This document shows, piece after piece, positions 1-48,300 of a DNA stretch of 48,300 bases. The first letter of the stretch is position 1, and each line of letters starts with the position of its first letter. The notes beneath the pieces are model-generated. The model worked only from the letters and a program-made list of their open reading frames with translations, had not been told where the DNA came from and did not search any database. Where the stretch lies: positions 1-48,300 of the forward strand of contig NZ_JAPNXS010000016.1 of assembly GCF_030397575.1 (NCBI RefSeq), given 5' to 3'. The position numbers and the translations under genes are program-made. This stretch comes from Psychromonas sp. 14N.309.X.WAT.B.A12. GTDB lineage: Bacteria; Pseudomonadota; Gammaproteobacteria; Enterobacterales; Psychromonadaceae.

Positions 1-34
1 ACTCGCTGGGTAACTTGCGTTCCGTCCCGTGTCT

Positions 35-105
35 GTGGGTGCGCATTATAGGGATCTTCGAAAGGTAAGCAAGCGTTTATTGCTGTTTTTTTTGATTATT
101 TTACT
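35..105 (-). promoter_or_regulatory. rRNA-operon-like (rrn P1 type) promoter reading out of the window
   Basis: On the minus strand there is a perfect -10 TATAAT (45-50) and a -35-like TTGCTT (67-72) separated by 16 bp, the spacing known for E. coli rrn P1. The -10 is followed by a GC-rich GCGC discriminator, and CCCTATAATGCGC plus the nearby GACACGG resemble E. coli rrnB P1 as I remember it. Upstream (73-105) is an A/T-rich stretch with an A8 run on the minus strand, fitting an UP element. The transcript would start near position 36 and leave the window. Inference: it drives an rRNA or tRNA operon to the left; the RNA gene itself is not visible. Confidence 0.75.
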
Positions 106-155
106 GACCGCTTAATTAACAAACAAACTGCTCGAAATAACACGCTTTTGTGCTG

Positions 156-593
156 TTATTTTGTACTTATCATCTTGTTTAAGCTATTCGCTGGATAAAG
201 GATCGCAGAAAGTAATTTAGCAATCACGCTACCAATAAGTAATGCAGATAAAGAAAATATGATAATAAGGGGTTCATTATCAGTTAATAGATTAGTTATT
301 ATGCAAGTGGTAACAAATAAGATAAGCGGAATGATGTAAACAACTAAAGAACTTTGCACAATATCTTTGTTATCGACTAATAATTCAATTTGCTTATTAA
401 CCTCCATACCTTCTTTATAAGGCATGGAAATTTGATGAGATTTATCACTAAGGCCTTTCGCTACTACACCAACACCACAATTATCATTGCTGCTACAAGA
501 TTTGCATGCGGATTTAGAGATGCACTCTACGATCACACTCTTCTCACCATTTACTTCGGTAATTTCAATAATACGGCCAGTTTCTTTTAACAT
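156..593 (-). CDS. rseC: RseC, SoxR-reducing/sigma-E operon membrane protein
   Basis: A 145-aa inner-membrane protein of the RseC/MucC family. A short cytoplasmic N-terminal domain carries the family's cysteine cluster (C24, C30, C33, C39, in CKSCSSNDNCGVG). Two adjacent hydrophobic segments follow (about residues 80-100 and 106-128). Known family role: part of the SoxR-reducing system with the Rsx complex and a minor modulator of sigma-E. It is the last gene of rpoE-rseA-rseB-rseC; its ATG overlaps the rseB stop by one base (TAATG), which implies translational coupling. An imperfect hairpin (135-161) covers its stop codon. Confidence 0.93.
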   Translation of the reverse strand: MLKETGRIIEITEVNGEKSVIVECISKSACKSCSSNDNCGVGVVAKGLSDKSHQISMPYKEGMEVNKQIELLVDNKDIVQSSLVVYIIPLILFVTTCIITNLLTDNEPLIIIFSLSALLIGSVIAKLLSAILYPANSLNKMISTK

Positions 594-1603
594 TAATTCA
601 CCGGTTTGATAGAAGCCGCTATTTTTTCTGCGGTGACTAATGGGATTTCGCCAATAATATTGACTTCTACACTATCAATTTGTTTTGTATAAATAAGTGT
701 TGCACCACGTTGTATAATATTTTTCTGATCGGCCAACAATGCTTTTTTACTTGATATATATACTGAAACGCTGACTATTCCATCATTAAGCATAAGATAA
801 GAGACAGGATCAGTATCATGCATCATTAGTTTATGTTGATCGTCTTTAATTACTTTAAAACCTGTAGGTAACCAATCGACATTCCAATCAGCTATTTCCG
901 TAGTGGTGTTATGCGGTAAGTTTAATATATCTGGTGTAGCTTGGGTACTTAATTGCTTTATCCATGGACTGACTGTTTCACTAATACTCATCGAAACAAC
1001 CATGGTTTGTTCTAATATTACATTAGACTTGTTAATTATGTCTAAACGCAACGGTAAATAACTATCTAGATCTAACCACACTATATAGCTATAACGGTAA
1101 TTATCTTTACTGATCATACGGATCGCGATGGCTTTTTTACCGGCAATTCTATCTTTACCTAGGATAATGTATTCGTAACTTCTATTACCACTTTTAAAAT
1201 CAAAGTTAGCGATATCGGCAAATACACTTTGGTCTTGATGGCTTAGTAAGCTGTAAGGTTGGTTTCCTTGCTGATAGAAGCTAATTTTTCCATCAAATTG
1301 TAACGACTCCCGCATTGTACCATTTAAGTAAGTAAAATAGGTAATACGTTTGCCATCAATAATGCCATGAACAAGCTGTTTAGGCTGTATTTGGTTCTGT
1401 GCTGTATTTAAATAAAGCAGCGTATAATTCAAATTATTATAAGCTTGCTTCATATTATTTAAATAAGTTAAAGCGGACGGTAAATCTGTTGGCTCTGTTT
1501 TTACGACTTGAGATTGTGTTTGTTCAGAGCTCGCCATTAGTTGCGGTGACACTATTAATGATGCTAGTGAAACTAACGCAACTAAAAATAATCGATGTTT
1601 CAT
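593..1603 (-). CDS. rseB: RseB, periplasmic negative regulator of sigma-E
   Basis: A 336-aa MucB/RseB family protein. The N-terminus has a clear signal peptide (about residues 1-24, ending near LMAS), so the mature protein is periplasmic. Known family role: it binds the periplasmic part of RseA and protects it from DegS cleavage, and it senses mislocalised lipoproteins or LPS. The body shows the two-domain layout of the family: an LolA-like N-terminal domain (DGKRITYFTYLNG, YRYSYIVWLDLDSYLPLRLD) and a smaller C-terminal domain from about residue 230 (PTGFKVI). It starts 8 nt after the rseA stop and ends overlapping rseC. Confidence 0.95.
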   Translation of the reverse strand: MKHRLFLVALVSLASLIVSPQLMASSEQTQSQVVKTEPTDLPSALTYLNNMKQAYNNLNYTLLYLNTAQNQIQPKQLVHGIIDGKRITYFTYLNGTMRESLQFDGKISFYQQGNQPYSLLSHQDQSVFADIANFDFKSGNRSYEYIILGKDRIAGKKAIAIRMISKDNYRYSYIVWLDLDSYLPLRLDIINKSNVILEQTMVVSMSISETVSPWIKQLSTQATPDILNLPHNTTTEIADWNVDWLPTGFKVIKDDQHKLMMHDTDPVSYLMLNDGIVSVSVYISSKKALLADQKNIIQRGATLIYTKQIDSVEVNIIGEIPLVTAEKIAASIKPVN

Positions 1604-1611
1604 CGCTAACC

Positions 1612-2142
1612 TTAAGGTTTTGTTTGCAACTGTAACTGATGGTCCTTCATTAACGCTTCTAAACGTTCATTACGTTCTTTAATATCATTTTCTGTTTGTG
1701 CAGGTGTTGCTTGTAAACTTACCGGTGCAGCTGCTCCACCAAACGGTACTGTATTCAGTACAGGTGTTGAACTTGCATCAGTTGCATTGTCTTGGTTTAC
1801 AATTAAGCTACTTACTACCACTACACCAGCTACAGATGCAGCAATTGCATATTGTCCAAAACGTTTCATAAACGGAACAACATTAGTATCTTGTTTTTCA
1901 GGTGTTGTTAATGGGACAACATTATCATCTTGCATTTCGCCAGCAATCGCTGCCATTACACTATCAGTCACATCAACTCGTAAATCTAAGCCATCGCTTT
2001 CTTCACGGAGAACGTCACCAATTAGTTGGTATCTTGAGAATTGTTGTTGTAATTCAACATCCCCAAGTACTGCGTCGATGATCTCTTGGTCATCAAACTC
2101 ATTATCAATGAGCGATGATAGATCTTGTGAATATTCTTTCAT
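1612..2142 (-). CDS. rseA: RseA, anti-sigma-E factor
   Basis: A single-pass inner-membrane anti-sigma factor of about 176 aa. The N-terminal cytoplasmic part (LSSLIDNEFDDQEI then FSRYQLIGDVLRE) matches the sigma-binding domain of RseA. A transmembrane helix follows at about residues 98-117 (YAIAASVAGVVVVSSLIV), then a periplasmic tail. The reading frame is open back to a TTG directly after the rpoE stop. Tandem ATGs lie at 2145 and 2142, and GGAA at 2149-2152 is 6 nt from the ATG at 2142, so I chose that start. Known role: it holds RpoE at the membrane until DegS/RseP proteolysis. Confidence 0.93.
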   Translation of the reverse strand: MKEYSQDLSSLIDNEFDDQEIIDAVLGDVELQQQFSRYQLIGDVLREESDGLDLRVDVTDSVMAAIAGEMQDDNVVPLTTPEKQDTNVVPFMKRFGQYAIAASVAGVVVVSSLIVNQDNATDASSTPVLNTVPFGGAAAPVSLQATPAQTENDIKERNERLEALMKDHQLQLQTKP

Positions 2143-2154
2143 CATCAATTCCAA

Positions 2155-2733
2155 TTAATTTTCTAATAAGGGTTTGAGTTGTTTGTCAATTGCTTCACGA
2201 GCCCTAAAGATACGTGAACGGACGGTACCAATTGGACAATTTTCAATTTGTGCAATTTCGTCATAGCTCATTCCTTCAAGTTCGCGCAAAGTAATCGCAG
2301 ACTTCAACTCATCTGGTAAACCACCAATCACTTTTAAGATGACTTGCTTAACTTCCTGAGAGTGTAAAATTGACTCAGGATTATCTTCATCTTTTAAAGC
2401 GCCACTACCGTCATAACTATCAGCTTCTTCAGCATCAATGTCAGATGCAGGCGGACGACGGCTTTGACTGGTTAAGTAATTTTTTGCAGTATTAACCGTA
2501 ATGCGAAATAGCCAAGTATAAAAAGCACTATCACCTCTAAAGTTGGGTAATGATTTATATACTTTTATAAACACTTCTTGCGACACATCAGGAATATCAC
2601 CTGAGCTGCGCACATAACGTGTTAATATATTAGCCACACGCGTCTGGTACTTACGTACTAATAATGCAAATGCTTGTTGCTCACCATTTTGTATACGTTG
2701 TATTAACTGTAAATCTAATTCACGCTCATTCAT
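2155..2733 (-). CDS. rpoE: RNA polymerase sigma-E factor RpoE
   Basis: A 192-aa ECF sigma factor. Region 2 is seen in residues 1-90 (LVRKYQTRVANILTRYVR, VSQEVFIKVYKSLPNFRGDSAFYTWLFRI, with the typical TAKNYL). Region 4 follows from about 130 (LPDELKSAITLRELEGMSYDEIAQIENCPIGTVRSRIFRARE). Length and sequence fit RpoE of enteric and marine gammaproteobacteria. Known role: envelope-stress response to misfolded outer-membrane proteins. It is first in its operon with rseABC downstream and is divergent from nadB, the usual arrangement. A likely self-controlled promoter lies just upstream. Confidence 0.97.
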   Translation of the reverse strand: MNERELDLQLIQRIQNGEQQAFALLVRKYQTRVANILTRYVRSSGDIPDVSQEVFIKVYKSLPNFRGDSAFYTWLFRITVNTAKNYLTSQSRRPPASDIDAEEADSYDGSGALKDEDNPESILHSQEVKQVILKVIGGLPDELKSAITLRELEGMSYDEIAQIENCPIGTVRSRIFRAREAIDKQLKPLLEN

Positions 2734-2779
2734 TGAGCTTTTCTACCTATATTTATAGTGAGCTATCAATTCTCACAGA

Positions 2780-2807
2780 TATGACTTTTATAAAAAAAGA
2801 AAGTTCC
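2780..2807 (-). promoter_or_regulatory. Candidate sigma-E-dependent promoter of rpoE
   Basis: On the minus strand GGAACTT (2801-2807) is followed after 15 bp by GTCATA (2780-2785). GGAACTT is the sigma-E -35 consensus, and the -10 fits the loose sigma-E TCNNA class. The distance to the rpoE start is about 47 bp. rpoE autoregulation through such a promoter is established in E. coli; use here is inferred. Confidence 0.7.
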
Positions 2808-2901
2808 AAATTAATTCAAAACAATGATGTTTTTGGATAAACTCTCTAGTTACTCGAAATGTTAGTTACATTATTTTACCCAAAACAGAGCATATAATGC
2901 C

Positions 2902-4530
2902 ATGGCAGAGAATAAAACAACACCTGAACATCAATACACTTGTGACGTACTAATCATTGGAGCAGGTGCCGCGGGCTTATCACTAGCCTTAAAAATTGCA
3001 GATCACAGCAATGTAAGAGTATTAAGTAAAGGTAGCTTGTCTGAAGGATCAACCTATTATGCGCAGGGTGGAGTTGCTGCAGTATTCTCTGATGATGATA
3101 GTACTGACTCACATTTTAAAGATACGCTAATAGCCGGTGCCGGTTTATGTGATGAAGATGCGGTCAACTTTACCGTGACTAACGCCAAAGAAAGCATGCA
3201 ATGGTTAATTGATACGGGTGTTGATTTCGATACCGAAACCAATGATCAATCAGAAACGCAATATCATTTAACTCGTGAAGGTGGGCATTCACATCGTCGC
3301 ATATTGCATGCAGCTGATGCCACAGGAAGAGAGATTGAAGAGTCTTTATTAAGCGCTGTTAAAAAACACCCTAACATCACCTTAATGGAAGGCTATAATG
3401 CTATTGATTTAATTACAACTCGTAAATTAAATCTGCCTGCCAACCGTGTACTAGGTGCTTATGTTTGGAATAGAAAAGCGGAGCAAGTGGAAACGGTTAA
3501 CGCACACTTTGTAACGCTCGCGACAGGTGGTGCAAGTAAAGTTTATCAATATACTAGTAACCCTGATGTATCTAGTGGCGATGGTGTTGCATTAGCTTGG
3601 CGTAGTGGTTGCCGTGTAGCCAATATGGAGTTTAATCAATTTCATCCAACCTGTTTATACCATGCAGACGCAAAGAACTTTTTATTAACTGAAGCGTTGC
3701 GTGGTGAAGGGGCTTTATTACTACGCCCTGATGGCACAAGATTTATGCCTGACTTTGATGATAGAGGTGAATTAGCGCCACGTGATATCGTCGCACGAGC
3801 GATTGATTATGAGATGAAACGCTTAGGTGTGGATTGTATGTACCTCGATATCAGCCATAAACCAAAAGACTTTATCATTAAACATTTCCCTACTATATAT
3901 CAACGTTGTTTATCATTAGGTTTAGATATTGCTGAGCAGCCAATGCCAATTGTTCCTGCTGCACATTATACCTGTGGAGGTGTAATGATCGATCATCATG
4001 GTCAAACCGATATTGACGGTTTATATGCCATTGGTGAAGTGACTTATACCGGATTACATGGGGCGAATCGATTAGCATCAAACTCGTTATTAGAATGTAT
4101 TGTTTACGCACACGCTTGTGCAAAAGATATCATTAACCGCATCCCTTTTTATAAACAAAGAAAGTTTGCCAAAATTCCTGATTGGGATGATAGCCAAGTT
4201 GAAAACTCTGACGAGCAAGTTGTGATCCAACATAACTGGCACGAGTTACGTTTATTTATGTGGGATTATGTTGGGATTGTTCGTACTGATAAACGTTTAC
4301 AACGCGCCTTAAGCCGAGTTGAATTATTACAACACGAGATCACTGAGTATTACAGTAACTTTAAAGTAGGTAATAACCTATTAGAGTTAAGAAACTTAGT
4401 ACAAGTCGCTGAATTGATAATAAAAAGTGCAATACAAAGAAAAGAAAGTCGTGGTTTACATTATAACCTAGACCACCCTAATCTTGGTGAAAACCCTAAA
4501 CCTACGATTTTAAATCCTAATAAGGACTAA
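2902..4530 (+). CDS. nadB: L-aspartate oxidase NadB
   Basis: A 542-aa flavoprotein that oxidises L-aspartate to iminoaspartate, the first step of de novo NAD synthesis, in the cytoplasm. The FAD dinucleotide-binding motif GAGAAG is at residues 20-25. The substrate/flavin regions of the succinate dehydrogenase/NadB family follow ([75 protein letters not shown]). Length is normal. It is divergent from rpoE, a conserved arrangement, and its stop overlaps that of ygfX by 4 nt (convergent). Confidence 0.97.
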
Positions 4531-4973
4531 TCGGTGTGAGCAGTGTTAATTAATCGGGCAAGTAACCGGTACTCTTCCTCTGCCACACTATCATAAAACA
4601 CGATAAACCATTTTCTAGGATTATCGTGTTTTACTTCGACTAGCAACGCATCCACCTGCTCTACGCATAAAAATATAACCCAATCATTATAAAAAGAACG
4701 CTTATTAATCGCACCAACTAACCGCGAAGGTTTACTTATTTCAATATTGCCACCATCAGCAACTAAGCAAGTAAAAGGATGCTGTACTGATGAGTGAACA
4801 AAATAAACTGAGCTAACAATATAAAGTAATAAGAAGATTGCACTTAGCCAGCCAATCCCCCATAACAGCAATAATATAATGGCACTGAACAGTAATAAGG
4901 TTATCGCCAAGACTTTGGCGATAAGTGACGGAGTGGTTGTTAACTTATACTTTAACGCGCTTGAGGATGACAT
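4527..4973 (-). CDS. ygfX: YgfX-family membrane protein paired with SdhE
   Basis: A protein of about 148 aa with two adjacent transmembrane helices near its N-terminus ([20 protein letters not shown] and [16 protein letters not shown]), followed by a soluble C-terminal domain. This layout and the position directly after sdhE match YgfX (also called CptA), whose role is described in the literature as a cell-division/cytoskeleton toxin or as a partner of SdhE; the role is disputed. The frame is open further upstream, but the start [11 protein letters not shown] at 4973 gives the family length (about 135-150 aa) and a 29-nt overlap with sdhE, against 104 nt for the longest form. Confidence 0.8.
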
Positions 4974-5196
4974 TGACAATTTCAGCAAGCTGCGGATCTG
5001 GGCATTGCTCATGTCCCATAAACCAAGCGAATAATTCAGGGTCTTCACAGGTTAATAGACGTTGGAAATACAACTTATGTTGATCGCTTAAATCAGTATA
5101 TGCTTCTTTCGCAAAAGGCATTAACAACACATCGAGTTCTAACATACCACGACGACAAGCCCATATTAAACGGGAAAGAGGAACCTCTTTTAGCAT
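4945..5196 (-). CDS. sdhE: SdhE, FAD assembly factor for succinate dehydrogenase
   Basis: A protein of 83 aa with the hallmark RRGMLELD motif (RGxxE) of SdhE/YgfY (CptB), needed for covalent FAD attachment to SdhA and FrdA. The conserved C-terminal part LLTCEDPELFAWFMGHEQCPDPQL is also typical. The frame extends upstream to 5241, but AAGGAAGG (about 5204-5211) sits 7 nt before the ATG at 5196, and this start matches the family N-terminus. Followed by overlapping ygfX. Confidence 0.93.
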   Translation of the reverse strand: MLKEVPLSRLIWACRRGMLELDVLLMPFAKEAYTDLSDQHKLYFQRLLTCEDPELFAWFMGHEQCPDPQLAEIVNVILKRVKV

Positions 5197-5419
5197 GACT
5201 AAACCTTCCTTTTTAAATGAAAACGTTAAGTTATTGATCAACTTATCCGTATAAAATTTGAAACAAGCCAGTAGCTTATTATAAGCGACTATATTAGTCA
5301 GTTATTTATTCTGATAAATATCCAGTGTATGACATCAATAGCATAATTTATCAGTTGTAAAATAGACTATTGGCGATAACATTGTATAAAAACACATTCG
5401 TCCATAAATGAGGCCAAAC

Positions 5420-6397
5420 ATGCTAACACTTAGCCAACTTGAGAATATCAGTCAATTACCCGTTCTTGTTCTCTGTCCACTCGATAGCTGGGACTTGATC
5501 AGCATAACAGGTGAAGACCGTGTTACGTTTTTACAAGGACAACTTACTTGTGACTTAACCCAGTTAGCACCAGGTGAGCAAACATTAGCAGCGCATTGTA
5601 ACCCTCAAGGTAAAGCATGGACTATCGCACGAGTCATTATACTGGCAGATCGTATTCTACTCACTCAACCTAACTCTGTATCTGCAATACAATTACCAGA
5701 ACTTAAAAAGTATGCCGCTTTCTCTAAAGTAACTATTGAGAAAGAAACAGAATATAAAATATTAGGTTTAGCCGGTCGCAAGTCAGCAGAGTATATTGCA
5801 GAAGAGGTTGATACCGCAGCAACTCATGATACCAGTCGCTTATTAGAAACAGGTACAGTGCTAATTAAACAACCCTACCCTTCATTACGTTACCTTGCAG
5901 TGATGAAAAACGATGTGGCGGATGCATTAGTAAAAGACTTAGCAGGTAAAGCAGAAATCTTTGACGATAGCTTATGGAATGCTATGAACATCGCAGCGGG
6001 TGTTGGTTTTTTAACAGCGGAAACGGCAGCACAGTTTATTCCTCAAATGCTAAATTTACAGGCGTTAAACGGCATTAGTTTTACTAAAGGGTGCTACATT
6101 GGTCAAGAAACCGTAGCACGAGCGAAATACCGTGGAGCCAATAAGCGCGCTATGTTTATTTTGACAGGCCGCTCAACTGAATGCCCTGCCGCAGGTCAAA
6201 CGGTGGAAGTACTATTAAACAATAACTGGAAAAGAGTCGGTACTGTTGTCTCTGCTAGCCAATATGGTGATGGTCATATTGAGGTCTTAGCTGTATTACC
6301 AAAAGACACCAATCAAGAAGATATATTCCAAATTAAAGAGTTAGACGGGTCAACACTTTATTACGCACCGCTACCCTACCAAATAGTAGAAGACTAA
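5420..6397 (+). CDS. ygfZ: YgfZ, folate-binding iron-sulfur cluster repair protein
   Basis: A 325-aa GcvT-like protein of the YgfZ/COG0354 family. The family signature K-G-C-Y-x-G-Q-E is present (KGCYIGQETVARAKYRG). The N-terminal fold segments VTFLQGQLTCDLTQL and HCNPQGK are also typical. Known role: folate-dependent maintenance of certain Fe-S enzymes such as MiaB. An upstream in-frame ATG exists at 5408, but GAGG (5410-5413) lies 6 nt before the ATG at 5420, so I chose that start. It is divergent from sdhE/ygfX, as in many gammaproteobacteria. Confidence 0.93.
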   Translation: MLTLSQLENISQLPVLVLCPLDSWDLISITGEDRVTFLQGQLTCDLTQLAPGEQTLAAHCNPQGKAWTIARVIILADRILLTQPNSVSAIQLPELKKYAAFSKVTIEKETEYKILGLAGRKSAEYIAEEVDTAATHDTSRLLETGTVLIKQPYPSLRYLAVMKNDVADALVKDLAGKAEIFDDSLWNAMNIAAGVGFLTAETAAQFIPQMLNLQALNGISFTKGCYIGQETVARAKYRGANKRAMFILTGRSTECPAAGQTVEVLLNNNWKRVGTVVSASQYGDGHIEVLAVLPKDTNQEDIFQIKELDGSTLYYAPLPYQIVED

Positions 6398-6405
6398 ATT
6401 AACTT

Positions 6406-6426
6406 GCCCTTAATTTTATTAAGGGC
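6406..6426 (+). terminator. Hairpin after ygfZ, possible terminator
   Basis: GCCCTTAA and TTAAGGGC form a perfect 8-bp stem with a 5-nt loop just after the ygfZ stop. No T-run follows, so termination by this hairpin alone is uncertain. Confidence 0.45.
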
Positions 6427-6536
6427 TTGCCCATTCCTAGATTGAGCCAATTTACACTATATTTACCAATAACAAGAATTAATGCTATGATGCTCACACT
6501 TTTTATAAGGTTGAATTAACACTAATACCTGTACTG

Positions 6537-9077
6537 ATGGAACACAGCTTGAGCCAAGAAATCATTCAATTACGCGATAAATCCGATGAGTTTTCTCGTC
6601 TACGCGTTAGATCTGCTCTCGCATTAATGAAAAAAGATGAAGCAAATGTGTTTCAAATTTGTCCATTATTATTCCATTACAATGCGCCTAGCTTACCGGG
6701 TTACATCAAAGGCGACGTCCCCGCTGGTATTAGCCAGTTTAATCCAACGAAAGAACATCAAGCACTTGCGCAGCAATTATTTTCAGTCGTTCCTGATTAT
6801 CCAGTAGAACAAGCTGAGATCATTGGCCTTTATGCTATGGGCAGTACTTCATCTATCGGGCAATGCTCTGAAAGTGATTTTGATATTTGGATCTGTTACG
6901 AGCATTCCTTAGATCCAGACCGTGTTGCTTTACTTAATAAAAAGTCATGGGAAATAACCTATTGGGCTGAAAGCTTAGGAGTAGAGTTAAACTTCTTCCT
7001 AATCCCTGATAACAAGTTCAGAGTAACAAACAAAGCCTCAATGAGTAATGAGTCCTGCGGTACATCGCAACATATGCTGTTGTTAGATGAATTTTACCGA
7101 ACGTCATTGCGTGTTGCTGGCCGTCGTATTCTATGGCGACAAATTCCACATGAGCATGAACATGATTATGATAATTATGTAAAAAACTTATATGATACCG
7201 GCCAAATAAACCCTGATGACTGGCTAGACCTTGGCGGCTTACATTGCGTGCCGGCAGAGGAGTTGTTTGGCGCTACATTATGGCAACTTTATAAGGGGAT
7301 CGATAATCCTTACAAAGCAACCTTAAAAACTATCTTGATGGAAGCTTATTCGTGGGAATACCCTAATACAGAGCTGATATCCACTTCTTATAAAAAAAGC
7401 TTCCAAGAGCAAGATTTCTACGATGAACATCTTGACCCTTATTGTTTGATGCTTGATAAAGTAAGCAATTATTTAATTAGCATTAATGATCTACAACGCT
7501 TAGAGCTCGTACGTGTTTGTTTCTATTTTAAAACAGAAGAGATGCTCTCTAAGCAATGTGATAATGAACATAATGCTTGGCGCCGCACTATTTTAAATAA
7601 ACTAGTCAAGCAATGGGGTTGGACTGCAAATCAAATTATCGATCTAGACAATCGTAATAATTGGAAGATACGTGAAGTAAAACAGGCTAATCACCTATTA
7701 CTTGATGCACTGATGCTGAGCTACAGTAATTTGATCAAATTTGCTCGAGTGAATGATATTAGTGAATCTATTAGTGCTGAAGATATCGGTATTTTGTCTC
7801 GAAAACTTTATGCAGCACATGAAACACTACCTGGTAAAGTAGATATTATTAACCCTAATATTTCACCTAATTTGATTGAGCATGATCTCAGCCTAATTCA
7901 GATTCCAGAACATCGCAAAAATAAGGCTGGTTGGTACTTATTTAATAGTACACTCGATCCATTTGAGTTAGCATCTACACCAAACCTTGGGTATTCGCCT
8001 TATTTATCTAAGCTAGTAGCTTGGAGTTATGTGAATGGATTATATGATGAAGACACTACATTACATTTATATAATCAAGGGTCAGATCTCGTTGATAAAA
8101 ACCTGAATCAATTTGCTAAAGATTTATATGCTGTATTTCCAATTTATGTCCCTAAAGCAAGTGATAAAGCACTGAGTGAACCTTGTGCCATTAAACATTT
8201 ATCCATTTTTTTAAATGTTGAAAAAGATCCAACACGACACTGGCAAGATACAGAAGAGAGTGAATTAAACCAGATCGATAATGTAATGGCCTATGGCGAG
8301 CATAAAGAGAGCCTAATTGGCAGTATCGATTTTATCTACCGTAATTCATGGAATGAAGTGCGTACTTTACACTTTAATAGTCAGTTCTCAGTAGTGGAAG
8401 CTTTAAATACTATCTTGTCAAAAATGCATCAAGATGCTTCACCTCCTCAACAGATTGATCTGTTTTGCTATAGTCGCCATTTTAGTGAACAAATTTGCCA
8501 ATCATTCGGTAGTAAACTGAATGAGTTTATTCAGTTACGTTTGCACACCGTACACACTCGTTCTGTACAAACATTGTGGACTGGCGGTAGAAAATTTGGA
8601 TTTTACTTTGAACGTAAAGGGGTTTCATTGCAGCATTTAGAAAGTGCAGTGGACATTTATAGTCATATCTCTAATAAAAAATTATCTGCAAGCTCATTGA
8701 ATTTAAAAACCACACATTATGACCAAACAGCTGATGTAATTGAATCGCACATTAGTGAAGGCTTAATACAATTCTTCTTTGAAAATTACCATAATGGTTT
8801 TAACGTTTATATTGCCAATGCAGAAAATGATGTAGAAACATTTTTAAACTTTGCAGGTTCAAAAAATGAATTTGTACAAAATGTTAATCGTTTTTATACT
8901 TCTAATAATCACTTATCTAATACAGAAGCGGAACAGATTAATTTCAACTTGCCGCAGTTTTATGATATTACACTAAATGAAGATAAAACCTTATCGCTTA
9001 ACCCCTTCAAAAGCAGCACTTTAGTGGCTTCTGCACAGGACTTAATTTCTGCATTAACTCCTGCTAACGAACAATAA
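6537..9077 (+). CDS. cyaA: Class I adenylate cyclase CyaA
   Basis: An 846-aa protein, about the length of E. coli CyaA (848). It makes cAMP from ATP, the ligand of CRP. The N-terminal catalytic half shows the class I start (LRDKSDEFSRLRVRSAL), the nucleotidyltransferase-like GSTSSIGQCSESDFDIWIC with its D-x-D pair, and GLHCVPAEELFGATLWQLYK. The C-terminal half is the regulatory region known to respond to phosphorylated EIIA-Glc. It stands alone between ygfZ and metJ. CRP-like sites occur upstream of the alginate and mannitol genes in this window. Confidence 0.97.
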   Translation: MEHSLSQEIIQLRDKSDEFSRLRVRSALALMKKDEANVFQICPLLFHYNAPSLPGYIKGDVPAGISQFNPTKEHQALAQQLFSVVPDYPVEQAEIIGLYAMGSTSSIGQCSESDFDIWICYEHSLDPDRVALLNKKSWEITYWAESLGVELNFFLIPDNKFRVTNKASMSNESCGTSQHMLLLDEFYRTSLRVAGRRILWRQIPHEHEHDYDNYVKNLYDTGQINPDDWLDLGGLHCVPAEELFGATLWQLYKGIDNPYKATLKTILMEAYSWEYPNTELISTSYKKSFQEQDFYDEHLDPYCLMLDKVSNYLISINDLQRLELVRVCFYFKTEEMLSKQCDNEHNAWRRTILNKLVKQWGWTANQIIDLDNRNNWKIREVKQANHLLLDALMLSYSNLIKFARVNDISESISAEDIGILSRKLYAAHETLPGKVDIINPNISPNLIEHDLSLIQIPEHRKNKAGWYLFNSTLDPFELASTPNLGYSPYLSKLVAWSYVNGLYDEDTTLHLYNQGSDLVDKNLNQFAKDLYAVFPIYVPKASDKALSEPCAIKHLSIFLNVEKDPTRHWQDTEESELNQIDNVMAYGEHKESLIGSIDFIYRNSWNEVRTLHFNSQFSVVEALNTILSKMHQDASPPQQIDLFCYSRHFSEQICQSFGSKLNEFIQLRLHTVHTRSVQTLWTGGRKFGFYFERKGVSLQHLESAVDIYSHISNKKLSASSLNLKTTHYDQTADVIESHISEGLIQFFFENYHNGFNVYIANAENDVETFLNFAGSKNEFVQNVNRFYTSNNHLSNTEAEQINFNLPQFYDITLNEDKTLSLNPFKSSTLVASAQDLISALTPANEQ

Positions 9078-9209
9078 ACGCTTTCGTTAAGTATTTTCCT
9101 ACTCAACTATCCTCTTTTAAATTATGGACTTCTAGCCCTCTTTACGTATAGATTGCCATGTTTAATTTATCGAGGTAAAATAAAGCATATTTTTTAAAAG
9201 GTTATTGCT

Positions 9210-9497
9210 ATGTCAACACAATGGAACGGTGAATATATTAGTCCTTATGCCGAACACGGGAAAAAAAGTGAACAGGTAAAAAAAGTGACTGTGTCGATAC
9301 CAACTAAGGTATTGAAAATATTGACAGATGAACGTACTCGTCGTCAGGTAAATAACTTACGCCACGCAACCAACAGTGAGTTGTTGTGCGAAGCTTTTTT
9401 GCACGCTTATACCGGTCAGCCTTTACCTGAAGATGAAGAACTTGATAAAAGCCAAAATGTAAATATTTCAGAGACTTTAAGCAAGTCAGCTAAATAA
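9210..9497 (+). CDS. metJ: MetJ, methionine repressor, with short C-terminus
   Basis: A 95-aa ribbon-helix-helix repressor that uses S-adenosylmethionine as corepressor and controls methionine genes. Residues 4-76 match E. coli MetJ almost throughout ([59 protein letters not shown]), including the DNA-binding beta strand. From residue 77 the sequence differs, and it stops about 10 residues early: the C-terminal segment ending in WEY in E. coli is absent, and no continuation is seen after the stop. Start ATG is preceded by AAAAGG. Confidence 0.95.
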
Positions 9498-9509
9498 ATT
9501 CATCAATAA

Positions 9510-9541
9510 AAAACCTCAATAAGCGATGCTCATTGAGGTTT
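9510..9541 (-). terminator. Shared terminator between metJ and eda
   Basis: AACCTCAAT (9512-9520) and ATTGAGGTT (9532-9540) form a 9-bp stem that extends inward past one mismatch. On the minus strand it is followed by a run of T, so it best serves the kdgK-eda transcript; the convergent metJ transcript can use the same stem. Confidence 0.8.
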
Positions 9542-9567
9542 CAACTAAGCTAATTTGACGATCGCAA

Positions 9568-10191
9568 TTATTTTAACGCAGCCACCGCTTCTTTCACTAA
9601 TGCGCCAATCTTTTCCCATTCACGGTTATCAATCAGATCAGCAGGTACCATCCACGTACCACCACATGCTAATACCGCATTAATATCTAAGTAGTCGTTG
9701 ATGTTCGCTGGCGATACGCCACCTGTTGGCATGAAGCTAACTGGATAAACCGCAGTTAATGATTTTAACATTGCCACGCCACCCGATGGTCCAGCAGGGA
9801 AAAACTTTAACGTCGTTAATCCCATTTCCATTGCTTGTTCAACTAATGATGGATTGTTAACACCTGGAATAATTGGCATGTTACGTTGTTGACAGTATTT
9901 AACCGTTGTTGGGTTAAAACCTGGGCTAACGATAAAATCAACACCAGCATCGATCGCTAAATCAACTGTTTCACTATTTAGTACTGTACCAGCACCAATT
10001 AACATTTCAGGAAACGCTTCACGTAAATTTTTAATTGATTGTGCAGCAGCTGGAGTACGGAATGTAATTTCTGCACAAGGCATGCCATTTTCAACTAATA
10101 CTTTACCTAATGGCACAGCATCATTAGCATCTTTAATGGCAATAACAGGAATCACTTTGAGTGATTGTAATTTTTCATTTAATGTTGTCAT
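9568..10191 (-). CDS. eda: KDPG/KHG aldolase Eda
   Basis: A 207-aa class I aldolase that splits 2-keto-3-deoxy-6-phosphogluconate into pyruvate and glyceraldehyde 3-phosphate. The Schiff-base lysine is K129 (in TTLKFFPAG), and the conserved active-site glutamate is E41 (EITFRTPAA). The glycine-rich phosphate site is seen in FMPTGGVSPANI and ACGGTWM. It lies 23 nt after kdgK in the same direction, so KdgK and Eda form a two-step branch from KDG to central metabolism. The divergent oligoalginate lyases suggest alginate as the sugar source. Confidence 0.96.
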   Translation of the reverse strand: MTTLNEKLQSLKVIPVIAIKDANDAVPLGKVLVENGMPCAEITFRTPAAAQSIKNLREAFPEMLIGAGTVLNSETVDLAIDAGVDFIVSPGFNPTTVKYCQQRNMPIIPGVNNPSLVEQAMEMGLTTLKFFPAGPSGGVAMLKSLTAVYPVSFMPTGGVSPANINDYLDINAVLACGGTWMVPADLIDNREWEKIGALVKEAVAALK

Positions 10192-10214
10192 TTTACTATC
10201 CTAAATATGAATGA

Positions 10215-11150
10215 TTAATCTACAAATGGGGCAATGTATTTCATATCAATAATTGCACCTTTATGCTGTATCACAGTACTTGCTACTTGGTGTGCTTTTT
10301 CAGCAGCAATAACAGTTGTTCCACCTAAAGTTCGTTTTGACAAATAACCAGCGGCAAAAGAATCTCCGGCTGCAGTAGTATCGATAACATTTTCAGGATC
10401 TACTTTTTGCGCTGCAACACTAATTGAATCATCTGCAGTAATGATCAAACATTCGCCGCCACCTTGTTTAATCACTATTTCTTGAACACCTAATGCACGT
10501 GTACGCTCGATACATTGCTCAACTTTTGTATCACCAAATAATGCTTGTTCATCATCAAATGTTAGTAAGCCAGTATGAGTAACAGCTAGAATACGTTTAA
10601 ATCCTTCAGCAGCCTCTTCAGCCGAATCCCATAACTTAGGTCGATAGTTATTATCGAAATAAACTTTACCACCAGCCGCTTTATAACGAGCCAAAAGATC
10701 ATAAAGCTTTTCACGACTAGCAGGGGGCAATATCGCTAAGCTAATGCCTGAAAGGTAAATAACATCTTGTTTCAATAACGATTCAATATATTCATCACTT
10801 GCTGTCTCAAGCCAATATTTAGCCGCCGCAGCATCACGCCAATATAAAAAACTACGCTCACCTGTTTCATCTGTTTCAACCATATATAAACCAGGTTGTC
10901 TCATTTCAGAACGTTGTACAAATTGTGTATCAATGCCTTCTTTGTTCCAAGCATCAATCATTTCTTGGCTTATGTTGTCTTCACCTAAGGCAGTAACGTA
11001 ACTAACATTTACATCTTTACCTGATGTTAAACGTGACAAATATACAGCTGTATTTAGAGTGTCTCCGCCAAAGCTTCTACGTAAAACGCCATTTACTTCC
11101 TGTAATTCAATCATACATTCGCCGATCAAAGCGATATTGAAATTAGCCAT
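10215..11150 (-). CDS. kdgK: 2-keto-3-deoxygluconate kinase KdgK
   Basis: A 311-aa PfkB-family sugar kinase that phosphorylates KDG with ATP to give KDPG, the substrate of the next gene, eda. Visible family features: N-terminal IALIGECMIEL, the substrate-side GGDTLNTAVYLSRL, and the C-terminal PfkB signature DTTAAGDSFAAGYL carrying the catalytic aspartate (the usual GAGD reads AAGD). The N-terminal sequence fits bacterial KdgK better than fructokinase or ribokinase. It is divergent from the PL17 lyase genes across a 531-bp control region. Confidence 0.93.
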   Translation of the reverse strand: MANFNIALIGECMIELQEVNGVLRRSFGGDTLNTAVYLSRLTSGKDVNVSYVTALGEDNISQEMIDAWNKEGIDTQFVQRSEMRQPGLYMVETDETGERSFLYWRDAAAAKYWLETASDEYIESLLKQDVIYLSGISLAILPPASREKLYDLLARYKAAGGKVYFDNNYRPKLWDSAEEAAEGFKRILAVTHTGLLTFDDEQALFGDTKVEQCIERTRALGVQEIVIKQGGGECLIITADDSISVAAQKVDPENVIDTTAAGDSFAAGYLSKRTLGGTTVIAAEKAHQVASTVIQHKGAIIDMKYIAPFVD

Positions 11151-11357
11151 TTGCTACCTCTATTATAAAAAATGGATTCATTGTCTTTTGTACTTAACTA
11201 TCTCAATCTGTTGCAGCGAATAGCGTACGCTTGATGCACTCGATATAAAGCGCGGTATTAAGATCAACTGCAGCATCAACACGCAAAAATGTCGGCAATG
11301 CATTTGCATCTTATTAATACAACTTATAAGTTAAAAATTGTACATCACACAACCCGA

Positions 11358-11370
11358 TTTGTAATACAAA
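11358..11370. promoter_or_regulatory. Palindrome, candidate GntR-family operator
   Basis: TTTGTAATACAAA is a perfect 13-bp palindrome 20 bp from the CRP-like site. A related TTTGTATTAC lies at 11628-11637 just before the PL17 genes, and TTGTAATTA occurs upstream of the GntR gene itself (16796-16804, minus strand). Assignment to that regulator is inference. Confidence 0.4.
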
Positions 11371-11381
11371 AAGGCACTATG

Positions 11382-11397
11382 TGTGATCCAGATCATC
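11382..11397 (+). promoter_or_regulatory. CRP-like binding site
   Basis: TGTGATCCAGATCATC matches the CRP consensus TGTGA-N6-TCACA at all five left-arm positions and three of five in the right arm. The inner GATCnAGATC symmetry of strong E. coli sites is largely kept. It lies about 235 bp from kdgK and 285 bp from the first lyase, so it could serve either. Confidence 0.6.
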
Positions 11398-11681
11398 CAC
11401 CTACATCACAATCAAAATAATTATCTAATATAAATATTAAGACGAAGTGAGCTAAATTCAGCCAACCCGCTTAGGTGCTTATTGTAGAGAGGTAATAAAA
11501 AGTAAGCTAAATCAATAGTTGAAGAAGCTAAATTATAAAAGGTTCTGGCTTTATAAGAGTTATTTAAAATATAAAAATAGAGAGCTCATCCTTAAAAATT
11601 AAAAAATAAAAGTGATTTTAAGGTTTATTTGTATTACTTTATTAAGCAATTTTTATCCACTTTATATGTAGCGAGGTCATA

Positions 11682-13817
11682 ATGCTCTCCACTGTTAACG
11701 CCGTTCTGATGAATCAACAAGAAATTGAAGCCATTCAACAACAGCTAGGAAAAACAAGTTTAATGGGCCGTAGCCTAGATGCTTTAATTCAAGATACCGA
11801 TAATTACCTAAAGCTACCGATAGACGTTCCAGGACATAGCCCTGCAGGTGGTTATGCACATAATAAGCACCAACAGAACTATAAATATATCGAACAAGCT
11901 GGACGGTTATTTCTCATTACCGGCGATGAAAAGTATGCCCAGTTTGCAGCGGCATTGTTAACTCAATATGCAGAGAAGTATTTAGTGCTAGGGTTTCAAG
12001 AACAGCGTAATACTAACCCTCCAGGGCGTTTATTTCACCAAATGCTCAACGAGCATGTTTGGTTATTATATTCGAGCCTAGGTTATAGCTGTATTAAGCA
12101 TTGGTTAACGGAAGCACAACGTCAGTATATTGTGGAACAATTATTTGAACCTATGCTAGAAGTAGCTACGGTTAAGTATAACTTTGACTTTGACCGCATT
12201 CATAACCATGGTGTCTGGGCTGTTGCTGCAACAGCCGCGTGTGGTGCAGCAATAGGACAAGAAAAGTATATCGACTTAGCGTTACATGGTTTAGCTGGCG
12301 ATGATATCCAAGGTGGTTTTTTAGCGCAATTAAGCAACCTATTTGCTCCTTCAGGTTATTACATTGAAGGGCCTTATTATCACCGTTACGCAATTCGCCC
12401 TTTATGTTTACTTGCAGAATTAACTCAGCGTTTCCGCCCTGAGCTAGATATCTTTAATTTTAAAGGTCAGGTGATCGGTAAAACTATCCAATCTCTATTA
12501 TCAACGGCTTACCCTAATGGCGTCTTTCCCTCATTAAATGATGCATCGAAAAGTATGGACATTAAAGATGAAGGTGTGGTGATTGCCGTCAGCTTATATG
12601 CAAAGCATTATCCGGAAGACACTAATCTATACGGTATTGCTAACATTCAGGAGCAAATTTGGATCAGTGGATGTGGTGTTGCCTTATCACAAGCTTACCA
12701 AGCACAAACGTCGGTTGAAGTACCTTGCTTACCGAGTGTTGAGTTGAATGAAGGTCCTGATGGAGATAAAGGTGCACAGGGCTTTATCCGAATGCAAAAT
12801 TCACAAGGAGATATCAGCCAATTAGTGATGAATTATGGCCAACATGGTATGGGCCATGGACATTTTGATACCTTGGGTATGACCTACTTTAACAATAATC
12901 AGGAAGTATTACGTGATTATGGTTTTGGTCGCTGGGTTAATATCGAGCCTAAATTCGGAGGTCGATATCTTGATGAAAACAAATCATACGCGCGTCAAAC
13001 TATCGCACACAATCTAGTATCCGTTGATGCAGGTTGTCAGAATGACTTTGATGTTGAGCTTGCTGATAGTAAACACGGCGAACCACACTTCTTTATCGGT
13101 GAAGGCAAAGTACAAGCAATGAGCGCTTTTGCTGAAGACTTTTATCCAGGTGTTGAACAACAACGTTCACTAATATTAATTGAACATGAGCAATTAACAC
13201 AGCCATTATTAATCGATTTGTTCCGTTTAAGCAGCCATACAGCACATCAATATGATTATTCACTACAATACCAAGGCCAAATCATTCGCACTAACGTTGA
13301 ACATAAACAACATGCCACACTCAACCCAATGGGTGATGACGCAGGTTATCAGCACCTATGGAATGTAAGTGAAGGCAAAGGCCAAGACACTAATTTAGTG
13401 AGTTGGTTACAAGGTAGTAGCTATTACACTTGGTTAAGTGCAAGTTCAGCTGACGACACGCTCTTCTTTACGCGCACAGGGGCTAATGATCCTGACTTCA
13501 ATTTACGCAGTGAAACGAGTTTGATTCTACGTCGTAATGCAAAAAATAGCTTATTCGCTAATGTCATCGAAACACACGGTTACTTTAATGAAGCTATAGA
13601 AGCAAGTTTAGATGCACGTGGAAAAATACACACCATTAATATTATTGGCTTCAATGAACAAGCCTCTGTGATTGAAGTATTAGGTGACGATATCGCATTA
13701 ATCGTGATGATCAACAACGCCAAAGACGCAACAGCAGCAAGTGAAACAACTATCGAATTTAATCATCAAACGTACAGCTGGAAAGGTTTCTTAGTTGTAG
13801 AAAGTAAGAGGTCTTAA
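11682..13817 (+). CDS. PL17 family oligoalginate lyase, copy 1
   Basis: A 711-aa enzyme with an N-terminal alpha/alpha-toroid (about 1-340) and a C-terminal heparinase II/III-like beta domain. By family knowledge it releases unsaturated monouronate (then DEH) from alginate oligomers. The catalytic set known from Alg17c is visible: N175/H176 in IHNHGVWAVAA, Y232 in EGPYYHRY, and H392/H394 in GHGHFD. No signal peptide is seen, so it should act in the cytoplasm like the OalB/OalC enzymes of Vibrio. Its stop lies 2 nt before copy 2, so the two form an operon. Oligoheparin or hyaluronan lyase activity is less likely, given the kdgK-eda neighbours. Confidence 0.9.
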   Translation: MLSTVNAVLMNQQEIEAIQQQLGKTSLMGRSLDALIQDTDNYLKLPIDVPGHSPAGGYAHNKHQQNYKYIEQAGRLFLITGDEKYAQFAAALLTQYAEKYLVLGFQEQRNTNPPGRLFHQMLNEHVWLLYSSLGYSCIKHWLTEAQRQYIVEQLFEPMLEVATVKYNFDFDRIHNHGVWAVAATAACGAAIGQEKYIDLALHGLAGDDIQGGFLAQLSNLFAPSGYYIEGPYYHRYAIRPLCLLAELTQRFRPELDIFNFKGQVIGKTIQSLLSTAYPNGVFPSLNDASKSMDIKDEGVVIAVSLYAKHYPEDTNLYGIANIQEQIWISGCGVALSQAYQAQTSVEVPCLPSVELNEGPDGDKGAQGFIRMQNSQGDISQLVMNYGQHGMGHGHFDTLGMTYFNNNQEVLRDYGFGRWVNIEPKFGGRYLDENKSYARQTIAHNLVSVDAGCQNDFDVELADSKHGEPHFFIGEGKVQAMSAFAEDFYPGVEQQRSLILIEHEQLTQPLLIDLFRLSSHTAHQYDYSLQYQGQIIRTNVEHKQHATLNPMGDDAGYQHLWNVSEGKGQDTNLVSWLQGSSYYTWLSASSADDTLFFTRTGANDPDFNLRSETSLILRRNAKNSLFANVIETHGYFNEAIEASLDARGKIHTINIIGFNEQASVIEVLGDDIALIVMINNAKDATAASETTIEFNHQTYSWKGFLVVESKRS

Positions 13818-13819
13818 TC

Positions 13820-15967
13820 ATGAGTTATCAACCCCTTTTAATGAGCTATGAACAAGCAGCCGAATTACGTCAATATGTCGATAGCGACTCGTTAATCGGC
13901 CTTTCTATTAGTGAAGAAATTGACGCACTTGAAGCTTACATGCCAATCGGTATTGAGATCCCAGGCCACGGCGAAGCTGGCGGTTATGAACACAACCGTC
14001 ATAAACAAAACTATATCCATTTAGACCTAGCTGGTCGTTTATATCTGATTACTGAAGATAAACGTTACCTTGATTACGCAACCACTATGTTAATTGAGTA
14101 TGCAAAGGTTTATAAATATCGTGAATTAAACATTAGCCGAGATTCAAATAAACCGGGCCGTCTATTTCATCAAACGCTCAATGAAAATATGTGGATGTTA
14201 TACTCATCCTGCGCTTACTCTTGTATCCGTCATCAATTAACTGAACAGCAACAACAGTTGATTGAAAATGATTTGTTCAAAGTCATGCTTGAGATGTTTG
14301 TTGAAACTTATGCTGAGAATTTTGACATTATCCATAATCACGGTTTATGGTCTGTAGCGAGTGCTGGTATTTGTGCTTATGCCATTAACGACCAAGCAAC
14401 GGTAGATAAAGCTATCTATGGTTTAAAAGGTGATAGTGTCTCTGGTGGCTTTATTGCGCAATTAACGCAGCTTTTTTCACCTGATGGTTACTACATGGAA
14501 GGTCCTTATTACCATCGTTTTTCGCTGCGCCCTATTTTCCTATTTGCTGAAACCATTGAACGTCGCCAACCAGAGATAGGTATCTATCAATTAAAAGATG
14601 AAGTGATTAAAACGACTGCCTATGCGGTAATGTCAACGGCTTTCCCAAATGGTACCTTACCTGCATTGAATGACTCATCTCGTACCATGGATATCAAGGA
14701 TCTCGGTATTTTACTGGCGACCAATATCTGTTTCGATCGTTACGAGCAAAATGAAACATTATTAGCCATGGCTAAGCATCAGGGTAAAGTTTGGGTGCAT
14801 AATACCGGCGCAACATTATCTAATGCTCTGCAAGATAACGCTGAAGTCCCTAACTTTAACTGGGGTAGTTTAAGTCTAAGTGATGGGGCTGAAGGTGAGT
14901 GTGGTGGCGTGACTATTTTACGTCACCGAGATACACAAGCTGATGATAGCATGGCACTACTTTGGTATGGACAACACGGTAGTGATGCGAAATTACACTC
15001 AGCTTTAGACCATGGTCACTTTGATGGCTTACACCTTAGCTTATTCAACAATAACCAAGAATTTATTAATGATTACGGTTACGGTCGCTGGGTAAATATC
15101 GAACCTAAATTTGGGGGGCGTTATATCCCTGAAAATACCAGTTATTGTAAGCAAACCATTGCACATAATACGGTAGTCGTTGACCAAACAAGTCAAAACC
15201 AAGGCACAACGGCGATAGCTCAACAACATTTTGGTGAACAACATTTTACGTTATTAGATGATCAAAAACTTCAAGCAATGAGTGCTTATGCTCGTGATTA
15301 TTACCCAGGTATTGATCAACAGCGTACGGTGATCATGGCTGAACTAGAAGGCTTTGAAAAACCATTGATTATTGATCTATTCCGCCTAATCAGTGAGGAG
15401 GAACATAGCTACGATTATCCAGTTCATTACCAAGGACAAATCATTCGTAATGACTTTGACTATGAAGCGAACAAAAGCCTTAACACCTTAGGTGATGCAT
15501 TTGGTTATCAGCACTTATGGAATCTTGGGCAAGGTAAAATAGAGAAATCTTCGTTAACAACATGGTTAATGGGTAATACTTATTATTCATTAATTAGTAG
15601 CGCTAATGAAAACAGCGAATTTATCTTTGCGCGAACCGGCGCTAATGATCCTGATTTCAACTTACGTAATGAACCGCTATTTATTCTTCGTCAGAAAGCC
15701 GCTAACCATTTATTTGCTAATGTCTATGAAACACACGGTTATTTCAACGAAGCTATTGAAGCAAGCTTAAATGCTCGTGGATTAGTGGAGTCTGTAGAAG
15801 TGCTTCACAGTGATAACAAAGCATCAGTAGTCATGATTCACTTAAGTGATCAGAAGCAACTAAAAGTATGTGTTAACAATCAAGTTGGTGTTAACGCTGA
15901 AACAATAACAAGCATTACCATCAATGGTGAACAGATCACCTGGACTGGAGCAGTCTCTATTATTTAA
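13820..15967 (+). CDS. PL17 family oligoalginate lyase, copy 2
   Basis: A 715-aa paralogue of the preceding gene, similar along its whole length, so the pair arose by duplication. Active-site residues correspond: N173/H174 in IIHNHGLWSVAS, Y230 in EGPYYHRF, H398/H400 in DHGHFD. Compared with copy 1 it carries about eight extra residues (within 388-397, SDAKLHSALD) directly before the catalytic HGHFD, which may change substrate or chain-length preference. No signal peptide. It is followed by a strong terminator and by the convergent GntR regulator. M- versus G-block preference cannot be told from sequence. Confidence 0.9.
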   Translation: MSYQPLLMSYEQAAELRQYVDSDSLIGLSISEEIDALEAYMPIGIEIPGHGEAGGYEHNRHKQNYIHLDLAGRLYLITEDKRYLDYATTMLIEYAKVYKYRELNISRDSNKPGRLFHQTLNENMWMLYSSCAYSCIRHQLTEQQQQLIENDLFKVMLEMFVETYAENFDIIHNHGLWSVASAGICAYAINDQATVDKAIYGLKGDSVSGGFIAQLTQLFSPDGYYMEGPYYHRFSLRPIFLFAETIERRQPEIGIYQLKDEVIKTTAYAVMSTAFPNGTLPALNDSSRTMDIKDLGILLATNICFDRYEQNETLLAMAKHQGKVWVHNTGATLSNALQDNAEVPNFNWGSLSLSDGAEGECGGVTILRHRDTQADDSMALLWYGQHGSDAKLHSALDHGHFDGLHLSLFNNNQEFINDYGYGRWVNIEPKFGGRYIPENTSYCKQTIAHNTVVVDQTSQNQGTTAIAQQHFGEQHFTLLDDQKLQAMSAYARDYYPGIDQQRTVIMAELEGFEKPLIIDLFRLISEEEHSYDYPVHYQGQIIRNDFDYEANKSLNTLGDAFGYQHLWNLGQGKIEKSSLTTWLMGNTYYSLISSANENSEFIFARTGANDPDFNLRNEPLFILRQKAANHLFANVYETHGYFNEAIEASLNARGLVESVEVLHSDNKASVVMIHLSDQKQLKVCVNNQVGVNAETITSITINGEQITWTGAVSII

Positions 15968-15982
15968 GAAATAGTAGTAAAC

Positions 15983-16020
15983 AAAAAGCCGCGTTAAGAA
16001 TTAACTTAGCGCGGCTTTTT
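15983..16020. terminator. Bidirectional terminator between PL17 copy 2 and the GntR gene
   Basis: A 16-bp stem (AAAAAGCCGCGTTAAG against CTTAGCGCGGCTTTTT, one G-U pair) with a 6-nt loop, ending in T5 on both strands. Confidence 0.9.
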
Positions 16021-16041
16021 AGCAAAAGTCTACCTTTACTA

Positions 16042-16755
16042 TTAGTTACTAGTTGGTAAACGGTGGTTGGTTGTGCTTAACAAGCGTTTATTTGCTTCAC
16101 GGGCTTTTTCAGCATCCCCAGCCATAATAGCCGAATAAATTGCTCTATGTTCACCGATACAAGTCCCACCCTTTTCGGACGAATGACTAATGAAGCTTTT
16201 AAACATAGTACATAGCACATTAGCAAAAGGCAGATAAAAGCTATTTCCCGTTGAAAGAAAGACGAGACGATGGAATTCCATGTCCACTTCCATCCATTGT
16301 GCAGCATCAAAGTTTTTAGACACGTAATCCATTTGTTGGAAAGTAGCAGATAACAAAATACGCTGTTGAGCTGTTGCATTCTGTGCAGCTAAAGCCGCCG
16401 CTTCTGGTTCAATCGCTTTACGTAATGCAAGAAACTCTTGATATACGAATGCATTATCACCTAAATCAATAACCCAATCTAATAATTGAGCATCTAAGAA
16501 ATTCCAGTTATCACGACTTTTAACACGCGTTCCAACTTTAGGCTTAGATTCTAATAGACCTTTTGAAGTTAATAATTTAATCGCTTCACGCAAGGCAGTG
16601 CGGCTTACACTAAACTGCTCACATAATACCATTTCACTAGGAATAATCTCATTCTGAGCAACTTCACCAGATAATATTTTTCTCGCAATTTCACGTGCCA
16701 CTTGGACATGTAAACTACGCTTGGAACCAGAAATTTGTATGAATGGGTTATGCAT
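16042..16755 (-). CDS. GntR/FadR-family transcriptional regulator (FCD domain)
   Basis: A 237-aa regulator. The N-terminal winged helix (about 10-75) has the GntR signature IPSEMVLCEQFSVSRTALREAIKLLTSKGLLESKPKVGTRV. The C-terminal part is an all-helical FCD ligand domain (LRKAIEPEAAALAAQNA, DMEFHRLVFLSTGN, EHRAIYSAIMAGDAEKA) with D/H residues that in relatives bind a metal. Regulators of this type control uronate and KDG pathways (UxuR, ExuR, and an alginate-related regulator in vibrios). Placed convergent to the PL17 genes, it is the likely local regulator, with KDG, KDPG or a DEH derivative as possible inducer; this is inference. Confidence 0.88.
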   Translation of the reverse strand: MHNPFIQISGSKRSLHVQVAREIARKILSGEVAQNEIIPSEMVLCEQFSVSRTALREAIKLLTSKGLLESKPKVGTRVKSRDNWNFLDAQLLDWVIDLGDNAFVYQEFLALRKAIEPEAAALAAQNATAQQRILLSATFQQMDYVSKNFDAAQWMEVDMEFHRLVFLSTGNSFYLPFANVLCTMFKSFISHSSEKGGTCIGEHRAIYSAIMAGDAEKAREANKRLLSTTNHRLPTSN

Positions 16756-16950
16756 AATGTCTCTTCATGTATATAAATCAATCGTTATTATATGATAATT
16801 ACAAGGGCTTAGATACAAACAACTAACAGCTCAATTAACAATCACTTATCTCTCTGATTTTAAATTATAAAATATTTTTTTATAGAGAGCTAGGGAGGCT
16901 TTTTTGAATTCAAAACCGGTTTTAATAAGATAGCGATCATATAAAAACAA

Positions 16951-16976
16951 AAAAACCAGCACAAAGGCTGGCTTTA
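16951..16976 (-). terminator. Terminator after mscS
   Basis: On the minus strand AAAGCCAGC, a short loop and GCTGG lead into a run of seven T. It lies directly after the mscS stop codon. Confidence 0.8.
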
Positions 16977-16995
16977 AAAGATACAAAGTTAATAT

Positions 16996-17871
16996 CTATT
17001 TATCCATGTGGACATCCATTTGTGGATATGGAATTTCTATACCTGCTTCATCAAGAGCATTTTTAATAGACTCCATTAACTGAAAACGTATTGGCCAATA
17101 ATCAGTACCGTTAACCCATGGGCGAACGACTAAATTAACACTTGAGTCCGCTAGCTCTGAAACAGCAATAGTTGGAGCTGGTGTTGGTAAAATACCTTTA
17201 GTGTCATTCAATACCGATTCTAATACCGCTTTAGTCTGAGCGAGATCAGCGTTATAACTTACACCAATCACTAAATCGATACGTCGTGTTGGTTTACGAG
17301 AATAGTTAATAATATTACCGCCTAGAATGGCAGAGTTAGGTACAACAACAAACTTATTGTCTGGGCTAGTGAGAGTGGTTGAGAAAATTTGTACTGATTC
17401 AACTACACCCGCTGTACCCGCCGCTTCAATATACTCACCCGCTTTAAATGGACGTAATGCAATAATTAAGATCCCTGATGCAAAGTTAGAAAGCGACCCT
17501 TGTAATGCTAAACCAACAGCTAAACCTGCGGCACCTATAATCGCAACAAATGAAGTGGTCTCAATCCCTAACTTACTGAGTGATGCGATGATAACAAAGG
17601 CAACAATCACGTAACGCACCATGCGTGTTACAAAATCTACGATGGTGCTATCAAAACCACGCTTACCTAATATTTTATGCAAAGTACCAGCAATAAAGCG
17701 CGCGGCCATCATCCCTATAATGAGGGTACAGACAGCAAAAAAAATATTTAAAGCATAACCAATAATCAGATCTTGATTATCAGCAAACCAAGTCACGCTA
17801 TTGTTGAGTATATCTACATTTTTCTCGATAGCTTCGGCAACAGCATTTACCGCTCCACTTTCTTCTGACAT
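16996..17871 (-). CDS. mscS: Small-conductance mechanosensitive channel MscS
   Basis: A 291-aa inner-membrane channel close to E. coli MscS in length and sequence. Three transmembrane helices are visible (about 27-50, 65-85, 95-130). The third is the pore helix with the characteristic Gly/Ala pattern (GAAGLAVGLALQGSLSNFASG). The beta domain follows (RPFKAGEYIEAAGTAGVVESVQIF, PNSAILGGNIINYSRKP), then the C-terminal cage ending IPYPQMDVHM. Known role: opens under membrane tension to release solutes after osmotic downshift. It starts 16 nt after slmA in the same direction, so the two are probably co-transcribed. Confidence 0.96.
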   Translation of the reverse strand: MSEESGAVNAVAEAIEKNVDILNNSVTWFADNQDLIIGYALNIFFAVCTLIIGMMAARFIAGTLHKILGKRGFDSTIVDFVTRMVRYVIVAFVIIASLSKLGIETTSFVAIIGAAGLAVGLALQGSLSNFASGILIIALRPFKAGEYIEAAGTAGVVESVQIFSTTLTSPDNKFVVVPNSAILGGNIINYSRKPTRRIDLVIGVSYNADLAQTKAVLESVLNDTKGILPTPAPTIAVSELADSSVNLVVRPWVNGTDYWPIRFQLMESIKNALDEAGIEIPYPQMDVHMDK

Positions 17872-17887
17872 TATATTGCTCCTTAAC

Positions 17888-18490
17888 TTAGCTTTGTGTT
17901 AGCTGTTTATAAAAAAACTGCCACTGGTTTTTAAAGTGTTGTGTAGGTTTTTGTTTAAATTGAGAACGTACAAATTGACTCATTCGCCCTTCTACATAAG
18001 ACAATAATAGGTTCGCTAATATGCCTTCATCTGTAGTGAACTTTTGTCCATCAGAGGTTGGCCTCTCACGCAATGTTTGTTTTAACTGTGTTTCTAACTT
18101 AGAAAAAACATGTTCTATACGTAATTGTAGCCGTTCATTTTCTCCTACTAAGGCATCACCACTTAAAATACGTGTGATACCAGGATTTCTTTCAGAAAAG
18201 CCTAATAAGAAATGAACAATATGTTCAATACGTACAAAAGTATCTTTCTGCTGTTCTTTGATCAAATTGATCTGAGTGAACACCGTGGTTTCTGTGAAGT
18301 CGATTAACCCTTCAAACATACGAGCTTTACTTGGAAAGTGGCGATATAAAGCGGCTTCCGATACACCTACTTCTGCAGCCAATTTCGCAGTAGTTATACG
18401 CTGCCCTGGCTTTCCTTCTAACATAATCGCTAAAGCACTTAAAATATCATCCTTTCTATTGGCTTTTTTATTATTATTTTTTGCAACCAT
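17888..18490 (-). CDS. slmA: SlmA, nucleoid-occlusion division inhibitor
   Basis: A 200-aa TetR-family protein matching SlmA throughout: helix-turn-helix [24 protein letters not shown], then [10 protein letters not shown] and [15 protein letters not shown]. Known role: binds SLM sites on the chromosome and FtsZ, blocking Z-ring assembly over the nucleoid. The frame is open to 18562, but the ATG at 18490 has AAGGA about 8-10 nt upstream and gives the family length. Next to coaBC as in relatives, but dut, which separates the two in E. coli, is absent here. Confidence 0.95.
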
Positions 18491-18568
18491 CTTAATAACT
18501 TCCTTTGTTATCGTTGTTGTTTTCCTGAGTCCCCAAAACTGGTCTCCAGTTGTTATACCCATTGCATT

Positions 18569-18673
18569 AATAAGTGCCCTATGTACTTCACTTATTCCTA
18601 CGAAAGGTATTAATTTAATATAAATAGCTATAAAAATTAAATAGGTATCCCCTGCTGCTAGCTAACTAGCGGC
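18569..18673 (-). repeat. Two hairpins in the coaBC-slmA gap
   Basis: AATAAGTG/CACTTATT (18569-18596) has 8-bp arms and a 12-nt loop. GCTGCTAG/CTAGCGGC (18654-18673) has 8-bp arms with one wobble and a CTAA loop. Neither has a T-run on the minus strand. They could be mRNA processing or attenuation structures between coaBC and slmA. Confidence 0.45.
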
Positions 18674-18709
18674 CAGATCTTACCTTTAATTTATGTCATG
18701 CGTATGATC

Positions 18710-19933
18710 TTAAGAGCGCTGTTGATACTCTTTTGCAATGATTGTAAGCAGTTGTTTTGCCACTTCTTTTTTACTGGTTAAACCAATATCAAAGCGTTTA
18801 TTTTTAGCAAACACCGTTAACGCATTATTATCGCTATTAAAACCTTGTGTCCCAACAGAAACATCGTTTGCCGCTATTAGATCAAGATTTTTACGTTCAA
18901 GCTTACCTTTTGCATAGGCTTCAACATCACTCGTTTCAGCGGCAAAGCCAACACAGAAAGGTCGATCCGCAGCACTCGCTACATCTGCAATAATATCTGG
19001 GTTTTTTACTAAAGTTAATGTGATTGAATCGGTATCTGTTTGTTTCTTCATCTTTTCAGTATGAATATGTTCAGTACGATAATCAGCCACAGCAGCACAA
19101 GCAATAAAGATATCGGTCGACGCTAATGAAGCTAACGCAGCTTGGTGCATATCCATTGCACTTTTAACATCAATGCGGTTTATAGCCGTTGGTAATGTTA
19201 AATTAACTGGTCCAGCAATCACGGTAACAGTTGCGCCCATACTATGTGCTGCATTGGCTAACGAAAACCCCATTTTACCTGAGCTATGATTACTAATATA
19301 ACGTACAGGATCAATAGCTTCTTGTGTAGGACCAGCGGTAATGACTATATTTACACCAGCTAAGCTTCGATCTTTAGGCGCAAAAAATTCACAACAGCAT
19401 GTAACTAATTCAGGCACCTCCAATAAACGGCCAGGGCCGATATCTCCACAAGCTTGTATACCTTGCCCTGGCCCCCAAATGAAAACACCACGTTCAGCTA
19501 AAACACTTAAATTATCTTGTGTTGCTGGTGCTAAATACATTTGTTGATTCATGGCAGGTGCTATCGCAATGGGAGACGGCGTCGCTAAGCACAAAGTAGT
19601 CAATAGCTCATCTGCCATACCTGAACGCAAACGAGCAATGGCATTGGCTGTTGCTGGTGCAATTAAAATTAAATCAGCCCACTTAGCTAATTCAATATGT
19701 CCCATCCCCGCCTCTGCTTGCGGATCTAATAGATCATCATAAATAACATGCCCAGAGACGGCTTGCATGGTTAAAGGCGTAATAAACTGTTTTGCAGAAG
19801 CTGTCATTACAATACGAACTTCAGCACCTTGATCCATTAAACGGCGTGTTAATTCTGCACTTTTGTATGCAGCAATACCGCCACAAACACCCAATAATAT
19901 CTTTTTCCCTGCAAGGGGCAATATTGATGACAT
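18710..19933 (-). CDS. coaBC: CoaBC, bifunctional phosphopantothenoylcysteine decarboxylase/synthetase
   Basis: A 407-aa cytoplasmic enzyme for two steps of coenzyme A synthesis. The N-terminal CoaC flavoprotein part (1-185) shows [20 protein letters not shown], the PAMNQQMY motif and the catalytic cysteine in [11 protein letters not shown]. The C-terminal CoaB part (from about 190) shows [25 protein letters not shown] and the KMKKQ lysine motif, with NDVS near the end. It is divergent from radC, a conserved arrangement. The next step of the pathway, coaD, is also in this window. Confidence 0.97.
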
Positions 19934-20045
19934 AAGGTTCTCGGAAAATTAAATTAAAAAAACTAACAATACCATAAAAATGTTACGCAATATGCACAAG
20001 TTAAACTAGATTTAATACTCTATATTTTATTTAAGGAGGTCTGCT

Positions 20046-20723
20046 TTGGCATCAATAAAGGAATGGCCAAAACAAGAAAGGCCACGAGAAAAACTGATCC
20101 AGCAAGGTCCTGGTAGCCTAACCGATAGTGAATTATTGGCTATTTTCTTACGCACTGGATGTCAAGGTGTTGATGTGGTGACCCTATCTCGACAGCTATT
20201 AACCGATTTCGGCTCCTTACGATCGCTTTTTTCTGCCTGTGAAAGTGAATTTTGTACTCACAGAGGCTTAGGACAAGCAAAATATGTGCAACTACAAGCG
20301 GTTTTAGAAATGTCTCGTCGTTACCTACAAGAGCCATTAATGAAGGGCGACCCATTAACTAGTGCGGCACAAACACAACAATATTTAAGTGCAAAAATGC
20401 GTGATTATCCTTATGAAGTGTTTGCAGGATTATTATTAGATAGCCAACATCGCGTTATTCGCTTCCACGAATTTTTCTTCGGCACAATAAATAGTGCCAA
20501 TGTTCACCCAAGAGTTATCGTACAAAAAGTATTACAGGAAAATGCCGCGGCAATTATTCTTGTGCATAACCATCCTTCAGGTGATCCAACAGCCAGTCAA
20601 TCTGATAAAAATATTACTGAAAAACTTGTGAATACACTGCAATTAATTGATGTTAAAATATTAGACCATTTCATCATTGGTGATGGAAAATACACCTCAT
20701 TTGCCGAAAAAGGGTGGATTTAG
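20046..20723 (+). CDS. radC: RadC/YicR-family JAB1 domain protein
   Basis: A 225-aa protein with an N-terminal helix-hairpin-helix-like region ([33 protein letters not shown]) and a C-terminal JAMM/MPN metalloprotease-like domain with the metal motif [14 protein letters not shown]. The name RadC is historical; a DNA-repair role is not supported for the family. The start is a TTG at 20046, preceded by a perfect AAGGAGGT (20033-20040) at 5 nt. Located between coaBC and rpmB as in E. coli. Confidence 0.93.
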
Positions 20724-20743
20724 GGCATTTATTTTCACATTTG

Positions 20744-20772
20744 TTGATCTTTTAATCTTAATGATGTATAAA
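20744..20772 (+). promoter_or_regulatory. Probable rpmBG promoter
   Basis: TTGATC (20744-20749), a 17-bp spacer and TATAAA (20767-20772) form a near-consensus sigma-70 promoter. A GC-rich ATGCGCCC discriminator follows, typical of growth-rate-controlled ribosomal genes. A small CGCC-TTT-GGCG hairpin lies in the leader. Confidence 0.65.
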
Positions 20773-20859
20773 ATGCGCCCTCGACGCCTTTGGCGACGGC
20801 TAAAAAAGGTGTTCGACTATTTTGCTCGAGTAAAACTAATATTTTTGGAGAATTTCGAC

Positions 20860-21096
20860 ATGTCTAGAGTATGTCAAGTTACAGGCAAGCGTCCAGCTGT
20901 TGGTAACAATGTATCACACGCAAAGAACCGTACACGACGTCGTTTCTTACCTAACCTACAAACACACCGTTTTTGGGTTGAGAGTGAGAACCGTTTTGTT
21001 AAATTACGCCTATCTACTAAAGGTATGCGCATCATCGACAAAAAAGGTATTGATTCAGTTTTAACTGATATCCGTGCTAATGGCGTTAAAGTTTAA
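20860..21096 (+). CDS. rpmB: 50S ribosomal protein L28
   Basis: A 78-aa basic protein, the exact family length, starting [12 protein letters not shown] and containing [17 protein letters not shown] and [14 protein letters not shown]. It is a component of the large ribosomal subunit. The frame is open far upstream (to 20677), overlapping radC, but GGAGA before the ATG at 20860 and the L28 N-terminus fix the start. It forms an operon with rpmG. Confidence 0.98.
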
Positions 21097-21107
21097 GGAG
21101 CTTAAAA

Positions 21108-21263
21108 ATGCGTGATAAAATTCGTTTAAATTCAAGCGCTGGTACTGGTCATTTTTATACTACTGATAAGAATAAAAAGAACATGCCTGAAAAGTTTGAG
21201 ATCAAAAAGTTTGATCCTGTAGTACGTAAACACGTTATCTACAAAGAAGGCAAAATCAAGTAA
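21108..21263 (+). CDS. rpmG: 50S ribosomal protein L33
   Basis: A 51-aa protein beginning [20 protein letters not shown] and ending near YKEGKIK, clearly L33. It has no cysteine, so it is the zinc-independent form. AAGGAG lies 7 nt before the ATG, and the gene starts 11 nt after the rpmB stop. Terminator follows at 21281. Confidence 0.97.
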
Positions 21264-21280
21264 TTTTGATTTAACCTTGA

Positions 21281-21308
21281 AAAAACCCAGTTTATACTGG
21301 GTTTTTTT
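21281..21308 (+). terminator. rpmBG terminator
   Basis: AAACCCAG, a 6-nt loop and CTGGGTTT form an 8-bp stem running into a seven-T tract. It lies 18 nt after the rpmG stop. Confidence 0.9.
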
Positions 21309-21332
21309 ATACCTAAAGAAAAAGGAATGTTT

Positions 21333-21785
21333 ATGCGCTTATCCAAAAAAGGTTGGAATAATGTACTTATCTTTGGCGTATTACTTATTATCTTCATCTT
21401 TAACTTTCGTCAACAACTGCACTTTTCAAATTCGACGCCACAGCGTCCAGTTATCTCACCAGACCTAACCATTGTTGAAATACAAACACCAGATTTCGTA
21501 ATGACACGAACAGGCCGAGAATGGAAAAGAGAGCCTAGTATTAACCTTTCTAATGAAAACCTGCAAAGTATTGTCGATAACTGGCAAACTCTTCCGTTAG
21601 CAGTCTTAGATATCCAATCCTTGCCCTCTTCCGACTTTATCTTAAAATTTTTTGTTATCGAACAACAGCAACCTATTCTTGTGCAACTACATCAGCTGCA
21701 GGATGGTCAATATATTTTACAAGTTAATGAAGATACTTTTTTAGCTTTACCCATTGATAAACTAACTTCATTAATTGGCAGATAA
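21333..21785 (+). CDS. Membrane-anchored protein of unknown function
   Basis: A 150-aa protein, not recognised. One N-terminal transmembrane helix (about residues 10-24, VLIFGVLLIIFIF) leaves a C-terminal domain of about 120 residues outside the membrane. That domain begins with a proline-rich linker and then short beta-strand-like stretches (LTIVEIQTPDFVMTRTGREW, DFILKFFVIEQQQPILVQL, GQYILQVNEDTFLALP). Two ATGs are close together; AAAGGA (21321-21326) is 6 nt before the one at 21333, so this start is preferred to 21327. It lies between rpmG and mutM, beyond a terminator, so it probably has its own promoter. Confidence 0.8.
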   Translation: MRLSKKGWNNVLIFGVLLIIFIFNFRQQLHFSNSTPQRPVISPDLTIVEIQTPDFVMTRTGREWKREPSINLSNENLQSIVDNWQTLPLAVLDIQSLPSSDFILKFFVIEQQQPILVQLHQLQDGQYILQVNEDTFLALPIDKLTSLIGR

Positions 21786-21886
21786 TCATTCCACCAGCCC
21801 ACCTTTGCTAAAAAACACGGTTAACTAATTAAGCCTAGTAAGCTATTGTTGTCATGATTACTTCTTAAATAAATGATGAGAGAAAC

Positions 21887-22699
21887 ATGCCAGAGTTACC
21901 AGAGGTAGAAACTAGCCGTCGTGGCATTAGCCCGCATATCGTCAAGCAAACGATTAAAAAAATAACCCTACGTCACCATCAATTACGTTGGCCAATACCA
22001 AAAGAGCTGCCGTCATTATTAGAAAAGCAAACGCTGTTAGCCATTGATCGCCGGGCTAAATATCTATTATTACGATTTGAAGCGGGTACCTTATTAATTC
22101 ATTTGGGTATGTCCGGCAATTTACGTATTTGTAAATTAGGAACCGTCCCACAAAAACATGACCATGTAGACTTTGAGTTCGATCACTGCCTGTTACGCTA
22201 CACTGACCCAAGACGCTTCGGAGCTATTCTATGGTTAGGAGAGCAACCTGAAGAAAGCCCATTATTAAGCATATTAGGTCCAGAGCCTCTTTCTGATGAA
22301 TTTACCGCGGCATTATTATATGAACTCGGTAAAAGTAGAAAACTACCCGTTAAGCAGTTCATTATGGAACAAAAGGTGGTAACGGGTGTGGGTAATATTT
22401 ACGCCACGGAAGCATTATTTAAAGCAGGCATCAGCCCCATTCGAGCGGCAAATAATATTAGTTTAAAACGTTATCAAGTCTTAGTTGAAGCAATTAAAGA
22501 GATACTAACCGAAGCGATTAAGCAAGGTGGGACAACACTTAAAGACTTTGTGGGGGGCGATGGTAAACCCGGTTACTTTCAACAAACCTTGCATGTTTAT
22601 GGTAAAACAGGTGAATTATGCCCAAGCTGTGAGACACCATTAACCTCGGTTAAGTTAGCGGCACGTAATAGTGTGTACTGCGCCAACTGCCAACGGTGA
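21887..22699 (+). CDS. mutM: Formamidopyrimidine-DNA glycosylase MutM (Fpg)
   Basis: A 270-aa base-excision-repair enzyme that removes 8-oxoguanine and cuts the abasic site. The catalytic N-terminus PELPEVETSRRG (P2 nucleophile, E3) is intact, as is the beta-elimination lysine in RRAKYLLL. The C-terminal zinc finger has four cysteines (CPSC and CANC, 16 residues apart). The helix-two-turn-helix region shows GVGNIYATEALF. Length is normal. coaD, its common partner in gammaproteobacteria, lies beyond the convergent nucleotidase gene. Confidence 0.97.
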   Translation: MPELPEVETSRRGISPHIVKQTIKKITLRHHQLRWPIPKELPSLLEKQTLLAIDRRAKYLLLRFEAGTLLIHLGMSGNLRICKLGTVPQKHDHVDFEFDHCLLRYTDPRRFGAILWLGEQPEESPLLSILGPEPLSDEFTAALLYELGKSRKLPVKQFIMEQKVVTGVGNIYATEALFKAGISPIRAANNISLKRYQVLVEAIKEILTEAIKQGGTTLKDFVGGDGKPGYFQQTLHVYGKTGELCPSCETPLTSVKLAARNSVYCANCQR

Positions 22700-22716
22700 T
22701 TAGTATTATTCCCAAT

Positions 22717-22750
22717 AAAAAAGCCTAGGATTATTCATCACTAGGCTTTT
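22717..22750. terminator. Bidirectional terminator between mutM and the 5'-nucleotidase gene
   Basis: AAAAGCCTAG and CTAGGCTTTT form a 10-bp stem with a 12-nt loop, A/T-flanked on both sides. Confidence 0.88.
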
Positions 22751-22783
22751 ATTACGTTATGCGTTAATCATTAAATAGCGATA

Positions 22784-24442
22784 CTAGTTTTGATAAACTA
22801 TTTCGCCCGTTGGTTGATATTCTTCAACCTTAAGCGGCGAGTGTGACTCTAAGTATTCTTTTAATACTTCAGCATCAACAAAACCTGTATTTACAAAGCC
22901 AGGATGCTCAGTAATATTAGGATATCCATCACCACCAGCGGCATTAAAGCTTGGAATAGAGAAGCGATATTGTTCTGTTAAATCAAGACTTTTGCCGTTA
23001 ATTTTAACGTGACTAACTGCTGTTTCCCCAACCGTCATACTAATACCGTAAAATTGAGCATAAGCACCTGTATCTACTGGTTTAGTAGCAACAACATTAA
23101 GGTAATCAAGCACCTCTTTCCCACTCATATCAACATACGTTAATTGGTTACCAAAAGGTTGTACCTTCAACACATCTTTATAAGTAATCGTACCAGCTTC
23201 TATTGAATCACGAACCCCACCAGAGTTAACTACACCGAAGTCTGCTTTAGCGCGCTCTTTTTGTGCTTTAGCGACTAATCGACCTAAGTTAGTTTGTTGG
23301 AAACGAACCATATTACGATCCCCTTCTAACTTAGCATTACTCTCTGCGACTTTATTACCTAGTTCAGCTTGACCGTTTTCTTGAAAAGGCGTTAAGAAGG
23401 CTAATAAACTAGGGTCCTGCTCTATTTTGTCTTCTACTAGTACACGCTTTGACTCACCGTTTATTTTCACTTTTTTAACTAAGTTAACTGGAATAAGACG
23501 ATAATTAACCAGTGTTAACACACCATTTTTAAATTGGTAATCGGCACGTCCAACGTATTTACCCCATTCATGAGCTTGCATAATGTAGGTACCGTTTTGT
23601 TTATCTGGCACACAATCATCACCAGGTTTAAACTCTGTATCAACTACGTTAGGGCCTTCCATACAAACAGGCTCCTGCGAATGCCCACCAACGATCATAT
23701 CTAAGGCACCTTCCGGCAGAGCACGAGCAAGTGTCACATCACCTGGTGCATTCACACCGTAAAATGCGTTTTGATAGTGACCCATGTGTGTCACAGCAAA
23801 AATAAGGTCTGGATGTTCATTTTTCTCTACTTCAGCAATCACTTTTCTCGCTTCAGTGGTCGGGTCTTTAAAATCAATCCCTGTAACATATTCAGGGTTA
23901 CCCACTTTGGCTGTATCTTCTGTTGTTAAACCTATCACTGCCGTTTTTACTCCACCTAGATCAAACATTTGATAAGGTTGAAATAAACGAGTATTAGTTT
24001 TTTTATCGTAGATATTTGCTGATAATAATGGGAAGTTAGCCCACTCTTCCTGCTGCTTTAAGATCGCCATAGGATTATCAAACTCATGATTACCAATAGC
24101 CATCGCATCGTAACCAATTAAACTCATGCCTTTAAAATCTGGCTCTGCATTTTGTAAATCAGACTCAGGTACACCAGTATTGATGTCGCCACCTGATAAT
24201 AACAAGACACTACCACCAGCCCCTTCAACTTCACTTCTAATACCGTCGATTAAGGTCTTACGTGCAGCCATGCCATACTCACCATAACGGTTTTGCCAAA
24301 AACGACCATGATGGTCATTAGTATGAAGCACTGTGATGTTGTAAACTTTATCCTGTTCCCAGGTTTTATCGGCAACGCTGCTGCAACCTAACAAAGAAAA
24401 GCTAAGTGCGGTAAGTAAAAGTGTTTTTGTCATTGTTCTCAT
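22784..24442 (-). CDS. Lipoprotein 5'-nucleotidase (UshA/NutA family)
   Basis: A 552-aa two-domain nucleotidase. The signal peptide ends in a lipobox (LSFSLLGCSS, lipidated Cys near residue 20), so it is membrane-anchored and faces the periplasm or cell surface. The N-terminal metallophosphoesterase domain has all metal motifs: LHTNDHHGRF, SGGDINTG, AIGNHEFDNP, VTHMGH, GGHSQ. The C-terminal nucleotide-recognition domain shows VNSGGVRDSIEAG and FNAAGGDGYP. Known role: dephosphorylates extracellular nucleotides for nucleoside and phosphate uptake. The lipoprotein form resembles the Vibrio enzyme NutA more than soluble E. coli UshA. Confidence 0.93.
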   Translation of the reverse strand: MRTMTKTLLLTALSFSLLGCSSVADKTWEQDKVYNITVLHTNDHHGRFWQNRYGEYGMAARKTLIDGIRSEVEGAGGSVLLLSGGDINTGVPESDLQNAEPDFKGMSLIGYDAMAIGNHEFDNPMAILKQQEEWANFPLLSANIYDKKTNTRLFQPYQMFDLGGVKTAVIGLTTEDTAKVGNPEYVTGIDFKDPTTEARKVIAEVEKNEHPDLIFAVTHMGHYQNAFYGVNAPGDVTLARALPEGALDMIVGGHSQEPVCMEGPNVVDTEFKPGDDCVPDKQNGTYIMQAHEWGKYVGRADYQFKNGVLTLVNYRLIPVNLVKKVKINGESKRVLVEDKIEQDPSLLAFLTPFQENGQAELGNKVAESNAKLEGDRNMVRFQQTNLGRLVAKAQKERAKADFGVVNSGGVRDSIEAGTITYKDVLKVQPFGNQLTYVDMSGKEVLDYLNVVATKPVDTGAYAQFYGISMTVGETAVSHVKINGKSLDLTEQYRFSIPSFNAAGGDGYPNITEHPGFVNTGFVDAEVLKEYLESHSPLKVEEYQPTGEIVYQN

Positions 24443-24482
24443 TATTATTCCTATGGCATGACTTTAAAATAGAGTGTTATTT

Positions 24483-24956
24483 TCATTGTTTTTTATTAAA
24501 AGCTTGTTGGACACATTTCGGTGCTAATAAGCTAATGTCGCCTTGGTGTTTAAACACCTCCTTAACGATGGTTGAAGAAATAAAAGCAGTACGAGCATGA
24601 GCGGGTAATAAAATAGTTTCTAATTGAGGGTATAAAGTGAAATTAACTTGTGAGAGCTGAATTTCGTAATCGGCATCAGTACCACCACGAATACCTCGAA
24701 TAAGCGCTTCGGCTTGATGTTGTTTAGCAAATTCAGCTAATAACCCACTGAATGGGACAATTTCAATCCCCTCAATATGTTGTGTTGCTTCTTTTAACAA
24801 AGCACAACGCTCTTCTAGATTAAAAAAAGGATTTTTACTGTCATTCATCGCTACAGCAACAATCACTTTTTTAGCTAAACAACTGGCTCTTGAAATAAGA
24901 TCAAGGTGTCCATTGGTAACGGGATCAAAAGACCCTGGAAAAACAACTGTTTTCAT
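24483..24956 (-). CDS. coaD: Phosphopantetheine adenylyltransferase CoaD
   Basis: A 157-aa enzyme that joins ATP and 4'-phosphopantetheine to dephospho-CoA. The nucleotidyltransferase motif TNGH is at residues 14-17 (PGSFDPVTNGHLDLI), RGIRGGTDADYE forms the phosphopantetheine site, and ISSTIVKE is the second nucleotide motif. Normal length. It follows a small unknown ORF by 11 nt, so both are probably co-transcribed. Confidence 0.97.
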   Translation of the reverse strand: MKTVVFPGSFDPVTNGHLDLISRASCLAKKVIVAVAMNDSKNPFFNLEERCALLKEATQHIEGIEIVPFSGLLAEFAKQHQAEALIRGIRGGTDADYEIQLSQVNFTLYPQLETILLPAHARTAFISSTIVKEVFKHQGDISLLAPKCVQQAFNKKQ

Positions 24957-24967
24957 TGGTGCCCCTC

Positions 24968-25192
24968 TTATTCTAATTCAATTAATGTTTCGGAGAACTG
25001 TGCTTCATGATCTACTTGCCAGTAAAAGGTAAACCAAGGCTCAGTTCCGGTTTCTCTAAAGCGCGCTTTAGGAAATTCAATGGAGACACTATTATCATCT
25101 AGCTTATAAATAGAGGTATCAACCTCTACATCACTACTTAGCCAAATACATACTAATGCGATAAAAGGGTATAAAACAAATAACTTGAACAT
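24968..25192 (-). CDS. Small membrane or exported protein of unknown function
   Basis: A 74-aa ORF, not recognised. Residues 1-19 are a hydrophobic helix (FKLFVLYPFIALVCIWL) that could be a signal anchor or signal peptide. The rest is acidic and beta-like (SVSIEFPKARFRETGTEPWFTFYWQ). AGAGA precedes the ATG. It is close upstream of coaD and downstream of a 26-codon ORF in the same direction. The even codon pattern and tight spacing support a real gene; function unknown. Confidence 0.65.
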   Translation of the reverse strand: MFKLFVLYPFIALVCIWLSSDVEVDTSIYKLDDNSVSIEFPKARFRETGTEPWFTFYWQVDHEAQFSETLIELE

Positions 25193-25282
25193 AGTTTTGT
25201 TCTCTTAAAATGAAACACGCAGTTTCGTTAGATTGTTGGTCCATCAACACTAATAAAAATGAAATAAGCCGCAACGAAGGCT

Positions 25283-25363
25283 TTAATCATCAATCTCAGC
25301 ACTGTATTTTTCAAATTTTTGCAACAAGGGGTCAGCTAATTCGATAAATTCCTCATCGGTCAT
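25283..25363 (-). CDS. 26-residue acidic ORF with strong RBS; possible cyaY remnant
   Basis: Twenty-six codons starting MTDEEFIELADPLL and ending in EIDD. AAAGGAGA lies 6 nt before the ATG, an excellent ribosome-binding site. In many relatives cyaY (frataxin) occupies this spot, divergent from lptM, and begins MNDxEFHxLxD, so the first ten residues are reminiscent of CyaY. No further CyaY-like sequence was found in any frame down to 25193. It is either a decayed cyaY start or an independent microprotein. An AAGCC/GGCTT hairpin overlaps its end. Confidence 0.45.
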   Translation of the reverse strand: MTDEEFIELADPLLQKFEKYSAEIDD

Positions 25364-25434
25364 TTACTTCTCCTTTGCTTTTTAACCATGAAATGCGATT
25401 ATAGAGGGCTAAAAATATTTGACTAGGATAAGGT

Positions 25435-25602
25435 ATGAAAAATCTTTATTTATCGTTAATAGTCCTGTGTTTTTCAAGTTTATTAGTTGGTTGTGGTATG
25501 AAAGGGCCTCTTTATCAAGAAGCACCGCAACAACAAGAAACGGAAACACAACAAAATAACGTGACAGAAACAACAACAAATGCCTTAAATAATTCACAAT
25601 AA
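25435..25602 (+). CDS. lptM: LptM (YifL) small lipoprotein
   Basis: A 55-aa lipoprotein with lipobox LVGC (Cys20) followed by the family core GMKGPLY. The rest is a Gln/Thr-rich disordered tail. Known role in E. coli: LptM helps the LptDE translocon mature by promoting correct LptD disulfides. It is upstream of lysA and dapF, the conserved order. The start ATG at 25435 has a GGATAAGG stretch just upstream. Confidence 0.92.
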   Translation: MKNLYLSLIVLCFSSLLVGCGMKGPLYQEAPQQQETETQQNNVTETTTNALNNSQ

Positions 25603-25650
25603 GTATGCTCAAAGGCAGTGATAACAAACTGAACAAAAAAGGATTTAACA

Positions 25651-26913
25651 TTGGATCATTTTAATTACCATAGCGATGGCCGTTTATTAGTTGAAGATAC
25701 TGCAATTGAAGATATCATCAAGAAATCTGGAACGCCTGCATACGTTTATTCTCGCGCGACTATTGAACGTCACTGGAATGCCTTTGATCAAGCCGCGGGC
25801 GATCACCCTCACCTAATCTGTTACGCAGTAAAAGCAAACTCAAACTTAGGTGTATTAAACCTAATGGCACGCTTAGGCTCAGGTTTTGATATTGTATCTG
25901 TTGGTGAATTGCTACGTGTCATTCAAGCCGGTGGAGACCCTAAAAAAGTAGTTTTCTCTGGTGTAGGTAAAACCGAAATTGAAATATCTACAGCACTACA
26001 AGCAGGTATTTACTGTTTCAATGTAGAATCTATTTCAGAGCTATACCGTATTAATGAAGTCGCTGGATGTTTAAAAACAAAAGCACCAATCTCTATTCGC
26101 ATCAATCCTAATATTGATGCAGGTACACACCCATATATTTCTACTGGGTTAAAAGAAAACAAATTCGGTATCGAAATAGAGCAAGCGTTAACGGTATTTG
26201 GCCTAGCTAATGAATTACCATTTTTAGAAGTGAAAGGTGTCGATTGTCATATCGGCTCGCAATTAACTGAGATTGAACCCTTCATTGAAGCGTTAGATAA
26301 ACTACTAATGCTAATTGACGACTTAGCAACACAAGGTATCAACATTAAGCATTTAGATTTAGGCGGCGGCTTAGGTGTTCCATACAATGGAGAAACACCG
26401 CCAGAACCAGCACAATACATGCAAGCATTAATTGCACGTATGAATGGTCGCCAATTAAAACTGATCTTCGAACCTGGTCGTGCAATCATGGCCAATGCAG
26501 GTATTTTGGTCACTAAAGTTGAATTCTTAAAGCTCAACGATTATAAAAACTTTGCCATTGTTGATGCAGCAATGAATGATTTAATTCGCCCAGCACTCTA
26601 CAGTGCATGGCAAAATATCATTCCAATTAATAGTAAACTAGATGATCCAGAAAAACGTCCAACACGTGTTTACGACATCGTGGGCCCGATATGTGAAACA
26701 GGTGACTTCTTAGGTAAAGAACGTTCACTTGCTATTGCTGAAGGTGATTACTTAGCGATTCGCAGTGCAGGCGCTTACGGTTCAACGATGAGTTCAAACT
26801 ATAACTCTCGTTGTCGCCCTGCTGAGATCATGGTGGATGGTGATAAAGCCTTTGTTGTACGCCAACGTGAAAGACATATCGACTTATGGCGCGGTGAGCA
26901 CGTTTTACCTTAG
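25651..26913 (+). CDS. lysA: Diaminopimelate decarboxylase LysA
   Basis: A 420-aa PLP enzyme for the last step of lysine synthesis. The PLP lysine is in CYAVKANSNLGVL. Other family motifs are SGFDIVSVGEL, HIGSQLTE, the glycine loop LDLGGGLGVPY, EPGRAI, and the interface segment GPICETGDFLG with a catalytic cysteine. The start is TTG at 25651, with AAAAAGGA 8 nt upstream. It is between lptM and dapF, whose product feeds it meso-DAP. Confidence 0.96.
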   Translation: MDHFNYHSDGRLLVEDTAIEDIIKKSGTPAYVYSRATIERHWNAFDQAAGDHPHLICYAVKANSNLGVLNLMARLGSGFDIVSVGELLRVIQAGGDPKKVVFSGVGKTEIEISTALQAGIYCFNVESISELYRINEVAGCLKTKAPISIRINPNIDAGTHPYISTGLKENKFGIEIEQALTVFGLANELPFLEVKGVDCHIGSQLTEIEPFIEALDKLLMLIDDLATQGINIKHLDLGGGLGVPYNGETPPEPAQYMQALIARMNGRQLKLIFEPGRAIMANAGILVTKVEFLKLNDYKNFAIVDAAMNDLIRPALYSAWQNIIPINSKLDDPEKRPTRVYDIVGPICETGDFLGKERSLAIAEGDYLAIRSAGAYGSTMSSNYNSRCRPAEIMVDGDKAFVVRQRERHIDLWRGEHVLP

Positions 26914-26969
26914 TTAAAAATTGAGCCAATACATTAGGGAAGGAAACTTCCCTATTATGAAGGTAAAAA

Positions 26970-27797
26970 ATGAATATTGAGTTTTCTAAAATGCATGGCT
27001 TGGGTAATGATTTTATGGTCATTAACAATGTTACGCAAAATGTATTTTTGTCTAAAGAAACGATCGCTAAGCTAGCAGACCGTAACTTTGGTATTGGTTT
27101 TGACCAATTATTAATGGTTGAGCCACCTTATGATCCTGACCTAGACTTCCATTATCGCATATTCAATGCCGATGGCAGCGAAGTTGAGCAATGTGGTAAC
27201 GGCGCACGCTGTTTTGCACGCTTTGTAAAGTTAAAAGGCTTAACCCAAAAACGTGTCATTAACGTGAGTACAGCAAAAGGGAAAATTCAGCTCAAAATAG
27301 AGCAAGATGGCAACATCATTGTGGATATGGGTAAACCTGTTTTAGAACCCGCTAAAGTCCCTTTTGAAGCACAGAAAGAAGAAAAAACCTACATTCTGCG
27401 TGTTGCTGACCACACCGTATTATGTGGCGTTGTTTCTATGGGCAATCCACACTGCGTAGTATTAGTTGATGATATTGATAACGCGCCGGTGGAAACCTTA
27501 GGGCCATTATTAGAAGTACATGAACGATTCCCTAATAAAGTTAATGTAGGCTTTATGCAAGTCGTTGACCGTGGTTTTGCTAAATTACGAGTTTGGGAGC
27601 GTGGTGTAGGTGAAACCCTCGCCTGTGGTACAGGTGCGTGTGCTGCAGCCGTAGTAGGTCAATTACAAAATAAGTTAGATACACATTGCCGAATCGAGTT
27701 ACCAGGAGGCGAATTACGCTTTTTCTGGCAACCAGGTCAAAGCGTGCGTATGAGCGGTCCTGCAGATTTTGTATTTGATGGACAAATTCAAATATAG
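26970..27797 (+). CDS. dapF: Diaminopimelate epimerase DapF
   Basis: A 275-aa PLP-independent epimerase that converts LL-DAP to meso-DAP for lysine and peptidoglycan. Both catalytic cysteines are visible, in [10 protein letters not shown] and [12 protein letters not shown]. The N-terminal [14 protein letters not shown] is typical. Normal length. It follows lysA by 56 nt and is separated from xerC by a terminator-like hairpin rather than by the DUF484 gene usual in relatives. Confidence 0.97.
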
Positions 27798-27806
27798 AGC
27801 TTGCTC

Positions 27807-27836
27807 AAGTGCAGTAGCAATACTGCACTTTTCTTT
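27807..27836 (+). terminator. Terminator between dapF and xerC
   Basis: AAGTGCAGTA and TACTGCACTT form a perfect 10-bp stem closed by a GCAA tetraloop, followed by TTCTTT. It could uncouple xerC from the lysA-dapF transcript. Confidence 0.75.
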
Positions 27837-27851
27837 AACCTAGGGTTTACT

Positions 27852-28751
27852 ATGAATCCATTATTACCTGACGTACAACGCTTTTTAACTCACATTGCTA
27901 GCCAACGCGGATTGAGCCCGGTCACCATAAATAACTATCAACGCCACCTTAATGAATTTATAGATCTTTTAACCGAACAACAGATTAAAAGCTGGCAAGT
28001 ATTAGATACTCACCAAGTACGCCTATTAGCCAAACAACTACATCAAAATGGCATAAAAGCACGTTCGATCGCGACCAAACTATCAGCCTTACGCTCTTTT
28101 CTTGAATATATGGTAAAGAATAGTCAATTGACTTTTAATCCTGCAAAAGGAGTCTCCGCACCTAAATTAGATAAACCTTTACCTAAAAATATTAGCGTTG
28201 ATGATATGGATCAGCTATTAGATATTGATGGAGATGATCCGCTCACCCTTCGCGATCATTGTATGATGGAACTGATGTATTCATCAGGTTTACGCTTAAG
28301 TGAATTAGTGAATATTAATTTGGGTGATATTAAACTATCAGCTAAAGAGATCATGGTAACAGGTAAAGGCAGTAAACAACGTCTATTGCCAATCACCAAA
28401 ACGGCAATCGAAACCATGAGACTATGGTTAAAAGTCAGACCGGACTTTGCTGAACCGGGTGAAAAAGCGCTATTTTTATCGAAACAAAAAAAGCGTATTT
28501 CTACTCGTAGTGTGCAGATGCGTATGGAAAAGTGGGGACTAGAGCAATCATTACCTAGCCATGTCAACCCACATAAGTTACGCCATTCCTTTGCGACACA
28601 CATGTTAGAATCGAGCGGTAATTTAAGAGCAGTACAAACCTTATTAGGTCATGCTGACCTAGCCACCACTCAAATCTATACACACTTAGACTTTCAACAT
28701 TTAGCAGAAGTGTATGATAAAGCACACCCGCGTGCTAAACGTAAAAAGTAA
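27852..28751 (+). CDS. xerC: Site-specific tyrosine recombinase XerC
   Basis: A 299-aa recombinase that with XerD resolves chromosome dimers at dif. The catalytic set is complete: R148 (SSGLRLSEL), K172, H241 and R244 (HKLRHSFATH), H267 (LGHADL) and the nucleophile Y276 (TQIYTHLD). The N-terminal SAM-like domain is at 1-90. The frame opens at a TTG at 27801, but that lies upstream of the terminator hairpin; ATG 27852 gives the family start and length. Confidence 0.96.
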   Translation: MNPLLPDVQRFLTHIASQRGLSPVTINNYQRHLNEFIDLLTEQQIKSWQVLDTHQVRLLAKQLHQNGIKARSIATKLSALRSFLEYMVKNSQLTFNPAKGVSAPKLDKPLPKNISVDDMDQLLDIDGDDPLTLRDHCMMELMYSSGLRLSELVNINLGDIKLSAKEIMVTGKGSKQRLLPITKTAIETMRLWLKVRPDFAEPGEKALFLSKQKKRISTRSVQMRMEKWGLEQSLPSHVNPHKLRHSFATHMLESSGNLRAVQTLLGHADLATTQIYTHLDFQHLAEVYDKAHPRAKRKK

Positions 28752-28764
28752 GATGGGATAACCG

Positions 28765-29472
28765 ATGATATTTTATAAAACACTCCGTCCATTTAAAGCG
28801 ATTAGTTTCGACCTTGATGATACTTTATATGACAATGAACCGGTCATCAGAAAGGCAGAACAACAATTTTTAGTGTTTCTTAACAACACCTATGAAAAGT
28901 TAGCTGAGTTAGATGAAAGAAGATGGAATTTATATAAGGCATTAATAGTTAAAGAAGATCCCAGCTTAAAACACGATGTCACTGCATCTCGAAAAGCAGC
29001 CATTCAACGGGTAATGATAGTGCATGGTATTGCTCCTGTTGATGCGATTACTTGGTCAGAAACTGCATTACAAACCTTCATTGCATTGCGCAGTGAGGTT
29101 GATGTGCCTAATGAAAGCATCGAACTATTACAGCAACTTGCTAAACATTATCCTGTTATTGCGATCACCAATGGTAATGTTGATGTTGAAAAAATAGGAT
29201 TACAGGATAAATTCCAATTTGTTTTAAAAGCAGGTAATGGTATTAAAAGTAAACCTGATATTGCCTTGTTTCAACAGGCAGCGGATCAGCTAGATATTCA
29301 AATCAGCGATCTATTACATGTTGGTGACCACCTGAATAGTGATGTATTTGGTGCACAACAGCATGATGCTCAAGCAGTTTGGTTTAATCCTAAAGGTTCT
29401 GCGCTTAAAGGGGCAAAACTACTACCCACTATCGAGATAGCCGATCTCCAAGCCCTCCTCAACTTGTTATAA
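28765..29472 (+). CDS. yigB: HAD-family phosphatase YigB
   Basis: A 235-aa HAD hydrolase. Motif I is FDLDDTLYDN, motif II AITNGN, motif III the lysine in KSKPD, and motif IV HVGDHLNSDVFGA. In E. coli YigB dephosphorylates the 5-amino-6-(ribitylamino)uracil 5'-phosphate intermediate of riboflavin synthesis, and also FMN. It is directly after xerC and before uvrD, the E. coli order. Confidence 0.9.
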   Translation: MIFYKTLRPFKAISFDLDDTLYDNEPVIRKAEQQFLVFLNNTYEKLAELDERRWNLYKALIVKEDPSLKHDVTASRKAAIQRVMIVHGIAPVDAITWSETALQTFIALRSEVDVPNESIELLQQLAKHYPVIAITNGNVDVEKIGLQDKFQFVLKAGNGIKSKPDIALFQQAADQLDIQISDLLHVGDHLNSDVFGAQQHDAQAVWFNPKGSALKGAKLLPTIEIADLQALLNLL

Positions 29473-29541
29473 ATAAATACACCACATGCGCCGCGACATA
29501 GATCATTCACATTTAATCTATGTTTCGGTATAGTTCTTATC

Positions 29542-29561
29542 TACTGAATAAATAAACAGGC
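29542..29561 (+). promoter_or_regulatory. LexA-like SOS box before uvrD
   Basis: TACTGAATAAATAAACAGGC keeps CTG and ACAG at the correct spacing and differs from the E. coli LexA consensus in five of 20 positions. It ends 6 nt before the uvrD ATG and overlaps its ribosome-binding site. uvrD is a known SOS gene. Confidence 0.72.
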
Positions 29562-29567
29562 TTTTCT

Positions 29568-31733
29568 ATGGACGTATCTTACCTAATCGATGGTTTAAAT
29601 GATCATCAACGCGCAGCGGTTTCTGCACCAGAACAAAACATGCTGGTATTAGCAGGTGCTGGCAGTGGTAAAACACGTGTATTAACGCATAGAATCGCGT
29701 GGTTAATGCAAGTAAACCATATTCCGACTTACGGCATTTTGGCAGTAACCTTTACCAATAAAGCAGCAAAAGAGATGCGCGGACGTATCGCTGATATTTG
29801 CCCACAACAGATCGGCAGCATGTGGATTGGCACCTTCCACGGTATAGCGCATCGATTATTACGCTTGCACTATCAAGAAGCGAAATTACCAGAGCAGTTT
29901 CAAATTATAGATAGTGACGATCAACAAAAGATGATCAAACGCATTATCAAAAGCCTAGGGTTAGATGAAAAATACTACCCACCTAAAGAATTACAGTGGT
30001 ACATCAACGATAAAAAAGATGAAGGTCTACGAGCTAAACATATCGATCCAGGTTTTAGTTTACAAGAAAAGCAACGTTTACAGGTCTATCAAGCCTATGA
30101 AGCCGCTTGTGATCTAGCTGGGTTAGTAGATTTTGCTGAGCTGTTATTGCGAGCGCATGAATTATTGTTACATAACTCAGCTCTATTATTACATTATCAA
30201 CAACGCTTTCAGCATGTATTGGTAGACGAATTCCAAGACACCAATAAACTGCAATATGCTTGGTTAACGCTATTAACAGATAATGGCAATTATTTAACCA
30301 TTGTAGGTGATGATGATCAGTCTATTTATGGTTGGCGTGGCGCAGACATTGAGAATATTCAACGTTTCTTAAAAGAAAAAAACTCACCGGTTACAATACG
30401 TTTAGAACAAAACTACCGTTCTACTGGGAATATTCTTAAAGCCTCTAATCAATTGATCCAAAATAACAGCGATCGACTAGGTAAAGAGTTATGGACCAGC
30501 GGTGAGGATGGTGAACCCATCTCCATCTATAGTGCGTTTAATGACTATGATGAAGTACGTTATGTTACTAGCCAATTACAAACATGGAAAAATGCCGGTA
30601 ATAAATTAAGTGAATGCGCGATTTTATATCGCAGTAATGCGCAATCTCGCTTATTTGAAGAACAGTTAATGGCGCAGCAGATCCCTTACCACATCTATGG
30701 TGGGCAACGTTTCTTCGACCGGTTAGAAATTAAAGACAGTATTGCTTACTTACGTTTAATGAATAACCATCAAGATGATGCAGCCTTCGAACGTATTGTT
30801 AATAAGCCAAAACGAAAAATAGGCAACACCAGCTTAGATAAAATACGTATTTGTGCCCGAGAGCAAGGCTATACGCTATGGCAAGCAAGTCAGCATTTAA
30901 TTGAAAATAACTTACTCAGTGCCGCTGCAAAATCATCATTAAATAGTTTCTTAACCTTAATAAATCGTTTTAAAGAAGAAACGTCAGAACTACCGCTTTT
31001 CCAAATTGTGGATCACGTAACTCAACATTCGGGTTTGGTCGCCATGTTTGAAGCTGAAAAGGGGGAAAAATCACGCAGTCGAATTGAAAACTTACAAGAG
31101 CTAGTTTCTGCGACTAAAGCTTTTGTGATCCCTGAAGAAGAGCAAGAGATGGAAGAACTTACCGCCTTCCTTGCATATGCAGCATTAGAATCAGGTGACA
31201 ATCAAGCAGATGAGTTTGAAGATGCAGTGCAATTAATGACAATGCACGCAGCCAAAGGTTTAGAGTTTCCACAGGTGTTTATTGTAGGTGTTGAAGAAGG
31301 AATGTTCCCGGGACAACAGTCTGCAACCGATGAAACTCGTATGGCTGAAGAACGCCGCCTTTGTTACGTTGGCTTAACGCGCGCTATGGTTAAATTGACC
31401 TTATGTCATGCTGAAAGCAGACGTTTATACGGACAAGAAAAGTTTCATGCCCCATCACGTTTCATTAGTGAGCTACCTGATGAAAATGTAGATTACGTAC
31501 GACTAAAAACTCAAGTACGTCGAGCAGAGCCTAAAGTTCGACAACCTAAACTAGCTATAACACAAGATATTCAAGGCTTTAAATTAGGTCAACAAGTGAG
31601 ACATGCTAAGTTTGGCGAAGGCACTATCACCGCACAAGAAGGCAGCGGGGAAAATAGCCGTTTACAAGTACACTTTATGGGTGTCGGCAGTAAATGGTTA
31701 ATGACAACGTACGCACGTCTAGAAGTTATTTAA
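29568..31733 (+). CDS. uvrD: DNA helicase II UvrD
   Basis: A 721-aa superfamily 1A 3'-5' helicase for nucleotide excision and mismatch repair. Visible motifs: I (Walker A) GAGSGKTRVL, Ia VTFTNKAAKEM, II VDEFQDTN, III GDDDQSIYGWRGA, IV EQNYRST, V TMHAAKGLEFP and VI YVGLTRAM. The C-terminus has the UvrD Tudor-like RNA-polymerase-binding segment (GQQVRHAKFGEGTI). Rep is shorter and lacks this end. Normal length; a LexA-like box precedes it. Confidence 0.96.
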   Translation: MDVSYLIDGLNDHQRAAVSAPEQNMLVLAGAGSGKTRVLTHRIAWLMQVNHIPTYGILAVTFTNKAAKEMRGRIADICPQQIGSMWIGTFHGIAHRLLRLHYQEAKLPEQFQIIDSDDQQKMIKRIIKSLGLDEKYYPPKELQWYINDKKDEGLRAKHIDPGFSLQEKQRLQVYQAYEAACDLAGLVDFAELLLRAHELLLHNSALLLHYQQRFQHVLVDEFQDTNKLQYAWLTLLTDNGNYLTIVGDDDQSIYGWRGADIENIQRFLKEKNSPVTIRLEQNYRSTGNILKASNQLIQNNSDRLGKELWTSGEDGEPISIYSAFNDYDEVRYVTSQLQTWKNAGNKLSECAILYRSNAQSRLFEEQLMAQQIPYHIYGGQRFFDRLEIKDSIAYLRLMNNHQDDAAFERIVNKPKRKIGNTSLDKIRICAREQGYTLWQASQHLIENNLLSAAAKSSLNSFLTLINRFKEETSELPLFQIVDHVTQHSGLVAMFEAEKGEKSRSRIENLQELVSATKAFVIPEEEQEMEELTAFLAYAALESGDNQADEFEDAVQLMTMHAAKGLEFPQVFIVGVEEGMFPGQQSATDETRMAEERRLCYVGLTRAMVKLTLCHAESRRLYGQEKFHAPSRFISELPDENVDYVRLKTQVRRAEPKVRQPKLAITQDIQGFKLGQQVRHAKFGEGTITAQEGSGENSRLQVHFMGVGSKWLMTTYARLEVI

Positions 31734-31770
31734 TTTCTAACTGATTTCATACTAATCATATCCAAATTAA

Positions 31771-31799
31771 TAAGGCTTTCTTCAATTTAGAAAGCCTTA
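31771..31799 (+). terminator. Hairpin after uvrD, probable terminator
   Basis: TAAGGCTTTC and GAAAGCCTTA form a perfect 10-bp stem with a 9-nt loop 38 nt after the uvrD stop. Only a short TTA follows, so efficiency is uncertain. Confidence 0.6.
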
Positions 31800-32092
31800 T
31801 TAAACACATCAATATTTACTAACAAACCATAGACCAATTATATTAAGTAACTGACCTAAATGCCGTCTAGGAAAAATAACTTGGTTTAAGGCGTAAACAG
31901 CTCTCTTTATGAAATTTACAACGAAAAAATAAGTCATTTTAACAAATGAAATAGATCAGTTAATTAGTATGATTGATATTAACCACATCACATATCCAAT
32001 ATAACTTCTCGCTTAATACTTAAAACTCGCTATGATGAATGAGTTCTGTTTGTTTTTTGAACAGAACAAGGAGTAATATTCAGGAGGTTATT
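31800..32092 (+). promoter_or_regulatory. Leader region of the following unknown gene
   Basis: An AT-rich gene-free stretch. TATGAT at 32031-32036 could be a -10 element. It is followed by an inverted repeat GTTCTGTT/AACAGAAC (32043-32050, 32060-32067; loop mostly T), then a strong GGAGG before the ATG. No ORF was recognised here. Confidence 0.45.
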
Positions 32093-32548
32093 ATGCGCGT
32101 AAAACTGATCAAAGATTTTTTGCTGTATATTGAAGATTGCCATAAAGCATTAGCCGAGCTCTACCAAAGGTTAAGCCTTGAAGCCAATGATGAAAAAGTA
32201 AAACTTTTACTAGAGTATATGAGGAATAAAGAACAACTCTCATATTGCCACCTCCATCAATATGTTCAACAGGCCCCATTAAGTCTATTAAATGCTTGGT
32301 TAGAAGATATATTCGACCAAAGCTTCCCACAACGCTGCAAAGAACTTAAGTTTCAACCTGAGTTAGCCCTAGAAGATGTTGTCACATTAGCAATCCAATT
32401 AGATATACAACTCATTGAAGCAATGCAAGTAGCCACTATCAATAGCAGTACCTCTGAAGCGGAAATAGCGTTAGAAGGTTTAACCTCTAAAGAGGAAGAG
32501 ATGCTGTATCAAGTAGTGATGGCCAGCCATGAATTTGAATATCTCTAA
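32093..32548 (+). CDS. Alpha-helical protein of unknown function
   Basis: A 151-aa protein, not recognised by name. It is predicted wholly alpha-helical with no signal peptide or membrane segment. It has acid- and His-rich helices (FLLYIEDCHKALAELYQRL, NKEQLSYCHLHQYVQ and a C-terminal helix with KEEEMLYQVV). The shape recalls ferritin-like or rubrerythrin-like helical bundles, but no clear E-x-x-H metal motif pair was found. The frame opens at 32039; CAGGAGG (32081-32087) lies 5 nt before the ATG at 32093, so that start is chosen. It stands alone between uvrD and argS. Confidence 0.8.
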   Translation: MRVKLIKDFLLYIEDCHKALAELYQRLSLEANDEKVKLLLEYMRNKEQLSYCHLHQYVQQAPLSLLNAWLEDIFDQSFPQRCKELKFQPELALEDVVTLAIQLDIQLIEAMQVATINSSTSEAEIALEGLTSKEEEMLYQVVMASHEFEYL

Positions 32549-32676
32549 AAGCGCTACAAATTTAATCATTATTTTAACTTTTAAGGCGTTGAACTGAATT
32601 AACTTCCTAGTCTTCACCTTAGATAAACGGTAGAATCTCACTACTTTATTTGTCCGAATCAATTAGTGAGTTATAC

Positions 32677-34425
32677 ATGAAAGCATTAATCCAAAACCTA
32701 CTTGAACAAGCTGTCGCTTCTTTACAAGCTCAACAACTTATCCCTGCAGATGTTCAACCTCGTATCACTATTGATCGTACTAAAGACAAATCACACGGTG
32801 ACTTTGCTAACAACCTCGCATTGATGTTGGCAAAACCAGCAAAACAAAACCCTCGTGCATTAGCAGAACTGATCGTGAAAAACCTACCGACTTCTGAGCT
32901 AGTAATTAAAACTGAAATTGCTGGTCCTGGTTTCATTAACTTTTTTATCAATCCTAACTATCTTGAAAAGCAAATAGATAGCGCTTTTGCTGATTCACGT
33001 TTAAATGTAGAACTAACTTCTGCACCGCAAACAGTGGTCATTGATTACTCTTCACCTAATCTAGCAAAAGAGATGCATGTTGGTCATTTACGTTCAACAA
33101 TCATCGGTGACTCAGTAACCCGAACTTTAGAATACCAAGGTCATAAAGTGGTACGTCAAAATCACGTAGGTGACTGGGGTACGCAGTTTGGTATGTTACT
33201 CGCTTATATGGAAGAGTTACGAGCGAAAGGGGAAGAGATCAATAAAAACCTAGCAAACTTAGAAGTGTTCTACCGTGCTGCTAAAGGTCGTTTTGACGAA
33301 TCAGAAGATTTTGCTAATCGTGCTCGTGATCTAGTAGTTGCACTACAAAGTGGCGATGCTGAATGTTTGGCGCTATGGAAAGAGTTTAAAGAGATCAGTA
33401 TATCTCACTGTCAAGAAGCTTACGAGCGCATGGGCGTAAGCTTAGGTTTAGATGATGTTCGTGGCGAAAGCGCTTATAACGATGACCTTGCTCGAGTGGT
33501 AGAAGATTTAGATAGCAAAGGTTTATTACAAGAAAGCCAAGGTGCAAAATGTGTTTTCCTAGATAACTTTAAAAATAAAGAAGGCGAACCATTACCTGTT
33601 ATCATCAAGAAGAAAGATGGTGGTTTCTTATATGCAACGTCTGACCTAGCCGCTATCCGTTACCGTCAAACTGAATTAAATGCTGATCGTGTATTATATT
33701 TTGTAGATGCTCGCCAAGGTTTACACTTCCAACAAGTATTTGAAGTTGCTCGTTTAGCAGAATTTGTAAAAGCTGGTACCTCACTTGAACATATGCCTTT
33801 TGGTACGGTAATGGGCGAAGATGGCAAACCCTTCAAAACTCGTGCAGGTTCAACGCCTAAATTAGCTGATTTATTAACGGAAGCAGAAGAACGTGCTTAC
33901 GAATTAGTAAAAGAGAAAAATCAAGATATGGCTGAACAAGAGTTACGTCATATTGCGTCTGTAGTTGGTATATCATCTGTTAAATATGCCGATCTTTCTA
34001 AAAACCGTACTAGCGATTACACCTTTAGTTTCGATAGCATGTTGAGCTTTGAGGGCAATACGGCACCTTACTTACTGTATGCTTATACGCGTATAGCAAG
34101 TATATTCAATAAAGCGGGGATCGCTATTGATAGCATTACTGCAGATGTCACTTTCTCTGAAGAAAAAGAGAAAGACTTGGCTAATAAATTAATGCAATTT
34201 AATGAAATAATTAATCAAGTGGGCAAACAAGGTATGCCACATTACCTATGTGCTTATTTATTTGAGTTAGCTGGTTTATTCTCAAGTTTTTACGAAGCTT
34301 GTCCGATTTTAATCGCCGAAAACGAAACACAAAAACAAAGCCGTTTAAAACTAGCAGGTTTAACAGCAAAAACCTTACAACAAGGTCTAGCCCTATTAGG
34401 TATTAACACATTGGAACGCATGTAA
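32677..34425 (+). CDS. argS: Arginyl-tRNA synthetase
   Basis: A 582-aa class I synthetase. The HIGH-type motif is HVGHLRS. The N-terminal Arg-specific domain (about 1-110) ends in GPGFINFFI. The C-terminal DALR anticodon-binding domain is at about 465-582 ([15 protein letters not shown]). Class I ArgS often lacks a canonical KMSKS, as here. The frame opens at 32650, but the ATG at 32677 ([13 protein letters not shown]) matches the family start. It is 2 nt upstream of ftsN. Confidence 0.97.
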
Positions 34426-34427
34426 AA

Positions 34428-34952
34428 ATGCCAAGAGTCACACGTAGAAAACCCGCTAAACGGGGCGCAACCAAAAGAGGCAATACGCGTAAGCAAACTA
34501 AACAAGGGTTTCCTTATATTGCCTGCTTTATTGCGATTTTATTGATCGCCTTTATTAGCTACTTTGTATTTGCTGTTGATAAGCCACCAGCTGTAAAAAA
34601 ACAAGTGGCTAAAAGTACGGCAAAAACAGAAGAAACCTTACCTGAAATGCCGCAACCTAAGTGGGACTATGTCGATATTTTAAAAACCAAAGAAGTGAAG
34701 GTTGATATTCCGGTAGAAGAAAAACCCACACGACCTTATCAGATGCAATGTGGATCATTCAGACACCAAGGTGATGCTGAATCTCTGAAAGCTAAAATTG
34801 CCTTCCAAGGTTTAAATAGCATAGTTAAAAAAACCGGTAACTGGTACCGCGTTATTTTGGGGCCATACGAGCGTAAACGCCTGGCTGAAAAACAACGTCA
34901 CCAATTACAGCGTGCAAAAATTAATGGCTGCCAAATCTGGTTTTGGCGTTAA
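34428..34952 (+). CDS. ftsN: SPOR-domain cell division protein, FtsN-type
   Basis: A 174-aa bitopic protein. A basic cytoplasmic tail (RRKPAKRGATKRGN) is followed by a transmembrane helix at about 30-48 (IACFIAILLIAFISYFVF), a short periplasmic linker and a C-terminal SPOR domain (about 102-174: YQMQCGSFRHQGDAESLKAK, NWYRVILGPY). Known role: triggers septal peptidoglycan synthesis; SPOR binds denuded glycan at the septum. The linker is much shorter than in E. coli FtsN (319 aa). Its place between argS and hslVU supports the name. Confidence 0.88.
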   Translation: MPRVTRRKPAKRGATKRGNTRKQTKQGFPYIACFIAILLIAFISYFVFAVDKPPAVKKQVAKSTAKTEETLPEMPQPKWDYVDILKTKEVKVDIPVEEKPTRPYQMQCGSFRHQGDAESLKAKIAFQGLNSIVKKTGNWYRVILGPYERKRLAEKQRHQLQRAKINGCQIWFWR

Positions 34953-34960
34953 ACCTTAAT

Positions 34961-34988
34961 AAGGAGAGCTAAGGCTCTCCTTTTCTTT
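34961..34988 (+). terminator. Terminator after ftsN
   Basis: AAGGAGAGC and GCTCTCCTT form a 9-bp stem with a 4-nt loop, followed by TTCTTT. It separates argS-ftsN from the heat-shock operon. Confidence 0.85.
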
Positions 34989-34998
34989 ATATCTTTCC

Positions 34999-35024
34999 CT
35001 TGAATTCAATAAAATCTGCCCCAC
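34999..35024 (+). promoter_or_regulatory. Sigma-32-type heat-shock promoter of hslVU
   Basis: CTTGAA (34999-35004), a 14-bp spacer and CCCCAC (35019-35024) fit the sigma-32 consensus CTTGAAA-N(11-15)-CCCCAT. It lies about 65 bp before hslV, a known sigma-32 target. Confidence 0.75.
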
Positions 35025-35090
35025 CTTATAAATATCAAGCCTATAAAAATGGCATCTTCATTTATTCAATAAACAACAAAAGGTATCAAT

Positions 35091-35639
35091 ATGACTACTA
35101 TTGTTTCTGTACGTCGCGGTAATCAAGTGGTTATCGGTGGTGATGGTCAGGTATCACTTGGTAACACTGTAATGAAAGGTAATGCGCGTAAAGTACACCG
35201 CCTGTACAACAATCAAGTCATTGCTGGCTTTGCTGGCGGTACTGCGGACGCCTTCACTCTATTAGAGCGCTTTGAAGCAAAACTACAAGCTCACCAAGGT
35301 AACTTAGAACGCGCAGCGGTAGAACTCGCAAAAGATTGGCGCACCGATAGAATGCTCAGGAAATTAGAAGCGCTACTGGCAGTAGCCGATAAAAAGCATT
35401 CCTATATCATCACAGGTAATGGTGATGTGGTTAGACCAGAAAATGACTTAATTGCCATTGGCTCCGGTGGTAACTTTGCACAATCAGCTGCAATGGCCTT
35501 ACTAGAAAATACAGACTTATCAGCACAAGATATTGTTGAAAAGTCATTAACAATTGCCGGTAACATTTGTGTATTTACCAATTCAAACCAAACTATCGAA
35601 TGTATTGATACTGATACCGACGTAGCCACTACAAAATAG
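35091..35639 (+). CDS. hslV: ATP-dependent protease subunit HslV (ClpQ)
   Basis: A 182-aa proteasome-like peptidase. The initiator Met is followed by TTIVSVRR; the exposed Thr2 is the catalytic nucleophile. Conserved [26 protein letters not shown] and [12 protein letters not shown] are present. HslV forms two stacked hexamers capped by HslU and degrades misfolded proteins in the cytoplasm. It lies 8 nt before hslU, behind a heat-shock-type promoter. Confidence 0.98.
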
Positions 35640-35647
35640 GATTTATG

Positions 35648-36994
35648 ATGACTAACAATATGACTCCACAACAAATCGCACAGGAATTGGATCGCCACAT
35701 TATTGGACAAAGTAAAGCAAAACGTGCAGTGGCTATTGCATTACGTAATCGCTGGCGCCGTATGCAACTAAGTGAAGATATTCGTCATGAAGTGACGCCT
35801 AAAAATATTTTGATGATCGGTCCAACTGGTGTTGGTAAAACAGAAATTGCTCGCCGTTTAGCAAAACTAGCTAATGCGCCTTTTATTAAAGTAGAAGCAA
35901 CCAAATTTACTGAAGTCGGTTACGTCGGTAAAGAAGTTGAAAGTATCGTTAAAGATCTTGTTGAAGCAGCAATTAAAATCACTAAAGAACAAGAGTTAGC
36001 AAAAGTGACAGCTAAAGCTGAAGACTTAGCTGAAGATCGTATCTTGGATATTCTTATTCCGCCTGCTAAAACCGCAACAGAGTGGGATGTGAACAGCTCT
36101 GAAGTGGCTGAAGAAGGCCCAGCAAGACAATCTTTCCGTAAGAAATTACGTGAAGGTAAGTTAGATGACAAAGAAGTAGAAATTGATGTACCTGCACCAC
36201 AAATTGGTGTTGAAATCATGGCTCCTCCTGGTATGGAAGAGATGACTAACCAGCTACAAGGTATGTTCCAAAACCTAGGTAGTAAAGGTGAATCTAAAAA
36301 ACGCATGATGAAAATTAAAGATGCATTAAAAGCCTTAGTTGAATCTGAAGCATCAAAACTACTTAACCAAGAAGATCTAAAAGAGAAAGCAATCTACGCT
36401 GCAGAAAACAATGGCATCATCTTCATTGATGAGATCGACAAAATCTGTAAACGCGGTGAGTCGTCAGGCCCTGATGTATCACGTGAAGGCGTACAGCGTG
36501 ACTTACTACCATTAATTGAAGGTTCAACAGTACAAACGAAACATGGCATGGTAAAGACGGACCATATGTTGTTTATTGCTTCAGGTGCATTCCAAGTAGC
36601 AAAACCTTCTGACTTAATCCCAGAGTTACAAGGTCGCTTACCAATTCGAGTTGAATTAGAAGCACTACGTGAACAAGACTTAGCCCGTATATTAACTGAG
36701 CCAAAAGCATCACTAAGTGAACAATACCAAGCATTACTTGCAACGGAAGGTGTAAGCATTAACTTTACTGAGTGCGGAATTAACAAAATTGCGAAATCTG
36801 CATGGCAAGTAAATGAAACCACTGAAAACATCGGTGCACGTCGTTTACATACCTTAATGGAACATATTATGGATGAGCTTTCATATGAAGCCACAGAGCG
36901 CTCAGGTGAGTCGATTACGATTGATGAAGCCTATGTAGCTAATATGCTTGATGAAGTGGTTCAGGATGAAGATTTAACACGTTATATCCTATAA
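35648..36994 (+). CDS. hslU: ATPase subunit HslU (ClpY)
   Basis: A 448-aa AAA+ unfoldase of the HslVU protease. Walker A is GPTGVGKT (about 58-65) and Walker B is [10 protein letters not shown]. The I-domain lies between (about 110-240, with MAPPGMEEM), and sensor 2 is in [11 protein letters not shown]. It ends in RYIL, like the family C-terminus that docks into HslV. Tandem ATGs occur at 35645 and 35648; AGGA (35638-35641) is 6 nt from the second, which I prefer. Confidence 0.97.
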
Positions 36995-37030
36995 AGGATA
37001 AATAACTTTTCATTGTGAATAAAGTAATAA

Positions 37031-37067
37031 AAAAAGCCCCTAATAATTGAATTATTAGGGGCTTTTT
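37031..37067. terminator. Bidirectional terminator between hslU and mtlR
   Basis: A 17-bp perfect stem (AAAAAGCCCCTAATAAT and its complement) with a TGA loop, with T5 or more on both strands. Confidence 0.93.
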
Positions 37068-37098
37068 ACTAGCAGATAATAAATACTGTCATCTTAGT

Positions 37099-37632
37099 TT
37101 AAAAAGGGCTTTCTTTATTTAACGTTTCACAAAGTGAGATAATCCCCAGCGCTAAAGATGATTTAATCACCTGCTGCTGTCTCTCTAATTGCATTTTATA
37201 AAATGTTAAATCTACATCGTCTTGAACGGCTTTCACTGAATCAAAAATACCCACATTCATATTCTTAAATAAATGTAACGATTTAATCGCATCAGCAATA
37301 GGTGCATCAGTAAAATGGTAATCGGCACTGTCGTTATTCAGTAAGTTTTTCAACTTAATAAGGCTCTCTATATCTTGATAGACAAGATGAGGAATAGCAC
37401 CTAAACCAAATAACAATTTTAAACGAACCGATAATTCACCTAGTGGCCCAGAATTTTTCAATAAAGGTCCAACAACCGATTGCACTGCAAAATCATCTTT
37501 TAAAAAAATACGTTCAATTAATGCTTGTATAAGCTGTTCAAAAATATCAACAGTAGAGATAAAAAAACCACGCGCTGTAGCACTTTCATTTAAACATTCT
37601 AGTATTTCATTTTCTTGTAGTTGTTTCGACAT
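37099..37632 (-). CDS. mtlR: MtlR, mannitol operon regulator
   Basis: A 177-aa protein of the MtlR family (LKLLFGLGAIPHLVYQDIESLIKLKN is typical). Known role: represses mtlADR expression in enterics and vibrios. The family is all-helical and lacks a recognisable DNA-binding motif, so it may act through partners. It is the last gene of mtlA-mtlD-mtlR, 52 nt after mtlD, and shares a terminator with hslU. Confidence 0.92.
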   Translation of the reverse strand: MSKQLQENEILECLNESATARGFFISTVDIFEQLIQALIERIFLKDDFAVQSVVGPLLKNSGPLGELSVRLKLLFGLGAIPHLVYQDIESLIKLKNLLNNDSADYHFTDAPIADAIKSLHLFKNMNVGIFDSVKAVQDDVDLTFYKMQLERQQQVIKSSLALGIISLCETLNKESPF

Positions 37633-37684
37633 AAGCTCAGCTAATTAGGGTTATGTGAAGCTAGCGCCCCACATAACTGTTTTA

Positions 37685-38827
37685 TTAAGCCATTGCTAGA
37701 AATAGCTTCTCAATCTTGATTGCTTCAGCACTATCTTCAGCTAAACCTGTGTATTTAGACAATGTAGCTAAGAATCCAATCTCTTGTAATGATGCTTGTA
37801 GCTCAATTGCTTGTGGATCATCGCTGTTTGTATATTTAAATGCAGCAGCAATACCTTTTAGCAACATATCATTCGCTGTAGCGTATTCAATTGTACCTAA
37901 TAGTGGTTTAACTAGACGATCGTTCTCACCTAGCTTACGGATTGGTTGACGACCTACACGGTCAATTTCATCATGTAAATAAGGGTTAGCAAAACGACCA
38001 ATGATTTTTTCAATGTAAGCATTGTGTGCTTCACGCTCAAAACCGTAACGATTGATCAATACTTCACCACTCTCTTGCATCGCTTGTTTAACTTGAGCGC
38101 AGATAGCTTCATCATCAATTGCATCTTTTACCGTTGCGTAATCAGCCAATGCACCTAGGTAAGCAGTCATGATGTGACCAGTATTTAACGTAAATAATTT
38201 ACGCTCAATAAATGCCATTAGGTTGTCAGTTTTTTGCATACCTTCAATAACAGGTACTTCACCACGGAATTGTTGTTCATCAACAATCCATTCACTGAAG
38301 CTTTCTACTGTTACTTCTAATGGGTCATCTGATTCTGAAGGTGGCACAATACGGTCTACCGCTGAATCAACAAAACCAACTAAACGTTCTGCTTGTGCAT
38401 GGTATTTTTCATCTAAATGTTTAAATACTTCTGCTTTTAAGAAACTAGTACCACGGATCATGTTTTCACAAGCAATGATATTTAAGAATGCTTCATTGTT
38501 TGCTTCAAAACGCATTGCTAAGCCTTGTGCTAACTTGCTTGCAATAATAACTAGTACGTTTGGACCTACCGCTGTTGTGATAAGATCTGTTTCGCTAATT
38601 AAGCCTACTAGGTCATCACTAGTAGAATTAATAGCATTTACACCTGAAACAACTTCTGTTTTACATTCTGCGCCTACTACTTTCACATTGTATGTATTCA
38701 ATGAGTTTAGTAAATTGATCACTTTCTCATCAACATCTGCAAACGTTACTTTGATTCCTGCATCTGCTAATAATTTGCCAATAAAGCCACGACCAATATT
38801 ACCCGCGCCAAAATGAATTGATTTCAT
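37685..38827 (-). CDS. mtlD: Mannitol-1-phosphate 5-dehydrogenase MtlD
   Basis: A 380-aa NAD-dependent enzyme that oxidises mannitol 1-phosphate to fructose 6-phosphate. The N-terminal Rossmann motif is [14 protein letters not shown]. The long-chain dehydrogenase/reductase family residues [13 protein letters not shown] (catalytic lysine region follows) and ACENMIRGT are present. Normal length. It acts directly on the product of the upstream PTS transporter MtlA. Confidence 0.97.
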
Positions 38828-38858
38828 TGTTTTTTCCTTCTTTTTAAGAATATTTAAC

Positions 38859-38887
38859 GAAAAAACGCCGGTAAAGACCAGCGTTTT
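38859..38887 (-). terminator. Intercistronic hairpin between mtlA and mtlD
   Basis: On the minus strand AAAACGC and GCGTTTT form a stem with inner GG/CC pairs and one mismatch, followed by a T6 run. Placed inside the operon, it could give partial termination and lower mtlD relative to mtlA, or protect the mtlA mRNA end. Confidence 0.65.
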
Positions 38888-38905
38888 AATTTAAGCCAGA
38901 GCTGA

Positions 38906-40801
38906 CTAACTTAATATACTTAATACTTTTTGAACATCATTACTATTGATCAATGTTTCGATAGCTTCTTCATCATCTAATGCATTAGTGATGGTTGTGA
39001 TAACACTAATGTGCTCATCATTTTTAGCTGCGATACCGATAACTAGTTTAGCGATGTCATCTTCGTCATCACCGAACAGTACACCTTCAGAGTATTGACA
39101 TACAACGATACCTGTTTTGATTACGCTTTCTTTAGCTTCAATTGTACCGTGTGGAACCGCAATTGATTCACCTAGGTAAGTTGTTACTAATTTTTCACGC
39201 TCAAACATACCTTCAATGTAAGCTGGCTCTGCATAACCTAGTTTAACTAGTTGCTCACCGGCGAACTGGATAGCTTGTTCTTTGTTTTCTGCTTTAAGGC
39301 CAAGGTGGATGTTTTCAGCCGTTAGCTCAAACACAGGCTTTTCAGCAGATGCTTCTTCAACAACTGGCGCAGCAGGTGCTGCAGCAGGCGTACCAGATGA
39401 AGCAACGATTTCAGATACTAATCCATCGTATAACGTGCTGTCTAAGAAGTTAGTTAATGATAAATGCTTAGCTTGACCAGCATGCTTAATTGCACGTGGA
39501 GTTAAGTCTTTATGTGTAATAACGATATCAACATCACCTGGAAGGTTGTTAATTGCACAGTTAGTTACACTAATATCTAGACCTGCAGATTTAACTTTCT
39601 TAGCTAATAAGCTTGCGCCCATTGCACTAGAACCCATACCTGCATCACAAGCAACAATGATTTTGTTTACTTTACCCATGTCAACTTCAGCACCACCTTG
39701 TGCAGCAGCTGCTGGAGCATTTTTCATGCTTTTCATTTGGTTAGAAGCTTCAGCAAGTTTATCACCTTCATCTTCACCTAAATCTTTTTGTGTTTTCATT
39801 AATACTGAAGCAACAATGAAAGATACTGATGCAGATGCAACTACTGATAACACAACACCAATTAGAGATGCTTTAGGTGTTAATAGTAAGATTGCGAAGA
39901 TAGAACCTGGAGATGCTGGAGATAAAAGACCCGCATTAAATAGTGTTAGCGTGAATACACCAGTCATACCACCTGCGATAACAGCAAGGATTAGACGAGG
40001 ATTCATTAACACGTATGGGAAGTAAATCTCATGGATACCACCGAAGAAGTGAATAATAGACGCACCACTTGCAGTTTGTTTAGCAGTACCTTTACCAAAT
40101 ACCATGTAAGCAAGTAATAGACCTAAACCTGGACCAGGGTTTGCTTCGATAAGGAAGAAGATTGATTGACCTAGTTCTGTAGACTGCTGAATACCTAACG
40201 GAGAGAAAATACCGTGGTTAATAGCGTTGTTTAAGAATAGGATTTTAGCTGGCTCAACGAAGATTGAAGTAAGTGGTAATAGACCCGCTTCAACTAAGAA
40301 GTTAACACCTGCAGCTAGCCCTTCAGAAAGTACGTTTACTGCTGGACCAATCAAGTAGTAAGAGATGATCGCTAAGATCATACCGATAATACCTGAAGAG
40401 AAGTTGTTTACTAGCATTTCAAAACCGCTTTTCACTTTACCGTGAACCGCTTTATCGAATTTGCTAATTGCATAACCACCTAGAGGACCAACAATCATCG
40501 CACCTAGGAACATTGGAATTTCAGTACCAACGATAACACCCATTGTAGTGATGGCACCAACAACAGCACCACGATCACCACCGATTAATTTACCACCTGT
40601 ATAACCAATTAATAAAGGAAGTAAGAATTTAATCATCGGTCCTACTAATTGAGATAATTGCTCATTAGGGAACCAACCTGTTGGAATAAAGAGTGCAGTA
40701 ATAAAACCCCACGCGATAAACGCACCAATGTTTGGCATAACCATATTTGATAGGAACCTACCAAAGTTCTGTACTCTGATTTTAGCTTCGGATGATATCA
40801 T
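38906..40801 (-). CDS. mtlA: PTS mannitol-specific EIICBA transporter MtlA
   Basis: A 631-aa three-domain permease that imports mannitol and releases it as mannitol 1-phosphate. EIIC (about 1-340) has the membrane segments and the conserved HFFGGIHEIYFPYVLMNP with the GGIHE sugar site. EIIB (about 378-465) carries the phosphocysteine in IIVACDAGMGSSAMG. EIIA (about 490-631) carries the phosphohistidine in ESIAVPHGTIEAK. The linker between B and A is Ala/Pro-rich. First gene of the mtl operon, with a CRP-like site upstream. Confidence 0.97.
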   Translation of the reverse strand: MISSEAKIRVQNFGRFLSNMVMPNIGAFIAWGFITALFIPTGWFPNEQLSQLVGPMIKFLLPLLIGYTGGKLIGGDRGAVVGAITTMGVIVGTEIPMFLGAMIVGPLGGYAISKFDKAVHGKVKSGFEMLVNNFSSGIIGMILAIISYYLIGPAVNVLSEGLAAGVNFLVEAGLLPLTSIFVEPAKILFLNNAINHGIFSPLGIQQSTELGQSIFFLIEANPGPGLGLLLAYMVFGKGTAKQTASGASIIHFFGGIHEIYFPYVLMNPRLILAVIAGGMTGVFTLTLFNAGLLSPASPGSIFAILLLTPKASLIGVVLSVVASASVSFIVASVLMKTQKDLGEDEGDKLAEASNQMKSMKNAPAAAAQGGAEVDMGKVNKIIVACDAGMGSSAMGASLLAKKVKSAGLDISVTNCAINNLPGDVDIVITHKDLTPRAIKHAGQAKHLSLTNFLDSTLYDGLVSEIVASSGTPAAAPAAPVVEEASAEKPVFELTAENIHLGLKAENKEQAIQFAGEQLVKLGYAEPAYIEGMFEREKLVTTYLGESIAVPHGTIEAKESVIKTGIVVCQYSEGVLFGDDEDDIAKLVIGIAAKNDEHISVITTITNALDDEEAIETLINSNDVQKVLSILS

Positions 40802-41423
40802 TTCATTTCCCCGTTCATTTTGTTATTAATAATGTTAATTAACAGTCGATTAAAAACTGCCGTATTTAGGTTTGATACAATTAATTTAGCACATAAAAAG
40901 AAATATAGAATAGCCACTCAATTGCTGTGAAGATGATCACTAAAAGCACGGCAACCGCCCGACTTTTGATACATAAGTCACTTAAATTGGATGTACTATT
41001 GTTACAAATTGTAAATATAAAAATTCACGCACTAAAAACAGTGATATTAATCACATTTAGCATGCGGGGAAAATATCACAAAAGAGACGTATGTCTCGTT
41101 AAATTATGCAATAAATGAGATAACAATTAATTAGAGTGATATAGATCTCTTTATTTTAACTAAATTATCGCCGTTGTAATTTTATTACATAATGTTACGT
41201 TAGTAAAAAGCCACTAATAACCACTATTAATCAAGTGAATAATATTTTTTGATAACCTATTACTGCCCTTTTACTCACTGCCTCTATTACATTTTTGTGA
41301 CAATAAAATATATACAAAAAATTGAATACTGGAGAACTAAATAACTCAGATGTTACTTAGTTTCCAAATAAATAATGGTTGGGTAAAAACAAACCGTCTA
41401 ATAACCGATATAAAAAGTACGCT
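40802..41423. promoter_or_regulatory. mtlA upstream region, gene-free
   Basis: A 622-bp AT-rich stretch between mtlA and the end of the phn operon. It contains a near-perfect CRP site (41040-41055) and a weaker AGTGA-N6-TCTCT site (41135-41150). No convincing ORF was seen, and no clear terminator for phnE2 was found near 41380-41423. In vibrios a small RNA (MtlS) lies in this position, but nothing in the sequence lets me call one. Confidence 0.6.
41040..41055 (-). promoter_or_regulatory. CRP-binding site of mtlA
   Basis: Read towards mtlA the site is TGTGATTAATATCACT, nine of ten conserved positions of TGTGA-N6-TCACA. It lies about 240 bp upstream of the mtlA start. CRP activation of mtlA is established in E. 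coli; the distance suggests a long leader. Confidence 0.75.
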
Positions 41424-42236
41424 TTAACCAATTAATAATGACCTAACCTTGGCAGATATAAACTCAGAAATAATCACTGTCGCTAATATAACAACAATAA
41501 TTAACGTTACTTGTGGCCAAGCTAAAACGTTTAGAGAAGAAGATAAAAATAAACCAATACCACCTGCCCCCACTAAACCTAAAATAGTGGATTCACGGAT
41601 ATTAATATCCCATCGGAAGATAATTACCCCTAAAAAAGCAGGTAACACCTGTGGAATAATAGCGTAATTTATCACTTGAAAGTGAGAGGCACCGGTAGAC
41701 TCAATCGCTTCTACACTTGTCGTATTAATTTCTTCAATACTTTCATAAAAAAGTTTAGCAATAAACCCCACTGATCTTAGTCCTATCGCCAATACCCCGG
41801 CTAGGATCCCAGGACCTAATATCATAACCAGTAACAACGCCCATATTAATGAGTTAATAGAGCGCGATGCTGCAATAACAAACAAAGCAATAGGACGCAC
41901 AAAAAGAACTGAAGGCGTAGTATTTCTTGCTGCTAAAAATGCAACCGGTAAAGCAATAATCAAACCTAATAACGTACCTAAGGTAGCAATGTTAATCGTA
42001 TCCCATAGCGCTTTGTAGAGTTTGTTAATGTATAACCAATCAGGCGGAAACATACGGTTAATAAGGTCTGCACCTTGCACTGGCGCATCATATACAAATT
42101 CCCAAATAGTTTCTTCTGTCATAATTGTCCAGCAATAAGCAGTTAATAATGCCAACACAAAACAACTTCCCCATACCATCCAGTTTTTATGGCGAATATT
42201 TGTTTTCCATAGTGAATGTTGTGTTAACTGATCCAT
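41424..42236 (-). CDS. phnE: Phosphonate-type ABC transporter permease, second PhnE
   Basis: A 270-aa inner-membrane permease with about six predicted helices and the PhnE-type EAA loop region (ESTGASHFQVINYAIIPQVLP, then FRWDINIRESTILGLVGAGGIG). It pairs with the preceding PhnE homologue, overlapping it by 13 nt, so the transporter probably uses a heterodimeric channel. Last gene of phnD-phnC-phnE-phnE. Substrate may be phosphonate, phosphite or a related oxyanion; sequence alone does not decide. Confidence 0.88.
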   Translation of the reverse strand: MDQLTQHSLWKTNIRHKNWMVWGSCFVLALLTAYCWTIMTEETIWEFVYDAPVQGADLINRMFPPDWLYINKLYKALWDTINIATLGTLLGLIIALPVAFLAARNTTPSVLFVRPIALFVIAASRSINSLIWALLLVMILGPGILAGVLAIGLRSVGFIAKLFYESIEEINTTSVEAIESTGASHFQVINYAIIPQVLPAFLGVIIFRWDINIRESTILGLVGAGGIGLFLSSSLNVLAWPQVTLIIVVILATVIISEFISAKVRSLLIG

Positions 42237-43012
42237 TTTCTAATCCACCCCGATAGATACTCACAGATCATCACGATAATGATGATTAATAAAAGAATGG
42301 CGCCTGCGGAATCATATTCATAACGATCAATTGCCGTATTTAATGTTGCTCCGATCCCACCTGCTCCGACTATCCCTATTACAGCAGATTCTCGGAAGTT
42401 AATATCCAAACGATAAAATGATAAACCAATCATACGTGGCATAATTTGTGGCCAAATGCCGACATGGATGCTTTGTAACCAAGAAGCCCCTGTCGACCTG
42501 ACCGCTTCTAACTGTTTACGATCTATTCCTTCAATTTCTTCGGCCAATAATTTTCCTAAAAAGCCAATGGTGGCATAGGTTAAAGTTAAAAAGCCTGCAA
42601 ATGCACCAAAGCCAAATAGAGCAACTAAGAAAATTGCGACAATAACTTCCTGCATTGAACGAGAAATAGCAATAAAAGCACGACAAAACAAATAAATAGG
42701 TTTAATTGAAATATTACGTGCAGCACCAATACCAAAGGGAATCGATAATAAAATCCCTGCAACTGTTGAGGTAACAGTGATAGTTAAACTCTCTAATATC
42801 CCCGCATAAATATCAGTTGATCGTGTTGTAAAATCAGGATGTAAAAAAGCAGATAAGAAGTGGGAACCTCTTTCTAAACCTTCATAAATACGAATCCAGT
42901 TTATTTCTATACTGCCAATGCCAACCACTAAATAAACAAAGAAAAATACCCAAAGTGACAAACGCCAAAATCTATTGGCAACAATATAATGTGGCCTTTC
43001 CCAATGACGCAT
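42224..43012 (-). CDS. phnE: Phosphonate-type ABC transporter permease, first PhnE
   Basis: A 262-aa permease paralogous to the next gene. EAA-like loop: VRSTGASWLQSIHVGIWPQIMP, followed by FYRLDINFRESAVIGIVGAGGIG. The shared D-I-N-x-R-E-S segment marks both as PhnE family. Its ATG overlaps the phnC stop by one base, which implies coupled translation. Confidence 0.88.
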   Translation of the reverse strand: MRHWERPHYIVANRFWRLSLWVFFFVYLVVGIGSIEINWIRIYEGLERGSHFLSAFLHPDFTTRSTDIYAGILESLTITVTSTVAGILLSIPFGIGAARNISIKPIYLFCRAFIAISRSMQEVIVAIFLVALFGFGAFAGFLTLTYATIGFLGKLLAEEIEGIDRKQLEAVRSTGASWLQSIHVGIWPQIMPRMIGLSFYRLDINFRESAVIGIVGAGGIGATLNTAIDRYEYDSAGAILLLIIIIVMICEYLSGWIRKWIS

Positions 43013-43791
43013 TACTCGTCCCCTTTGTCTTGATCGTTACCTGCTGGTTGCCAATCTTCATTACCGTAGATGCGTGTTAATACATCTTCATTTAACTCGC
43101 TAGCTAAACCATCAAAAACTATTTCACCACCTTGCAAACCAATAATACGGTCAACAAATTGCATTGCTAAAGGTACATCATGAATATTAATAATCGCAGG
43201 TAAGCCTTTTTCACGACAAATAGACTGTATCAAACGCATTATTTGACGTGAGGTTTTAGGATCTAAACTTGCTGTTGGTTCATCCACTAATAATAAACGA
43301 GGATCTTGCGCTAATGCTCGTGCAATACCTACTCGTTGACGCTGGCCTCCCGATAATTCATCGGCACGTTTATTGGCATGATCAATCAAGCCAACACGCT
43401 GTAAATAATCAAAGGCATTATCAATATCTTGTTGCGGATAACGACGAGTGAAAGATTGCCAAAAAGATAAATACCCAAGACGACCTGAAAGCACGTTTTC
43501 CATAACACTTAATCTTTCAACTAATGCGTATTCTTGGAAAATCATACCAATATAACGTCTTTGTTCACGAATCTGCCGAGGAGATGCATTACTCAAGTTA
43601 ATGCCGCCTAAAGAGATATCACCAGAGGAAGGTTTTATTAACCGATTAATGCATCTAATTAAGGTCGATTTCCCTGCGCCACTGGGACCGATAAGGCCTA
43701 CAATCTGCCCCTCTGGAATAACTAGGTTAATATTTTTTAATACCAGAGGGCCTTTTTTGTATTGTTTTTTTAAGTGTTGAATTTTAAGCAC
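43012..43791 (-). CDS. phnC: Phosphonate-type ABC transporter ATPase PhnC
   Basis: A 259-aa ABC ATPase. Walker [10 protein letters not shown] (about 36-44), Q-loop [17 protein letters not shown], signature [15 protein letters not shown], Walker [13 protein letters not shown], and H-loop NIHDVPLA are all intact. The [12 protein letters not shown] stretch and the [17 protein letters not shown] start fit PhnC. It energises uptake through the two PhnE permeases and starts 8 nt after phnD. Confidence 0.92.
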
Positions 43792-43799
43792 AAAATTTC

Positions 43800-44741
43800 C
43801 TATTGGCAGGTATATGACACACCATTTGCAGTATCAATTTTACGAATAACTTCCCACTCGCTTTTAAAAGTAATAGGTAAGAATTGACCTTCTTTACTAA
43901 ACTCTTTTTGCAGCTTGCTTCCTTCCCAATTGAAAGTGAAAAAAGCTTCCTTAATTTTTGCTTGTAACTCAGGAGTTAAGTTATTTGCAACGCCATAACC
44001 TGTAGTTGGGAAAGTCTGAGATTTATAAATTGATTTAATTTGCGACTCATTTACAACATCACGTGAGATCATGCGTTTTAACACTGAATTGGCTACTGCA
44101 GCAGCTGGATAATCTTTGTGCGCAACCCCTAAAATAGAGTTATCGTGCTTGCCAGAGAAAACAGGCTCAAAATCTCGTTCAGCAACCAAGTCAAAGTCTG
44201 CTTTTAATATTGCTGAAGGAGCTTTAAAGCCAGAGTTAGAAGTCTGAGATGTAAATGCTAACTTTTTACCTTTTATATCACTCGGCGAATCAATACCGGA
44301 ATTAGGGTATGTAATAATTTCCATTTCATAACCAAAAGAACCATCTTTTGCAGCCATCATAGTAAATGGACGGAAACCAGCACAAGCCACAGCTAATGGA
44401 TTTGATCCAGTATTAAATCCTGCTACATGCAAACGGCCCGCTCGCATCGCTTCAATTTGTGCAGCATTAGATTGAACAGGGAAGAACTTAACTTTTTTGC
44501 CAGTTACTTTTTCCATATGTTCTAAAAAACCAGACCAAACATCTGCATAAACTGCAGGGTCTTCAACCGGTGTATAAGCAAAAATTAACGTGCTTGGATC
44601 TTTTAATTTAGATTTATCGGTAGGGATATCAGCTACTAAGTCATTATCGTTATCGACGTAACGACTATCTAAAGAAAAGGCAGCAGAAGCAGTATTAATA
44701 GTTAATACCGAAGCAGCCACTAAAGTAAGTACACGTTTCAT
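43800..44741 (-). CDS. phnD: Phosphonate-type ABC transporter substrate-binding protein PhnD
   Basis: A 313-aa periplasmic binding protein. The signal peptide starts [20 protein letters not shown] and is cleaved near residue 20. The family core [27 protein letters not shown] and [18 protein letters not shown] contains the typical Ser/Thr phosphonate-binding loop. Two cysteines, one at the very C-terminus, could form a disulfide. The frame opens at 44783, but AGGAGC (7 nt upstream) and the signal peptide set the start at 44741. No phosphonate-degrading genes are present in the window. Confidence 0.9.
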
Positions 44742-44961
44742 ATAAAAGCTCCTAACATAAATGATTAAAATAAATATAAACAACTGATTTAAAAGTATTA
44801 ATTAAATTATTATTAAACTAATTTTATAAATTTATGAAGATATTACGGCGCTTCTGTGACATTTATATTAACAACCTTAAAAGTCTATGGTGATTCCAAT
44901 ATAAAGGAGGGTTTAATATGAAAATGGCAGGTTAGCTTGAAATATTAGCGTTTATGTATAT

Positions 44962-44992
44962 AAAAAATAGGCAGGGAATATGTCACTGCCTA
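44962..44992 (-). terminator. Terminator after the GH16-like gene
   Basis: On the minus strand TAGGCAG and CTGCCTA form a 7-bp stem with an 11-nt loop followed by T6. It lies about 30 nt after the stop of the secreted hydrolase gene. Confidence 0.8.
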
Positions 44993-45021
44993 ATTCTGTT
45001 GATAGGGTACTTCGCAGGGTA

Positions 45022-47349
45022 TTAAGTTGATTTTTGTAATTTAAGTTCTGATGGTGCTACCGGTGTATTGTCCGCAGGCACACGTATTGATTCTGTCCAT
45101 GCTTCTGGCATATCTAAAGCACCAACAGCTTTTACCATACACCTAATACTCTTACCAACATCATCAGATGTAATTTCATACTCATTACTCGCGGTATAAG
45201 TTAATGGATAAGCATTTGCAAACCAGTAGTAGCGTATATCTGTAATACCCTCTACATTTGCCTGGCAAGTAATCGTACTTCCCTCCGTTTGCTCTCCCGT
45301 AATAGTAGGCCTGCTAGTAAAGATGTCTGGGAGTTCCATAATGTTGCTGGTTTTTTGCAGTACTTCTATAGAATCAATAGTAAAGTCTTCACGATCTGAG
45401 CTTGGTTCTCCATCCCATGAATTAAGAGCATAATCTAATTGTAGATCTAGTCTTTCTAGGTAGGTTGGAGGAGTTTCAACTCTGCCTACTTCAACCCATT
45501 TATCATTACCATCACTGTCTTTTATAGTCACGTTGATATAGGTCATATCATCATCTATCACAAACTCCCAGGTATGGTACTCACCATCCCAAAACTTCAT
45601 ACCACCTTCAATTTTGCTTTTGGCTTCAGTCAATTGACCGCTATATGCTTTATAACTTGTATAACTTTCAGCATTTTTAGCAAAGATATTATCTACAGCA
45701 GCATAGTGATAATGGGAAGCGAGTCCATTTAGCCAAGCGCCATTTTTTCCATCAAACTCAAACCAGTCAACTTCAATTCTATTGGCCGTTCGCCAGAATA
45801 GAAAATCGGGATCATACGACCAAAAAGCAGGAAACAATCCGCCAGCTAAGTCAGCTTGTGCAACTTCAGGAAACATACTGCGAATACGAAATATTTTAGG
45901 CCCTTTCCAGGTATACCCATAACCAAGATCATTAACACTATAAAATGCAGCTGCTTTCCATCTATCATTTACTTTCAATAAAGAAAGCGACTGCTTTTGC
46001 TCAGACTCATCGTATTCATAAACATTTGTCGTATCACTAGGAGCAATTAATGTCGCTGAAGAACCAACTGCAGTATTAAAACCAGGAGCAGACCAAAGGT
46101 CTGATTCACCACTATAACTAGCTTTTACACGGTCATTTCTAAAATCATCATAAAAAACACGCTCAAATCCCTCTACTTCAACTGGAGAACCACCTCCATT
46201 CACTTTGACGTCAGTGCTATTAATACTTGTTCCCCATTCACTCCATTGATCATTGTCGTGAACATAACGATAAGGAAAATCTTCTTGATCCATCACGGGA
46301 TTACTCGTTTTGTAAACATGGTCATTAGGTAAGATAATGCCATTATCACTGCTATCTAGCCTGTATGCAGCCCAGCCAGTCATTTTTCTTACCATTGCTT
46401 CAGTCGGTTCAGTTAAACCAAAAGCTAATGTATCGTAGGCCCAAGCCATATTGCCATCACTATCGTCCCCTATATAAGACGAAGTATCATTTCCAATTTC
46501 AGCATTAGCATAACGTTCAGGCTGAGGTGATTCAGTAGAAAGGTTAACGCCATTTACAGAAGCAAACATTTGACCATAACGAATACCAGTCACTACAACA
46601 TTCCAAGTTTCTCCATCAGCAACTACTGCTGTTTTGGTTGTCATTATTCGTTTATCCAGGCCATTTTCATTACGCCCAACGAACTGAATATTTAACCCTG
46701 TGCTTTTGTTGTACCAAATTTTAGGAGAAGATTTGTTTGAAGCATTACCTCGATTAATATCAACCATCACAGTGGTATCATCATCACCTGAATCGGCATC
46801 TATACGAAAAGTAAAAATAGTCCAACGATAAGCCCATCTAGCTTCTCGTTGACCACTCATTGTTAAAAATTGACCAGAATTTTCTTTAAACTCAATACCA
46901 TTATTATTAGAAAATTTTTCAGGTGCTAAACTAGATGTTGATTGAGTTGCATTACGAATGCTATTACCTCTAGCGTCATGGGTACTTACTTTTCCAATAT
47001 CCACATCATCTTGAAAGTACGCCGTCATAATCCACTCAGGGAAAAGATTTAACGCCCAAGTCACTTTCTCCTCATTCTCAGCAACATCATCTTTTGCAAT
47101 TCGCATTGATAAAGGTAAACGTCCCTCAGTTTGCTCTAAAATTGAAACAGCACCGTCACCATCTAAATCATAATTAGCAATTAATTCCGGATACTTTACT
47201 TGTAAATAATCTAATAAAGCTTTCCGTTCTTGATCATCATATAACCCATTATTATCTGTATCAAAATTCACATTCGTATCAGCAAAACTAAATGCAGATA
47301 ATATTAAATAAAAACTAAGAGTTAATTTGATGAGAATGTTCATTGTCAT
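45022..47349 (-). CDS. Secreted EF-hand, GH16-like, Ig-like polysaccharide hydrolase
   Basis: A 775-aa secreted protein. Signal peptide 1-23 (ends SFA). Two canonical EF-hand calcium loops follow at once: D30-E41 (DTDNNGLYDDQE) and D61-E72 (DLDGDGAVSILE). Residues about 110-330 look like a concanavalin/LamG-type beta domain (GQMFASVNGVNLS). A GH16-like region lies at about 390-660 with the catalytic motif EVDWFE (E526 nucleophile, D528, E531 acid/base). The tail (about 675-760) resembles a bacterial Ig-like domain with a Cys pair (ITCQ, IRCM). Probable role: cleavage of a beta-linked algal or exopolysaccharide; substrate unknown. Start could also be the ATG at 47343. Monocistronic. Confidence 0.75.
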   Translation of the reverse strand: MTMNILIKLTLSFYLILSAFSFADTNVNFDTDNNGLYDDQERKALLDYLQVKYPELIANYDLDGDGAVSILEQTEGRLPLSMRIAKDDVAENEEKVTWALNLFPEWIMTAYFQDDVDIGKVSTHDARGNSIRNATQSTSSLAPEKFSNNNGIEFKENSGQFLTMSGQREARWAYRWTIFTFRIDADSGDDDTTVMVDINRGNASNKSSPKIWYNKSTGLNIQFVGRNENGLDKRIMTTKTAVVADGETWNVVVTGIRYGQMFASVNGVNLSTESPQPERYANAEIGNDTSSYIGDDSDGNMAWAYDTLAFGLTEPTEAMVRKMTGWAAYRLDSSDNGIILPNDHVYKTSNPVMDQEDFPYRYVHDNDQWSEWGTSINSTDVKVNGGGSPVEVEGFERVFYDDFRNDRVKASYSGESDLWSAPGFNTAVGSSATLIAPSDTTNVYEYDESEQKQSLSLLKVNDRWKAAAFYSVNDLGYGYTWKGPKIFRIRSMFPEVAQADLAGGLFPAFWSYDPDFLFWRTANRIEVDWFEFDGKNGAWLNGLASHYHYAAVDNIFAKNAESYTSYKAYSGQLTEAKSKIEGGMKFWDGEYHTWEFVIDDDMTYINVTIKDSDGNDKWVEVGRVETPPTYLERLDLQLDYALNSWDGEPSSDREDFTIDSIEVLQKTSNIMELPDIFTSRPTITGEQTEGSTITCQANVEGITDIRYYWFANAYPLTYTASNEYEITSDDVGKSIRCMVKAVGALDMPEAWTESIRVPADNTPVAPSELKLQKST

Positions 47350-47870
47350 ATTTCCAATATAAAGGATTTAATATAAAAGCTAATCAATACAATATTTATA
47401 AACACAGACTAGTACCTATTACTTTTAATATCTACTCATTTAGTAATGTAAAATATACAAATAAGCTTAAATATAAAATCAACATCTACTAAATATTTGT
47501 AAAACCATGTAGTTAATAACTTAAATAATAGAAAAACATATTTAAAGTTTTTAGGAAATTAGCGATGATAAAAAAGTAACAGTAGCGATTACTTAGAGTG
47601 GATACTAGATAGTTCAATGAAACGATAGACTAGCATTATAAGTAGGTAATTCGACAAGCCACTTTTTATAGCCATGAATAGTATCAAGCATACATATTAT
47701 GGGCAGACTCTTTAAATTAAGGGCTACCTAATGTCATGGTCGTATGCTCTCTACAAATCATTTTTTAATAAGACTGCCTGAGTACCTCTAAATACAAGTA
47801 TTAATAACAATCAATGAAGTAAATAAAACTGAAACGTATTTTATTAATTGCTAGGTAGGTTTTTAGATAT
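47350..47870. other. AT-rich gene-free region upstream of the hydrolase
   Basis: About 520 bp of very AT-rich sequence with only very short ORFs. It must contain the promoter of the GH16-like gene, but no clear operator or mobile-element end was recognised. Confidence 0.5.
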
Positions 47871-47897
47871 AAAAAAACTGTCGATGTTAATCAACAG
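47871..47897 (-). terminator. Intrinsic terminator at the end of the left repeat unit
   Basis: On the minus strand CTGT-GAT and ATC-ACAG pair around one mismatch, followed by a T7 run. It is a diverged copy of the hairpin at 48121. Confidence 0.7.
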
Positions 47898-47910
47898 GAT
47901 TCGTTTAATG

Positions 47911-48300
47911 AGGCGCTTGACGATGAAAAGTCGTCACAGCGCTTCTCTGCTCGTGGGCCATCGCTGTCGCGGATCCACCAGGGCACGCCGAGCTTAGCCC
48001 ACTCATAAACTGATACTGGCATATCATTCGCCCCTAGCTATCACACATAAGGTTGGCCACTACGTGGCGCTTATTTATCCCATGCTCAAGTCGGCATAAA
48101 CCAACAGCCAACAACGAAAAAATCCCTGCTGACATAGTCAACAGGGATTGTTCGAATTAGGCGCTTGGCGATGGAAAGTCGTCGCGATACTCGCCCAACT
48201 ATCACACATAAGGTTGGCCACTACGTGGCGCTTATTTATCCCATGCTCAAGTCGGCATAAACCAACAGCCAACAACGAAAAAATCCCTGCTGACATAGTC
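47911..48300 (-). repeat. Tandem structured repeat, possibly 5S-rRNA-derived or a new ncRNA
   Basis: A 102-bp segment at 48038-48139 recurs without change at 48199-48300, a 161-bp period cut by the window end. The 3' part of each minus-strand unit is also repeated (47911-47935 against 48159-48183, few changes). The left unit carries about 90 extra bases (roughly 47937-48030). On the minus strand each unit can form a three-way junction: GTTGG/CCAAC closing, ATGC/GCAT and CCAC/GTGG arms (48052-48105 and 48213-48266). Each ends in CATCG(C/T)CAAGCGCC plus a terminator. That end and scattered blocks resemble 5S rRNA in order. The region is clearly GC-richer than its flank. Confidence 0.7.
48115..48149 (-). 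terminator. Intrinsic terminator between repeat units
   Basis: AATCCCTG/CAGGGATT (8 bp) plus TGAC/GTCA inside one mismatch, loop ATA, then T6 on the minus strand. The same hairpin begins again at 48282 and is cut by the window end. It resembles terminators at the 3' end of rRNA operons. Confidence 0.82.

Follow-up and report, generated by a model that had tools for sequence, protein, structure and literature searches.

The window analyzed here, i.e. the whole stretch of 48,300 nt from Psychromonas sp. 14N.309.X.WAT.B.A12, is the entire contig C8, and its last base is position 48300. At the contig end is an island (positions 47871–48300) with a G+C content of 48.8%, compared with 26.1% in the adjacent positions 47350–47870; this agrees with the earlier note, which described a GC-rich sequence in an AT-rich flank. 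An open reading frame of 775 aa (positions 45022–47349, minus strand) adjoins the island and displays no Pfam match at E ≤ 0.001. The island contains the exact 102 bp repeat that had been reported for it: positions 48038–48139 and 48199–48300 are identical letter for letter at a spacing of 161, and the repeat register extends to 114 bp at 96% identity. The second copy is truncated because position 48300 is the contig end. Fold z-scores of the repeat region are −3.96 and −4.39. The three-way junction that was proposed for each unit is however absent from the minimum-energy folds. Homologues support instead a stem, P1, around one hairpin, followed by the hairpins of a module.

Table 1. Features of the island at the end of contig C8. 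R1 and R2 are covariance models of the unit and of the module, respectively.
Feature	Position	Strand	Evidence
3′ half of a terminator with T-run, cut by the contig end	48276–48300	−	C3 ends with identical letters
Core of unit 2: inverted 5S-end arm, hairpin h (48217–48229), 5S-like arm, truncated module	48168–48258	−	R1, 66.2 bits
Copy of the 5S rRNA 3′ end	48160–48173	−	14/14 identical to the true 5S end in C41
Intrinsic terminator of unit 2 with T-run	48116–48149	−	Terminator scans
Core of unit 1: inverted arm, hairpin h (48056–48068), 5S-like arm, module hairpin m	48005–48097	−	R1, 70 bits
REP-like module, hairpins m and n	47980–48037	−	R2, 45.3 bits, E = 4.8e-11
Second, degenerate module	47928–47979	−	Weak R2 match, 12.3 bits, E = 0.058
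Degenerate copy of the 5S rRNA 3′ end	47912–47925	−	13/14 identical
Distal terminator of different sequence, weaker stem, T-run	47871–47897	−	First scan; dropped by stricter scan

Along the direction of transcription a unit begins with a terminator and an inverted arm that resembles the 5S 3′ end in reverse complement. Hairpin h and a 5S-like arm come next, then one REP-like module or two, and finally a copy of the 5S end, after which the next terminator follows. The R1 scores of the two units in Table 1 are high by construction because the window is among the 42 training rows of this model. The window is absent from the rows of R2, so the module score is independent of training.

The region matches five other contigs of the same genome (C41, C3, C11, C39 and C2), in each case at most 35 bp from the contig end. 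C41 passes straight from the matching region into a 5S rRNA gene, of which it contains the 3′ half. The identity of the window's 5S-end copy (48173–48160) with C41 continues for 111 nt through the terminator, i.e. 97 nt past the 14 nt end. The five contig-end matches and the passage of C41 into 5S indicate that the contigs break at rRNA operons and that the island is an rrn 3′ flank with its sense on the minus strand. It is thus very probable that the repeat forms the end of an rRNA operon. For C8 itself we infer that the 5S gene is located just beyond position 48300, since the next gene lies past the contig end.

A position behind 5S genes is general. Six complete genomes have 79 R1 matches at E ≤ 0.01, and for 76 of these a 5S gene is located on the same strand no more than 2 kb upstream. 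This count omits G019, which has no R1 match at E ≤ 0.01, and the fragmented genome that contains the window, where four of five such matches are in contig-end rrn flanks and one is elsewhere. All 12 R1 matches in the genomes without a training row (G310, G346 and G108) are placed in this way. The number of 5S genes with at least one unit is 7 of 11 in G006, 9 of 11 in G011, 8 of 10 in G022, 6 of 14 in G310, 4 of 9 in G346 and 1 of 9 in G108, and a unit-bearing 5S gene in these six genomes is followed by one to eight R1 matches. Since many 5S genes are without units and three of the 24 genomes of the genus display no R1 match, the arrays are non-essential.

Other variations are found in these 5S regions. 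C4 has a stretch read as a 23S end followed by two 5S genes and a tRNA-Thr. An rrn variant with tRNA-Thr(GGT) and a second 5S gene in its 3′ part is present at L010, L077, L157, L160 and L175 (Psychromonas and genus g6). By eye, 5S copies vary in the outer stem (helix I) on both strands together, i.e. GCTTGGCG/CGCCAAGC, CTGATAAT/ATTATCAG and GTCTAGTAA/TTGCTAGAC; these variants come from L010 (G000:C4), L077 (G006) and L124 (P. antarctica). Broken 5S-like copies that are split by other hairpin sequences are located behind the true 5S at L078 (G006) and L087–L089 (G022).

In reverse complement, the inverted arm resembles the 5S end of its own host. It reaches p < 0.01 in 19 of 21 flanks from eight genomes (the 19 counted by eye), with p values of 0.022 and 0.045 in two flanks of G022; L091 and L092, where no 5S end was found by pattern, are omitted from this test. 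In the present genome, for the arm of C41 with the true 5S, p is 0.008. The window's own inverted arm gave a weak result (28 of 500 shuffles as good) when it was compared previously with a typed 5S sequence. In nine tests of the arm against 5S, forward matches reached the 5% level in two, while in the reverse orientation none of 500 shuffles was as good in seven. Of 33 downstream 5S-end copies, 32 have their best fit to the 5S end of their host, although only five of the 33 are from genomes with a differing 5S end (all five fit their own) and the others share a common end. Unit similarity is 0.787 within genomes (155 pairs) and 0.642 between genomes (706 pairs).

The entire unit does not appear to be a degenerate 5S gene. 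With its 5S-end copy the unit spacer aligns to 5S in such a way that 5 of 1000 shuffles are as good, but without this copy the alignment does not exceed that of shuffles (242 of 1000). For positions 47936–48030 on the plus strand, one among six pieces tried, the value is 12 of 1000. An origin from tRNA was also rejected; there is no tRNA in the window, and a tRNA-Arg is found farther along C41. Rfam models show no match in the window at gathering score, and at relaxed E-values they show four matches only, all far under the cut-offs.

Compensatory changes in homologues, on which the earlier note had made its reading depend, are found in many helices of the units and modules. In the unit alignment (42 of 46 units) 91.1% of the cells are paired and 118 differ on both sides, compared with 36.7 in shuffles. 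Hairpins h and m hold nearly all of these changes. Support for stem P1 is weaker because its changes are mostly one-sided or break the stem in some rows (82.7% and 88.5% paired). The module alignment (36 of 44 modules) has 61 cells changed on both sides and its shuffles have 19.7; the GAGC/GCTC pairing is uninformative here because it is invariant. The loops are kept while the stems change. C-GNA-G loops are seen in 34 of the 42 rows; 41 rows have C/T-GNNA-G, and only four of these are GNRA. Loops of these types are very stable in DNA. Compensated stems can, even without selection, arise and persist through template switching in DNA (PMC8794818); in yeast, template switching of this kind was observed solely at high transcription (PMC3820800). 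The compensation counts are therefore no proof of selection on RNA.

The two unlike terminators that had been claimed for the minus strand are present, at 48149–48121 (13 pairs, six of them G-C) and 47897–47878 (8 pairs, three G-C), the distal one being weak; a stricter scan retained only the one at 48149. Positions 46500–48300 contain five terminator-like sites on both strands, where shuffles average 1.2. A simple scan of 38 flanks, each at most 800 nt long, found 61 terminators on the sense strand and 4 on the antisense strand (0.2 in shuffles). Three of these flanks are without a sense-strand terminator. None of the seven promoter-like sites from a sigma-70-consensus scan is in 47871–48300. 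As the units are also behind 5S genes, any unit RNA would arise by read-through from the rrn operon. The suggestion that the units are repeated small RNA genes is thus supported as regards the structured units, the minus-strand terminators and the compensatory changes; separate genes are not supported. By analogy with the E. coli counterpart between the rrn terminators T1 and T2, which gives a small RNA (PMC8144298), formation of a small RNA from the units is possible.

The module is not confined to rRNA operons. With R2, a model of 36 modules, at least 25 copies are found in this genome and from at least 21 to at least 69 in five other genomes of the genus. A short module pattern is present in 18 of 24 genomes of the genus and in none of 75 others of the order. 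R2 matches occur at 6 of 9 loci of small RAYT-like Y1 transposases and at 1 of 21 other Y1_Tnp loci, the two classes having been drawn post hoc by profile span and frame length and two of the nine loci overlapping. In the present genome, modules flank both sides of a tandem pair of 175 aa RAYT-like genes (G000:C2:130074–131882). The best NCBIfam match of both proteins is REP_Tyr_transpos, with 58.7 and 62.1 bits where the cut-off is 80. A match to a transposon end had been named as evidence against the small RNA suggestion. This is seen in part, as the unit's module also adjoins RAYT-like transposase genes and the contig breaks inside the repeat.

Modules are also found within other dispersed elements, and two of eight such loci hold an RF01731 (TwoAYGGAY) match above the cut-off. 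TwoAYGGAY RNAs at L107 (G014:C146) and L110 occur with and without a REP-like module in one hairpin; at L107 one copy lacks the module that is present in two sister copies. In the tandemly repeated gene spacer at L173 (G006:C1:461400–462200) the module is in one copy and absent from its sisters.

A DNA search found matches in 22 of 60 genomes, the present one included, and all are from the one genus Psychromonas. The R1 model displays matches in 27 of 394 genomes of the order: 21 of the 24 of Psychromonas, five of genus g6 and one of genus g20. The order-wide search scored 10 candidates per genome, and 150 were scored for the R1 and R2 genome counts; thus these match counts are lower bounds. 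Judged from its 5S end, g6 is probably Shewanella. The same plan is found in named records of Shewanella surugensis and an uncultured Shewanella, among 13 matching stretches of which seven are from Psychromonas and two from Shewanella; the four others (Acidimicrobiia twice, Magnetococcales and Paenibacillus) were left out. The g20 matches are weak (E = 1.6e-4 and 0.004). At two loci of this third genus (L166 and L167, G042) the plan is also present behind 5S, with another hairpin h and another long insert. Among the matches listed in the open-licence literature, none was seen to describe such arrays for Psychromonas or Shewanella. The available text of the P. ingrahamii genome paper contains neither "5S rRNA" nor "terminator", and has "rRNA operon" in its reference list only (PMC2405808).

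The array most likely functions in the serial termination and processing of rRNA transcripts, a function that we consider probable. The transcript would exit the 5S gene and meet the first terminator. Polymerases that read through would next transcribe a spacer rich in hairpins, come to the 5S 3′-end copy that closes it and then reach another terminator, so that the array would complete termination of rRNA transcription. By analogy with E. coli, the 5S-end copies may serve as RNase E sites at which read-through RNA is trimmed. Units may have multiplied and become homogenized via recombination among rrn operons, and REP modules may have been inserted into the spacers. Several points count against this reading: the strong compensation in the stems exceeds the needs of termination alone, the distal terminator of the window is weak, some 5S genes are without units, and the 5S-end comparisons are mostly between genomes with one common end.

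The main rival, which appears unlikely but deserves the most weight, is that the units serve as genes for functional small RNAs of the RrA/RrB/RrF type, where read-through of leaky terminators gives an RNA that is cut at the 5S-end copies and whose amount reports the rate of rRNA synthesis. The plan is that of E. coli rrnB, whose product is seen on Northern blots, and the period of 161 may be set beside a stated spacing of 150 bp in E. coli (PMC8144298). Compensated hairpins with kept loops also fit such an RNA. However the E. coli spacer is not clearly homologous, and the spacers diverge strongly between genera. GGA motifs, which would fit binding of CsrA, are not enriched in 14 flanks (142 compared with 155.4 ± 8.9 in shuffles), and titration of CsrA by these motifs was rejected. 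A broader proposal, speculative and also improbable, is that marine Gammaproteobacteria bear serial small RNA dispensers behind their rRNA operons. Leaky terminators would yield graded structured RNAs per transcript, tied to growth rate, from units made of copied and inverted 5S ends and hairpins spread by RAYT, which concerted evolution would keep in step with the host 5S. Ranked below these, and doubtful, is a neutral or selfish origin, i.e. that everything past the first terminator is jobless debris of rrn recombination, template-switch copying and RAYT-driven REP insertion. The dispersal of the module, its position beside RAYT-like genes, the RNA at L107 and the gene spacer at L173 that exist with and without it, the wide variation in unit number and the ability of template switching to make and keep compensated stems are all consistent with this. 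It is more difficult to reconcile with sense-strand terminators that are kept through several units, with 5S-end copies that track the host 5S and with the recurrence of the plan in three genera.

Three further explanations are far less probable. Separate small RNA genes with a promoter each would fit the terminator that ends each unit; this is very improbable, as the units are behind 5S genes and positions 47871–48300 hold no promoter-like site by the sigma-70 consensus. Equally remote are BIME-like DNA elements, as putative binding sites for gyrase or further DNA proteins downstream of a highly transcribed operon. REP-like modules, palindromes and the DNA-stable loops are in their favor, but terminators and 5S-end copies are foreign to BIMEs. 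Least probable of all is an assembly artefact, in which the second copy is a mis-joined repeat end. The contig does end inside the repeat, and C3 ends with the same letters; however the sequence that separates the two copies is unlike the other copies in the genome, and multi-unit arrays are present in single-contig genomes. A terminator and processing array remains the preferred explanation. The natural arrays, with one to eight units behind a 5S gene and a presence in several genera, can be compared as a series, for which the termination, processing and small RNA ideas make differing predictions. The arrays also reveal a transposase-linked module that is built into the ends of rRNA operons.

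Related to known systems, the unit has in common with 5S rRNA (RF00001) the 3′ end, once direct and once inverted, but differs in that it displays no RF00001 match. The module resembles REP elements, which likewise are short two-hairpin modules that are dispersed, are found beside RAYT-like genes and show compensated stem changes. REPs carry the end tag GTAG (PMC3733652). Most modules of the rrn arrays have GTAG ahead of them, there solely within the 5S-like arm; the tag is absent from the transposase-linked modules inspected. Unlike RAYT proper, the proteins linked to the module fall under the NCBIfam RAYT cut-off.

The closest comparison is with E. coli, where rrnA, rrnB and rrnD have dual terminators with a tRNA-linked repeat (TLR) between them, and where the 3′ end of the TLR repeats 18 bp of the 5S end (PMC8144298). 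Read-through of T1 gives RrA, RrB and RrF, and the 5S-end copies were proposed as RNase E sites; the same source, in its available text, reports homologues in Enterobacteriales only and terms the significance of the dual terminators unclear and puzzling (PMC8144298). E. coli shares the plan found here: behind 5S, two terminators are separated by a spacer with many hairpins, the last part of which copies the 5S 3′ end. Occurrences of the 5S end in the E. coli record are 168 bp apart. The TLR features are also seen in the units. These are located behind an rRNA operon (directly in C41 and for the 76 matches above, presumably in C8). A TLR 3′ end has 18–19 bp identical to the upstream RNA gene, and the end of unit 2 is identical to C41 and that of unit 1 at 13 of 14 positions. 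Terminators are on either side, with the distal one of the window weak. Unlike E. coli, the arrays of Psychromonas and Shewanella reach eight units behind one 5S gene and contain REP-like modules. The inverted 5S arm is not found in E. coli (349 of 1000 shuffles as good). Membership in the RrB family was examined in reverse only, by applying R1 and R2 to E. coli rrnB. R1 gave 7.9 bits (E = 0.052) at the right place and R2 nothing convincing. Since the spacer is not clearly homologous and the inverted arm is missing in E. coli, yet the plan is the same, the units are best regarded not as members of the RrB family but as a variant of the TLR and dual-terminator kind.
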